Shown piece after piece: positions 1 through 44,341 of a stretch of DNA of 44,341 nt. Location of the stretch: NCBI RefSeq assembly GCF_000817785.2, contig NZ_JTCM02000053.1:1-44341 (forward strand). The letters run 5' to 3'. Numbering within the stretch: position 1 is the stretch's first letter; the number at the start of each line of letters is the position of its first letter. The notes under the pieces were generated by a model. The model worked only from the letters and a program-made list of their open reading frames with translations, had not been told where the DNA came from and did not search any database. The stretch is from Hassallia byssoidea VB512170 (GTDB taxonomy: Bacteria; Cyanobacteriota; Cyanobacteriia; Cyanobacteriales; Nostocaceae). The translations under genes and the position numbers were made by a program.

Positions 1-87
1 CGCCAGATGCTTCAACGCGGGAAACCCGACGGCAGTCGCTCATGGGGGTAACGAACATGACCGCGCTGCCTCCGCAACGCACTGGCT

Positions 88-135
88 CCCCTTGTCCCCT
101 TGTCCCCTTGTCCCCTTGTCCCCTTGTCCCCTTGT
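88..135. repeat. Octameric tandem repeat (CCCCTTGT)x6
   Basis: Six perfect head-to-tail copies of CCCCTTGT, followed by degenerate C-rich copies to about 155. Positions 1-87 look like a GC-rich dispersed palindromic repeat of the kind common between Nostocales genes. No gene is supported from 1 to 261; the frames open here are repeat-derived. Confidence 0.9.
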
Positions 136-261
136 CTCCCTGCCCCCCTGCCCCATTCCCTAGCCATTTTTCTAGGATGCATTCTCCCCATTTTTCCGAT
201 GTAACCTGTGAAAGCAAAACGGCAAGATATGAACATCACGAACGTTTAAAGGAGAAACTTT

Positions 262-1167
262 ATGTCTTCATTACTGGCTCTGTCCAACAATTTAGCCGAT
301 ATTGTAGAGCAGGTTGGGAGTGCTGTTGTTGCTGTCAACGCTGGCGGACGCATTTCTCCTAGCGGTATTCACTGGCGAGATGGTATCATCGTTACCTCTG
401 ACGAGTCGCTGCAACGCTATGAAGAAATTACTGTCACGACTACAGATAATCGCACAGTTGCAGCTAAAGTCTTAGGTCATGACTCCAGCACCGATGTAGC
501 TGTCTTGCAGCTACAAAACAAAGAAATCCCAGTGGCGAAAATTGGCGACGCTACCACGCTCAAAGTTGGTCATTTAGTACTTGGGTTAGCAAGAAGCAGT
601 GAGGGTGACTTAAAAGCGGCTATGGGTGCAGTGAGTGTTGTTAGTGGTGCTTGGCGAAGCATGAGCGGTGGTAATATTGACTCGTTCATCCGTCCAGACA
701 TCACTTTTTATCCTGGCTTTGCAGGTGGACCACTCGTAGATGCTGCTGGTTTCGTGGTAGGAATGAATACTTCCGGGCGACGCGGTACTGCTTTGACTAT
801 CCCCGCTTCTACAGTAAATCGTGTGGTTGACCAATTAATTGCCAAAGGACGCATTCCACGGGGCTATTTGGGTTTGGGGATGCAACCTGTACGTTTGCCT
901 GCAAATCTGAAAAGCGCCTTAAATTTAACTTCTGCTGGTGGGGTGATTGTCGTCAATGTTGAGACAAACGGACCTGCTGACAAAGCTGGTGTGTTGCTTG
1001 GGGATGTGTTGGTAGCCTTTGATGGTAATTCTGTTAGCGATACCGGTGATGTGCTGGCATTGCTTAATAATAGCGATCGCGTTGGTAAAACGGTTTCTCT
1101 GCAAATTCTACGCGGTGGAGTTTTGCTAGAGAAAGCGATCGCGATCGGCGAAAAACCAATTCAGTAA
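262..1167 (+). CDS. HtrA/DegP-like pseudoprotease with PDZ domain
   Basis: A 301-residue protein with a trypsin-like S1C fold (about 10-195) and a C-terminal PDZ domain (about 205-295, GYLGLG ... GVLLGDVLVAFDG). The catalytic Ser segment reads PGFAGGPL, so the nucleophile is Ala154, and the usual TNAHV reads VTSDES, so the His position is Glu48. Only the Asp (TDVAVL, D78) remains. It should therefore fold like an HtrA and bind peptides through the PDZ, but not cleave (inference). There is no signal peptide or membrane segment, so a cytoplasmic location is likely. AAAGGAG (248-254) fixes the start. The gene lies 34 bp upstream of an intact HtrA-like paralogue and a LuxR-type regulator, which suggests one operon in which the dead copy partners or regulates the live one. 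Family assignment is firm; the function is open. Confidence 0.9.
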   Translation: MSSLLALSNNLADIVEQVGSAVVAVNAGGRISPSGIHWRDGIIVTSDESLQRYEEITVTTTDNRTVAAKVLGHDSSTDVAVLQLQNKEIPVAKIGDATTLKVGHLVLGLARSSEGDLKAAMGAVSVVSGAWRSMSGGNIDSFIRPDITFYPGFAGGPLVDAAGFVVGMNTSGRRGTALTIPASTVNRVVDQLIAKGRIPRGYLGLGMQPVRLPANLKSALNLTSAGGVIVVNVETNGPADKAGVLLGDVLVAFDGNSVSDTGDVLALLNNSDRVGKTVSLQILRGGVLLEKAIAIGEKPIQ

Positions 1168-1201
1168 CAATTCCCACTTCAAAAATCACAACTTCCCCAA
1201 T

Positions 1202-2026
1202 ATGACTATCACAGCAATAACTGATGAATTAGCACTCCTAGCTGCTAAACTACGTAATATTACCGTCAAAGTGCGTAGCGGTTCTTTAGGAAGCGGTTCC
1301 GGTGTAATCTGGCAAAAAGACGGTTTAATCATCACTAACGCCCATGTCGCTACCAGCAACAAAACAACTGTCGAATTGTCAGATGGACGCACATTTGATG
1401 CCGTCCGGACACACTTCGATCCACAGCAAGATTTAGCAGCTTTGAAAATTGCCGCTACTGACTTAAATACCGCAACCATCGGCGATGCAGATGCGCTGCG
1501 TGTGGGTGAATTAGTCTTAGCAGTGGGTAATCCATTTGGTGACAGTGGTGCAGTCACAACCGGCATTATCCACACAAACGATCGGCGTTTGGTAATGGCA
1601 GATATTCAACTGTATCCTGGCAATTCTGGCGGTCCGCTTGCCGATTGTCTCGGTCGCGTTGTCGGAATTAATACCATGATTGCCAATGGGTTGGCTGTGG
1701 CAATATCAAGCTCAACTGTAAAGCGTTTTCTGAATGGAAATCGGCTTCATCTGGGGGTGACTTTACAACCTGTACTGGTAAAACGCAGCTTGGGCTTATT
1801 AATTTTGTCAGTGCATTCTCAAAGTGTTGCTGAAGCTGCTGGTTTGCAAGTTGGTGATGTGCTGATTGGGGTGTCGGGGCGATCGCTCTCTCAACCGAAT
1901 GATTTAAGCAACTATCTCAATCAAAGCGATAGCAAATCACTACCATTACAAGTTCTGCGTGGTGGACAACAATACATTTTTTATGCTGTGTTCCAAGATG
2001 GGAAAACTGCTGTGGAGGTGACATGA
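1202..2026 (+). CDS. HtrA-like S1C serine protease with PDZ domain (cytoplasmic)
   Basis: A 274-residue trypsin-like protease with a complete triad: His48 (TNAHV), Asp77 (QQDLAAL) and Ser142 (PGNSGGPL). A PDZ domain follows (about 180-265; AAGLQVGDVLIGVSG). Unlike the HhoA, HhoB and HtrA proteins of cyanobacteria it has no export signal, starts almost directly at the protease domain and is short. It follows a catalytically dead paralogue (gap 34 bp) and overlaps the next gene by 4 bp (ATGA), so the three are probably co-transcribed and the protease and regulator translationally coupled. There is no strong Shine-Dalgarno at this ATG. A likely role is regulated intracellular proteolysis or protein quality control; the substrate is unknown. 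Confidence 0.9.
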   Translation: MTITAITDELALLAAKLRNITVKVRSGSLGSGSGVIWQKDGLIITNAHVATSNKTTVELSDGRTFDAVRTHFDPQQDLAALKIAATDLNTATIGDADALRVGELVLAVGNPFGDSGAVTTGIIHTNDRRLVMADIQLYPGNSGGPLADCLGRVVGINTMIANGLAVAISSSTVKRFLNGNRLHLGVTLQPVLVKRSLGLLILSVHSQSVAEAAGLQVGDVLIGVSGRSLSQPNDLSNYLNQSDSKSLPLQVLRGGQQYIFYAVFQDGKTAVEVT

Positions 2027-2661
2027 TTCGGGTGATGGTAGTTGCAGCTTCCCCCGTAGTGAGGGCAGGTTTGTCAGCTGTGCTGACAAGCAATCCTCAA
2101 CTGACGGTAGTAGGTAGTGTATCTGACTTAGATGCACTTTTGGGGGAAGTGCAATTACAACCACAGGTGGTGCTGTTAGATTTGAGCGGTAATTTTCAAC
2201 AATCAGTATGGGAAAAATTGCTTTCGATGCAAGAAAAGCAATACTCATCACCAATTATGATTATTGCTGACGTTGACAGCATCAACTTAGAAGTAGCGCT
2301 GCGTTCTGGTGTACGGGGCATTTTACCAGATACCAGCACCGAGTCAGAGATTATCGCGGCTGTCGAGGCGATCGCTTTTGGTTTAATTGTCTTACACCCG
2401 GATGCGGTTGAGTTGCTTCCTCTCAAAGAGTCGATGCGAGAAAAAGTGACGCTTACACCCATGCAAACATTGACACCAAGAGAGATAGAGGTTTTAGAAA
2501 TGCTTGGTTCTGGGTTAGGAAATAAAGCGATCGCCAAGCGTTTGCATATCTCCGATCACACCGTTAAGTTTCATGTCTCATCCATATTTGGCAAGCTAGG
2601 GGTTTCGTCTCGCACTGAGGCTGTAACTGTTGGTGTCCGACTGGGTTTGATTATGCTTTAG
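2023..2661 (+). CDS. LuxR/NarL-family regulator with degenerate receiver domain
   Basis: A 212-residue protein with an N-terminal receiver-like domain (1-120) and a C-terminal LuxR-type helix-turn-helix (about 147-207; LTPREIEVLEML ... IAKRLHISDHTVKFH). The phospho-acceptor Asp53 (VVLLDLSG) is present. The paired acidic residues that normally hold Mg near residue 8 are Ala-Ala-Ser, and the conserved Lys near residue 103 (usually GYLLKD) is replaced in GILPDTS. Phosphotransfer signalling is therefore doubtful, and the receiver may respond to a partner protein instead (inference). It overlaps the HtrA-like protease gene by 4 bp. No histidine kinase is adjacent. DNA binding by the HTH is well supported; its targets, possibly including its own operon, cannot be told from sequence. 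Confidence 0.9.
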   Translation: MIRVMVVAASPVVRAGLSAVLTSNPQLTVVGSVSDLDALLGEVQLQPQVVLLDLSGNFQQSVWEKLLSMQEKQYSSPIMIIADVDSINLEVALRSGVRGILPDTSTESEIIAAVEAIAFGLIVLHPDAVELLPLKESMREKVTLTPMQTLTPREIEVLEMLGSGLGNKAIAKRLHISDHTVKFHVSSIFGKLGVSSRTEAVTVGVRLGLIML

Positions 2662-2726
2662 TCTCTGGCAGATTTGCCCTTCCTGCCGGGAGTTGCACGC
2701 AAACAAATTCCCCTAGCTTCACCACT

Positions 2727-2984
2727 TCTTAAAAACGACGAAGGACAGACACACAACTTCTTTATCAATAATTCGTTTCTTCACAAATATTAGTTTGTTT
2801 ACCTTGTTTATCTTTATGTATTTGCAAGTAAAACTACTGTTTTGGATTTTTTAACTGGTTAAAGTAATTACAAAATTTATCCTTGAATGGATAAATCTAA
2901 ATTCAGTGAATGCATCCTGTTAGTTTGTAGTTAGTAAATCACATAATTGGCTCAAGACACGGAAAACGACAGGAGCCAAACATC
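2727..2984 (+). promoter_or_regulatory. Leader/promoter of first PEP-CTERM gene, duplicated at 4216-4475
   Basis: The 323-bp gap after the regulator is AT-rich. From about 2727 it aligns with the region before the second PEP-CTERM gene. The block nearest the start (2940-2976, beginning CACATAATTGGCTCAAGACA) matches 4431-4467 at 36 of 37 positions, much better than the rest of the leader, which suggests a constrained regulatory or 5'-UTR element. AGGAG at 2971-2975 is the Shine-Dalgarno for the gene at 2985. Confidence 0.7.
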
Positions 2985-3752
2985 ATGTTTATCAAAAAAT
3001 TTGCTTCAATTGCTGCTTTATCTCTAACTGCGATCGCTTCCATCTCTTATGCCGGCTCGGCTCACGCTCTCGGATTTAGCTACAGTGCTGGTGCTTACCG
3101 TGATAGTGCAGTTACAACTGAAGGTGCTTTTGCTAAGGATGTAAACGACAAAGATTATACAACATATGATTTCAACGATGGTAAAGTACCTGGCAGCAAT
3201 AATGTAAAATACTCTTTTTCTAACGGTAGTTACTCTACTACGGCTTATTCTGGGCAAACTGGTATTTACTCAGATATGTGGGCACCTTCTGGTGCCAAGG
3301 CAGAAGTAAACACATCAAATTATTTAGCAGTTTTCCAGGGTAACAGTGTCATCATCGAAAACGCGAAAAATCAGGTTTTCAACTACTTTGCTTTTGATGC
3401 CGGAGCTTTGAGCGTAGGTAATACTTTACAATTCTTCAAAGGGACAAACCTCGTTAAAGGATTGACTTATGATATGATGAACGCGCTCGCACCTGTTTCA
3501 GCCTCGCAGCATGGTGGTCAAATGAATGGTGTCTTCGAGTTTTTCTCCGAAGGTATGAATGATAACTTTGATAAAATTGTGATTTCTCAGACCGCTGGCG
3601 GTGGCTTTGAATCTGACAACCACACATTCCGTACTGGTTCAGGCAAGTACTCTGCTAAAGTACCTGAGCCTGGTGTAGCTTTAGGATTGCTAGCTGTTTC
3701 TGGTGTCTTCCTTCGCAAGCGCAAAAATCAGAAGTCTCTCAACTTGGGATAA
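2985..3752 (+). CDS. PEP-CTERM sorting domain surface protein (copy 1)
   Basis: A 255-residue exported protein. The signal peptide (residues 1-28) ends in SAHA. A beta-rich secreted region follows, then a C-terminal PEP-CTERM tripartite tail: VPEPG, a hydrophobic helix and RKRKNQ. Such tails are processed by an exosortase on the way to the cell surface; none is encoded here. Just before the tail, the GGGFESDNHTFRT segment is shared with the paralogue at 4476. The coding start, signal peptide and last ~30 residues are nearly the same in both, while the middles differ, as in a diverging tandem duplication. A hairpin with a T-run follows at 3839. Probably an extracellular matrix or surface protein; the exact role is unknown. 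Confidence 0.9.
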   Translation: MFIKKFASIAALSLTAIASISYAGSAHALGFSYSAGAYRDSAVTTEGAFAKDVNDKDYTTYDFNDGKVPGSNNVKYSFSNGSYSTTAYSGQTGIYSDMWAPSGAKAEVNTSNYLAVFQGNSVIIENAKNQVFNYFAFDAGALSVGNTLQFFKGTNLVKGLTYDMMNALAPVSASQHGGQMNGVFEFFSEGMNDNFDKIVISQTAGGGFESDNHTFRTGSGKYSAKVPEPGVALGLLAVSGVFLRKRKNQKSLNLG

Positions 3753-3838
3753 ACTCGGTTAATCACAACTTTGTAGAGGTGCGTTTGTCCCCTCTACCGT
3801 ATTTTTACATACAACAAATAATCAAATAGTAACATCAA

Positions 3839-3870
3839 AGGCAGACATATGAGTCTGCCTATTTTTATTT
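3839..3870 (+). terminator. Rho-independent terminator after PEP-CTERM copy 1
   Basis: Perfect 8-bp stem AGGCAGAC/GTCTGCCT (3839-3846, 3853-3860) with a 6-nt loop, followed by ATTTTTATTT. The same stem sequence terminates the second copy at 5371, so the terminator was duplicated with the gene. Confidence 0.85.
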
Positions 3871-3885
3871 GTTGATTACTAATAC

Positions 3886-4048
3886 AACGTGAATTCGACG
3901 GATCGTATGTCCATAATGTTCGCCTAATTAGCACAAATCAAACATACCTCTCCCTAGTTTTACGTAGTAAAACCGTCCCTCTCCGAATCGGAGAGGGACA
4001 GACTTGAACTTTAGTTCAAGGCAGGGAGAGGTTCGTCGAACTCACGTT
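3886..4048. mobile_element. 163-bp MITE-like element with TIRs and AATAC target duplication
   Basis: Terminal inverted repeats of 15 bp, AACGTGAATTCGACG (3886-3900) and CGTCGAACTCACGTT (4034-4048), pair with one mismatch. The direct repeat AATAC flanks both ends (3881-3885, 4049-4053), as expected for a 5-bp target-site duplication. The interior can fold as a cloverleaf: outer stem 3946-3955/4023-4032 (ACCTCTCCCT/AGGGAGAGGT) enclosing hairpins at 3957-3973, 3975-3999 (12-bp stem) and 4003-4020. It has no coding capacity of its own, so it would need a transposase elsewhere. The remaining gap (4054-4215) shows no gene; the frames open there lack support. Confidence 0.7.
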
Positions 4049-4215
4049 AATACAATATGCCATCAGCGGGAAATCATCGAACTGTTATTTACGGCTCGTG
4101 TCATTGTAAAAAAGCGATGCCAAGTACGGCAGGTGCGGGAGCGATCGCCTTATTCACCCTCGTTACATTTTTTAGAGACACCCTATACAGAGAAAACATT
4201 CTCTCTACTTCATCG

Positions 4216-4475
4216 CTCCTTAAAAATAACACTCTTTCAAGTACACAACTTCTTTATTAATATCTGTTTCTTCACAAATATTAGTACCTTTAACTTGTTT
4301 ATCTTCACGACTTTCTAAATATAATTACTACTTTTTGTTGAAATGTTAGTTAAATAAATTACAAATTATGTCTGCTCAAGGAAAAATATTATTTCAGTAA
4401 ATCCATCCTGTTAATTTGTAACGAATCAGTCACATAATTGGCTCAAGACACGGAAAACGACACGAGCTTACAATC
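4216..4475 (+). promoter_or_regulatory. Leader/promoter of second PEP-CTERM gene (duplicate of 2727-2984)
   Basis: It carries the same blocks as the first leader: TACACAACTTCTTTAT, TTTCTTCACAAATATTAGT, CATCCTGTTA and the 37-nt block at 4431-4467. The single mismatch in that block turns AGGAG into ACGAG, which weakens the Shine-Dalgarno in front of the ATG at 4476. Confidence 0.65.
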
Positions 4476-5264
4476 ATGTTTATCAGGAAATTTGCTTCAA
4501 TTGCTGCTTTATCTTTAGGAGCGATCGCTTCCTTCTCCTACGCTGATGCTGCTCACGCTATGACCTTTACCATGAGCACAGGTACTACAGGTCCTAACGG
4601 AGAAACCAATCAAGGTGCGTATACCAAAGACAAAAACGCAATCACGATTGACTTCAACGATACCAAGAACGAAAAAGGCAAAACAGTACAAGGTAAAGCA
4701 CCAACTACTGGATTTGCTCAGTACTCATTTAGTAATGCAAATGGTCAGAAGCAAGTAGGAAGCAACTCTTGGGCACCAACTGGTCCAGATGGTGAGAAAA
4801 ACACTTCCAAGTATCTGCAAGTTATGGCTGGTAACTCAGTCACAATTACCCTAGAGAGTTTGGCAAAATCTTTCGGTTTAGACTGGGGTGCTGCTCACCC
4901 TGGTAATACTCTCTCTTTCTTCAATGGAAGCACCTTAATCAAAACCTTTATAACTGCGGACATAGGTAAGTTTGCTCTCTACTCCAAATTCCATCCCGGA
5001 CCCAAGGCAGATGGTGCGATAAAATTGGATGACGGAAAGTACTATCAAGGTAATGGTTACGTTGAGTTCTTTGCAGAGAACTCAAATGAATACTTCAACA
5101 AAATCGTGATTTCCCAACAAGCAAAATACGGTGGTGGATTTGAAAGCGATAACCACTCCTTCCGCACTGTACCTGAGCCTAGCCTTGCTTTAGGTATGCT
5201 GGCTATAGGTGGTGGTATGTTCCTCCGCAAACGCAAAAACCAAAAGTCTCTCAATTTGGGCTAA
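4476..5264 (+). CDS. PEP-CTERM sorting domain surface protein (copy 2)
   Basis: A 262-residue paralogue of the protein at 2985. The signal peptide (1-28, ending AAHA) differs at a few positions. The central region has the same order of motifs (SNSWAPTG, SKYLQVMAGNSV, GNTLSFF, EFFAENSNEYFNKIVIS), then GGGFESDNHSFRT and a PEP-CTERM tail: VPEPS, a hydrophobic helix and RKRKNQ. Because the motif order matches along the whole length, this is a full gene duplication rather than domain sharing. The middle is a little longer and richer in Lys, Asn and Gly. The ribosome-binding site is weaker than in copy 1, so the copies may be expressed at different levels (inference). The substrate or ligand is unknown. 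Confidence 0.9.
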   Translation: MFIRKFASIAALSLGAIASFSYADAAHAMTFTMSTGTTGPNGETNQGAYTKDKNAITIDFNDTKNEKGKTVQGKAPTTGFAQYSFSNANGQKQVGSNSWAPTGPDGEKNTSKYLQVMAGNSVTITLESLAKSFGLDWGAAHPGNTLSFFNGSTLIKTFITADIGKFALYSKFHPGPKADGAIKLDDGKYYQGNGYVEFFAENSNEYFNKIVISQQAKYGGGFESDNHSFRTVPEPSLALGMLAIGGGMFLRKRKNQKSLNLG

Positions 5265-5370
5265 GTTCCTTTTTTGTCACCACTTTGTTGGGGTGTCTTC
5301 ACCCCCTTCCCTACCCAGATTATGAAGGTTTGTATTTGCCCAGAAAGATAATAATCAAATGGAAACAAAA

Positions 5371-5401
5371 AAGGCAGACCATATAAGTCTGCCTTTTTTT
5401 A
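5371..5401. terminator. Bidirectional terminator between PEP-CTERM copy 2 and EF-G
   Basis: Stem AAGGCAGAC/GTCTGCCTT (5371-5379, 5387-5395) with T-runs on both strands (TTTTTTT on plus, TTTTTTGTTT on minus). It can end the PEP-CTERM gene and the converging EF-G gene, whose stop is at 5410. Confidence 0.85.
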
Positions 5402-5409
5402 TGTGTTGA

Positions 5410-7425
5410 TTATGACTTCACTGCTAAAGCTTGCCGATAGCAAGCAAACTCCATTGAGAAAGTTGCCATACCAGAGGTAAGCGATCGCAAGTCTGTTGAA
5501 TACCCAAACATCTTGGCTAATGGTACTTCAGCCCGAATCACTGTGTATGAAAGCATTGTTTCGGAACCCAATAGCAAACCCCGACGGGAGGATAAATCCC
5601 CCTGAACTCTTCCAAAAAACTCATTCGGAGTTTCCACTTCTACAAGCATAATTGGTTCTAAAATGCAAGGATTTGCTTTGATAAAAGCTTGTTCCAAAGC
5701 TTGATGCGCTGCTGACCGAAAAGCAATTTCACTTGAATCGATTGGGTGATATGAACCTCCTTCAAGAACGACTTTTACCCCAGTAACCGGATAGCCTTCT
5801 AGCTGTCCCGATTGCATCGCCTCTTGGAAACCTTTCTCACAAGCCAAGATGTACTCTTTGGGAATTGCACCCCCAACTACACGATTCTCAAATACAAACG
5901 GTTCGCTTGTCGGTGAAATCCACCCAGTAACGTGGGCAAATTGACCAGAACCACCTGTCTGTTTTTTGAGTCGGTAGTCGAAGGTAGCTTTTTGCAAGAT
6001 GGTTTCTCGATATGCTACCGCCGGTTTACTGACGTAAACTTCGGCATTATATTCTCGCTGGATGCGCTCAATGTAGATTTCTAGATGGAGTTCGCCCATC
6101 CCAGAAATCAGAGTAGCGCTAGATTCGGGGTCGTGAGTAACGCGGAAAGTGGGGTCTTCTTTTTGAAAGCGGTTGAGTGCTTTGGATAAGCGATCGCCCG
6201 ATTCCTGTTTTTTAGCCATAATCGATAGCGTAATCACTGGTTCCGGCACGAACATTCTTTCTAAAGATAGTAGTTTCCCTGAGCATAAGGTATCTCCGGA
6301 TGCACAATCTACACTCAACAGAGCAATAATATCCCCTGCCACAGCGACTTGCATCTCTTCTCGCTTGTTGGCGTGCATTCTTACTAGGCGATTGATTTGC
6401 ACTCGTTTCCCGGTACGCGAGTTGTATACAGTGTCACCCGGTTTCAGCGTTCCAGAGTAGATGCGGATGTATGTCAATTGCCCAAAGGATTCTACAGTTA
6501 GTTTGAATGCCAAAGCCACTAATGAATCATCAGGGTTAGGATAGATACTCACCGATTCTGCGGTTTTGACTAATTCCCTATCTATAGGTGATGGTAGATA
6601 AAGAGCGATCGCATCTAACAAGTTTTGCACACCCTTATTTTTGAATGCCGAACCCAGCAACACTGGAGTGAGTTCCAAGCTTAAAGTTGCTTTGCGGATA
6701 GTTTGCCAAATTAGTTCTTGAGAAACTTCCTCACCTTCTAGCAGCTGTTCGGTCATTGCTTCTGAAAACAGCGATAAAGCATCTAGCAGCTTTTCCCGTG
6801 CTTGTTGTGCTTCATCTACAAGCGCTGAGGGAATTGACTTTCTCACCCAATCTTCTCCGTTCTCACCTTGATAATAATGAGCCGTCATTTCCACAAGGTC
6901 AATCACCCCTTGAAAGTTATCTTCACTACCAATCGGATACTGTAGTAAGACAGCATTCAATTGCAACTTGTCTCGCATAGCTTGTACTACACGAAATGGG
7001 TCAGCACCAAGGCGATCCATCTTGTTGATGAATGCCAAACGCGGCACGCGATATCGCTTCATTTGCCGATCCACGGTGATGGATTGCGACTGCACACCCG
7101 CCACCGCACACAGCACCATTACAGAACCATCCAGCACCCGCAGAGAACGTTCTACTTCAATCGTGAAGTCTACGTGTCCTGGTGTGTCGATTAAGTTGAT
7201 TTGGGTATCATGCCATTGGCAAGTTGTCGCCGCTGAGGTGATGGTGATACCATGTTCTTTTTCTAAGTCCATGAAGTCCATTGTTGCGCCCTTTCCGCCT
7301 CCGCGCACTTCCTCAATTGCGTGGATTCTGCCCGTGTAGAAGAGAATTCGCTCTGATAACGTAGTTTTACCAGAATCAATGTGAGCAGATATACCAATAT
7401 TGCGGACGCGCGATCGGGGAATCAT
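5410..7425 (-). CDS. fusA: Elongation factor G paralogue (mitochondrial/spirochete EF-G1-like)
   Basis: A 671-residue translational GTPase with all G motifs: AHIDSGKT (14-21), GITITSAAT (G2), DTPGH (80-84), NKMD and GSA. Domains II, III ([20 protein letters not shown]), IV and V follow to the end. The wording of G1/G2 and the insert-free G domain resemble the mitochondrial EF-G1/spirochete EF-G group more than the str-operon EF-G. No rpsL, rpsG or tuf is nearby, so this is probably an extra copy used in a special step or condition. The ATG at 7425 is preferred because AAAGGAAG lies 9 nt upstream on the minus strand; the frame extends to 7464 without a better signal. It converges on the PEP-CTERM gene through a shared terminator. 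Confidence 0.9.
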
Positions 7426-7513
7426 ATAGACTTCCTTTTGATGAGTGATATGACAATCAGTCACCGCATGAGGGGTAACTATATCTATAATACTACATTA
7501 TGTAATATAAAAA

Positions 7514-7564
7514 TCGTAGTGGGCACTAAAGTGCCCAAATGAAGCGATAAATCGCTTACTACGA
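7514..7564. repeat. Twin-hairpin dispersed repeat (TCGTAGT...ACTACGA)
   Basis: TCGTAGT (7514-7520), hairpin GGGCACT/AGTGCCC (7521-7536), spacer AAATG, hairpin AAGCGAT/ATCGCTT (7542-7557), ACTACGA (7558-7564). It lies between the divergent EF-G and udp genes. Relatives occur at 14014-14068, 20797-20819 and 40765-40787 with different but still self-complementary stems. Confidence 0.8.
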
Positions 7565-7580
7565 GCTATATAATTTACCT

Positions 7581-8354
7581 ATGACAAGTAACCGTTTATA
7601 TCACATTGGCTTTGGGCAAGATGATTTGGGTTCACAGCCTCCCAGTATCGCTTTATTATCTGGCGATCCGGAACGCGCTCGTTTAATTGCTGAAAGTTAT
7701 TTGCAGGATGTGCGTTTGTTGTCGGAGAATCGCGGACTTAATAGTTATCTAGGATATTTGCCAAATAATCGCCCGATTTTATCTGCTACTAGTGGTATGG
7801 GTGCGCCTTCTTTGAGTATTGTGGTGAATGAGTTGGTGCAAGTAGGAATTCGGCAAATTATTCGCATTGGTACTTGCGGTTCAATTCAACCTTATATAAC
7901 TGTCGGTAGTGTTGTAATTAGCAGTGCGGCGTTATGTCGGCAAGGTGCAGCGAATGATATTGCACCTGTGGAGTATCCCGCAGCAGCCGATCCGTTTCTC
8001 ACGGTAGCGTTGGTTAATGCTGCACGCAAGTTAGAGATTTCGCATTACGTGGGGATTACGGCATCGGTGGATACTTTCTATGAAGGACAAGAACGCACTG
8101 ATTCGGCGAATCCTTATTTAATGCGATCGCTTGATGGCATCACTGAAGAATATCGCCGTTTAAATGTCTTGAATTATGAAATGGAATGTGGTACGCTGTT
8201 CAAGATTGCGGGAGTATATCAATTTGCAGCTGCTGCTGTTTGTGGTGTAGTTGCCCAGCGTACCAAGAGTGAAAATGTGATTTTAGAACAGAAAGATACT
8301 GCCGTTAAGAATGCGATCGCTGTGGCAGTACATGCGGCAGAAACTTTTGTTTAG
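7581..8354 (+). CDS. udp: Uridine phosphorylase (PNP/UDP family)
   Basis: A 257-residue nucleoside phosphorylase. It cleaves uridine, and possibly other pyrimidine nucleosides, with phosphate to give uracil and ribose-1-phosphate in the cytoplasm. Family features are clear: phosphate-binding GDPERA (29-34), RIGTCGSIQ in the middle, a DTFYEGQER segment in the uridine-binding region and NYEMECGTL near the C-terminus, whose Glu contacts the ribose. Length and motif order match the E. coli Udp type closely. It stands alone and is divergent from the EF-G gene; the 155-bp gap contains a twin-hairpin repeat. No strong Shine-Dalgarno precedes the ATG. Confidence 0.9.
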   Translation: MTSNRLYHIGFGQDDLGSQPPSIALLSGDPERARLIAESYLQDVRLLSENRGLNSYLGYLPNNRPILSATSGMGAPSLSIVVNELVQVGIRQIIRIGTCGSIQPYITVGSVVISSAALCRQGAANDIAPVEYPAAADPFLTVALVNAARKLEISHYVGITASVDTFYEGQERTDSANPYLMRSLDGITEEYRRLNVLNYEMECGTLFKIAGVYQFAAAAVCGVVAQRTKSENVILEQKDTAVKNAIAVAVHAAETFV

Positions 8355-8355
8355 T

Positions 8356-8570
8356 AGGAATGAGCGCAAAATCATGAAAAAACGAACCGCCCTTCTCCCA
8401 AAGGGAGACGCTGCGCGAACGGGTTCGCCAGTCCCCCATCGTGACGGAAAACGGAGCCACTGCGGTGGACGGGTCTCCCGGCATAAAGCAAGTGGCGTCC
8501 AAGACGGGGGCTGGACTCACCAAGGGCACCAAGGACGCCAAGGAGTAAGAGTTTAAGAGAGTTTTTGCGT
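8356..8570. repeat. Composite dispersed repeat, copy A
   Basis: It starts AGGAATGAGCGCAAAAT...AACGAACCGC (8356-8390) and ends AGAGTTTAAGAGAGTTTTTG (8548-8567). Between these edges lies a GC-rich palindromic insert (about 8391-8515). The edges match, in inverted orientation, the repeat at 9532-9620 on the other side of the HtrA-type gene. A third fragment of the right edge is at 15335-15361. No gene is seen from 8355 to 8621. Confidence 0.7.
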
Positions 8571-8621
8571 TCATTCCTGTTTAGGAAAATGCATCAGCCA
8601 GAAAATCAGGAAATTAGATAA

Positions 8622-9491
8622 TTATTGAATAGGTGTTCTGGCAATCAATTGGTTGGCTATCTGTTGCGCTTGATTGATGGGAATAGCAAATCCTAATCCT
8701 TGAGCGCCTTGAATTATAGCAGTATTGATGCCGATGACTTGTCCTTGTTGGTTTAAGAGTGGTCCGCCGGAATTACCTGGGTTAATGGCAGCATCGGTCT
8801 GAATAAAGTTAACTCGCCTACCTGCTGCGGAAATTATACCACCGGAGCGACCTGTGCCGCTAATAATGCCGACTGTAACGGTGTTGTCTAAACCTAAGGG
8901 ATTACCGATCGCGATCGCCCATTCTCCTGGTTTTAACTGATCGGAATTACCGATGCTGATAGCGGGTAAATTGTTAGCTTGGATTTTAACTACTGCGACG
9001 TCGGTTTGTCTATCTTGCCCCAAGACTCGACCGGTAAAGTTACGACCATCTTTTAAGGTAACTCTTACTGTGTCGGCTCCACCTAGAACGTGAGCGTTTG
9101 TCAGAATTAAACCGTTGGATCTAATGATGAAGCCGGAACCTGTTCCGCGTACCCGCCTTCCATAATTTGAATATCGACTTGCGATCGTTCTTGTTGAGTC
9201 TATCCGCACTACTGCTGAACCAGTTTTTTCGACAGCAGCGGCTATAAAGTTAGTATCTGTGTTGCTGATTGATGGCAATTGAGCGTAGACGCGGAGCGGT
9301 GAGGGGGTCGCAGTCTTGGCGGTTCCCGTCGATTGCGAACCCCCGAACCCGAAGGGCTTGTCGTCAGACATCGGCTGTTGAGATGGTACGGCGTTTGTGG
9401 GTACAATTTGTGCTGCGAATACTGCGGCTACTGCACCAAGAGAAACTAAAGACAAATTGCTGAGAGATTTTTTCAAAGATAAAGCAGACAT
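8622..9491 (-). CDS. Secreted HtrA/HhoA-type serine protease lacking a PDZ domain
   Basis: A 289-residue trypsin-like S1C protease. An N-terminal hydrophobic stretch (about 12-33, [20 protein letters not shown]) acts as a signal peptide or anchor. The triad is intact: His in LTNAHV, Asp in TDVAVVKI and Ser in NPGNSGGPL. It stops directly after the protease domain ([11 protein letters not shown]), where HhoA-type enzymes of about 390-400 residues continue into a PDZ domain. It is therefore either a PDZ-less form or a truncated gene. The linker at residues 42-72 is encoded by a GC-rich palindromic segment (about 9280-9370) resembling intergenic repeats, so it may be an in-frame repeat insertion. 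TAGGAA precedes the ATG. Inverted copies of a dispersed repeat flank the gene. It probably works in the periplasm or thylakoid lumen. Confidence 0.88.
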
Positions 9492-9531
9492 TGCATTCCT
9501 AGTTTGAAGATGAATTTCAACACCAATAAAA

Positions 9532-9620
9532 CTTACGCAAAAATTCTCTTAAACCCTTCTTTCTCTGTGAACTCTGCGTTCTCTGCGGTTCGTTGTTTTA
9601 TAATTTTGCGCTCATTCCTG
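9532..9620. repeat. Dispersed repeat, copy B (inverted relative to 8356-8570)
   Basis: Read on the minus strand it begins CAGGAATGAGCGCAAAAT (9620-9603), contains AACGAACCGCAGAGAACG and ends TTAAGAGAATTTTTGCGTAA. This is the same frame of sequence as copy A without the 120-130 nt GC-rich insert. It fills most of the gap between the protease and M28 peptidase genes. Confidence 0.7.
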
Positions 9621-9650
9621 AAGACCTGCGTTTTTTTCCTCACTCACGAA

Positions 9651-10901
9651 TCAGTTAGTTTTGAGCAATCGCTTGAGGATATCTAATCCTACTTGAGTGG
9701 TTTGATCGAGCAGTTTTGGATCTATTGTTTTATCGTTGGGTGTGTGGTAGTTTGGCTCTGAACCTCGATAGAAAAAGAGGACGGGTACATTTTTATCGGC
9801 AAAGGATGCATGATCGCTGCCTCTGATGGAGCCAAATGTTTTAATTTGGGGAAGGGAGGCTTGAGCTAATGCAGTTAATGATGATGTACCGCCAATACCA
9901 AGTTGGTTATTAACACCTACCATGTCGAAGTTCATCATGCCTTTTAAGTTTGAGAGAAATTGTGGTTGAGCGGCATTGACAAAAGCCCGCGAACCGTGTA
10001 AACCGTCTTCTTCACCATCGAAGGCAATGAACCAAATTTGACGCGCTTGAGGTGTGTTAGATAAATTACGAGCGATCGCCAACACAACCGCTGTCCCGGA
10101 AGCGTTATCATTTGCTCCTGGTGAACCTGCTACTGAGTCATAATGTCCGCCCAGTATCGCTTTCGGCTGAGTCACACCTGGTAGATGAGCGATGACGTTG
10201 CGTCCGGTAACAATTTGTCGTTTGGCATTGACATTTAGATTAACTTGTGTATTTGGGGTTCGGGCAATTAAGGGATTACCTTTTTCCGCTGAAAGCCCTA
10301 ATACAGGAAGTTTTGCTTCACCACCGAGCGAACCACCATATAAATCACCCGGTTGATTGTTGACAATTATCAAACCAACTGCTCCGGCTGCGGCAGCATT
10401 TTCAGCTTTTTGAGAAAAGCGAATTTCACCGCGTTTGAGGATAGCGATCGCACCTTTAACATTGACTGCGGCAAAATCGGCGCTTCGTCCAACATTGGGA
10501 ACTGCAACCAACGGTGCATTTAACTTGCCAGGAATTGAACCATTCAGCGCTTGCCCTTCAATTGTGACATTATCGACAATCAGGTTTGAACCTAAATCTA
10601 CAAACTTTTGATATGTAAAAGTCTGAACTTCGGTGATGTAGCCGGCTTTGCGGTATTGATCGATTAGGTAGCTGCTAGCTTTCTCCATAACTGGTGTACC
10701 AGCAACTCGCGGTCCCAAATTGACCAAATTTTGCACATCTGCATAAGTGGAATTAGATTTAGCCTCAGAGGAAGTTGGAGCTTGAACAACTCCCTCAACG
10801 CGATTTGGTTGCATACAGGCTGTAGGCAGAGAAACCAAGACAGCCATTACCCCAGCCTGTAACCAAGAATTTGCTTGGTTTTTCTTCAATTGAGCAATCA
10901 C
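9651..10901 (-). CDS. M28 family metallopeptidase with PA domain, lipoprotein
   Basis: A 416-residue zinc aminopeptidase of the M28 (PA-inserted) type. The N-terminus (GVMAVLVSLPTAC) looks like a lipoprotein signal with Cys29 as the lipidated residue, placing the enzyme on the outer face of a membrane. A protease-associated domain occupies about 120-215 (GAIAILKRGEIRF, AAAAGAVGLIIVNN). The catalytic domain has all metal and active-site motifs: GGHYDS, GANDNASG, DGEEDGLHGS, NFDMVG and YHTPND. Translation probably starts at a GTG (10901), because the next Met is inside the signal sequence. A candidate small ORF ends 10 nt upstream. A second, membrane-anchored M28 peptidase lies at 27035. It probably trims peptides or extracellular proteins. 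Confidence 0.92.
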   Translation of the reverse strand: MIAQLKKNQANSWLQAGVMAVLVSLPTACMQPNRVEGVVQAPTSSEAKSNSTYADVQNLVNLGPRVAGTPVMEKASSYLIDQYRKAGYITEVQTFTYQKFVDLGSNLIVDNVTIEGQALNGSIPGKLNAPLVAVPNVGRSADFAAVNVKGAIAILKRGEIRFSQKAENAAAAGAVGLIIVNNQPGDLYGGSLGGEAKLPVLGLSAEKGNPLIARTPNTQVNLNVNAKRQIVTGRNVIAHLPGVTQPKAILGGHYDSVAGSPGANDNASGTAVVLAIARNLSNTPQARQIWFIAFDGEEDGLHGSRAFVNAAQPQFLSNLKGMMNFDMVGVNNQLGIGGTSSLTALAQASLPQIKTFGSIRGSDHASFADKNVPVLFFYRGSEPNYHTPNDKTIDPKLLDQTTQVGLDILKRLLKTN

Positions 10902-10911
10902 TTTTTATACT

Positions 10912-11064
10912 TCAAGTTTGACGGGAGCGCTTTCTAAATTTTATTTGCCGCTTTTTGTTCTCACGGCTGCTATGTTGTATATTTTTTTTGTCAGCCTCGG
11001 CAGCGAGGAAAGTTGCTATAGTAGCCGCAGTCACCGCAGCGTGTACAAACCCATTTTTGAGCAT
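10912..11064 (-). CDS. Possible small ORF upstream of the M28 peptidase (50 aa)
   Basis: An ATG-started frame of 50 codons. Residues 7-24 are hydrophobic/alanine-rich (VHAAVTAATIATFLAAEA) and residues 26-50 are strongly basic (KK, RENKKR, KFRKRSR). It stops 10 nt before the GTG of the peptidase, as a leader or co-transcribed small gene would. There is no good Shine-Dalgarno and no recognised family, and the opposite strand is also open, so it may be chance. Confidence 0.22.
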   Translation of the reverse strand: MLKNGFVHAAVTAATIATFLAAEADKKNIQHSSRENKKRQIKFRKRSRQT

Positions 11065-11185
11065 TGCTGTTAGGAAGTTGCTAAGTTTTTACCCAATCAA
11101 CCTAAGCTTTGTCTATATTGAGAAAATCACAGACTTCTCAGGTGTTCTTATTTCTTAGTGTGATGGCTAACTATGACAGAATAAT

Positions 11186-11452
11186 GTCAAGGAATTGGGA
11201 ATTGGGCATAGGTTTGGCTGTGCGTTGCGGTGAGACCAGCGCTGCGCTCCTGGTTTCCAAGAGTGCCGGCTCTGGCGAACCCGTTCGCGGAGCGTCTTTG
11301 AAGGAGAAGGGAGGTCACGAACGCTATCTGCACCTGCCGTCATTGGGCATTGGGAATTGGGCATTGGGCATTAAGCATTGAGTAAAACGTTATTTACATC
11401 CGGTAAGTATTTATGCATGATTGTGTGAGAGACTCTTTCCATGCCCATTGCC
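11186..11452. repeat. GGGAATT/GGGCATT heptad repeats flanking a palindromic repeat
   Basis: Short tandem heptads (GGAATTGGGAATTGGGCATA at 11191-11210, and 11343-11377) bracket a GC-rich palindromic repeat (about 11220-11335). The reverse-complement heptads at 11439-11485 run into the 3' end of the histidine-kinase gene. No gene is supported between 11065 and 11452. Confidence 0.75.
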
Positions 11453-12706
11453 CTATGCCCGATGCCCTATGCCCCATTCCCCATTTGGTAATTCTATTTG
11501 AAATGTGGAACCTTGTCCAAACAAACTTTTTGCGGTGATTTGCCCTTTGTGCGCTTGTATAATTTGTTGAGCGATCGCTAATCCTAATCCAAAGCCACCA
11601 GTTTGACGCGCTCGTGCGGTATCCACACGGTAAAATCTTTCAAAGATATGCGGTAAATCTTCCTCCGGGATGCCGATTCCGCTGTCTTCTACTTGAATGA
11701 TGGCTCGATGCGATTGTGTAAATAGCCGTATTTGAATACTACCAGATAAGGTATACTTAAAAGCGTTGGTGAGTAGATTGACGATCGCCTGTTTCAACAA
11801 GTCTGCATCAGCTTTCACGTTCACGGGTAATTCTGGTAGTTGAGCAGAGAAAGTCAGGTTTTGTGCAATTGCTTGTTCTTGGTAGTTATCTAAGAGCGAT
11901 CGCACTAATTCAACCAAATCAATATTTTTTAACTTTGCAGCGTCTAGCGCTCCGTTATGACGAGAGAGAAACAGCAAATTACCAATCAGCACACTCATCG
12001 ATTTGGCAATTTCCACAATATTTTCTAAGCGAAAACGCTGCTCCGCTTCATCAAATGGTGGCATTAATGCTACTTGAGCATTACTTAAAACCGCTGCCAC
12101 AGGAGCGCGTAATTCATGGGATGCATCAGCCGTAAAACGTTGCAATTGCTCGTAAGCTCGACGGGTCGGTTGCATGGCAAGTCCCCCCAGAAACCAGCCT
12201 GTAATGCCAATTACACTTAAAGTTACTGGCACTCCCAGTGTCAAAAATAACCGCCATCGATTCAAACTCTTTTGCACAGAAGATACAGAAGTGGCAGTTT
12301 GCAAATAGCCAATTATCGCTTTATCTTGTATAACTGGCAACGTTAATTGCCGGAGCGATTCTTTTTTTGCAGTTGTTTGGATAGTTTGATAACCAGGAGC
12401 AACAGTTAATATTTTGTCGGCATTAGCATCAGTAAATTCTACTAATTGTTTGTTGGCATTGTACCACCGGATATATACAAGTTCGCTGTTGAGTGGCGAT
12501 AGTTGATTGCTTAAAACAGAAATATACTTTTGTTTAACTTGTGCATTCTGTGCGATCGCTTTACTTTTGGCAAACAGCGCATCATCAAAAGCCTGAAGTT
12601 GCTCTTTAGCTGCTAGATAATAACCTACTCCAGCAAAAACGATGAGGATACTCCCCATTGAGAATGCGAACAAATTAGCCAGGTTACGACGACTGCGATT
12701 AAACAT
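11453..12706 (-). CDS. Membrane sensor histidine kinase (pair with 12850-13539)
   Basis: A 417-residue kinase. TM1 (about 11-31) and TM2 (about 152-176) enclose a periplasmic sensor loop of roughly 120 residues. A HisKA domain follows with the phospho-acceptor His197 ([10 protein letters not shown]), then a HATPase domain with the N box ([10 protein letters not shown]), G1 (EDSGIGI), F box (FERFYR) and G2 (GFGLGLAI). The last nine residues (GEWGIGHRA) and the stop are encoded by the heptad repeat that follows, so the original C-terminus was probably altered by repeat growth. The ATG at 12706 is used; the repeat array upstream separates it from the response-regulator gene. Overall form resembles cyanobacterial RppB/NrsS-type kinases, but the ligand cannot be assigned. 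Confidence 0.92.
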
Positions 12707-12849
12707 GGTCAAGAGTCAAGGGTCAAAAGTCAACAGTCAAAAGTTAAGAGTCAACAGTCAAGAGTCAACAGTCAAGAGTCAACGATCAATAGTTAAGAAT
12801 TTTGGACTTTAGACTTTGGATTCTTGACTCTGGACTTTGGACTCCAAAT
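12707..12849. repeat. Heptad short tandem repeat (GTCAACA/GTCAAGA) between regulator and kinase
   Basis: About a dozen imperfect heptads (GTCAAGA, GTCAACA, GTCAAAA) run from 12709 to about 12795, followed by a reversed form (TTGGACT, TTGACTC) to 12845. The array begins directly upstream of the kinase ATG, so the intergenic leader inside this two-gene operon consists entirely of repeat. Confidence 0.85.
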
Positions 12850-13539
12850 TTATGACGCATCAGTTTTTTCCGGAACGTTCAAGCGGTATCCCATACCGTA
12901 AACTGTTTCTAACCAATCTTTTGCCCCAACTGTCTGCAAACGCTGTCGCAGTCTGCGTACTAATGTTGTTACAGCGTTGCTTTCAGGTTCTGTTCCCCAT
13001 CCCCACAGTGATTGTTCAATTTGAGTGTGAGATAAAACTTGACGTGGGTGACGCATCATGTATTCCATAAGTTGAAATTCTCGACCAGAAAGTTGAGCAG
13101 TTACTTGATGGCGTTGTATAGTTAGGTTGGTTAGGTCAAGATGTAAAGACGCCAAACTAAGTGTATCTCCAATCCATTGTGGCGATCGCCTGCCTAATGC
13201 TCGCACTCTTGCTAAAAGTTCAATAATATCAATCGGTTTCACTAAATAATCGTCTGCACCAGCATCCAAACCAATAACTTTATCTGAAGTGGTATCTTTA
13301 GCAGTCAACATCAAAACTGGGGCAGTTTTTCCCATTCGTCGATATTCTTGACAAAGCTTAATTCCGCTGACTTGAGGCAGCATCCAATCTAAAATTAACA
13401 AATCATAATCTTTTTGAGATATCAACCACTGAGCGGTTTCTCCATCTTCAATTGCATCAACAATGTGTCCTGCTTTAATCAGCGCAGCACGCAATGGTTC
13501 TAATTGAGCTGGATCGTCTTCTACCAGTAAAATTAACAT
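12850..13539 (-). CDS. OmpR/PhoB-family response regulator
   Basis: A 229-residue regulator. The receiver domain (1-118) has the acidic pair in VEDD, phospho-acceptor Asp51 (LLILDWMLP), Thr in LMLTAKD and Lys in YLVKP, so it should be phosphorylatable. The C-terminal winged helix (about 130-222) has SGREFQLMEYMMRHP and the recognition region AVTTLVRRLRQRL, ending in ETVYGMGYRLN. It is transcribed just ahead of the sensor kinase at 11453 and is presumably its partner. Similarity to the cyanobacterial RppA type is plausible but not decisive. No ribosome-binding site stands out. Confidence 0.92.
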   Translation of the reverse strand: MLILLVEDDPAQLEPLRAALIKAGHIVDAIEDGETAQWLISQKDYDLLILDWMLPQVSGIKLCQEYRRMGKTAPVLMLTAKDTTSDKVIGLDAGADDYLVKPIDIIELLARVRALGRRSPQWIGDTLSLASLHLDLTNLTIQRHQVTAQLSGREFQLMEYMMRHPRQVLSHTQIEQSLWGWGTEPESNAVTTLVRRLRQRLQTVGAKDWLETVYGMGYRLNVPEKTDAS

Positions 13540-13576
13540 ATTAAATACATGTATTATATTTTTCTTCCCCCCTTTT

Positions 13577-13606
13577 GTACAGACGCGATGTTCCTAGCGT
13601 CTCTAC
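13577..13606. repeat. Palindromic dispersed repeat (GTACAGACGC...GCGTCTCTAC)
   Basis: GTACAGACGC (13577-13586) pairs imperfectly with GCGTCTCTAC (13597-13606). It resembles the GTAGAGACG...CGTCTCTAC repeats at 15934 and 21840. It interrupts the upstream reading frame of the next gene and argues against starting that gene at 13549. Confidence 0.6.
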
Positions 13607-13620
13607 TCCCCACTTTCTTT

Positions 13621-14019
13621 ATGCTACAAGCTAGATGGTTTCAAATATTGCGTGCTTTAGGATTGGAGTTTTGGCTTCTTTTACCTTTGTTGGGACTTGC
13701 TTTTTGGGCAGCAAGTGGATTTGTTACGGATAAATTGTTGAATCGTTCTTTGAGTACGGATAAATATTTGCGGGCTGATATTCAATTAGCAAAAAAAGCT
13801 CCGAAAACTACATTATCAATTAAGGCAGAAATTAACAAGCTTAAAGGTTTTTCTACGGTGACAGTTAAAACGGCAAACTCAAATTTAAAAGAGTTAAAAT
13901 TTGAGTTTGCATTTACAGAGTTAAGTCAGGTAGAAATGGCAATCAGTCAAGAGTTAGGATTGTCTGGTGAGGATGTGAGAAGGTTGGTACGCTACGAAAT
14001 TATTGAGAAAAAGATGTAG
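13621..14019 (+). CDS. Small membrane-anchored protein of unknown function
   Basis: A 132-residue protein with one predicted membrane helix near the N-terminus (about 14-36, LEFWLLLPLLGLAFWAASG) and a soluble C-terminal part rich in Lys, Glu and Leu. No known domain is recognised. The ATG at 13621 is chosen because the frame upstream to 13549 runs through a dispersed repeat. The stop codon TAG lies inside the left edge (GTAGT) of the twin-hairpin repeat at 14014, so that repeat may define the present C-terminus. It is divergent from the response-regulator gene. Real coding is supported by the sustained frame and plausible membrane topology; the function is unknown. Confidence 0.65.
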   Translation: MLQARWFQILRALGLEFWLLLPLLGLAFWAASGFVTDKLLNRSLSTDKYLRADIQLAKKAPKTTLSIKAEINKLKGFSTVTVKTANSNLKELKFEFAFTELSQVEMAISQELGLSGEDVRRLVRYEIIEKKM

Positions 14020-14068
14020 TAAGCACTTCAGTGCTTAAGATATATAAGCACTTCAGTGCTTACTACGA
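14014..14068. repeat. Twin-hairpin dispersed repeat supplying a stop codon
   Basis: ATGTAGT, hairpin AAGCACT/AGTGCTT (14021-14036), an 9-nt spacer, an identical hairpin (14046-14061), then ACTACGA (14062-14068). TAG at 14017-14019 is the stop of the preceding gene. Same architecture as 7514-7564 with a different stem sequence. Confidence 0.85.
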
Positions 14069-14075
14069 AAAAAAT

Positions 14076-15191
14076 TCAATGAATTGGTTGATTGCGGTTT
14101 CTTAAAAAGCCTCCACTACGTTTTGCTAAAACTGTTTGAATTTCGGCGATGATTGATAAAGCTATTTCTTCGGGGGTATCTGCTCCTGTATCGATGCCAA
14201 TTGGCGCGTATAATCTTTGTAGTTGGTCTTGGCTATAAGTTATTTTTTCGGCTGATAAATCTTGAAGTAGTTTTTCTGTGCGCTGTTTGGGTCCTAAAAT
14301 ACCGATATAACGTGCGGGTGATGGTAAAAGCGTTTTCAGAATTTCTAAATCGTCGAGATAATTGTGTGTCATGACTACAGCGATCGCGTTTTCATCTATA
14401 GCTATTTCTTTGTGGACTATTTCCCGACGGGTGAGAATCACTTTGTCTGCGATCGCTAATCGTTCTGTTGTTGCTGAATGCGATCGGCAATCAACTACTG
14501 TAACATCCCACCCCAATGCTTTGGCAAAGTTAACTACAGGCACAGCGTCACGTCCTGCACCATATATAATTAGTGGTGTTGCTGGTTGGATGACTTCGAT
14601 TAACACTTCTATGCTGCCTGATAATTGGTACTTCTGGACTGTTGAAAGTTGATTGTCCAAAGCAGCTTGAGCGTCTTTAATAAGAAGTTTTGTTAAGTTT
14701 GCTTGTTCAATATCAGTTATTACACTACTATCATAATTAAGAATTAGGCGCGAGCCGACTTTGACATTCAGCGCATCCTCTACACTGAAGACGGTAGCGA
14801 TAACGCCGCGCTGTTGATTATTTAAGCACTGAGCAATAAATGCGATCGCATTAACTTTCCTTTCCACGTCCAAGCGTTCGATAAGTACTTGCACAACGCC
14901 GTTGCAGCCCAGCCCAAATCCCCAGACGATATCTTCATCAGCAGTGTTATCGTAAGTGACTACAATCGGTTCACCTAAATTCATAGAAAGGCGAGTATGT
15001 TGAAAGACATCATTTTCTAGACAACCACCGCTAATTGCGCCAATTATTTTTCCGGTATTTGTCATCAACATTTTCGCACCCGGACGGCGATACGTTGAAC
15101 CAAAGGTGTTGACTACAGTCGCCAAGTATGAAGTTTCACCGCTTTTTTGGCTGTCGTCGAAGGCTTTGAGAATTGCTTGTAACTCGTTCAT
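14076..15191 (-). CDS. xdhC: XdhC/CoxI family protein (molybdenum-enzyme maturation)
   Basis: A 371-residue XdhC-family protein. The family binds molybdenum cofactor and helps sulfurate and insert it into xanthine-dehydrogenase-type hydroxylases. The N-terminal XdhC/CoxI domain (about 1-105) has TFGSTYRRPGAKM, GAISGGCLENDVF and GFGLGCNGVVQVLIE. The C-terminal Rossmann-type domain begins at LIIYGAGRDAVPVV (about 208) and contains VVMTHNYLDD and YIGILGPKQR, ending with APIGIDTGADTPEEIALSI. No hydroxylase subunits are in the window; the MobA-like gene at 21989 is the only other molybdenum-cofactor-type gene and is on the opposite strand. The last residues lie just beyond a twin-hairpin repeat. 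Confidence 0.9.
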   Translation of the reverse strand: MNELQAILKAFDDSQKSGETSYLATVVNTFGSTYRRPGAKMLMTNTGKIIGAISGGCLENDVFQHTRLSMNLGEPIVVTYDNTADEDIVWGFGLGCNGVVQVLIERLDVERKVNAIAFIAQCLNNQQRGVIATVFSVEDALNVKVGSRLILNYDSSVITDIEQANLTKLLIKDAQAALDNQLSTVQKYQLSGSIEVLIEVIQPATPLIIYGAGRDAVPVVNFAKALGWDVTVVDCRSHSATTERLAIADKVILTRREIVHKEIAIDENAIAVVMTHNYLDDLEILKTLLPSPARYIGILGPKQRTEKLLQDLSAEKITYSQDQLQRLYAPIGIDTGADTPEEIALSIIAEIQTVLAKRSGGFLRNRNQPIH

Positions 15192-15334
15192 ACTGAGTTT
15201 TGCTCAAATATGTAATTTGTTTGTAGGGTTGTTGGCTATTAACGAAGCTTTAATACTCATTAATAACGAATTGTACTCATACTTTATAATGGAACCAGTT
15301 GTAACGTAAAAGTGCGATTGAAAAACGTATAAAT

Positions 15335-15361
15335 AAGAGTTTGAGAGACTTTTTGCGTAAG
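15335..15361. repeat. Fragment of dispersed repeat (AAGAGTTTGAGAGACTTTTTGCG)
   Basis: It matches the right edge of the repeat copies at 8356-8570 and 9532-9620. The 15192-15385 gap holds nothing else recognisable. Confidence 0.55.
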
Positions 15362-15385
15362 TTTTAACAAATAAGCATTAAACAG

Positions 15386-15847
15386 TCAATTATTCACCTT
15401 AGCAGAATTATCTGCCGGATAAGTCAGACTCCAGTTATATTTATCATGAAGTTGGAAATACTTTCCTTGAAAAATTAATCGCAAAGCCAGCCGAGTTCTA
15501 ATGTAATCTCTAATTAGATGCGTTCCCGGTTCTGCAAGGATGTCATCATAGTATTGACTATTGCCAAAAGGCTTTTCGCAGAAACTGCCAACATGTTTAA
15601 CCGTTAAAATAAAGAATGGCGATTCCTTGTATTTATCTGGAACCATAAATATGGCGTATACGTGGTGTTCGCCAAGCCACGGTTCAACAATGACTTTGCT
15701 AGCATATACTTGGAATTTTTGCCTTTTTGATGTCAGAAAAGGTTCTGCATTACAAGCAGTATCATTTAGAGGCATCCACAGTGTAATAAACGAGAGCGAA
15801 AGTAGAAAAATTATAATATAAGTAACGAGGCGACGCATAAACAGCAA
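15386..15847 (-). CDS. Exported protein of unknown function
   Basis: A 153-residue protein with a basic N-terminus (MRR) and a hydrophobic segment (about 6-25, LVTYIIIFLLSLSFITLWMP) that should serve as a signal peptide or anchor. The rest is a soluble region with two Cys (about 32 and 89) that could form a disulfide after export. No family is recognised. Initiation could be at the first ATG or at MRR three codons later (15838); neither has a clear Shine-Dalgarno. It is flanked by repeats on both sides and is not obviously in an operon. Confidence 0.6.
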   Translation of the reverse strand: MLFMRRLVTYIIIFLLSLSFITLWMPLNDTACNAEPFLTSKRQKFQVYASKVIVEPWLGEHHVYAIFMVPDKYKESPFFILTVKHVGSFCEKPFGNSQYYDDILAEPGTHLIRDYIRTRLALRLIFQGKYFQLHDKYNWSLTYPADNSAKVNN

Positions 15848-15933
15848 GAGAAAGTATTTGTGTTCACATTCAAAATAAAAGTTAGCGATCGCCTATATTC
15901 AACTTATATCATGGGAGCGCAAATCACACATAT

Positions 15934-15962
15934 TGTAGAGACATTCCTCAGGAACGTCTCTA
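15934..15962. repeat. Palindromic repeat GTAGAGACATTCC-TCA-GGAACGTCTCTA
   Basis: Two arms of about 13 nt around a 3-nt loop. The arms are the same sequence as the unit of the 21-bp tandem array at 21840. No gene is seen from 15848 to 16015. Confidence 0.75.
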
Positions 15963-16015
15963 ATAACGTTTTACTTCTCGGTGTTTTTATTACTCAATTA
16001 CAAAAATCCTCTTTT

Positions 16016-16756
16016 CTATCCACACAATACCGAAGCAAGGTGGACAGGACGAGATAAATAAGGGCAATGTCCCCCAGGTAATTCTATCGCATCAACTCCC
16101 AAGCGCTTGCGTGCAGCATAACGCGACCATGCAGGGGAAATTGTCCGGTCATCGGTGCATACAATATACGCGCACTCCACATCAGGGAAAGCTTGTAGAG
16201 GATTGACCTCAAAAGCATGTGCCATTGATTTGTGCTGACGCATTTTCGAGACTGCCCAACGTGCTACCTCTGGTTGACAATCAGGAAAGAGGACTTCTAT
16301 TGCTACTGCTTCGCTTTCTAAAGGATTTTTCCCAATCCAAGCTGGAACGAACATATCAGGTTCATCACGGAACTTTTCTAATTTACTCTCTTCTGGCTGA
16401 TTGTAGCCTGCTGCCTTCAGCATATCAGGTACGTCTTCATAAAACTGGTCGAGCGTACTAGTACCTGGGTATGGAATCAGGGCAGCGAGAAACACAAGCT
16501 TACGCACAGGACGCTGAAGAGCGACAATGGGGATAACAGTACCAGCCATTGAATGACCAACTAAGATGATATCGTCTTCGTCTTTGGGAAGCGATCGCAG
16601 CACTGCATCAGCAAAGTCAGACAAACCAGCAGATGGATCTTCAATTGGCAAATCCATCGCGACTGCTTTGTGTCCCCGCGCTTCCAGTTCGGGAATTAGC
16701 ATATCCCAACACCACGCACCTTGACAAGCGCCGTGAACTAAACAAAAAATACTCAT
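16016..16756 (-). CDS. Alpha/beta hydrolase (esterase/hydroxynitrile-lyase-like)
   Basis: A 246-residue alpha/beta-hydrolase. The oxyanion region VHGACQGAWCWD (7-18) and nucleophile elbow GHSMAG (Ser69) are typical of the plant methylesterase/hydroxynitrile-lyase group and its bacterial relatives. The acid is probably Asp202 or Asp203 (CTDDRTI) and the base His230 (GGHCPYLSRP). The small lid and total length fit this group. The substrate cannot be deduced. The gene lies 90 bp downstream of the peptide-binding-protein gene on the same strand, but no functional link is evident. Confidence 0.9.
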   Translation of the reverse strand: MSIFCLVHGACQGAWCWDMLIPELEARGHKAVAMDLPIEDPSAGLSDFADAVLRSLPKDEDDIILVGHSMAGTVIPIVALQRPVRKLVFLAALIPYPGTSTLDQFYEDVPDMLKAAGYNQPEESKLEKFRDEPDMFVPAWIGKNPLESEAVAIEVLFPDCQPEVARWAVSKMRQHKSMAHAFEVNPLQAFPDVECAYIVCTDDRTISPAWSRYAARKRLGVDAIELPGGHCPYLSRPVHLASVLCG

Positions 16757-16846
16757 AATGATTTTGGATTTTGGAGCTACTAGTATGGACGCGTTTCCCG
16801 ACTTGTGCGATGTGGCATGATTTTGGAGCCACTCGCGTTATGAAAA

Positions 16847-18625
16847 TTATTGTGTAACTTTAATTTCATAAATGTTCCAAAATTTGTGAGCAAGGGGAAC
16901 GTATTTAGCGGAGTATTTGATGGGTTGAAAGCGATCGCGCACTGCTAACATTTCCAAGCGGTTAATCAAGTAAATACACGGTAAATATTCCTGAGCTAGC
17001 TGTTGAGTTTTAGCATAGATTGCTTTCCGCTTTGTATCATCAAATTCTAAGGCAGCTTGACGGTAGAGCCTGCCAATTTCTGCTTGCCAATCAGCCACCT
17101 GCCAACCTTGTACTAACTTTGGTCTGGCTTGAGGTTTAAAATTAAATAGACTGCTTTCGGGAGTCCACAAAGCTGCTAAATCGTTCGGTTCTAAACTGCT
17201 GAGTAAAGCTCCCAAAGAAGTTTCCCAATCTTGGGAGTTAAGAAGCTTGTCAGCTAAAGTATTATTTGCCATTGTGACAAAATCAACTTGAATACCGATT
17301 TTACGCAAGTCTTGTTTAATTTGCGCTCCCATTGACTCTAATGTTTTATTTTCCGCACTGGTGATTAACGTGAAGCGAACGTGGTTGCCCTTAGCATCAA
17401 GTAGCTGATTTTTATCGTTGTACTTAAATCCAGCTTTTAGCAGCAATTCCTTCGCTTTTTGTGGATTGTAATCGTAGACTTTTAACCCTTTGCTAGGTGA
17501 AAGATAATAGGAACTTTGCCTGAGAATTGGAGAATATTCTAGTTTGCCCAAACCCTGAAACGTGTTATTAAGCATTGTTTGACGATCAATAGCATAAGCT
17601 ACAGCCTGTCGAAATTCCACGGTATTAAACCAACGTGACTTGATAGGATCGACCAGGGGTTTTCCGTCTCTTATCGCTTTGTTTAAATTAAAGGCAAAAA
17701 ACTCTGGTCGAAAACTAGGCTCACTATAGATTTTGTAATTTCCTTGCTTTTCTTGTTGCTTCAGTAAAGAAAAGTATTGTGGTTCTACCTCTACAACATC
17801 CAACCCGCCAGAACGAAATTGCAGCAAGGAAGTATCGGTCGATCCGACAATTTGCCAAACAATACGTTCAATATAAGGCTGCTCATTGCCTTGTGCATCT
17901 TTGCGCCAGTAGTGGGGGTTGCGCCGAAATACCAAACGCTGCCCAATATCGTAACGCTCTAGTATATAAGGACCGTTGACAATCAGTTGAGTAGGAGAAG
18001 TATCGGTGCCCCACTTTGTCAGAAACATCGGCTTGCCCTGTTTGTCTTTAGTTTTCACTGATGCTTCTAAAGCATGGGCTGGCAAAACTTCAGCAGTTGT
18101 CAAACCCAAAAAAGGGACATAGGGTTCCGGTAAAATAAACTCAACTTGATGCTCATCTAATTTTCGGACCTTGGGCAATTCCCCACGTATCCCAATCTGA
18201 AAAACTGTAGCAATTAGGGAAATCTCGTTGTTAAAGTAAACATTGTTGTAGGTAAACACCACATCATCAGCTGTTAAAGGCTTGCCATCAGACCATTTCA
18301 AGCCAGAACGCAAGTAAAAAACAATCCGTAATTTGTCATCAGAAATTTTCCAGGATTCTGCTAGGGCTGGTTCGATACCAGTTACTGGATTTTCTCTGAC
18401 TAACCCTTCATAAGTCAATCCAAAAATATTAACTCCAGTTTGATTAAGGGCAGCATTAAAAGTTTGGGGTTCACCAACTATACTAGTTATTAATTGATTG
18501 GTTGGAGTGGATGGTCTTTGCAAGTGAATTTGGTTGCAGGCGAAAACTATAAGTGCTGTTGTCACTAGAATTACTAGTAACCAAAAACGCCAAATTGCCG
18601 CAAAGATTGTAGAGAAAAGACTCAT
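16847..18625 (-). CDS. ABC transporter substrate-binding lipoprotein, family 5 (peptide/nickel type)
   Basis: A 592-residue solute-binding protein. A membrane-spanning signal with lipobox (LIVFAC, Cys at about 30) indicates a lipid-anchored periplasmic protein. The SBP_bac_5 fold is shown by LAESWKISDDKLRIVFYLR, the signature LKWSDGKPLTADDVVFTY (about 110-127) and the later FRQAVAYAIDRQTML. It presumably delivers oligopeptides or similar cargo to an ABC importer. No permease or ATPase gene is adjacent, so this is an orphan component. Its ATG overlaps the stop of the upstream epimerase gene by 4 bp (ATGA at 18622-18625), so the two are co-transcribed and probably translationally coupled, an unusual pairing. 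Confidence 0.92.
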   Translation of the reverse strand: MSLFSTIFAAIWRFWLLVILVTTALIVFACNQIHLQRPSTPTNQLITSIVGEPQTFNAALNQTGVNIFGLTYEGLVRENPVTGIEPALAESWKISDDKLRIVFYLRSGLKWSDGKPLTADDVVFTYNNVYFNNEISLIATVFQIGIRGELPKVRKLDEHQVEFILPEPYVPFLGLTTAEVLPAHALEASVKTKDKQGKPMFLTKWGTDTSPTQLIVNGPYILERYDIGQRLVFRRNPHYWRKDAQGNEQPYIERIVWQIVGSTDTSLLQFRSGGLDVVEVEPQYFSLLKQQEKQGNYKIYSEPSFRPEFFAFNLNKAIRDGKPLVDPIKSRWFNTVEFRQAVAYAIDRQTMLNNTFQGLGKLEYSPILRQSSYYLSPSKGLKVYDYNPQKAKELLLKAGFKYNDKNQLLDAKGNHVRFTLITSAENKTLESMGAQIKQDLRKIGIQVDFVTMANNTLADKLLNSQDWETSLGALLSSLEPNDLAALWTPESSLFNFKPQARPKLVQGWQVADWQAEIGRLYRQAALEFDDTKRKAIYAKTQQLAQEYLPCIYLINRLEMLAVRDRFQPIKYSAKYVPLAHKFWNIYEIKVTQ

Positions 18626-19653
18626 AGTAGCTTTGCCAAAATTGCATCTTCAGTCGCATAGTCTAGCAACCAAGGTGCGGCAAATTTGTCGGGTTCTTGG
18701 GGTGGATGACTGCGCTGCCAATCAATGGTTCGCTGTAGCGCTTCTTCTGGGGATATAATTTCGCTGTATCCCAACTCTTGGCGGATGCGTGTTGAGTCTA
18801 TAAACCAGTCTTGCTTTGTGTTGACTGGCAATTTCCACTCTGGTGGTAATTTTTCTGGCGGTACAGTAACGACTTTGCCCTCCCATCTTACTACTTCGCC
18901 AACTTTGGTAATGCGTTCTGCTTCGGAAAGGACTTGTGTATCAGCAACGTGATATATGCGATCGCTTGCTCGTTCATTGGTGACTGCTAAGGCGATCGCA
19001 TACCCCACATTCTCCACATATCCATAAGAACCACGCCACCCAGCAAGACTCTCCTCCAAGACAATCCCCTGGCGATTCTCATCCATCCGTTGCAAGTAGG
19101 GAAACAAACGATTTAGCGGGTCATTTTCACCATAGACCATTGGCAATCGTACAATTGTCCCAGGTAAATCGGGGTCTGACATCACCACTTTTTCCACCAG
19201 AATTTTTTCGTAATCATCATCTATGCCCTCAAGAGGCTTTTCAGATTTATTTCTATAAGGATAAAGTGAGGAGCGCAGAGGCGAATCTTCAGTAATTGGG
19301 AGGGGAATAACATCAGATTCTCTGCCTAAAATTACCCCATAGGCACGATACACATCCATGCTGCTGATAGCGACGATACGCTGAGTAATACCCTTAAACG
19401 TTTTCATCAGCATCAGCGCATCATTTTCAGTATAGGGAAACATATCCAACACTACTTGCGGCGAAATCTCTGCAAACTTGCTTTTGAAGTCAGTAATGTG
19501 AGTGCGATCGCCTAAAATTTCCTGCACATTTAGAGGTAATTCAACTGTAGTTTTTCCTCGATGAAATACAGTCACTTCATGACCCATTTTACTGAGTTGA
19601 CGCACTACAGAAGGACCAATAAATTTAGTGCCACCAATCACTAATATTTTCAT
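18622..19653 (-). CDS. NAD-dependent epimerase/dehydratase (extended SDR)
   Basis: A 343-residue extended short-chain dehydrogenase. The nucleotide-binding motif is GGTKFIG (7-13), with a variant Lys, as in the CSP41/isoflavone-reductase-like branch. A following Arg (FHRGK) suggests NADP preference. The catalytic Ser is probably in ISSMDVYRAYG; the usual YxxxK appears displaced, YPYRNKSE being the best candidate. It belongs to a group found in cyanobacteria and plants, with no assigned sugar substrate here. It is the first gene of a two-gene unit with the peptide-binding lipoprotein. Confidence 0.85.
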   Translation of the reverse strand: MKILVIGGTKFIGPSVVRQLSKMGHEVTVFHRGKTTVELPLNVQEILGDRTHITDFKSKFAEISPQVVLDMFPYTENDALMLMKTFKGITQRIVAISSMDVYRAYGVILGRESDVIPLPITEDSPLRSSLYPYRNKSEKPLEGIDDDYEKILVEKVVMSDPDLPGTIVRLPMVYGENDPLNRLFPYLQRMDENRQGIVLEESLAGWRGSYGYVENVGYAIALAVTNERASDRIYHVADTQVLSEAERITKVGEVVRWEGKVVTVPPEKLPPEWKLPVNTKQDWFIDSTRIRQELGYSEIISPEEALQRTIDWQRSHPPQEPDKFAAPWLLDYATEDAILAKLL

Positions 19654-19678
19654 TTCTTACATCCTTTTTAGTAACCGC

Positions 19679-19775
19679 TACCCTGCGGGAAAGCTTCTCT
19701 TCTCCTTCGCTTCTCTGCGGGAGGCTCCGCCAACGCCAAGGGCGAACGAGACCAAGGCGAACGCTAACAGCGCTC
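19679..19775. repeat. GC-rich palindromic dispersed repeat
   Basis: Imperfect inverted blocks around CTGCGGGAAAGCTTCTCTTC and CTCCGCCAACGCCAAGGGCG, similar in type to 1-87 and 11220-11335. It occupies the gap between the epimerase and the ClpP-like gene. Confidence 0.5.
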
Positions 19776-19783
19776 ATAACTAC

Positions 19784-20377
19784 CTAAGTTTTATTAATAA
19801 TCCTGTCAATTAAACCGTAACTTTTTGCTTCTTCCGCACTCATAAAAAAGTCACGTTCCGAATCACTATCAATTCGTTCTTTCGATTGACCAGTATTTGC
19901 CGCCAGTATCCGATTAATTGATTCTCTCAGATACACAATTTCTTTTGCTGCCGCCTCAATATCAGTCGCTTTTCCTTCACTGCTTCCTGATAATTGACGA
20001 ATCGTAATTCTCGCATTTGGCAAAGCTAATCTTTTGCCCTTTGTTCCTGACGAAAGCAAGAATGCTCCCATTGCAGAAGCATTACCAATACAAACCGTAC
20101 ATACATCTGTACGAATTTGGCTCATCGTATCATAAACAGCCATTGCCGCCGTTATTGAACCTCCAGAACTGTTGATATATAAAGTGATATCTTTCTCTGG
20201 ATCTTCATGGTCTAAAAACAACATTTGTGCGACTATTAGGTTAGCTGTTTCCTCTATAAGTTCGCCTTTAACAAAGATAATTCGCTCTGCCAGCAAACGC
20301 GAATAAATATCAAATCTGCTTTCTTTATCTTTTGTCGAAATTACAGTTGCTAAACCAATTTGATAAGGAAGATTCAT
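19784..20377 (-). CDS. ClpP-like protein lacking catalytic Ser and His (ClpP pseudoprotease)
   Basis: A 197-residue ClpP-fold protein with the full family layout: GELIEETAN, handle and oxyanion region INSSGGSITAAMAVYDTM, KGKRLALPNARI, ATDIEAAAKEI, and ERDFFMSAEEAKSYGLIDRI. Active-site residues are lost. ClpP has GxxASMGA with the nucleophilic Ser directly before Met; here it is GNASAMGA, so Ala102 sits at that place and a Ser lies one residue earlier. The usual HQP reads RQL, so the catalytic His is Arg127. Asp176 (ERDFF) remains. It resembles neither cyanobacterial ClpR in its insertions nor a normal ClpP3. A regulatory or structural ring subunit is likely (inference). The ATG at 20377 follows TTGGAG. 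The cupin gene lies 27 bp upstream on the same strand. Confidence 0.88.
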   Translation of the reverse strand: MNLPYQIGLATVISTKDKESRFDIYSRLLAERIIFVKGELIEETANLIVAQMLFLDHEDPEKDITLYINSSGGSITAAMAVYDTMSQIRTDVCTVCIGNASAMGAFLLSSGTKGKRLALPNARITIRQLSGSSEGKATDIEAAAKEIVYLRESINRILAANTGQSKERIDSDSERDFFMSAEEAKSYGLIDRIINKT

Positions 20378-20404
20378 GTTTACTAACTCCAAAAAATAGA
20401 AAAT

Positions 20405-20743
20405 TTACAACTTCTCAAAAACTCCCATTTCACCAAGACGAATTGTGATGATTTCTACATCTGTAATTGCTCTGTGGGGACCATTCTTAGCATTAGCAGG
20501 TGTAAACCAGAATGTTCCTGTTTTACATTCACGTCCATCCGTCTCGATGGTTCCTTGAAGCACATAGACATATTCATCGCAGGGATGCTGGTGAACTGGA
20601 ATGATAGTACCCGCACTCATGCGAAGCCGATGAATAGAACCTTGCGGAACTGGTTCAGCTAGTGGCAGAATTTGTGTCCCTGGAAATTGCTGCATATCAA
20701 GCCAATGTAAAGTTTCAGTGTCAAGAAAACTCTGTTGAGTCAT
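20405..20743 (-). CDS. Small cupin protein
   Basis: A 112-residue single-domain cupin. Metal-binding motif 1 is seen in PVHQHPCDEYVYVLQG (His, His and Glu ligands, about 49-64) and the motif 2 His in GPHRAI. It resembles anti-sigma ChrR-type or small-molecule-binding cupins, but no sigma factor is nearby. It precedes the ClpP-like pseudoprotease gene by 27 bp on the same strand, so the two likely form an operon. Enzymatic or sensory function cannot be told apart from sequence. Confidence 0.85.
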   Translation of the reverse strand: MTQQSFLDTETLHWLDMQQFPGTQILPLAEPVPQGSIHRLRMSAGTIIPVHQHPCDEYVYVLQGTIETDGRECKTGTFWFTPANAKNGPHRAITDVEIITIRLGEMGVFEKL

Positions 20744-20796
20744 GTTTAATTTTTTGATTTATTCAAAGTTGGTGGTAAGGGTTTAATGTGTGTTTT

Positions 20797-20819
20797 AAGC
20801 ACTGAAGTGCTTACTACGA
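20797..20819. repeat. Single-hairpin version of the ACTACGA repeat, supplies a stop codon
   Basis: AAGCACTGAAGTGCTT (20797-20812) plus ACTACGA (20813-20819). On the minus strand, TAG at 20816-20814 is the stop of the SRPBCC gene. Same family as 14014-14068. Confidence 0.8.
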
Positions 20820-21374
20820 TTTTTTTAATATTTCTGGTAGGATTTCGTTGAGTTTGTAATTCCAACCATTGTTAAAAAAGGAATTGAGAATTATGCTATT
20901 TAATACCTCATATCTCCCAACAGGTATTGACTGAGATAAGTGAGTGCGAACGCTAGGCGCTAATAGTGTCTGAGTTACAGTATTTGACTCGTACATAAAT
21001 TGATGCCAAGTTTCCGCAGAATGCTGTGGCTGATCTAATTTGATAGCTTCATGCTGCAATACTTGATGTTTGAGTTGCAGTCGAGTTCCACCATCAACAG
21101 GTGTTAGCGTCCAAGTAACAATTGATGGCTGATGCATTAATTTGTCTTGCCAAGTATAAGAAAGTCGTTTTGGTTCATCAAGTTCAATTACTTCGCAATC
21201 AATGCTTCCGTCTATTCCTGGTAGTGTCGAATGCTGAAATTTAAATTTGTGTCCGATACGTGGCTGAAAGTCGTTTTCCATCAGCCATGCTGCTAGCGCT
21301 TGACTGTTAGTAATTACTTGCCAAACTCGTTGCGGGGGATAAGCGTAGAAAACTTCCATATTCAATCCAATCAT
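20814..21374 (-). CDS. SRPBCC/AHSA1-like domain protein
   Basis: A 186-residue START-like (SRPBCC) protein. The AHSA1-type pattern is clear in the N-terminal 130 residues: VFYAYPPQRVWQVITN, LAAWLMENDF, IELDEPKRLSYTW and TWTLTPVDGGTRLQLKHQ. The C-terminal ~40 residues are not part of the domain. The start at 21374 is chosen because GGAGGA lies 3 nt upstream and the ATG overlaps the stop of the ArsR gene (ATGA). This ArsR-SRPBCC arrangement is a common autoregulated pair in which the SRPBCC protein is thought to bind a hydrophobic ligand. The stop codon lies in a dispersed hairpin repeat, so the C-terminus may have been changed. Confidence 0.9.
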   Translation of the reverse strand: MIGLNMEVFYAYPPQRVWQVITNSQALAAWLMENDFQPRIGHKFKFQHSTLPGIDGSIDCEVIELDEPKRLSYTWQDKLMHQPSIVTWTLTPVDGGTRLQLKHQVLQHEAIKLDQPQHSAETWHQFMYESNTVTQTLLAPSVRTHLSQSIPVGRYEVLNSIILNSFFNNGWNYKLNEILPEILKKS

Positions 21375-21694
21375 GATTCCTCCTCCAGATAGGTGCCAAG
21401 GGCATTGAGTTTTTCCTGCCAAAATTGCTCGTAATGGGCAATCCAATCAGATACCTGTTTTAAAGGTTCCGGATTGAGTCGATACAAACGCTGTCGTCCT
21501 GCTTTCCGCATTTGGACTAAGCCAGCTTCACAAAGTATCTGCAAGTGCTGAGATATGGCTGGTAAACTCATGGCAAATGGTTCAGCCAACTGTTTGACAG
21601 GTTGCTCACCGCTACGCAATTGATCTAATAACGCTCGTCGTGTCGGATCGGCGATCGCCATAAATATATCCGCACTGGCAGCATGTCTACTCAT
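21371..21694 (-). CDS. ArsR/SdpR-family transcriptional repressor
   Basis: A 107-residue winged-helix protein: FMAIADPTRRALLDQLRSGEQPV, then the helix-turn-helix AEPFAMSLPAISQHLQILCEAGLV, then the wing RKAGRQRLYRLN. It lacks the CxC metal site of ArsR/SmtB sensors, so it is not expected to sense metals the classical way. It is the first gene of an operon with the SRPBCC gene (4-bp overlap). Two palindromes centred about 58 and 85 bp upstream of its ATG are likely autoregulatory operators. Confidence 0.92.
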   Translation of the reverse strand: MSRHAASADIFMAIADPTRRALLDQLRSGEQPVKQLAEPFAMSLPAISQHLQILCEAGLVQMRKAGRQRLYRLNPEPLKQVSDWIAHYEQFWQEKLNALGTYLEEES

Positions 21695-21742
21695 ACCGAT
21701 TTGGAATTACCGTGTACCAAGCTTCCAGGTGTTTTCTTCCTT

Positions 21743-21789
21743 ATTTAAGTATTCGCTTAAATATATATTAATTAAGCATTCGCTTAAAT
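21743..21789. promoter_or_regulatory. Double palindromic operator upstream of the ArsR gene
   Basis: ATTTAAGTATTCGCTTAAAT (21743-21762) and AATTAAGCATTCGCTTAAAT (21770-21789) share the same core and lie exactly 27 bp apart, starting 49 bp before the ArsR ATG. Palindromes of this shape are typical ArsR-family operators. Binding by the adjacent regulator is an inference. Confidence 0.7.
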
Positions 21790-21839
21790 GTCAATCGCGC
21801 TAGGGAAAAATTTAACGTTTTCACAAGAGACGTGCCGGC

Positions 21840-21957
21840 GGTTCGTAGAGACGTTCCGCCGGTTCGTAGAGACGTTCCGCCGGTTCGTAGAGACGTTCCG
21901 CCGGTTCGTAGAGACGTTCCGCCGGTTCGTAGAGACGTTCCGCCGGAACGTCTCTAC
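21840..21957. repeat. 21-bp tandem repeat, five perfect copies plus inverted arm
   Basis: Five perfect copies of a unit starting GGTTCGTAGAGACGTTCCGC (21840-21944), then GGAACGTCTCTAC (21945-21957), the reverse complement of the unit core. Since 21 is a multiple of 3, the array keeps frames open on both strands and joins in frame to the nucleotidyltransferase. The core is the same as the dispersed palindrome at 15934. Confidence 0.95.
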
Positions 21958-21988
21958 TAAAGTTATATTTAATCTTTTGCCATTCAAG

Positions 21989-22576
21989 ATGACAAACCCC
22001 ACTATTGGCATCATCATCCTTGCAGCGGGTGCATCAACGCGCATGGGCAAACCAAAACAATTGTTACCGTATCAGGGTCGCAGCTTGCTTCGTCATATAA
22101 CAGAAGTAGCGATCGCCTCCAAAAACCAACCGGTCATCGTCGTACTTGGGGCAAATGCCGAAATCATAAAACCGGAGATTTGTCAACTACCCGTGCAGAT
22201 TGTAGAAAATCTTCAATGGGCTTCGGGGATGGGTTCTTCAATTCAAGCTGGTGTAAATGCTTTGGGGCAAAATGTAGAAGCAGTAGCGATCGCACTTTGC
22301 GATCAGCCTTTTGTTTCCGTGCAAGTTATCAATCAACTAGTAGAAGCATATCGTTTGACGAATAAAGCGATCGTTGCTTGCGAGTATGCAGGTACATTAG
22401 GCGTACCAGCTTTATTTCACCATACTTTTTTCTCAAAACTGACGAACCTTAAACAAGGGGAAGGCGCCAAGCAGATAATAAAGAAATATATTAACGAAGT
22501 TACTTCTATTCCTTTCTTGCAAGGGCGTATTGATATTGATACGCCCGATGATTACGAGCAATTACAAATAATGTAG
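21989..22576 (+). CDS. MobA/MocA-like nucleotidyltransferase
   Basis: A 195-residue NTP-transferase of the MobA-like fold, probably adding CMP or GMP to molybdopterin for Mo-hydroxylases. The pyrophosphorylase signature LAAGASTRMGKPKQLLPY lies at residues 11-28. ASGMGSSIQAG, the metal-binding LCDQPFVS and the late motif RIDIDTPDDYEQL fit MocA/CTP:molybdopterin cytidylyltransferase relatives. The ATG at 21989 gives the normal N-terminus. An in-frame ATG at 21788 would add 67 residues made mostly of a 7-residue repeat from the 21-bp array and is less likely. An XdhC gene lies 6.8 kb away, which supports a shared molybdenum-cofactor role but not an operon. Confidence 0.88.
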   Translation: MTNPTIGIIILAAGASTRMGKPKQLLPYQGRSLLRHITEVAIASKNQPVIVVLGANAEIIKPEICQLPVQIVENLQWASGMGSSIQAGVNALGQNVEAVAIALCDQPFVSVQVINQLVEAYRLTNKAIVACEYAGTLGVPALFHHTFFSKLTNLKQGEGAKQIIKKYINEVTSIPFLQGRIDIDTPDDYEQLQIM

Positions 22577-22783
22577 GACTTACGCATCTTACTAAACCCA
22601 AAGTTGGGGAAACTACGCATCTATCTGTGGCATCATCTTCACGACTAACAGTCTGCCAAGCATCCGGGAGCATCTCATACAAAAAAGATACTAGACTATA
22701 TTGGAGAATGCAGTTTATTTCTCGTTCCCACTCCTGGAGTCAACGGAACGCCAGCAACGAGTGTAAGTAGGAGATGTTCATTT

Positions 22784-23596
22784 ATGCCGAGAAAGACCGC
22801 ACAGGACAAACAAGCGTATCGAACCGAGGTGATTCGACGTATTAACGCAGCGATGCCCTCAGTAATGCAGGAATATGCCTCAATTAATTGGGCAGAGGAA
22901 CTCAAAGGCTACCGTACCGACCATGAATATTACCCTGACTACATCCACGCTCCCATTCATGGGGTAACTGATGGCTACACTAACCCTCAGTCGTGTTTAG
23001 CCTGGGATGCTGCTATGGATGTTATTATTCCCCTCAGCCACAATGTTAGTTGCCTTTCTTTGCGCGAGAAAATGGCTGAACTAATTCCTCAAGACACTCA
23101 AATTGATACGGTGCTAGAGCTTGGTGCAGGTACGGCTGAAGGAGCGCTGGCTCTGGCACGGCGGTTTCCACAGGCTACTTTTCGCATTACTGATGTTTCG
23201 CCTTACATGCTGGCGATCGCTCAACACAAGTTTAACAAGGCTGGATTTGGTGAGCGGGCTAAGTTCGAGCAGGTGGACGCCCGTCACACTGGCTACCCTG
23301 ACAACTCCTTCGATCTTGTCACGTCATCACTACTCTTTCACGAGACGCCTAAAGAGTGGACACCTAAGATTCTTAAGGAGATGTACCGGATTACCAAACC
23401 CGGAGGTTGGGTACTATACGCTGACACCTTTCGTGGTGAATACGCCCTGAGCGCTTATATTGAAGAACCGTGGTTGGATGACTTTATCCATTTCAACTTC
23501 GAGTACGAGTTTGCGAAAGCAGGTTTTACAGAACTCAGTTACATTCCCTATGCTGCGGGTTTGTGGTATATGGTTGGTCGCAAGCTAGAAACGTGA
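22784..23596 (+). CDS. Class I SAM-dependent methyltransferase
   Basis: A 270-residue methyltransferase. An N-terminal helical extension (1-100) precedes the Rossmann core. The SAM site is VLELGAGTAEGALALARRFP (about 108-127), the acidic loop ITDVSPYML and VDARHTGYPDNSFDLVTSSLLFHE follow, and post-motif III is LKPGGW-like (ITKPGGWVLYADTF). AGGAG at 22769-22773 supports the start. The nitroreductase gene follows after 10 bp, so the two are probably one operon acting in the same small-molecule modification; the substrate is unknown. The N-terminal extension is more like secondary-metabolite or quinone methyltransferases than housekeeping ones (tentative). The 207-bp gap before it shows no other gene. 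Confidence 0.9.
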   Translation: MPRKTAQDKQAYRTEVIRRINAAMPSVMQEYASINWAEELKGYRTDHEYYPDYIHAPIHGVTDGYTNPQSCLAWDAAMDVIIPLSHNVSCLSLREKMAELIPQDTQIDTVLELGAGTAEGALALARRFPQATFRITDVSPYMLAIAQHKFNKAGFGERAKFEQVDARHTGYPDNSFDLVTSSLLFHETPKEWTPKILKEMYRITKPGGWVLYADTFRGEYALSAYIEEPWLDDFIHFNFEYEFAKAGFTELSYIPYAAGLWYMVGRKLET

Positions 23597-23606
23597 GGAC
23601 AAAACA

Positions 23607-24239
23607 ATGACAACACTTGATAATCTTGGAGTCAACAAATCATCTGATACTCAATATCCGATTGATGATTTGTTATCAGCACGCTGGAGTCCTCTAGCTT
23701 TCTCAGAAAAATCGGTTGAACCAGAAAAATTACGCAGTGTGTTAGAAGCAGCACGATGGGCGGCTTCTTCTTACAACGAGCAACCGTGGAGTTTTATCGT
23801 TGCAACTAAAGACAACCCGGCTGAATTTGACCGTTTACTGAGCTGTTTAGCAGAAGGTAATCAAGAGTGGGCAAAGACTGCCCCAGTATTAATGCTATCA
23901 GTGGCGAAGCTACAGTTTGAGCGCAACGGCGTGGAAAATCGACACGCTTTTCATGATGTTGGGGCAGCAGCAGCTCAACTAGCGATGCAAGCAACGGCAT
24001 TGGGGTTATTTATTCACCAAATGGCGGGATTTGATGTTCCTTTATCGCGCTCAGTGTACAGCATTCCTGAGGGTTATGAGCCAGTGGCAGCGATCGCACT
24101 GGGTTATATAGGAGATCCGCAAATACTATCTGAAAAGCTGTTGCAACGAACCTTAGCCCCGCGCACCCGTAAGCCGTTAGAAAATTTTGTTTTCTCCGGA
24201 AGATGGAACGAGACTTCAGCAGTGGTTACTCCTCAATGA
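23607..24239 (+). CDS. Nitroreductase-family FMN oxidoreductase
   Basis: A 210-residue protein of the nitroreductase fold. FMN-binding features are the N-terminal RWSPLAFSEKSVEPEKL, AARWAASSYNEQPWSFIV (about 50-67, the usual SxxNxQPW) and the C-terminal GYIGDP with the Arg-rich tail APRTRKPL. The central DVGAAAAQLAMQATALGLF is the dimer helix. It presumably transfers electrons from NAD(P)H to a nitro compound, quinone or enone. GAGGAC precedes the ATG, and the methyltransferase stop is only 10 bp upstream. Confidence 0.92.
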   Translation: MTTLDNLGVNKSSDTQYPIDDLLSARWSPLAFSEKSVEPEKLRSVLEAARWAASSYNEQPWSFIVATKDNPAEFDRLLSCLAEGNQEWAKTAPVLMLSVAKLQFERNGVENRHAFHDVGAAAAQLAMQATALGLFIHQMAGFDVPLSRSVYSIPEGYEPVAAIALGYIGDPQILSEKLLQRTLAPRTRKPLENFVFSGRWNETSAVVTPQ

Positions 24240-24381
24240 ATTGGAGACGGGCAAATATAAGGTAGGGACACAGCGAAGTTTAGGGCGTTGCTGATTTTAA
24301 ATATGAGAACAGTTCTTCTCATAACTCGTTTGGCATTTGGTGAGAAGCATTGCGATCGTAACGTCCATTACACGAAATGGC

Positions 24382-24603
24382 TCAAACGTGTAACTTGATA
24401 CGGTCGGTGTGCAACGGGATTGTTCTGCCGCTGTCATTACTGAGTAACTTTACATCGCATTGCAACTCAACGAAGAAAACTGATTGTTCCGCTGCAACAC
24501 GGTTGTTAGGGTATGTCTCGGAATTGACTACACAATAATTTAATCCCCTAAGTATTGCAGTATAAGCGATTGCTTCATTGTTATTGTCGAGGGTAAACCA
24601 CAC
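24382..24603 (-). CDS. Uncertain small protein or gene remnant
   Basis: A 73-codon frame from a GTG at 24603. The frame stays open a further ~100 nt upstream through a hydrophobic stretch reading like a signal peptide (SIAALCLLPFFVI), but no ATG, GTG or TTG begins that part; an ATA sits where a start would be expected. The sequence VVWFTLDNNNEAIAYTAIL does not belong to a family I recognise. It may be a broken exported-protein gene whose 5' end was overwritten by a purine-rich repeat. Confidence 0.3.
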   Translation of the reverse strand: MWFTLDNNNEAIAYTAILRGLNYCVVNSETYPNNRVAAEQSVFFVELQCDVKLLSNDSGRTIPLHTDRIKLHV

Positions 24604-24792
24604 AACTGTATAAATTTCTTCAGTAGACTCTTTACTGCTCTTGATTACAAAGAAAGGCAGGAGGCAGAGGGCAGCTATGCTGGAGGTTAGAAATATTAAT
24701 TAAAACTTACTTTGTGAGTCTAAAGCTCAGTTTAAAGAAAGAATTATACCACCCTTGTAGGCGCTCTTGTATAAAGCGTCCAAGATCAATCT

Positions 24793-24808
24793 CACGTTTT
24801 TAAACGTG
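24793..24808. repeat. Palindrome CACGTTT-TT-AAACGTG, possible IS200/IS605-type end
   Basis: A 16-nt palindrome within AAGATCAATCTCACG...GTGGGTTCCTCCTGCC. Subterminal hairpins of this kind, with flanking conserved text, mark right ends of IS200/IS605 elements in cyanobacteria. No transposase or TnpB is present, so this would be a solo end. Confidence 0.35.
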
Positions 24809-24850
24809 GGTTCCTCCTGCCTTCGACCTCAAGCCGGACTGCCTCCTGAA

Positions 24851-26467
24851 TTATTGTTTGCTAAAGTAGAGTTTTCGCACCCTGTCATTACAACGATATA
24901 GACCGACAACTCGACCTTCTTGATCTCGCACAAATTCAAACTTATCTGCATATGTGTCCGCATATATAGGATATATAACAAAGAGGTTTTGCCCAGCAAC
25001 TCTGAGATGGGACGGTGAACAACCTTTGCTCTTAAAATACAATCTATTGCTTGCTAAAGTTATTTGAAATTCCGACTCTAATTCAGCAGAATAATAAGTA
25101 CCAAGATAATCTGTTAATAGCTCTTTTGGAGAATCTAACATTTTTTCAAGAGTAGATATTTTAATATTATTGCCGATATCTACTTTGACTATTATTTGAT
25201 TCAAATATTCAGAAAACTCAATGTCATAATTTATCTCATTATCGACAGATTGAAAATGATTGGTGTCAATCGGAACAAGTTGAAAACGCATCCATGCTAA
25301 TTTAGCCATTAATTTTTCATCTTTTATCTCTAATTCCCATATGCTTCCAGTTGTGGAGTTATAATAAAGTCCGGTTTTGTTCTGTAGTTCCACTACGGGT
25401 AAATTAATAGAGCTTATAGAACGCGAAATAGGTTTAACAATATCTTCAATATAATCATTCTCTAAATAGATATCAGCAATTTGAAAAGCTAATTTAGTTG
25501 GGTTAATCGTATTTAGATTAGCCAAACAGATAACAGAAAATTGACGGTCAGGAAATCGAATAAAGTCACTCCGATAACCGGTCCAAGCGCCTCCGTGCCT
25601 AATTGTTTTCAAGCCGCCGCGACTGCCAATATATAAGCCAAATGAACCTGACAAAACTTTGCTATTGTTGAGTGTGCATGGAGTAGTGACCTCTTCAATT
25701 AAATCTTGTTCGTAGCCACCTAAGATATTGTGGTAGAAGTTCCGATCCCAAAGTAGTAAATCTTCGATTGTTGTGTAAAGCTGTCCGTCTCCACAAAAAT
25801 CGTGAAAAGACATATCGATCTGGAAACCACCTCCATCTTTTGGAGCGTATCCAATGGCTCTATTTTTCACGATTTCTTTGAAGTTGTCGTGAAAATGCGT
25901 GTTTTTCATTCCTAGTGGGACAAAAATCTGTTCTTGAGCGAATACACGTAAAGATTTGCCAGAGACACGCCTCACAATTTCTGCTAATAAGATGTAGCCA
26001 GAATTGCAATATAGTTGCTCGGTTCCAGGATCGAAATTTAAGCTTTGCTGTCGAGCAATTAAAGCAATAATTTCTTCATTTAAATACTTGTTTTCAAACA
26101 TCATTCCAGCAAAGAACATTAGCATCGAATAGTCGCGCAAACCACTGGTATGAGCGATCAAATTACGAATAGTAATAGGCTGACTATATTGAGGAATTTC
26201 TGGAATATATTTTTGCAGATCATCATCTAAGTCAAGAAACTTTTGTCTGGCTAGTAAAACGATACACATCGCTGTAAATTGCTTGGAGTTAGAAGCGATA
26301 TCAAAGACAGAATTAACAGATATAGGAATGTTATATTCCAAATTAGCCATACCATAACCGCGATGGTAGATTATCTCCTCATTCTGAATAACAGCAATAG
26401 CACATCCAGGGGAATCAGGTTTATCCCACTGGATGAATAATTCATCAACTTTGGCAATGATTGACAT
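24851..26467 (-). CDS. Serine beta-lactamase-like hydrolase (class C / DD-peptidase family)
   Basis: A 538-residue penicillin-binding-protein-fold hydrolase. The nucleophile motif is SNSK (IASNSKQFTA, about 58-61), the second is YCN (LYCNSGYILL, about 147-149) and the third is HGG (IRHGGAWTG, about 295-297). The catalytic domain ends at about 345 and is followed by a ~190-residue beta-rich C-terminal region, as in D-aminopeptidase and eukaryotic LACTB-like relatives. No signal peptide is present, so it probably acts in the cytoplasm on peptides or esters rather than as a resistance enzyme. It is AT-richer than its neighbours and has few HIP1 sites, which may mean later acquisition (weak evidence). 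Confidence 0.9.
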   Translation of the reverse strand: MSIIAKVDELFIQWDKPDSPGCAIAVIQNEEIIYHRGYGMANLEYNIPISVNSVFDIASNSKQFTAMCIVLLARQKFLDLDDDLQKYIPEIPQYSQPITIRNLIAHTSGLRDYSMLMFFAGMMFENKYLNEEIIALIARQQSLNFDPGTEQLYCNSGYILLAEIVRRVSGKSLRVFAQEQIFVPLGMKNTHFHDNFKEIVKNRAIGYAPKDGGGFQIDMSFHDFCGDGQLYTTIEDLLLWDRNFYHNILGGYEQDLIEEVTTPCTLNNSKVLSGSFGLYIGSRGGLKTIRHGGAWTGYRSDFIRFPDRQFSVICLANLNTINPTKLAFQIADIYLENDYIEDIVKPISRSISSINLPVVELQNKTGLYYNSTTGSIWELEIKDEKLMAKLAWMRFQLVPIDTNHFQSVDNEINYDIEFSEYLNQIIVKVDIGNNIKISTLEKMLDSPKELLTDYLGTYYSAELESEFQITLASNRLYFKSKGCSPSHLRVAGQNLFVIYPIYADTYADKFEFVRDQEGRVVGLYRCNDRVRKLYFSKQ

Positions 26468-27034
26468 TATTTCTTTACTTGTGACATATTTCCATCTGCC
26501 CAGTTTAGCGAATTCTCAACGTGGACATATAACCCTTAAACTACTGCTAAAACCTGTAGCCCGATCAGTCCCTACGTGGGATTGAAACAAGGACACCGTA
26601 TTTCCTCGCGCAGCGCCTCTCGAAATACATTTTCTTCCTTAGTAGGCTTTATACCCACAAGTGCATTTTTAACCCTGTTTTGTCACTCTGGGAAAATAAA
26701 AATAAGAGCAAAATTTTCAACTGTAGATAGAACGGGCATTTGAGCGTTTATTTTCTAACACAATGGCTGAAATCAAGGTTTTTGATAAAAGTCTTATGCT
26801 GTAAGCATTCCAGATTATTCTCCCCCGAAAGTGATAAAAGAGGGTTAATTGATACTTATTACCTTCTGCCTTCTGCCCACCTACGGAAGCCGCTGTGCGT
26901 CTACGACCCTCTACCTTTGTTTGTAAATTTTATAGTTGGCTTATCGTTTTGGCTCGTGATTCATGCAGCATTCTACGTTAGGGCATTAAGGTGGAATATT
27001 TGAAGCTTCTAAATTTCAGAGAATTTAAGGAATG
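26468..27034. other. 567-bp region with orphan CRISPR-like repeat and repeat debris
   Basis: It holds a single CRISPR-repeat-like sequence at 26568-26588 and a pyrimidine-rich dispersed repeat (about 26864-26920). A frame at 26740-27003 lacks a ribosome-binding site or recognisable motif and crosses that repeat. No gene is supported. Confidence 0.5.
26568..26588. repeat. Orphan CRISPR-like repeat unit (ends GGGATTGAAAC)
   Basis: GTCCCTACGTGGGATTGAAA plus C has the features of many cyanobacterial CRISPR repeats: a small hairpin (TCCC/GGGA) followed by ATTGAAAC. I find no second copy nearby, so there is no array; it could be a relic or a coincidence. Confidence 0.35.
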
Positions 27035-28054
27035 TCAAAACGTGCGATCGCCTAACAACACAGTAGTAGCATTCACCACAATTTGCGCCGAACCTGTGAA
27101 AAACGATCGCTCGATTGTTTTCGGTGTATCGCTAGCTTGGTGGTAATGCGGAGTACGTAAATTTGCGGTATCTGTCACCAACACTGCACCCACTCCCTGA
27201 AACCAAAATGGTGCATGATCGCTGCGTAGCGTGTCCGGTGTCAGCAAACCTTTCAGGGGAATCGCCAGCTTTAGCAATGGTGGCATTTCTACATCCCCCT
27301 TTTTTATAGGAGTTGGTGGTAACTGTGAGTTTTGAAAAGCATTAAGTAAAGGCAAATGTTCTGCATCGCCGATCGCTGCCAAAAAATCGCCTTTGTCGCT
27401 GGGTGGGGTGACAGGTAAAGTCGGTGGATACTGCTGACATCCAACTGTGTAGCAAGCATAACCCACCATATCCATAACGATCGCACCCCGCAGATTTGCC
27501 AAGTGTGTCACGTTTGTGACAAAAGCCTTACTACCCAAAAGTCCCTCTTCTTCCTTATCAAACAATGCTAGCTGCAATGTTTTGGGAGTGGGACGAGAAC
27601 CGAGAAGTCGGGCAACTTCCAGCACTACAGCCACACCACTAGCGTTGTCATCAGCACCAGGAGAGATGGCAACGGTATCGTAATGTGCTGCGACGATAAT
27701 TGCTCCTGCTGTTTTGTCAGTTCCTTGACGTTCAGCAAAGATATTCACACCTGAAGAGAATTTTTCTAAGGTTGGTTTCCAGCCTAACTTTTTCAATTCC
27801 GATGTAATGTAAGTGCGAGAGCGCGATCGCTCTACATCTGTGAAGCGCTTAAAATTTAACTTTTGAACGTGAGCAAATAACAAAGAAGCAGATACTTGGG
27901 GAGCGATCGTCACCTGCTTTGATGGCTTTTGGGATGTTTCCACTTGCGTGGTTGCAACAACAGGTGTCTCTTCCCTAGGATGAAAAAACACACCAATACT
28001 CATGACTACAACTGCCACCAGCACCACCAACATCAGCCAAATCCATTTTTTCAT
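27035..28054 (-). CDS. Membrane-anchored M28 family metallopeptidase
   Basis: A 339-residue zinc peptidase. An N-terminal signal anchor (about 4-24, WIWLMLVVLVAVVVMSIGVFF) puts the catalytic part outside the cytoplasmic membrane. The metal motifs are AAHYDT, PGADDNASG, DKEEEGLLGS, VMDMVGY and PHYHQASDT, so all five ligand positions are retained. Unlike the M28 lipoprotein at 9651 it has no PA domain, and it carries an insert between the fourth and fifth motifs (about 200-270). The start ATG is at the MKKW segment. It is flanked downstream by repeat-rich DNA and is not in an evident operon. Confidence 0.92.
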   Translation of the reverse strand: MKKWIWLMLVVLVAVVVMSIGVFFHPREETPVVATTQVETSQKPSKQVTIAPQVSASLLFAHVQKLNFKRFTDVERSRSRTYITSELKKLGWKPTLEKFSSGVNIFAERQGTDKTAGAIIVAAHYDTVAISPGADDNASGVAVVLEVARLLGSRPTPKTLQLALFDKEEEGLLGSKAFVTNVTHLANLRGAIVMDMVGYACYTVGCQQYPPTLPVTPPSDKGDFLAAIGDAEHLPLLNAFQNSQLPPTPIKKGDVEMPPLLKLAIPLKGLLTPDTLRSDHAPFWFQGVGAVLVTDTANLRTPHYHQASDTPKTIERSFFTGSAQIVVNATTVLLGDRTF

Positions 28055-28096
28055 AAAATCTCTTCCTTATCCCCTTGTCTTTTGACATAGGATAGC

Positions 28097-28124
28097 GTAG
28101 CGGTAATTCATGAATTACCGCTAC
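28097..28124. repeat. Perfect 28-nt palindrome (GTAGCGGTAATTCA/TGAATTACCGCTAC)
   Basis: Two perfect 14-nt arms with no loop, followed by TTACGA, similar to the right flank of the ACTACGA repeats. It lies upstream of the M28 peptidase gene on the minus strand. Confidence 0.85.
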
Positions 28125-28245
28125 TTACGACAATTGCGCTCATTCCCAAGCAAGTTTGACGCCTCGTCTTTTGACAAGCGATTAAGTATTGTTAAAGGTT
28201 AATTCTTAATTGCCTCACTAACAACGCTCCTACTATCAACGCTCC

Positions 28246-28400
28246 CACCAACCACTATCAACCAACCACTATCAACCAACCACTATCAACCAACCACTAT
28301 CAACTAACAACTATCAACCAACTACTAACCACCAACCACCATCAACCAACCACTATCAACTAACAACTATCAACCAACTACTAACCACCAACCACCATCA
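28246..28400. repeat. Heptad tandem repeat (CAACCAC/TATCAAC) running to the next start codon
   Basis: Imperfect heptads with a higher-order duplication: the block containing CAACCAACTACTAACCACCA occurs twice. The array ends about 3 nt before the ATG at 28403, leaving no Shine-Dalgarno. The rest of 28055-28245 shows only the palindrome at 28097. Confidence 0.92.
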
Positions 28401-28402
28401 AA

Positions 28403-29623
28403 ATGCTAGATTTGCTGCTCATTGTCGTTTTAGGATTCCTGGGGAGTTTTGGTCATTGCGTCGGGATGTGCGGTCCTTTATCGGTGGCATTTTCCCTATC
28501 TAATAAACAAGAAACTCTCAATTGGCGACAGCAATTAAAATTTCATACATTGCTTAACTTGGGGCGGATGTTGAGTTATGCCTTAGTTGGTGCGGGCATT
28601 GGGGCGTTGGGTTCGGTGTTGCTCGCTAGTGGAAAATTTGCAGGAGTGGGTAGCGATTTACGCCGATGGATGGCGATTATCACGGGTTTGATGCTGATAT
28701 GGTTTGGGTTAAGACAAATAAAACCCGACTTATTGCCGCGTATACCGATGTTACATCCTTTGTTGCAAGGGAAATTACGCGATCGCCTAAATAAAGCAAT
28801 GGTCAAACTTTCTTTAAAATCAACATGGTGGACACCAGCACTTTTAGGCATGACATGGGGTTTGATGCCTTGTGGTTTTTTGTATGCTGCCCAAATTAAA
28901 GCTGCGGAAACTGGTAATTTGTGGATGGGGGCAGCAACTATGCTGGCTTTTGGTTTGGGAACTTTACCCATGATGTTAGGTGTAGGTGTGTCTGCATCTT
29001 TGGTAAGTCAAGACAAACGCAGTCAGCTATTTCGCTTAGGTGGTTGGGTTACTCTCTTTATTGGTGCTATTACTCTGTTGCGGACTGGCAACACAATGGT
29101 AGACTACACCGGACACGCTGCCTTGATATGCTTGATAATGGCATTAATTGCCCGTCCGATTAGCAGCTTCTGGGCTTCCCCCATGCGTTACCGTCGTGCT
29201 TTGGGAGTGGGGGCTTTTGTTCTGTCTTTTGCTCACACTGTCCACATGATAGAACACACACTCCAATGGAATTTTTATTCTTTCTTATTTTTGCCACCTG
29301 ATTTTCAGTGGGGTATAGCTATAGGTGCTGTAGCACTGATATTGATGACTCCCGCAGCTTTGACAAGTTTTGATTCTTTGCAAAAGTCCTTAGGCAAGCG
29401 TTGGCGACAAATTCATTTATTAAGCTTACCAGCTTTGCTTTTTAGTGGCATTCATACTGTGCTAATTGGTTCCCATTACCTCGGCTCTTTACAATTAACT
29501 TGGGCAAATAAATTAGCAACAGTGCTTGTAGGAATTGTCACTTTCGGTGTATTGCTGTTGCGTTTTAGAAACCCACCATCAAAAATTCAAAATTCCAATT
29601 CCAAATTGAAAATTCGCTCATGA
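28403..29623 (+). CDS. UreH/SafE-like membrane protein fused to a ferric-reductase-like domain
   Basis: A 406-residue multi-span membrane protein in two halves. The first (about 1-225) is a sulfite-exporter/UreH-like (DsbD_2-type) module with GSFGHCVGMCGPL (13-25) and GLMPCGFLYAAQ, whose Cys residues are typical of metal or redox transport proteins. The second (about 240-395) has several helices with paired His (SFAHTVHMIEH; QIHLLSLPALLFSGIHTVLIGSHYL), as in ferric-reductase/MsrQ-like haem-b domains. The fusion suggests electron or metal transfer across the membrane (inference). The last ~13 residues come from an AT-rich heptad repeat. The ATG directly follows a repeat array with no Shine-Dalgarno. 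The stop overlaps the next start (ATGA). Confidence 0.85.
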   Translation: MLDLLLIVVLGFLGSFGHCVGMCGPLSVAFSLSNKQETLNWRQQLKFHTLLNLGRMLSYALVGAGIGALGSVLLASGKFAGVGSDLRRWMAIITGLMLIWFGLRQIKPDLLPRIPMLHPLLQGKLRDRLNKAMVKLSLKSTWWTPALLGMTWGLMPCGFLYAAQIKAAETGNLWMGAATMLAFGLGTLPMMLGVGVSASLVSQDKRSQLFRLGGWVTLFIGAITLLRTGNTMVDYTGHAALICLIMALIARPISSFWASPMRYRRALGVGAFVLSFAHTVHMIEHTLQWNFYSFLFLPPDFQWGIAIGAVALILMTPAALTSFDSLQKSLGKRWRQIHLLSLPALLFSGIHTVLIGSHYLGSLQLTWANKLATVLVGIVTFGVLLLRFRNPPSKIQNSNSKLKIRS

Positions 29624-30405
29624 TGCCTACGACACCCCAACCAAGGCGTGGTAAATCATATCCTTTCCCAGGTTTAGCCTTGCTCTTGTTGCTCTTGTTC
29701 CCAGGTTCAACCTCGCTCTTGTTCCCAGGTTCAACCTGGGAACAGTTTACAAGAGGCTCTGCCTCCCAAAACGTGAGGCAGAGCCTCATTAAAGGCATTC
29801 CCTGGCAGAGCCAGGGAACGAGTAAGTGTGTAATATTACTGATTGGCTTAGTATTATCACTTACGAATATTTCTGTAGCCTCTGCCCATAACGTCAAAAC
29901 AGCGGCAGATGTTGGCGGTACGCTCCACATTCAACCAAACGATAATCCCCGTGCTGGAGAACCTTCCCAAGTTTGGATTGCTCTCACTCGTAAAGGTGGA
30001 AAAGTTATCCCCCTGAAAGAGTGTAATTGCCAGTTGGCTGTTTACGCTGAACCTCATTCAGCAAAAGAGCCAGCACTGCTTGAGCCACCCTTGCAAGCCA
30101 TTAGCGCCGAGCGTTATAAAGGCATTCCCGGTTCAGAAATTACATTCCCCAAGCCCGGAGCTTATCTGCTACAACTAAGCGGCAAACCTGCATCTGGCGA
30201 GAGTTTCCGACCGTTTAAGTTAAACTTTGAAGTCACTGTCGCCGCCGGTTCAGCATCAGCCACTGAAACACAAAAGGTCCAAAATGTCAATGATGCCGTA
30301 GAAGATAGAAAAAGCGGGTTTATACCAATAGCGATCGCTTTATCAGCCCTTGCAGCAGGAGGCATCGTGTTTGTCGTACAGCAACGGAGGAGGAATGGGG
30401 AGTAG
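29620..30405 (+). CDS. Membrane-anchored periplasmic Ig-like protein with repeat-invaded N-terminus
   Basis: A 261-residue frame starting by 4-bp overlap with the preceding membrane-protein gene, so co-transcribed with it. Residues about 70-90 (CVILLIGLVLSLTNISVASA) read as a signal peptide, followed by a soluble beta-rich domain (AHNVKTAADVGGTLHI ... FPKPGAYLLQLSG) of YtkA/CopC-like appearance, and a C-terminal helix (about 232-253) with a basic end. The export signal begins ~70 residues after the ATG because three palindromic repeats (29721-29818) lie in frame in between, and no alternative start codon directly precedes it. The last residues (NGE) and the stop come from a heptad repeat. Either translation tolerates a long N-terminal extension or the gene is impaired. 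A likely partner of the upstream protein in metal or redox handling. Confidence 0.7.
   Translation: MMPTTPQPRRGKSYPFPGLALLLLLLFPGSTSLLFPGSTWEQFTRGSASQNVRQSLIKGIPWQSQGTSKCVILLIGLVLSLTNISVASAHNVKTAADVGGTLHIQPNDNPRAGEPSQVWIALTRKGGKVIPLKECNCQLAVYAEPHSAKEPALLEPPLQAISAERYKGIPGSEITFPKPGAYLLQLSGKPASGESFRPFKLNFEVTVAAGSASATETQKVQNVNDAVEDRKSGFIPIAIALSALAAGGIVFVVQQRRRNGE
29721..29818. repeat. Three consecutive palindromic repeats inside a coding frame
   Basis: Hairpins GTTCCCAGGTT/AACCTGGGAAC (29721-29743), GAGGCTCTGCCTC/GAGGCAGAGCCTC (29753-29787) and TTCCCTGGC/GCCAGGGAA (29798-29818). All are in frame within the N-terminal region of the gene at 29620. Confidence 0.9.
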
Positions 30406-30561
30406 GGAGTGGGGAGTGGGGAGTGGGGGAGTGGAGGAGTGGGAGACAAGGGGGACAAGGGGGACAAGGAGACAAGGAGGTGGGGAGATAATTTCTTTCT
30501 ATTACCTATTACCCATTCCCCATTCCCCATTCCCCATTCCCCATTGCCCATTCCCCATTCC
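30395..30561. repeat. Heptad/octamer tandem repeats (GGGGAGT, GGGGACAA, CCCATTC)
   Basis: GGGGAGT-type units, then GACAAGGGG units, then (CCCATTC)n to the stop of galE at 30562. The array supplies the stop of the gene at 29620 and abuts that of galE. Confidence 0.92.
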
Positions 30562-31569
30562 CTATTTATGCCTCTGCTGATGCCACTGCCAGGAGTGAAC
30601 GAGAATATCTTTCAAGGATGAATATTGAGGTTGCCAGTTTAGGATTTTTCTGGCTTTGTCACCGCTACCGATGAGTGATGGTGGATCTCCAGGACGGCGA
30701 TCGCATTCTTTGACAGAAATCTCACGTCCTGTGACAAGCTTTGCCGTTTCAATAACTTCTTTGACAGAGAAGCCGTTACCATTGCCTAAATTGAAAACTT
30801 CGCTATCCCCCCCGTCTAAGAGATATTTCAATCCCAAAACATGAGCGTCTGCTAAATCGTTAACGTGAATATAATCGCGAATACAAGTACCATCAGGCGT
30901 GGGATAATCAGTGCCAAAAATTGAGATAAATTCGCGTTTGCCTAAAGCTGTCTGTAGCACCAAAGGAATTAAATGAGTTTCTGGGTTGTGATCTTCACCC
31001 AAGCGACCCTGAGGATCGGCACCAGCGGCGTTAAAGTAGCGGAAACGTACTGATTTCAAATCGTAGGCGTTATCAAAGTCAGAAAGAATCCGCTCTACCA
31101 TCAGCTTAGTAGCACCGTAGGGATTGATCGGATTTTGGGGATGGTCTTCGGGAATTGGCACAACTTCCGGTACACCATAAGTGGCACAAGTGGAAGAAAA
31201 GACAAATTTCTTAATAGAAGCTGCCAGCATTGCTTCTAACAGCGTTAAAGTACCGACAACATTATTGCGGTAGTATTTTGCCGGGTCAGTAACCGATTCT
31301 CCCACATAGGCGTAGGCAGAAAAGTGCATGACAGCGGCAATATTGCGGGTAGAGAATAAGTTATCTAACAAAGGGCGATCGCCTGTATCTCCTTCTATCA
31401 GTTCTACCTTTAGAACGTTTTCTACCAAGTCACGATGCCCATATACGAGATTATCCAGTATTATCACCTCATATCCCGCCTGCAATAAAGCAAGCACCGT
31501 ATGAGAGCCAATATATCCAGCTCCCCCAGTTACCAAAATACAGGGCTTTTCCGACGACATAGTTTTCAT
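30562..31569 (-). CDS. galE: UDP-glucose 4-epimerase
   Basis: A 335-residue GalE that interconverts UDP-glucose and UDP-galactose with bound NAD, supplying galactose for polysaccharides. Motifs: NAD-binding VTGGAGYIGSH near the N-terminus, FSAYAYVGES, catalytic Ser in SSTCATYG, YGATK with the Tyr/Lys pair, RYFNAAGAD, and substrate-binding GTPDGT-like (YPTPDGTCIRDYIHV). Length is normal. The ATG at 31569 is chosen over a GTG six codons earlier because the upstream residues do not match the family. A repeat array starts at the stop. The region upstream is long and AT-rich and could hold its promoter. Confidence 0.95.
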   Translation of the reverse strand: MKTMSSEKPCILVTGGAGYIGSHTVLALLQAGYEVIILDNLVYGHRDLVENVLKVELIEGDTGDRPLLDNLFSTRNIAAVMHFSAYAYVGESVTDPAKYYRNNVVGTLTLLEAMLAASIKKFVFSSTCATYGVPEVVPIPEDHPQNPINPYGATKLMVERILSDFDNAYDLKSVRFRYFNAAGADPQGRLGEDHNPETHLIPLVLQTALGKREFISIFGTDYPTPDGTCIRDYIHVNDLADAHVLGLKYLLDGGDSEVFNLGNGNGFSVKEVIETAKLVTGREISVKECDRRPGDPPSLIGSGDKARKILNWQPQYSSLKDILVHSWQWHQQRHK

Positions 31570-32091
31570 GTTTAATTTCACAACCACTTAATCAATTTAA
31601 ATTACTAATGGCAGATGACTGTTGTCAGAAAGCATGAATGATGAACTTTTTTATCCTTCATAGCTGCTTGCTTACCTCCAGACTTATTTGTGGAGAAAAA
31701 AATAAAGCAAAGCATCTGACTTCAAATCCTCCACAACTTCGGTGGAGTCTTAACTTTATCCTTCTCAATCGCAAAAATTTTAAGCGAACATACTTAATTT
31801 GACTGAAAAATTATAAATACTGCGTCCATTATCACAAAATTGCTCTAAAATCACTACGACGGTAGTCTTTGTGTGAGGGGAGTCACCCCCATTCTTGGGG
31901 AGTGACGTTGTGATGTATTTGTAGTCAGGTAACAATGTGCTTACAATTTGACAATAAAATCAATCAACTGCCCAAAACCTCTAGGCTGACCCTTAGGGGT
32001 TCGCGCCTACTAACCTGCGTCAGGTTTTCCTCCGCAGTGGTGGACTCACCAAACTAGCGCTCATCGCACTAGAAGATTTGAGAGTAAATGT
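31570..32091. other. 522-bp intergenic region with two hairpins
   Basis: Divergent promoter space between galE and the next gene. Hairpins: ACTAC/GTAGT (31853-31866) and GTCACCCCC/GGGGAGTGAC (31882-31906, one bulge). From about 31980 to 32070 a GC-rich dispersed repeat precedes the gene at 32092. No coding frame is supported. Confidence 0.5.
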
Positions 32092-32793
32092 ATGTTTCTA
32101 CTATTAAGCCGGGTACTCCTCTGGCTGCTTGTTGGCACAATCGTCTATTCTTTGTTCCAGAGATTTTATCCCTCAGGAAATTTTGGCGGACGATTGGTCG
32201 TAGTTATTTTGTTGCTCGTTTTAGCGCTGTCATTTATTAACCCTAATGAACCGGCGGTGGCTTCGTTGTGGAGAGTGGTGTCATTTCCGCTCAAGCCTTT
32301 GGGAGCATCAATGTTGATGATGATGTTTGCAGCTCAAAGAATCAAGGGTGGAGCAATAGACAAACCAGGCGGATACTTGCTTGGCTGGGCGTTAACGATT
32401 TTAATATTGGCAAGTACACCAGCTGTTGCCTATTTCTTAGTTAGATCGCCTGTGGCAATGGTAGGTTCACCCTCAATCGCCAGTCAAATCGAAAATTACC
32501 GCCTCGCGTCAACATCTGGGACACTAGTAGCATTGGGGCGATCGCCTGATGCAATTATTTCTGATGTCGTGGCGAAGCGCATTCTACCTGCTGTGGATAC
32601 AAGTGTGGCAACCATAGCATTAAACAACCTGGAGATTAAAGTTCCACCCTACCTGTTGCAAAATCCTGCGGATATCACCAGACGAGGATTGCGGCTAGAA
32701 GACTTTGTACCCAATGCAGAAACACTGTCACTAACAACGCGAGTTTGGGAAAGTTATCTCAACCAGACTTACTTCTTCTTGCGTGGCAGGTAA
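32092..32793 (+). CDS. YdcF/DUF218-related membrane protein lacking its core domain
   Basis: A 233-residue membrane protein. Three to four N-terminal helices (about 3-18, 34-50, 62-83, 101-124) include FPLKPLGASMLMMMFAA, which fits the N-terminal part of cyanobacterial YdcF (DUF218) proteins as I recall them. The C-terminus (LRLEDFVPNAETLSLTTRVWESYLNQTYFFLRGR) also looks like their end. Those proteins are about 350 residues, with a soluble DUF218 core in between that here is reduced to some 60 residues (ALGRSPDAIISD ...). I infer an internally deleted but still open reading frame. A terminator follows at 32829. What remains is probably non-enzymatic. Confidence 0.65.
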   Translation: MFLLLSRVLLWLLVGTIVYSLFQRFYPSGNFGGRLVVVILLLVLALSFINPNEPAVASLWRVVSFPLKPLGASMLMMMFAAQRIKGGAIDKPGGYLLGWALTILILASTPAVAYFLVRSPVAMVGSPSIASQIENYRLASTSGTLVALGRSPDAIISDVVAKRILPAVDTSVATIALNNLEIKVPPYLLQNPADITRRGLRLEDFVPNAETLSLTTRVWESYLNQTYFFLRGR

Positions 32794-32828
32794 CGGCGCT
32801 TCAGTCTAAGGCAAAAGGGAAAAGGTAA

Positions 32829-32880
32829 AATTAAAAGGATGCAAGCCCCTCAATTTATGGGGCAATTCTTTTAATTTTTT
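32829..32880 (+). terminator. Terminator with outer AT stem
   Basis: GCCCC/GGGGC (32845-32849, 32859-32863) inside an outer AATTAAAAG/CTTTTAATT stem (32829-32837, 32869-32877), ending in a run of T. It should end transcription of the gene at 32092. Confidence 0.6.
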
Positions 32881-32977
32881 ACTTATTTCTTTCATGAGTC
32901 GCGCCTAGAATTCCCTCAGCTTAGAGTCGAGTCCAGGAAGAATAAGCATCCTGAAAAAACTTTCTTTAGAATAGAGG

Positions 32978-33078
32978 TTCCATTACCCATTACCTATTCC
33001 CCATTCCCCATTACCCATTCCCTATAACCCATTCCCCATTACCCATTCCCTATTACCCATTCCCCATTCCCCATTCCC
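32978..33078. repeat. Heptad tandem repeat (CCCATTC/CCCATTA) up to the ABC exporter start
   Basis: Some 14 imperfect copies of ACCCATT/CCCATTC, ending 5 nt before the ATG at 33084. This is the same unit as near 30500 and, inverted, at 11343 and 11439. Confidence 0.92.
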
Positions 33079-33083
33079 CTTAA

Positions 33084-34835
33084 ATGGCACAATCACGACG
33101 ACTTGCTAAACTCGGTGCTTACATGCGTCCCCATTGGCGGGAGGCAACATTAGGTATTATTGCTTTGTTGATTGTCAACGGTTTGGGGGTTTATATCCCC
33201 TTATTAATTCGTTCGGCAGTTGACAAACTCTCAGCCAGCTTTAGCTTGAGCCAAATACTAAATTCTGTAGTACCAATCTTCTTTCTGAGTACGGCAATGT
33301 GGTTAATGCGTATGGCTTCGCGCATTTGGCTGTTTGGGGTGGGGCGTCAGGTAGAATTTGACTTGAAACAACAGATTTTTGAACACTTACTGAAATTAGA
33401 ACCGGCTTATTTTGCTACGAATACTGCTGGTGATTTGATTAGTAGAGCGACTAGTGATGTAGATAATATCCGCAGGTTGTTGGGTTTTGCTGTATTAAGT
33501 TTGGCAAATACTGTGTTTGCCTACGCTTTGACGCTGCCGGTGATGCTGTCTTTGAGTGTGGATTTGACATTAGCTTCTCTGGCAGTTTATCCATTGATGT
33601 TTTTGTTGGTGCATGTGTTTAGCGATCGCTTACGCAACCAACAAGCAGCAGTACAAGAGAAAATTTCCGACATCAGCGATCTCATCCAAGAGGATATATC
33701 AGGTATTGCCCTAATTAAAATCTACGCCCAAGAAGAAAACGAGCGTCGCGCTTTCTTGGAAAAAAATAAGAATTTATTTGAGGCTAACCTGCAATTAGCG
33801 AACACCCGAAATCGATTATTCCCCCTAATTGGCGGACTCGCTAGTCTCAGTTCGCTAGTTATTATCTGGTTGGGGGCAACGCGAATCGCTTCGGGGAACC
33901 TCGGCGTGGGCGATTTTGTCGCACTGTTGCTTTATGTAGAGCGTCTGGTTTTCCCCACCGCTTTGTTAGGATTTACAATTACTGCTTATCAACGCGGTGA
34001 AGTTAGTATCGATCGCATTCAGGCGATTCTTTCTGTCACACCACAAATTGAAGATACAAGCGCCGCTATACATCTACCTTTAGACACAATTAAAGGGGAA
34101 TTGTCTGCGAAAAATCTCAGTTTCACTTATCCGGGTGCTGCCACCGCAGCTTTAGATAAAGTTAACTTTACCATTACTCCTGGGGAAACTGTGTCAATTG
34201 TCGGTGCGATCGGTTCGGGTAAATCAACTTTGGCGAATGCTTTGCCACGTTTGTTAGATATTGAATCAGGGCAGTTATTTTTGGATGGTAAAGACATCAC
34301 CCAAATAGAGTTGGCAGATTTAAGAAATGCGATCGCCTACGTTCCTCAAGATAGCTTTCTATTTAGTACCACCATCAAAAATAATATCCGCTACGGCGAT
34401 CCTTTCAGCGAACAACAAGATGTAGAATCAGCTGCCCATCTCGCACAAATTCACCCAGAAATTATTAATTTTCCGCAACAATATGAAACTTTGGTAGGAG
34501 AACGTGGTATTACTCTTTCTGGCGGTCAGCGACAACGCACTGCTTTAGCTAGAGCAATGTTAGTTGATGCCCCAGTGTTAGTTTTGGATGATGCCCTCTC
34601 CAGCGTTGATAATCAAACAGCTACACAAATCTTAAAAAATCTCTCTGGTGGTACGCAACGTAAAACTGTTGTTTTTATCACTCATCAATTATCTGCCGCT
34701 GCTGTTGCCGATCGCATTATTGTGATGGATAAAGGTAGAATTGTCCAGACAGGCAATCACTTAGAACTTGTACAGCAACCGGGGCTTTACAGAAATTTAT
34801 GGAGTCAGCATCAAGTAGAAGAATTATTGCATTAA
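33084..34835 (+). CDS. ABC exporter, fused membrane and ATPase domains (MdlB/MsbA type)
   Basis: A 583-residue half-transporter working as a homo- or heterodimer in the inner membrane. The six-helix exporter domain spans about 1-310. The ATPase domain has Walker A GAIGSGKST (about 375), Q-loop YVPQDSF, signature LSGGQRQRTALARA, Walker B VLVLDDALSSVD and the H-loop ITHQ. All catalytic residues are intact, so it can be a full ATPase site on both sides. Substrate (lipid, peptide or drug) is not predictable. Its whole visible leader is a heptad repeat and no Shine-Dalgarno is seen. The next gene starts 113 bp downstream. Confidence 0.95.
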   Translation: MAQSRRLAKLGAYMRPHWREATLGIIALLIVNGLGVYIPLLIRSAVDKLSASFSLSQILNSVVPIFFLSTAMWLMRMASRIWLFGVGRQVEFDLKQQIFEHLLKLEPAYFATNTAGDLISRATSDVDNIRRLLGFAVLSLANTVFAYALTLPVMLSLSVDLTLASLAVYPLMFLLVHVFSDRLRNQQAAVQEKISDISDLIQEDISGIALIKIYAQEENERRAFLEKNKNLFEANLQLANTRNRLFPLIGGLASLSSLVIIWLGATRIASGNLGVGDFVALLLYVERLVFPTALLGFTITAYQRGEVSIDRIQAILSVTPQIEDTSAAIHLPLDTIKGELSAKNLSFTYPGAATAALDKVNFTITPGETVSIVGAIGSGKSTLANALPRLLDIESGQLFLDGKDITQIELADLRNAIAYVPQDSFLFSTTIKNNIRYGDPFSEQQDVESAAHLAQIHPEIINFPQQYETLVGERGITLSGGQRQRTALARAMLVDAPVLVLDDALSSVDNQTATQILKNLSGGTQRKTVVFITHQLSAAAVADRIIVMDKGRIVQTGNHLELVQQPGLYRNLWSQHQVEELLH

Positions 34836-34947
34836 GTTTTTATAATATTGCTACTGTCAATAATTTCCACTAGGGATAATTATCATTGCAGCGCGTATAA
34901 TTTATCAGCGGAATATTTCCAAGAAATTATACTCAGTATTTTCTCAG

Positions 34948-36264
34948 ATGCTGCAATTTTTGCAAAGCTTTTTTAGTGATGGCTCATTCATTCCACATGG
35001 ACATTGTTACCTCTGGAAACCTTGGTTAGTGTGGATACATATCGCATCAGATTCTTTGATTGCCCTAGTCTATTACTCTATCCCGGTTATCCTTGTCTAC
35101 TTTGTCAAAAAGCGAGAGGATTTACCCTTCAAATGGATAATTCTATTATTTGGAGCTTTTATCGTCTCTTGTGGTACAACACACATAATGGACGTGTGGA
35201 CGCTTTGGCATCCGACTTACTGGCTATCCGCTTTTTTGAAAGTTATTACTGCCTTGGTTTCTTTGTCTACAGCTATTGCACTGCTACCAGTAATTCCCAA
35301 GGCAATAGCTTTGCCAAGTCCAGCACAACTAGAAACTGCAAACTGCCAATTGAAACTTGCTCTTGGTGAACTGGCAAATACACAAGCTCAACTAATTCAA
35401 ACTGAAAAAATGTCTTCTTTAGGACAGTTAGTTGCAGGAATTGCCCACGAAATTAACAATCCTGCTAACTTTATTTATGGCAATATTGCCCCTGCCCATG
35501 AGTATGTGCAAGATTTATTCAGTTTGATTTCACTTTATGAAAAATATTATCCCTGTACAACACCAGAGATTCATGCTTATGCAGAAGAAATAGACCTTGA
35601 TTTTATTAAAGCAGACTTCCCCAAAATTTTATCTTCTATAAAAATGGGAAGCGATCGCATCCGCCAAATAGTTTTATCGTTGCGAAATTTCTCCCGATTA
35701 GGTGAAGCGGAAATAAAGAAAGTTGATCTACACGAAGGTATTGATAGTACTCTTGTGATTTTGCAAAATCGTTTAAAAGCTAAAACAAATTCTCCAGCTA
35801 TCGAAGTTATTAAAGAATATGGCGATTTGCCTAAAGTCGAATGCTATGCCGGACAGATTAATCAAGTGTTTATGCATATCCTAACTAATGCCATTGATAC
35901 TTTAGAGGAATCAATGGTCAGTTGTCAGGGAATGATTTCAGTTAGGACACCTGGAGTTACTGGCAAAACAACTGATAATGGACAGAACGATAAACCCCAA
36001 ATTCGCATTTCCACTCAAGTTGTAGACAATAATCAAGTGATGATTCGGTTTTATGACAATGGTTGTGGGATGACAGAAGAAGTAAAGCAAAAAATGTTTG
36101 ACCCGTTCTTTACGACAAAATCTGTCGGTTCAGGTACAGGTTTAGGGATGTCGATTAGCTACCAAATTATTGACAAACATGGTGGTCAGTTGAAGTGTAT
36201 TTCCGCACCGCTTCAAGGTACAGAGTTTATCATCCAGATTCCGATTCATGTAAAACATAATTAA
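34948..36264 (+). CDS. Histidine kinase with ethylene-receptor-like transmembrane domain
   Basis: A 438-residue sensor kinase. The N-terminal 115 residues form three helices of the ethylene-binding type: HIASDSLIALVYYSIP (Asp35, Tyr42/43, Pro46), FIVSCGTTHIMDVWTLW with Cys75 and His79, the copper ligands of plant ETR1 and cyanobacterial receptors (Ile72 also fits), and a third helix (95-118). There is no GAF domain; a short coiled coil (125-155) leads directly to HisKA (GIAHEINNP, His167) and HATPase (VFMHILTNAIDTL, FYDNGCGM, GSGTGLGMSI). It may therefore sense ethylene or a related ligand via Cu(I) (inference from conserved residues). No response regulator is adjacent. No clear Shine-Dalgarno. 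Confidence 0.92.
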   Translation: MLQFLQSFFSDGSFIPHGHCYLWKPWLVWIHIASDSLIALVYYSIPVILVYFVKKREDLPFKWIILLFGAFIVSCGTTHIMDVWTLWHPTYWLSAFLKVITALVSLSTAIALLPVIPKAIALPSPAQLETANCQLKLALGELANTQAQLIQTEKMSSLGQLVAGIAHEINNPANFIYGNIAPAHEYVQDLFSLISLYEKYYPCTTPEIHAYAEEIDLDFIKADFPKILSSIKMGSDRIRQIVLSLRNFSRLGEAEIKKVDLHEGIDSTLVILQNRLKAKTNSPAIEVIKEYGDLPKVECYAGQINQVFMHILTNAIDTLEESMVSCQGMISVRTPGVTGKTTDNGQNDKPQIRISTQVVDNNQVMIRFYDNGCGMTEEVKQKMFDPFFTTKSVGSGTGLGMSISYQIIDKHGGQLKCISAPLQGTEFIIQIPIHVKHN

Positions 36265-36333
36265 TTCTTTTTAGCGCCATTCACTGCACATTACTGCTAC
36301 ATTCAAGTTAATCCTAGTTTTGAGGGATTATCA

Positions 36334-37020
36334 ATGACAGTCTCTATAGAGTATATCCCCGTTACCCCAATTGAATATCCGGATGAGGACGGTAAGCCAA
36401 TGGCTGAAAGTGACCAAGCGCGTTTTTATCTACGTTATGGAACAGAGGTGCTGGAGGTTTACTTTCAAAACCTTCCTAATGTGTATGTTTCCGGAAATTT
36501 ATTTATTTACTACGAAGAAGGTAATCCAGAAGCAGTTGTTGCCCCAGATGTCTTTGTAGTTTTTGGAGTCGAAAATCGCCAACGTCGTTCTTACAAAACT
36601 TGGGAAGAAAACAATAAAAGTCCTGATTTTGTTTTAGAAATTACCTCAAAAGCAACCCGCAGTAAAGACCAAGGTGCAAAGAAAGGAATCTACGCTTTTT
36701 TAGGAGTGCGTGAATATTTCCAATATGACCCTACAGGTGATTATCTTACTCCTCAACTTCAGGGTTTACGCTTAGTTGAGGGCAATTATTTCCCGATTGC
36801 TAGTAATACCTTAGAAGATGGTACTGTGTCTCTAACCAGTGAAGTTTTAGGGTTAGAGTTACGAGTTAAGTCTGGGGATATGCGCTTTTACGATGCAGCA
36901 ACGGGCAAAACACTGCTAACTTATGAAGAAGAAGCTGCCGCACGACAAGCAGCAGAAGAGAAAGCGCAAAAATTAGCCGCTAAACTCAGAGAGTTGAATA
37001 TCGATCCAGATGCACTTTAG
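36334..37020 (+). CDS. Uma2 family (DUF820) restriction-endonuclease-like protein
   Basis: A 228-residue member of a PD-(D/E)xK family greatly expanded in cyanobacteria. The core shows VVAPDVFVVFG (Asp) and SPDFVLEITSKATRSKD (Glu-x-Lys-like pattern), then YAFLGVREYFQYDP, the usual Uma2 segment. The C-terminal 40 residues form an Ala/Glu-rich helix (EEEAAARQAAEEKAQKLAAKLRELN). The physiological function of the family is unsettled. GAGGGA precedes the ATG. A perfect hairpin follows the stop. Confidence 0.92.
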   Translation: MTVSIEYIPVTPIEYPDEDGKPMAESDQARFYLRYGTEVLEVYFQNLPNVYVSGNLFIYYEEGNPEAVVAPDVFVVFGVENRQRRSYKTWEENNKSPDFVLEITSKATRSKDQGAKKGIYAFLGVREYFQYDPTGDYLTPQLQGLRLVEGNYFPIASNTLEDGTVSLTSEVLGLELRVKSGDMRFYDAATGKTLLTYEEEAAARQAAEEKAQKLAAKLRELNIDPDAL

Positions 37021-37034
37021 CACAAGATCCCACA

Positions 37035-37068
37035 AGATCCCCGACTTCTGGCGAGAAGTCGGGGATCT
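37035..37068. repeat. Perfect hairpin AGATCCCCGACTTCT/AGAAGTCGGGGATCT
   Basis: Two 15-nt arms with a GGCG loop, 14 bp after the Uma2 stop. Without a T-run it is more likely a dispersed palindromic repeat than a classical terminator, though it could stop or protect the transcript. Confidence 0.9.
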
Positions 37069-37157
37069 CAAGGGGATCTAAAAGATGAAAACATGCGTTA
37101 GTTTTTTTGAGATTTGGGCACTATAAATAACCTCAAAAAAACTATTTGGCATAAACG

Positions 37158-37811
37158 ATGTTTCACACTGAGTTATCAAATCGTGTTTCTGGCGAGTTTC
37201 CTGGATCTAGATTACTGTATCGCCATGTTTACGCGATCGCTTCTCTACTTGTAATTAGCCTGCTGAGTTCATTTACGCTGACCCAACACCTAGCCATTTG
37301 TAACTGGTTTGATGGCTTTCTGGGGGGGTTAGCACATCCTGTACTCGGCTTGCATCATATGGTTAGTGTGGTTGCTATTGGCTTAATTTCTGGTGTAGTT
37401 GTGCGTGGCACTTTCATACCCGCAGGCTTTGTGTTCGCAACGCTGTTAGGAACTATCAATCATCTACTATATCTGGATTTACCAGGCGCAGAAACAGCGA
37501 TCGCCTTTTTCACAATCGTTTTTGCGGTTATGCTAGCAATTCCCAGTCAACCAAATCTAATGGTAGTGGTGCTGCTGACGGCTACAGCTGGTTTATTTCA
37601 CGGTTATACTTATGGTCAAGCGATTTTAGAGACACCAATCAGTTCACAAATTGCTTATATGCTGGGTTTGACCTTGACTCAATTTGTTGTTGCCATGAGT
37701 GCCAGAGAAATTGGCAATATAATCAGCGTGGGAAAACTTCAGAATATTCGCAATGCTGGCTTCGCTTTTTGGGCGATCGGCATCGTTTTTCTTAGTTACT
37801 CGATAATATAA
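37158..37811 (+). CDS. HupE/UreJ family metal transporter
   Basis: A 217-residue inner-membrane protein with about six helices. It carries the HupE/UreJ hallmark AHPVLGLHHMVSVVAIGL (about 60-77), whose His residues are implicated in nickel or cobalt binding, and FHGYTYG (about 155-161). Members transport Ni or Co for hydrogenase or urease, but no such genes are in the window. The N-terminal region (1-40) includes an extra helix that could act as a signal. Length matches the family. Confidence 0.9.
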   Translation: MFHTELSNRVSGEFPGSRLLYRHVYAIASLLVISLLSSFTLTQHLAICNWFDGFLGGLAHPVLGLHHMVSVVAIGLISGVVVRGTFIPAGFVFATLLGTINHLLYLDLPGAETAIAFFTIVFAVMLAIPSQPNLMVVVLLTATAGLFHGYTYGQAILETPISSQIAYMLGLTLTQFVVAMSAREIGNIISVGKLQNIRNAGFAFWAIGIVFLSYSII

Positions 37812-37901
37812 ACTACTTTAATTTACAGTAAATAAATCATGGTAATTGCTAAACAGCATGAGCCAATATCTATTAGCAATTACCCCTAAACAACTAAGTT
37901 C

Positions 37902-38579
37902 CTAGAAAGCTCCTACTTTTGCAAATATGACGTAGATTGTTTTCAAAATCAACTGCAAGTCATATAGCGGATGCCAATTTGCTTGATAACGCAAGTCTAA
38001 ATCGACCACTTGCTCAAAATTTTTCACGCTTGAACGACCGTTAACTTGCCATTCACCAGTCATCCCTGGTTTAACATTTAAACGTTGCCAGTGACGCTGA
38101 TTGTAGTAAGCTACTTCATCAGCGGTAGGGGGACGGGTTCCTACTAAACTCATTTCGCCTACTAGCACATTCCAAAACTGGGGAAGTTCATCCAAGCTGG
38201 TACTTCTTAAAAAGCGCCCCACTTTTGTTACACGGAAGTCATTTTTATTTTTAAACAAAAGTCCATTAGCTTCGTTATCCACTAACGATTTTAATTTTTC
38301 GGCATCAACAACCATTGATCGGAATTTACGCATACGAAATGAACGTCCTTGTAGCCCATAACGTTCTTGAGCGAAGAAAATTGGACCGGAACTATCGATT
38401 TTAATTGCTAGTGCTATCGGCACAAAGGCGATCGCTAAAATCAAAAGTCCTATCAAGCTTCCGAAAATATCTAAACAACGTTTAAGTTTAGACTGCACTG
38501 ATGGGTGAGGGGTAAGTGCTAATTCCCAAACTTGTGAAGTTGCACCCTGGAAAACGGTTTTTAATGGTGTTTGGTACAT
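37902..38579 (-). CDS. Polyprenyl-phosphate sugar transferase (WbaP/PglC type)
   Basis: A 225-residue bacterial sugar transferase that starts exopolysaccharide or glycan repeats by moving a sugar-1-phosphate onto a lipid carrier. Features: the N-terminal membrane segment (LKRCLDIFGSLIGLLILAIAFVPIALAIKID), GPIFFAQERYG, FRMRKFRSMVVDAE, RVTKVGRFLRSTSLDELPQFWNVLVGEMSLVGTRPP and PGMTGEWQVNGRS, which are the family's conserved catalytic core. The short N-terminus lacks extra helices, so it is the compact form. No other glycan genes are directly adjacent; GalE at 30562 is the nearest related enzyme. Confidence 0.95.
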   Translation of the reverse strand: MYQTPLKTVFQGATSQVWELALTPHPSVQSKLKRCLDIFGSLIGLLILAIAFVPIALAIKIDSSGPIFFAQERYGLQGRSFRMRKFRSMVVDAEKLKSLVDNEANGLLFKNKNDFRVTKVGRFLRSTSLDELPQFWNVLVGEMSLVGTRPPTADEVAYYNQRHWQRLNVKPGMTGEWQVNGRSSVKNFEQVVDLDLRYQANWHPLYDLQLILKTIYVIFAKVGAF

Positions 38580-39147
38580 TGCCGAGCCGAATATTAAGCG
38601 AAGAACGTAAAATCACGGAGCTTTAATTCGACTATAGACTTAGCTTCAGGAAAAGAAAATCCATGTCCCCAGTAGTTTCACTGAATCTTCATCAATCAGA
38701 TTGAGATCATCATATTTGATAAACTTAATGTGAAGTTAATTAAATATTACTTATGGTGGATGAAAAATCTTTTTAAATGTGAAGTTAAGATGTATTCATG
38801 TTAGAATTTGCTACCAAATGAGTGCATATACTGGAGAAAATTTCCCACTTCACTCGTTCTGCCGTTAGTCAAGTGCAAAAAGGTCGGCTGATAAATTCCA
38901 AAATATCTGACACAGATGTAAAACCCATCCTTCAAGGTAGATTTTACTAGGTAATGTGCCGGATGGCGCTGTTTGCAAAATGAAAATGTGAGTTAATGCG
39001 AAAGCAATCATCACAACTAAAGAGCAAGACCTTTATATATTCAGCAAAAGCACCGAGGAATAAAATCGCAAATAATATCACAATAGCAGCGAATGCATTG
39101 TGCTGCCTGTATTAACTTATTCAAACATTAGTAGCGAGATTACTTTT
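38580..39147. other. 568-bp intergenic region with a direct repeat AATGTGAAGTTAA
   Basis: AATGTGAAGTTAA occurs at 38727-38739 and 38776-38788. Around the first copy, CTTAA, GTTAA and ATTAC occur 11 bp apart, which could be a Pho-box-like array. No gene is seen; the rest is AT-rich. Confidence 0.4.
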
Positions 39148-39480
39148 ATGCTCTCTCAAAGTTGGGGTGTTACAGACATGGTATCAGCAGGGGTCGAAGT
39201 TAAAATAAATCGCCTAGAATCGATTGTTGAACAAATCGGGGAAGCAGTACTTGCTACCACGGAAACTATTGAACGTTTTGCTGAAAGAGTAGATACTATC
39301 AGCGTGCAAGTAGAAGAACAGGGAAAGCAGGTACAGCAACAGGGTTATCAAATTTTGGCATTATGTGATGCAGTGCAGACCCTTGCTGAATCTCAGGATG
39401 ATACACTGCAAAGGCTAAATCATCTGACACATACCTTAGACCGCTTGATGACATTGATTCAAGGTACATCTGAAGGATGA
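39148..39480 (+). CDS. Small coiled-coil protein of unknown function
   Basis: A 110-residue protein that is almost entirely heptad-patterned, with hydrophobics at a/d positions (VKINRLESIVEQIGEAV, FAERVDTISVQVEEQGKQV, LNHLTHTLDRLMTLI), suggesting an extended coiled-coil oligomer. No membrane segment. The start at 39148 or at the next ATG (39178) is more plausible than a GTG at 39100. No family beyond coiled-coil is recognised; it may be a structural or partner-binding protein. Confidence 0.65.
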   Translation: MLSQSWGVTDMVSAGVEVKINRLESIVEQIGEAVLATTETIERFAERVDTISVQVEEQGKQVQQQGYQILALCDAVQTLAESQDDTLQRLNHLTHTLDRLMTLIQGTSEG

Positions 39481-39624
39481 AGCTATAACGTTCGCATCTA
39501 ACGAGGATATCCGAAGTATAAAGTAGGAAGTGAACAATCTTCGGTCAAGACCACTAGATAATATTTAATTTTTCTTTGGGACTTGCTTTTCCCCGTTAGA
39601 TGAGTGCGACTTACAGCCAAAAAG

Positions 39625-40305
39625 TTAAACTTTTAACTGAGTGACAGCAATTTTACCGGAAAAACATACATCGACATCGCTGCCTGGAGTGCGATCGCGT
39701 TTGCTATATTCTCCTGCATAATAAAAATCATCGCCGTCAACTCGGTAATTAATCGGTAACGGTTTGGTACAAGGTTGGCAAAATACAACTTCTGGATCTG
39801 GTTCTCCCGGCACTAAATGTGGTAAATTAACATTCCAAAAACTTCCAGGCTCTAAAGGGCGCTGAAGTAAGTCAGCTAAAACGCCTTCTGTCCATCTTGC
39901 CGCTACATCCCAATCTACATTCAGCTTGCCTTTACGATAGTGAGAAACCGCGATTCCGGGAATACCGTGCATCGCAGCTTCCCTGACAGCAGCCACAGTT
40001 CCGGAAATATACGCATCAACTCCTAAATTACCGCCAGCATTGATCCCCGATAAAACACACTTGACATTTTGGCTAATTTGTGATAATGCGATTCTGATAC
40101 AATCGGCGGGAGTGCCGGCGATCGCATATTCGCGCTCAGAACGTCGCTGTAAGTGAATGGGACGAGTTGTGGTGACTTGATGTCCGCAACCCGATTGATG
40201 GTGTTTGGGAGCGGCGATAATTATATCTTGACCGTTGACAGCTTTGAGCAGCGATTTAATTCCGGGAGCGTCGATTCCGTCGTCATTGGTGAGGATGAGA
40301 GTCAT
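39625..40305 (-). CDS. surE: 5'/3'-nucleotidase SurE
   Basis: A 226-residue SurE phosphatase acting on nucleoside monophosphates. The metal site is clear: ILTNDDG (Asp8, Asp9) with Ser in HHQSGCGHQVT and Asn in SGINAGGNLG. Also typical are GTPADCIRIAL, YISGTVAAVREAAMHG and AVSHYR. Length is slightly short at the C-terminus but all motifs are present. The 3' end overlaps a weak GTTAAA/TTTAAC hairpin plus T-run that could terminate transcription. Confidence 0.95.
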   Translation of the reverse strand: MTLILTNDDGIDAPGIKSLLKAVNGQDIIIAAPKHHQSGCGHQVTTTRPIHLQRRSEREYAIAGTPADCIRIALSQISQNVKCVLSGINAGGNLGVDAYISGTVAAVREAAMHGIPGIAVSHYRKGKLNVDWDVAARWTEGVLADLLQRPLEPGSFWNVNLPHLVPGEPDPEVVFCQPCTKPLPINYRVDGDDFYYAGEYSKRDRTPGSDVDVCFSGKIAVTQLKV

Positions 40306-40925
40306 ATATTTTTTGCTTCAAAATTCCGAATCTTGCGCTCAAATTTACAACGAAAGTGCTTTCATGTGTGTTTCCCTGCTAGCACGTTGCAACCCATCAA
40401 GCAACTTGCTGAGAAATTTCTCCATAGGATATAATTAACACATCGTTTACAGAGTCCGCTCCCAAGCACTTGGGTTAATCCCAAAACCCAAGGCTGGGAC
40501 GGTTTTTCTTCAATCAAGCTGTAACAGAAATTTGCCTAAGTTTGAAGTTAGATTCAGCGCAGCATAAGCACAATATCCCACCTGGTCGAATGTTCGATTT
40601 GGCTGGATGACCTTTCCCCTACGCTAAAACGCCGACATTACGGGACAGCCAAGTTTAATAGATCCAAGGACACAAGAGCGACTATCAAAGGATGAAGGAA
40701 CCGTCTCCGTTTTGTCTGATTTTTTGTCACCCCAAACTTAACTGCTGAAAATTAAAACACTCATAAGCGTTAAAACGCTTACTACGAAAGAATGAGGGGT
40801 TTTAAGTTTTTCTACTGCCTACACCCTATCCTTAAACGGAAAAGTGGAGAAAAGCAGTTAAAGATGTGATTTTTTATAGTAGTTGTGTAGTATTTTGTCG
40901 AAAGAAGGTATGAAGGATTCATTTT
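40306..40925. other. 620-bp intergenic region upstream of the Psb32-like gene
   Basis: It includes a GGGTT/AACCC-rich stretch (40471-40492) followed by GGCTGGGACGGTTTTT, which could be a hairpin with a T-run, and the repeat at 40765. Frames here (40153-40438) lie partly antisense to surE and are not supported. A small RNA is possible but I cannot assign one. Confidence 0.4.
40765..40787. repeat. Single-hairpin ACTACGA repeat (AAGCGTT/AACGCTT)
   Basis: AAGCGTTAAAACGCTT (40765-40780) plus ACTACGA (40781-40787). The stem differs from other copies at paired positions, so base pairing is kept. Confidence 0.8.
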
Positions 40926-41669
40926 ATGAAACAGCTCCTCAATCAAGTATTTAACATGACAAAACACCTAGTACGGCTAATTCTGCCGCTGGTGATGATA
41001 ATTTTGGCTTCGTCGCTGCTTGCTACACCCGCTTTGGCGACAGGTGTATATGATATGCCGAATCTTACACCGGGCAGCACCTGGGTTGTGGATAAAGGTG
41101 AAGTTATTAGCCTCTTTAATGAAGGTAAAATTAGCAGTGCCTTGGAAGATTTGGCAAAGCAAACTGGGAATGAAGTGAGAATAGTGACAGTTCGCCGTCT
41201 AGACTACGGAGAAACACCGGAAAGCTTTACCAAAAGCCTTTTTGAAAAATGGTTTCCCACAAAAGAGCAAAGAGCAAATCAAAGCATACTGATGATTGAC
41301 ACCGTTACCAACGGTACGGCTATTATTAGTGGCGACAAAGTCAAGTCTTTGATGCCAGAAGCGATCGCTAATAGTATCGCATCTGAAACCTTGGCAGAAC
41401 CATTAAGAAACGGTAACAAATACAATCAAGCATTTATCGATGCAAGCGATCGCCTTGTTGCCGTCCTCTCCGGTCAACCCGACCCCGGACCACCCCAAAT
41501 CGCCGAAACTGTCCAAGTAGAAGGCACATTTAAGAAAGCAGAAGAAACCGAAAATATCAAAGGTAACGCTACTGCTTGGGTAGTAGGACTTTTAATCGCC
41601 GCAACCGTCATCCCAATGGCAACTTACTACATCTATCTAGTAATTCAACCATCTTCTGACGGGCAATAA
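40926..41669 (+). CDS. psb32: Psb32/TLP18.3-like TPM domain protein (photosystem II repair)
   Basis: A 247-residue exported, membrane-anchored protein. The signal peptide is residues 1-39 (hydrophobic core LILPLVMIILASSLLATPALA). The TPM domain spans about 55-190, with WVVDKGEVISLFNEGKIS, VRIVTVRRLDYGETPESFT, WFPTKEQRANQSILMIDT and LAEPLRNGNKYNQAFIDA. A C-terminal helix (about 217-239) anchors it with the domain in the thylakoid lumen. This layout is that of Psb32 of cyanobacteria and TLP18.3 of plants, which assist PSII repair in high light. Part of the leader is GAAGGATT before the ATG. Confidence 0.88.
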   Translation: MKQLLNQVFNMTKHLVRLILPLVMIILASSLLATPALATGVYDMPNLTPGSTWVVDKGEVISLFNEGKISSALEDLAKQTGNEVRIVTVRRLDYGETPESFTKSLFEKWFPTKEQRANQSILMIDTVTNGTAIISGDKVKSLMPEAIANSIASETLAEPLRNGNKYNQAFIDASDRLVAVLSGQPDPGPPQIAETVQVEGTFKKAEETENIKGNATAWVVGLLIAATVIPMATYYIYLVIQPSSDGQ

Positions 41670-41671
41670 AG

Positions 41672-41836
41672 ATTGTTAGGGGTTAGTTGATAGTGGATAG
41701 TGGGAGCGTGGAAGCGTGGGAGCGTTGATAACTGTTGACTCTTGACTGTTGACTGTTAACCAAGAACTATCAACCATCAACTATCAACTATCAACCATCC
41801 ACTATCAACCATCCACTAACAACCATCCACTAACAA
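41672..41836. repeat. Heptad tandem repeats (TTGACTG, ATCAACC/ATCCACT)
   Basis: AGCGTGG units, then TTGACTG/TTGACTC units, then about 12 copies of the ATCAACC type, reaching the stop codon of the DUF4346 gene at 41837. The array lies between the two converging genes. Confidence 0.9.
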
Positions 41837-42220
41837 CTAATCTTGAACATACTCTTGCCCTGTCACCAAAGCAACCTCAGCGCGGACAAATTCGCGACCC
41901 AAATAAGCTGCGTGGTCAAAAAGACTTACCGGACAGGGCTGAGTTTCTTCAAAAATCTTTACACAAAGTTCCTTAGCTGTCCTCCCTGTAAATACTGTTG
42001 TGTGAGTTCTTTGCACCTTACCCCGTGCTGGAATCACTTTTCCCGTTTCTGGATCGACAGCTAAACCATGCTCATCAATCACATTTGTGAAATGCTTGGC
42101 AGAAATTAAACCCGCTTCCCGATCTAGATAAATAATAAAATATCCAGCTGGGTCAAGGTCAATATGACGCCCAGAAAGCTTGTCATCAATTGCCGCCAAA
42201 TTTTCAGCTGTCAAATCCAT
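41837..42220 (-). CDS. DUF4346 domain protein
   Basis: A 127-residue single-domain protein of a family almost limited to cyanobacteria and relatives. Conserved features seen are LSGRHIDLDPAGYFIIYLDR near the N-terminus, AKHFTNVIDEHGLAVDPETG and a C-terminal RTAKELCVKIFE ... DHAAYLGREFVRAE. The ATG at 42220 is preferred; the frame before it begins with a TTG. In other genomes the domain also occurs at the end of dihydropteroate-synthase-like proteins, so a pterin link is possible but unproven. Confidence 0.85.
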   Translation of the reverse strand: MDLTAENLAAIDDKLSGRHIDLDPAGYFIIYLDREAGLISAKHFTNVIDEHGLAVDPETGKVIPARGKVQRTHTTVFTGRTAKELCVKIFEETQPCPVSLFDHAAYLGREFVRAEVALVTGQEYVQD

Positions 42221-42323
42221 AGTCGTTCTAAAAATCAAATTTAATCTAGGTTTTTACACTTCTTCTTCAGTGTAATTCTTTCCTTCCCTGAAATGTAACT
42301 ATTAAAATCAAGAGCAATATAAA

Positions 42324-42806
42324 ATGAAATCAAAAAGAAAAAAGCGCCTTTACTTTATATTGAGCTTATGTTCTGTAGCTATCGTCTGCCCTACAATTAT
42401 TGACTCTAAAGCGAAAGCTCAACAACAGTCAGCTTGCTACATAGTTGTATCAGGACAGGTTAGGGATTCAAAAGATTTGTGTAGTCCAAACACTGGGAAA
42501 AAAAAGTTGATATCTATGGTGAGTGCTGAAGAATTCTTCAACAATGGGCGTGAGTTTGATATAAAAGGTCAACATCAAGAGGCGATTATTGAGTATACGC
42601 AAGCAATCCAGCTCGATCCTAACTATGTTGAAGCTTATTTTTACCGGGGTAATGCTCTGGCTTTAGAAGGACAACCGCAAGAGGGAATTGAGGATTTACA
42701 AAAAGCAGCATCTATCTGCGAATCTAGAGGACAATCAGAATGGGCAGCAGTAATGCGACAACATGAAGAAATTATTCGGGAAGGCATTGAAGACGGTGAA
42801 TTTTGA
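42324..42806 (+). CDS. Exported TPR protein
   Basis: A 160-residue protein with a basic N-terminus (MKSKRKKR) and a signal peptide (about 10-32, ending SKAKA/Q). Mature residues include two Cys (about 38 and 53). Two tetratricopeptide repeats occupy about 70-135: AEEFFNNGREFDIKGQHQEA and PNYVEAYFYRGNALALEGQP. These mediate protein contacts, probably in the periplasm. No neighbouring gene suggests a partner. Confidence 0.8.
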   Translation: MKSKRKKRLYFILSLCSVAIVCPTIIDSKAKAQQQSACYIVVSGQVRDSKDLCSPNTGKKKLISMVSAEEFFNNGREFDIKGQHQEAIIEYTQAIQLDPNYVEAYFYRGNALALEGQPQEGIEDLQKAASICESRGQSEWAAVMRQHEEIIREGIEDGEF

Positions 42807-42939
42807 TTTGTTGCGAACGAGAGCATTTTCATCTCAAAATTTCAATAATCACGGTAGCTAAAATCGAGTAGCAGCATTGAATGCCGAACTAATGAGACAT
42901 TATTCGGCATCCGCTACCACATTCATCACCTCATTAAAA

Positions 42940-44121
42940 TTAAGAATTTTTTTGACTAAACGGCAACTGCTGATTAATCGCATCCATTTCTTGCTGTTCT
43001 AGTTCATTCACCTCACGAATATAAGGGCGTAAAATCTGTTCTAAACGACTATTATAAAAGCGGTGCAAACTGTGATTGGGCATAGCCGGAAAACCGCGAC
43101 GTTTTTTATGACGACCCCCAGCACCAGGGTCAAAACTTTGAATTCCGTTAGCGATCGCCCATTCAATTGGTGAATAATAGCAAGCATCAAAATGCAAGTT
43201 GTCTATTTCTTGAAAACTCCCCCAATAACGACCATAAAGGCGATCGCCTTTATATAAACAAAAAGACATTCCCAAAGGTTGACGATTATCTTGCTCGCTG
43301 TATGCAGCAACAAACAATACCCGATGGCGATAATTAGCGTGTAACTGCTCAAAAAATTGTTTCGTTAAATACTTACTACCCCACCAGCCAAATTTATCAC
43401 AAGTATCGGCGTAGAATTCGTACATCAAAGGAAACAGCGATTGGGGAATTTCATCACCTGTCAGTTTTTCCAATCGTAAACCGATTTTCTCCACCGCTTT
43501 GCGTTCGCGTTTGATATTGCGACGTTGATTGGCATTAAACACACCCAAATAATCATCAAAAGTGTTAAAATCGAGATTTTCCCAGATGTAGCTGTGGTGC
43601 AGCCAAGTTGTAAAACCAAGGCGTTCTAAAACAAGTCGCCATTCGGGATCTACGTAGAGAAAATGACAGCCAGAAATACGATTTTTGGTGCAGAAAGCGT
43701 CAATTTCATGCACCATGAGCGAGGTTATTTCATCTTCATCTTCTCCGGGTGCAATTAAAAATCGATAGCCTTCAGCCGGGGTAAACGGTGTCATTCCCAG
43801 CAGTTTCGGGTAATAGCGCACACCAATGCGATCGGCTAACTCTGCCCACTGGTGATCGAAGACAAATTCACCATAACTATGTCCTTTCAGGTAAAGTGGG
43901 GCAGCAGCAATCAGCGTTCTGTCTCGCCACACTGTCAAGTGATTTGGCAACCAACCAGTTTTTCTAGTTGCGCTGCCGGAAGTTTCTAGATTATTCAGCC
44001 ATTCCCACTCTAAAAACGGGGTTTTGAGTGGCATTGCCAAAGCATCCCACGCCTCGTGGGGAATTTCAGCAATTTTGTTAATCCAGGCGGCAGAATAGCG
44101 AGGCTTGAGTTGTTCGACCAT
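42940..44121 (-). CDS. FemAB-like/peptidogalycan-type acyltransferase (DUF482)
   Basis: A 393-residue GNAT-superfamily protein of the FemAB-like group. Diagnostic stretches are TPFLEWEWLNNLE and APLYLKGHSYGEFVFDHQWAE in the N-terminal half, VFNANQRRNIKRERKAVE in the middle, and RLYGRYWGSFQEIDNLHFDACYYSPIEWAI, SFDPGAGGRHKKRRGF near the end. Members are annotated as acyl-CoA N-acyltransferases with an unknown acceptor. The ATG at 44121 is preferred to a TTG at 44148. Length is typical. No operon partner is visible. Confidence 0.9.
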   Translation of the reverse strand: MVEQLKPRYSAAWINKIAEIPHEAWDALAMPLKTPFLEWEWLNNLETSGSATRKTGWLPNHLTVWRDRTLIAAAPLYLKGHSYGEFVFDHQWAELADRIGVRYYPKLLGMTPFTPAEGYRFLIAPGEDEDEITSLMVHEIDAFCTKNRISGCHFLYVDPEWRLVLERLGFTTWLHHSYIWENLDFNTFDDYLGVFNANQRRNIKRERKAVEKIGLRLEKLTGDEIPQSLFPLMYEFYADTCDKFGWWGSKYLTKQFFEQLHANYRHRVLFVAAYSEQDNRQPLGMSFCLYKGDRLYGRYWGSFQEIDNLHFDACYYSPIEWAIANGIQSFDPGAGGRHKKRRGFPAMPNHSLHRFYNSRLEQILRPYIREVNELEQQEMDAINQQLPFSQKNS

Positions 44122-44183
44122 TGGAGGTGGAGATACAAAACTTTGCAAAAGCTTTTTTTAGGTTAACTTACTCTTCGTGCCCT

Positions 44184-44334
44184 CAGGCTTCCAGCCTGGG
44201 GCTTTCCTAAATATCGATTTTCTTCCTTCCCCCTGCAAGAAAGCCCCCTGCAACAACCCATCGCCTTATGTGGACAGCCTTGTTTTGTAGATCCTCGATC
44301 CCCCACGACATTTTTGATTGAAGGCTGTCCACAT
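44184..44334. repeat. Multi-hairpin element with ATGTGGACAGCCTT inverted ends
   Basis: CAGGC/GCCTG (44184-44198), GGGGCTTTC/GAAAGCCCC (44198-44206, 44239-44247), and ATGTGGACAGCCTT/AAGGCTGTCCACAT (44268-44281, 44321-44334) around a 39-nt loop. The last pair looks like short terminal inverted repeats of a 67-bp element. No gene is seen after 44149. Confidence 0.7.
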
Positions 44335-44341
44335 TTGTCTA

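Follow-up and report, generated by a model that had tools for sequence, protein, structure and literature searches.

What might a cyanobacterium do with an inactive HtrA-like protein encoded beside an active one and an atypical transcription factor? The question is raised by an operon of three genes, here named P1, P2 and P3, whose products have no signal peptides and which we found in a 44,341-nucleotide stretch of Hassallia byssoidea VB512170 DNA (NZ_JTCM02000053.1), hereafter the window. Our preferred reading, to which we assign a probability of roughly one half, is that P1 and P3 form a self-regulating cytoplasmic two-gene switch, in which the protease P2 would be optional. The argument rests on the following features.

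160..176, + strand: element copy 1, CTAGCCATTTTTCTAGG; 0 mismatches in the window
184..201, + strand: element copy 2, CTCCCCATTTTTCCGATG; direct repeat 24 bases after copy 1, conserved in 47 aligned loci
223..228, + strand: -10-like hexamer CAAGAT, at a fixed distance from the element; putative promoter box
262-1167, + strand: P1, 301 aa; HtrA fold and PDZ domain; His replaced by Glu48 and Ser by Ala154, Asp78 kept
1202-2026, + strand: P2, 274 aa; HtrA-type protease and PDZ domain; triad His48-Asp77-Ser142 complete; optional
2023-2661, + strand: P3, 212 aa; LuxR regulator of the NarL/FixJ type; receiver domain degenerate

The operon and its gene order

The three genes, the 4-base overlap at 2023-2026 that places the start of P3 inside P2, and the missing signal peptides, all reported in a first-pass annotation of this DNA, are borne out by the open reading frames and by hydrophobicity. 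An N-terminal hydrophobic segment is absent from P1 and P2, whose best 19-residue Kyte-Doolittle means among the first 40 positions scanned are 1.08 and 0.78, respectively, compared with 1.97 for the window's other HtrA (8622-9491), and the P1-P2-P3 products appear to be cytoplasmic. Trypsin_2 (PF13365) and PDZ models score above cut-off for both P1 and P2, and alignment with orthologues confirms that the window's P1 reads Glu-Asp-Ala where P2 reads His-Asp-Ser, as had been noticed at first pass. Because its Glu-Asp-Ala departs from His-Asp-Ser, we class the P1 of the window as a predicted HtrA-fold pseudoenzyme and not a protease; no conclusion was built on its AlphaFold model, which has a mean pLDDT of 36. 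P1 and P2 share fold and domain order with the cyanobacterial HhoA, HhoB and HtrA, which are exported or membrane-linked, but differ from them in having no signal peptide and in scoring 144.5 and 147.9 bits, respectively, against the HhoA/HhoB/HtrA equivalog NF041521, the cut-off of which is 450.

A search for the same gene order in other cyanobacteria, proposed in the first-pass annotation, found it conserved. Among 135 cyanobacterial genomes with P1, 130 were readable downstream of this gene; the other five were not judged (two are cut, and three have P2 with the place of P3 beyond the stretch). In 128 of the 130 readable loci, P3 follows P1 in the same orientation, whether or not P2 is there: the order P1-P2-P3 was verified in 93, P1-P3 only was found in 34, and a single genome (G759), excluded from the 93, displays P1-P3 followed by another HtrA, P2b. 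There are two exceptions, and in G538 P1 and its promoter element are present without an adjoining P3. Genes flanking the cassette are common only to close relatives, and the P1-P3 pair is also present in Paraburkholderia. When 388 genomes of the class were searched for P3, 56 of the 57 strongest matches (E<=3e-49) fell in P1-containing genomes, the remaining one starting at a contig end; in six genomes of lineages f42 and f40, the score of the P3 adjoining P1 is at most slightly above that of ordinary regulators. The search for P1-containing genomes matched 65, which became 64 once the G612 match proved to be a P2b-type HtrA; several genome searches, these two among them, scored 5-7 candidates per genome, which makes absences less sure. 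The 132 P1, 97 P2 and 125 P3 rows and the 147 upstream regions analyzed below include some genomes twice, and some of the protein rows are shortened by locus ends. At the sequence level, the core of the cassette is the P1-P3 pair, which is co-linear and nearly obligate, and P2 is optional. Full-text searches of a PMC article collection found no description of the P1-P2-P3 trio; an excerpt of PMC7159879 treats other trypsin-like conflict systems.

Catalytic triads and the roles of P1 and P2

Whether the Glu/Ala pair of P1 is fixed across orthologues was a check proposed at first pass. In Nostocaceae, Glu48 is found in 62/62 rows and Ala154 in 60/62 (the others having Val and Gly), but the pair is not universal: other lineages have orthologues with an intact triad, H-D-S being kept in 22 of the 63 P1 representatives (left by dereplicating 130 rows at 84% identity, after L207 and one row of at most 250 residues were dropped). 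P1 may therefore be proteolytic in some lineages. On a tree built without the catalytic triad columns, the triad changed between intact and defective at least nine times, with five independent pairs on supported branches. Ranked by conservation among 295 columns of P1, the catalytic Ser comes 236th and the His 184th; G201, G204, Q208, G247 and D248 are invariant, and the PDZ peptide-binding loop is invariant despite the triad changes. The dN/dS of P1 (0.09-0.18 in eight pairs) is similar to that of P2 and P3 and indicates that P1 is under purifying selection though its catalytic residues changed many times. A protease-shaped protein with repeated loss of activity, a paired regulator and its own DNA switch suggests a sensor rather than an enzyme.

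The triad of P2 is H-D-S in 97/97 rows. P2 relics remain in 4 of the 34 P1-P3 loci, which have kept P1 and P3, and no P2 orthologue was found elsewhere in the eight of these 34 genomes that were checked, nor in the P1-alone genome. P2b, another predicted active, signal-less cytosolic HtrA that differs from P2, is commoner in genomes without P2 (17/31 versus 4/33; Fisher p 0.0004, kinship ignored), and 14 of the 31 tested genomes with P1 and no P2 have neither P2 nor P2b, while ordinary HtrA genes remain. In G663 and G759, the two f40 genomes without P2, a further copy of the promoter element lies directly before P2b; we dropped this as a general rule because it applies to only 2 of 21 P2b genes (L249 and L250; position checked). 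The idea that P1 compensates by keeping its triad where P2 is missing was likewise unsupported, since defective P1 is found without P2, and too few pairs were informative in an independent-pairs test.

Could P1 serve an active protease rather than a regulator? In this scenario, which we consider unlikely but serious, the pseudoprotease would assemble with or activate P2 or P2b, and P3 would be a local expression regulator only. Passages of PMC4794232 provide a precedent, in which the degenerate HtrA MamO is encoded with the active MamE and activates MamE-dependent proteolysis, catalysis was lost more than once (inactive copies being of independent origin in three taxa) and a non-catalytic role was kept by selection. 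That P1 and P3 flank P2 in 93 of the 130 readable loci fits this scenario, as do the higher frequency of P2b where P2 is missing (kinship ignored) and the element that P2b shares in two genomes. But it is at odds with the 34/130 loci that have no P2, which argue against a strict requirement of P1 for P2, with the 14/31 genomes that have ordinary HtrA genes and no P2b either, and with the persistence of P1-P3 coupling in operons without any intact triad, where P1 is defective and P2 missing (L095, L192 and L199 are examples). Unlike in the Mam pair, P1 has a LuxR regulator as its constant partner and can do without the active protease, and scores are far under the NCBIfam cut-off of 800 for both MamO (37.2 for P1, 35.4 for P2) and MamE (52.5 and 101). 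The Mam proteins act in magnetosome formation, and we know of no dedicated transcription factor associated with them.

It is more doubtful that P1 and/or P2 would sense a peptide via PDZ and cut P3 or an inhibitor of P3. Gating of HtrA-PDZ proteases by C-terminal peptides is established, as in the DegS-RseA-sigmaE pathway where such a protein controls transcription, and the H-D-S kept in 22/63 P1 representatives would allow cutting. The catalytic His and Ser are, however, among the more variable P1 columns, and some operons have a defective P1 and lack P2, so cleavage is not the shared mechanism unless an enzyme acts in trans. DegS is periplasmic, membrane-anchored and catalytic, whereas the P1-P3 system appears to be cytosolic, direct and catalysis-independent.

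The P3 receiver and the promoter element

P3 matches the Pfam GerE model, corresponding to a C-terminal LuxR/GerE helix-turn-helix, with 74.5 bits (cut-off 23.5), while its matches to sigma-70 region 4 and Response_reg are sub-threshold and under the gathering score, respectively. A receiver fold is nonetheless present in its AlphaFold model (mean pLDDT 75), the fold matches of which are LiaR, VraR and NarL. Among 125 P3 rows, the acidic pair of the receiver is complete in none, the Lys position is Lys in three and the acceptor position is Asp in 69, including the P3 of the window; the complete phosphorylation set occurs in 0/125. P3 is thereby predicted to be without a normal receiver phosphorylation pocket, and the original picture of an atypical LuxR regulator bypassing phosphorelay is supported, normal receiver chemistry being unusable given the degenerate receiver. 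NarL/FixJ-type response regulators with degenerate receivers are a known general class, which P3 resembles in its receiver fold, helix-turn-helix and NarL heptamer-like sites; it differs by the acidic pair missing throughout and by its nearly obligate HtrA-fold partner.

The promoter element upstream of P1 is an addition to the first-pass annotation. The whole element (160-201 of the window) reads CTAGCCATTTTTCYAGG-N7-CTnCCCATTTnTCYGATG, at a fixed spacing to the -10-like box, in which A at the second and T at the sixth position are invariant in the 47 aligned rows (47 of 57 listed loci were used, the 10 omitted being among the more divergent). Conservation of copy 1 has sharp borders in 59/62 representatives, and at most three mismatches to this copy are present in 123 of the 147 upstream regions, which include some genomes twice, compared with about seven mismatches in shuffled DNA. 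A strong match is found at P1 in 23 of 26 genomes with P1 (the exceptions being G601, G707 and G763) and in 0/17 genomes without it; since 18 of the 26 contributed rows to the element model, their own matches are partly by construction, and five of the other eight are strong. The window's genome has five sites with at most two mismatches to copy 1, one exact (at P1) and four with two, and three model matches at E<=1, one of them strong, under genome-wide scan filters strict enough to lose weak matches. The element is apparently private to the operon and all but absent from the rest of each genome. With one exact site and one strong model match in the window's genome, a wide regulon was rejected; of the further element-like sites in L213, L214, L215 and L216, the one that was read, in L213, looked like a chance match. 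No RNA pairs were predicted for the element, which is therefore a DNA site and not an RNA structure, and no Rfam match was found in the window at the gathering threshold.

The element broadly tracks the recognition helix of P3. In the f42 lineages where SSIF has become SAIF or SAIL the element is altered too, and matches are weak or absent at several f42 promoters and at Paraburkholderia promoters; this covariation concerns two clades only and is imperfect, since element matches are poor in L196 and L201 even though their helix is still SSIF. Several orthologous copies of the second repeat read TACCCAT, fitting the NarL heptamer TACYYMT given in an excerpt of PMC4886647. These observations make it improbable that the element is another regulator's site and that P3 acts on other genes via unrelated sites: the P3 regulon could be wider, with weaker sites below the element-model threshold, but the element is absent from the 17 P1-lacking genomes tested, follows the P3 helix and contains repeats resembling NarL heptamers.

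We see practically no chance that P1 is a decayed HtrA duplicate beside an unrelated regulator, a reading raised at first pass: catalytic residues were lost and intact-triad orthologues, one of the two findings listed there as refuting the proposed module, do exist, but the other, a gene order that is not conserved, is clearly contradicted (128/130 loci). The promoter element is conserved and the PDZ loop invariant, and the low dN/dS is similar to that of P2 and P3, so this reading is rejected.

A proposed two-gene switch

In the self-regulating switch that we favor, P3 would bind both direct repeats upstream of the -10-like box and control its own operon, probably by activation, which is preferred over repression from site position only. 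P1 would use its PDZ domain and protease-like groove to bind cytosolic proteins by their exposed C-termini or by stretches that are unfolded; that it senses misfolded or signal peptides, as first proposed, is a guess. Loaded versus free P1 would gate P3 by direct contact, replacing phosphorylation. The output would be more P1 together with an active cytosolic HtrA where present (P2, or P2b in some lineages), and this protease would remove P1-bound clients and close the loop. The module originally proposed is thus retained in part: a conserved cytoplasmic protease-like protein coupled to a transcription factor is supported by the order of the genes, by purifying selection and by the degeneration of the P3 receiver, but P2 is not necessary to it (34/130 loci do without).

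Sections of PMC6032397 describe autoregulated loops uniting a proteostasis protein and a regulator, HrcA-GroE and HspR-DnaK/CbpA, which the proposed switch would resemble and for which titration of the sensor by clients has been proposed; there, repressors of other folds act as regulators and classical chaperones as sensors. The P1-P3 system differs by combining an HtrA-PDZ fold with a NarL-type regulator, titration again being a proposal. Somewhat more tentatively than the switch itself, we suggest an undescribed signaling class, in which an HtrA-PDZ fold would be the catalysis-independent, dedicated sensor of a NarL-type regulator with a phosphate-free receiver, autoregulated via its own element in a two-gene cassette that would have moved between phyla; the P1 protease would have been lost many times in parallel because the signal is peptide binding, not cutting.

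Few cases underlie non-catalytic roles of the HtrA fold, and how signals reach regulators with degenerate receivers is an open question. The P1-P3 family joins both questions in one compact cassette, offering parallel triad losses next to triad-keeping orthologues, natural losses of P2, a regulator as near-obligate partner and a defined candidate promoter site, and it allows a direct test of whether peptide binding takes the place of phosphorylation.

Conservation of the P1-P3 pair and optional presence of P2

The three genes that a first-pass annotation had placed at the start of the window were all found at the positions it gave.

262-1167: P1, HtrA-like protein, trypsin-like domain then PDZ domain
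1202-2026: P2, HtrA-type protease, trypsin-like domain then PDZ domain
2023-2661: P3, NarL/LuxR-type regulator, LuxR helix-turn-helix behind a receiver-fold domain

The window P1 and P2 have no N-terminal hydrophobic segment, and P3 and P2 share four bases, the claimed overlap. The claimed catalytic difference also holds, with Glu48 for His and Ala154 for Ser in P1, which retains Asp78, and all three catalytic residues in P2. Directly 3' of the operon lie two tandem Npun_F0296 exosortase-dependent surface protein paralogues with PEP-CTERM tails (2985-3752 and 4476-5264). The minus strand encodes another HtrA at 8622-9491, with a hydrophobic N-terminus and apparently no PDZ domain; its best match spans the protease part alone of the HhoA model.

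Searches of sampled genomes detected P1 orthologues in 64 of 145 from the window's family, 13 of 148 from its order, and 64 of 388 from its class, where one additional match was a different HtrA; a phylum sample, searched with a single-protein query and fewer candidates scored, gave 9 of 386. Named P1-bearing relatives include Spirirestis, Nostoc, Desmonostoc, and Scytonema. Downstream order, readable in 130 of 135 P1-bearing genomes, was P1-P2-P3 in 93, P1-P3 in 34, and P1-P3 then another HtrA in 1. The two exceptions are G538, with P1 alone, and G768, in which a single short gene combines P1 with the end of P3. In this joined gene (locus L207, 5903-6733 in P1 orientation, 277 residues), the protease-like domain of P1 runs straight into the helix-turn-helix of P3, with PDZ, P2, and receiver absent; it represents a deletion allele or else an artifact of assembly. 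Since flanking genes are common to close relatives only, the cassette is a unit.

The P1-P3 pairing is near-obligate. Of the 57 best P3 matches among the 388 class genomes (E ≤ 3e-49), 56 are in P1-bearing genomes; the one strong match elsewhere (G776) begins at a contig end. The remaining 8 of 64 P1-bearing genomes comprise six with a weaker P3 beside P1 (G628, G673, G711, G731, G735, and G800; E 1e-39 to 9e-48), one cut contig (G583), and the joined gene of G768. For the six, the score gap is not clean because regulators elsewhere in the genomes score from about 1.5e-44. Our confidence in a conserved P1-P3 unit is very high.

P2 is dispensable to the cassette. Whole-genome searches of eight genomes from the 34 with P1-P3, and of G538, found no P2 elsewhere, with true P2 at E < 1e-117 and the best remaining HtrA in those nine genomes at 5e-51 to 2e-58. 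A piece of P2 remains between P1 and P3 in four of the 34 P1-P3 loci (G081, G011, G102, and G567), and P2 presence requires at least 12 changes on the P1 tree (60 scored rows). The P2 triad is intact in all 97 rows. Another signal-less HtrA with an intact triad, P2b, follows P3 in G759, lies at a separate site in G663, and is the divergent neighbor of P1 in G707.

G663, L247:4525-5532: P2b, linked to cassette
G759, L158 and L250: P2b, linked to cassette

In raw counts, uncorrected for kinship, P2b occurs in 17 of 31 genomes with P1 but not P2, compared to 4 of 33 with both and none of 10 tested without P1; in the class sample, it occurs in 17 of 64 genomes with P1 and 12 of 324 without.

Seven matches at E ≤ 1e-30 came from a protein-level search across 72,556 plasmid records. 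Five, from Acinetobacter and Thermomicrobium (35-36% identity), look like ordinary HtrA, and two are P1 (42% identity) on Paraburkholderia megaplasmids.

L333:5977-7569: P1-P3 pair without P2, betaproteobacterial P. sprentiae plasmid, His-Asp-Ser intact in P1
L334: P1-P3 pair without P2, P. phymatum plasmid, both gene frames interrupted

On the P. sprentiae plasmid, P1 is followed by a response-regulator gene. The P. sprentiae pair scores 330 bits with the P1 profile and 193 with the P3 profile, inside the cyanobacterial range; its P1, with an H-D-S triad, is 50% identical to the nearest cyanobacterial P1, and its P3 recognition helix is nearly the same as the cyanobacterial one. The two-gene P1-P3 core has probably moved between phyla without P2.

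The predicted catalytic site of P1

P1 is a pseudoenzyme that has arisen recurrently: alignment of its orthologues shows a predicted catalytic site that is labile and a PDZ loop that is conserved. In His-Asp-Ser order, the triads of 132 rows are E-D-A in 69, H-D-S in 29, Y-D-L in 9, and others in the remainder. All 62 rows from the window's family have Glu48 and 60 have Ala154; the E-D-A set is also found in one distant lineage, that of L192 and its relatives. A tree of 63 representatives (22 intact and 41 defective), built with the catalytic columns left out, needs at least nine state changes; numerous inner branches are weak, and five independent intact/defective contrasts are on well-supported branches. 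The residue preceding Ser is Phe in 27 and Gly in 2 of the 29 H-D-S rows; in P2, it is Asn in 84 of 97. Because Ser ranks 236th, His 184th, and Asp78 27th in conservation among 295 columns, G201, G204, and Q208 at the PDZ start and G247-D248 are invariant, and dN/dS is 0.09-0.18 (eight pairs; P2 and P3 similar), selection preserves the P1 fold and PDZ loop, not the cutting site.

The P3 receiver and a private putative promoter element

The closest structural matches of the window P3 receiver-fold domain are LiaR, VraR, ChrA, spr1814, and NarL. Among 125 P3 rows, both acidic pocket residues are present in none, the acceptor Asp in 69 (window P3 included), the pocket Lys in 3, and the complete phosphorylation set in none. 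Judged by these residues, the phosphorylation pocket is degenerate and the receiver predicted to be disabled. Two P3 copies adjoining P1 and P2 are seemingly interrupted, by a split frame (L073, 3998-4627) or one TGA (G766:C131:35152-35745).

Upstream of P1 lies an element of two direct repeats, followed by a -10-like box.

160-201: element, CTAGCCATTTTTCTAGG-ATGCATT-CTCCCCATTTTTCCGATG, spanning bases -102 to -61 relative to the P1 start
223-228: -10-like hexamer, at a fixed distance from the element

Further upstream, at 87-150, CCCCTTGT occurs in short tandem repeats. In an alignment of 47 loci, drawn from a list of 57 by leaving out 10 relatively divergent ones, the spacing of repeats and box is constant, except that the gap between the repeats can differ by one base; the distance from element to P1 start is variable. 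Information drops near zero at both element borders (59 of 62 representatives), and the first repeat is found with at most three mismatches in 123 of 147 upstream regions (shuffled DNA, about 7). Of 26 P1-bearing genomes searched with the element model, 23 have a strong match (E ≤ 1e-5) at P1; 18 of the 26 supplied rows to the model, and 5 of the other 8 match strongly. No strong match was found in 17 genomes without P1 (best E 0.009), and matches at the Paraburkholderia loci were non-significant. The sole other strong full-length match in the genomes searched with the model, with or without P1, is at P2b of G663. In G663 and G759, P2b is immediately preceded by its own element copy, box included; none was seen at the 19 other P2b genes examined. 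In these two genomes, the P1 operon and an active HtrA share the private element. G763 has a pair of weak matches with equal scores (E 0.0017), 1.15 kb from each other and away from P1, at G763:C1:2677177 and 2678328.

In several orthologous copies the second repeat reads TACCCAT, which fits the NarL heptamer, TACYYMT (PMC4886647). Where the P3 recognition helix has changed from SSIF to SAIF or SAIL, the elements are altered or unrecognizable; the correspondence is imperfect, since L196 and L201 retain SSIF yet have poor elements. We infer that P3 would bind the element and control its own operon, with a probability of about 0.8 for autoregulation through the element. Because the site stops near position -35, P3 would probably be an activator of its own operon.

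A proposed regulatory loop

In the mechanism we propose, P3 would autoregulate, peptides or unfolded proteins would lead P1 to gate P3 through contact, and P2 or P2b would clear clients; the chances that P1 is the gating partner are about even. The P1-P3 loop would have a logic similar to the HrcA/GroE and HspR chaperone-titration loops (PMC6032397), and the P1 and P2 combination resembles the dead and live HtrA pairing of MamO/MamE (PMC4794232). Both are resemblances and not assigned memberships; P1 and P2 score far below the MamO and MamE model cut-offs. A search of full-text literature, with most subscription papers outside its scope, found no description of the P1-P2-P3 trio or the P1-P3 pair. 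The parts of the cassette are of known kinds; to our knowledge, the combination of an HtrA pseudoenzyme as the constant partner of a NarL-type regulator, with a receiver predicted to be disabled and its own promoter element, was not previously known.
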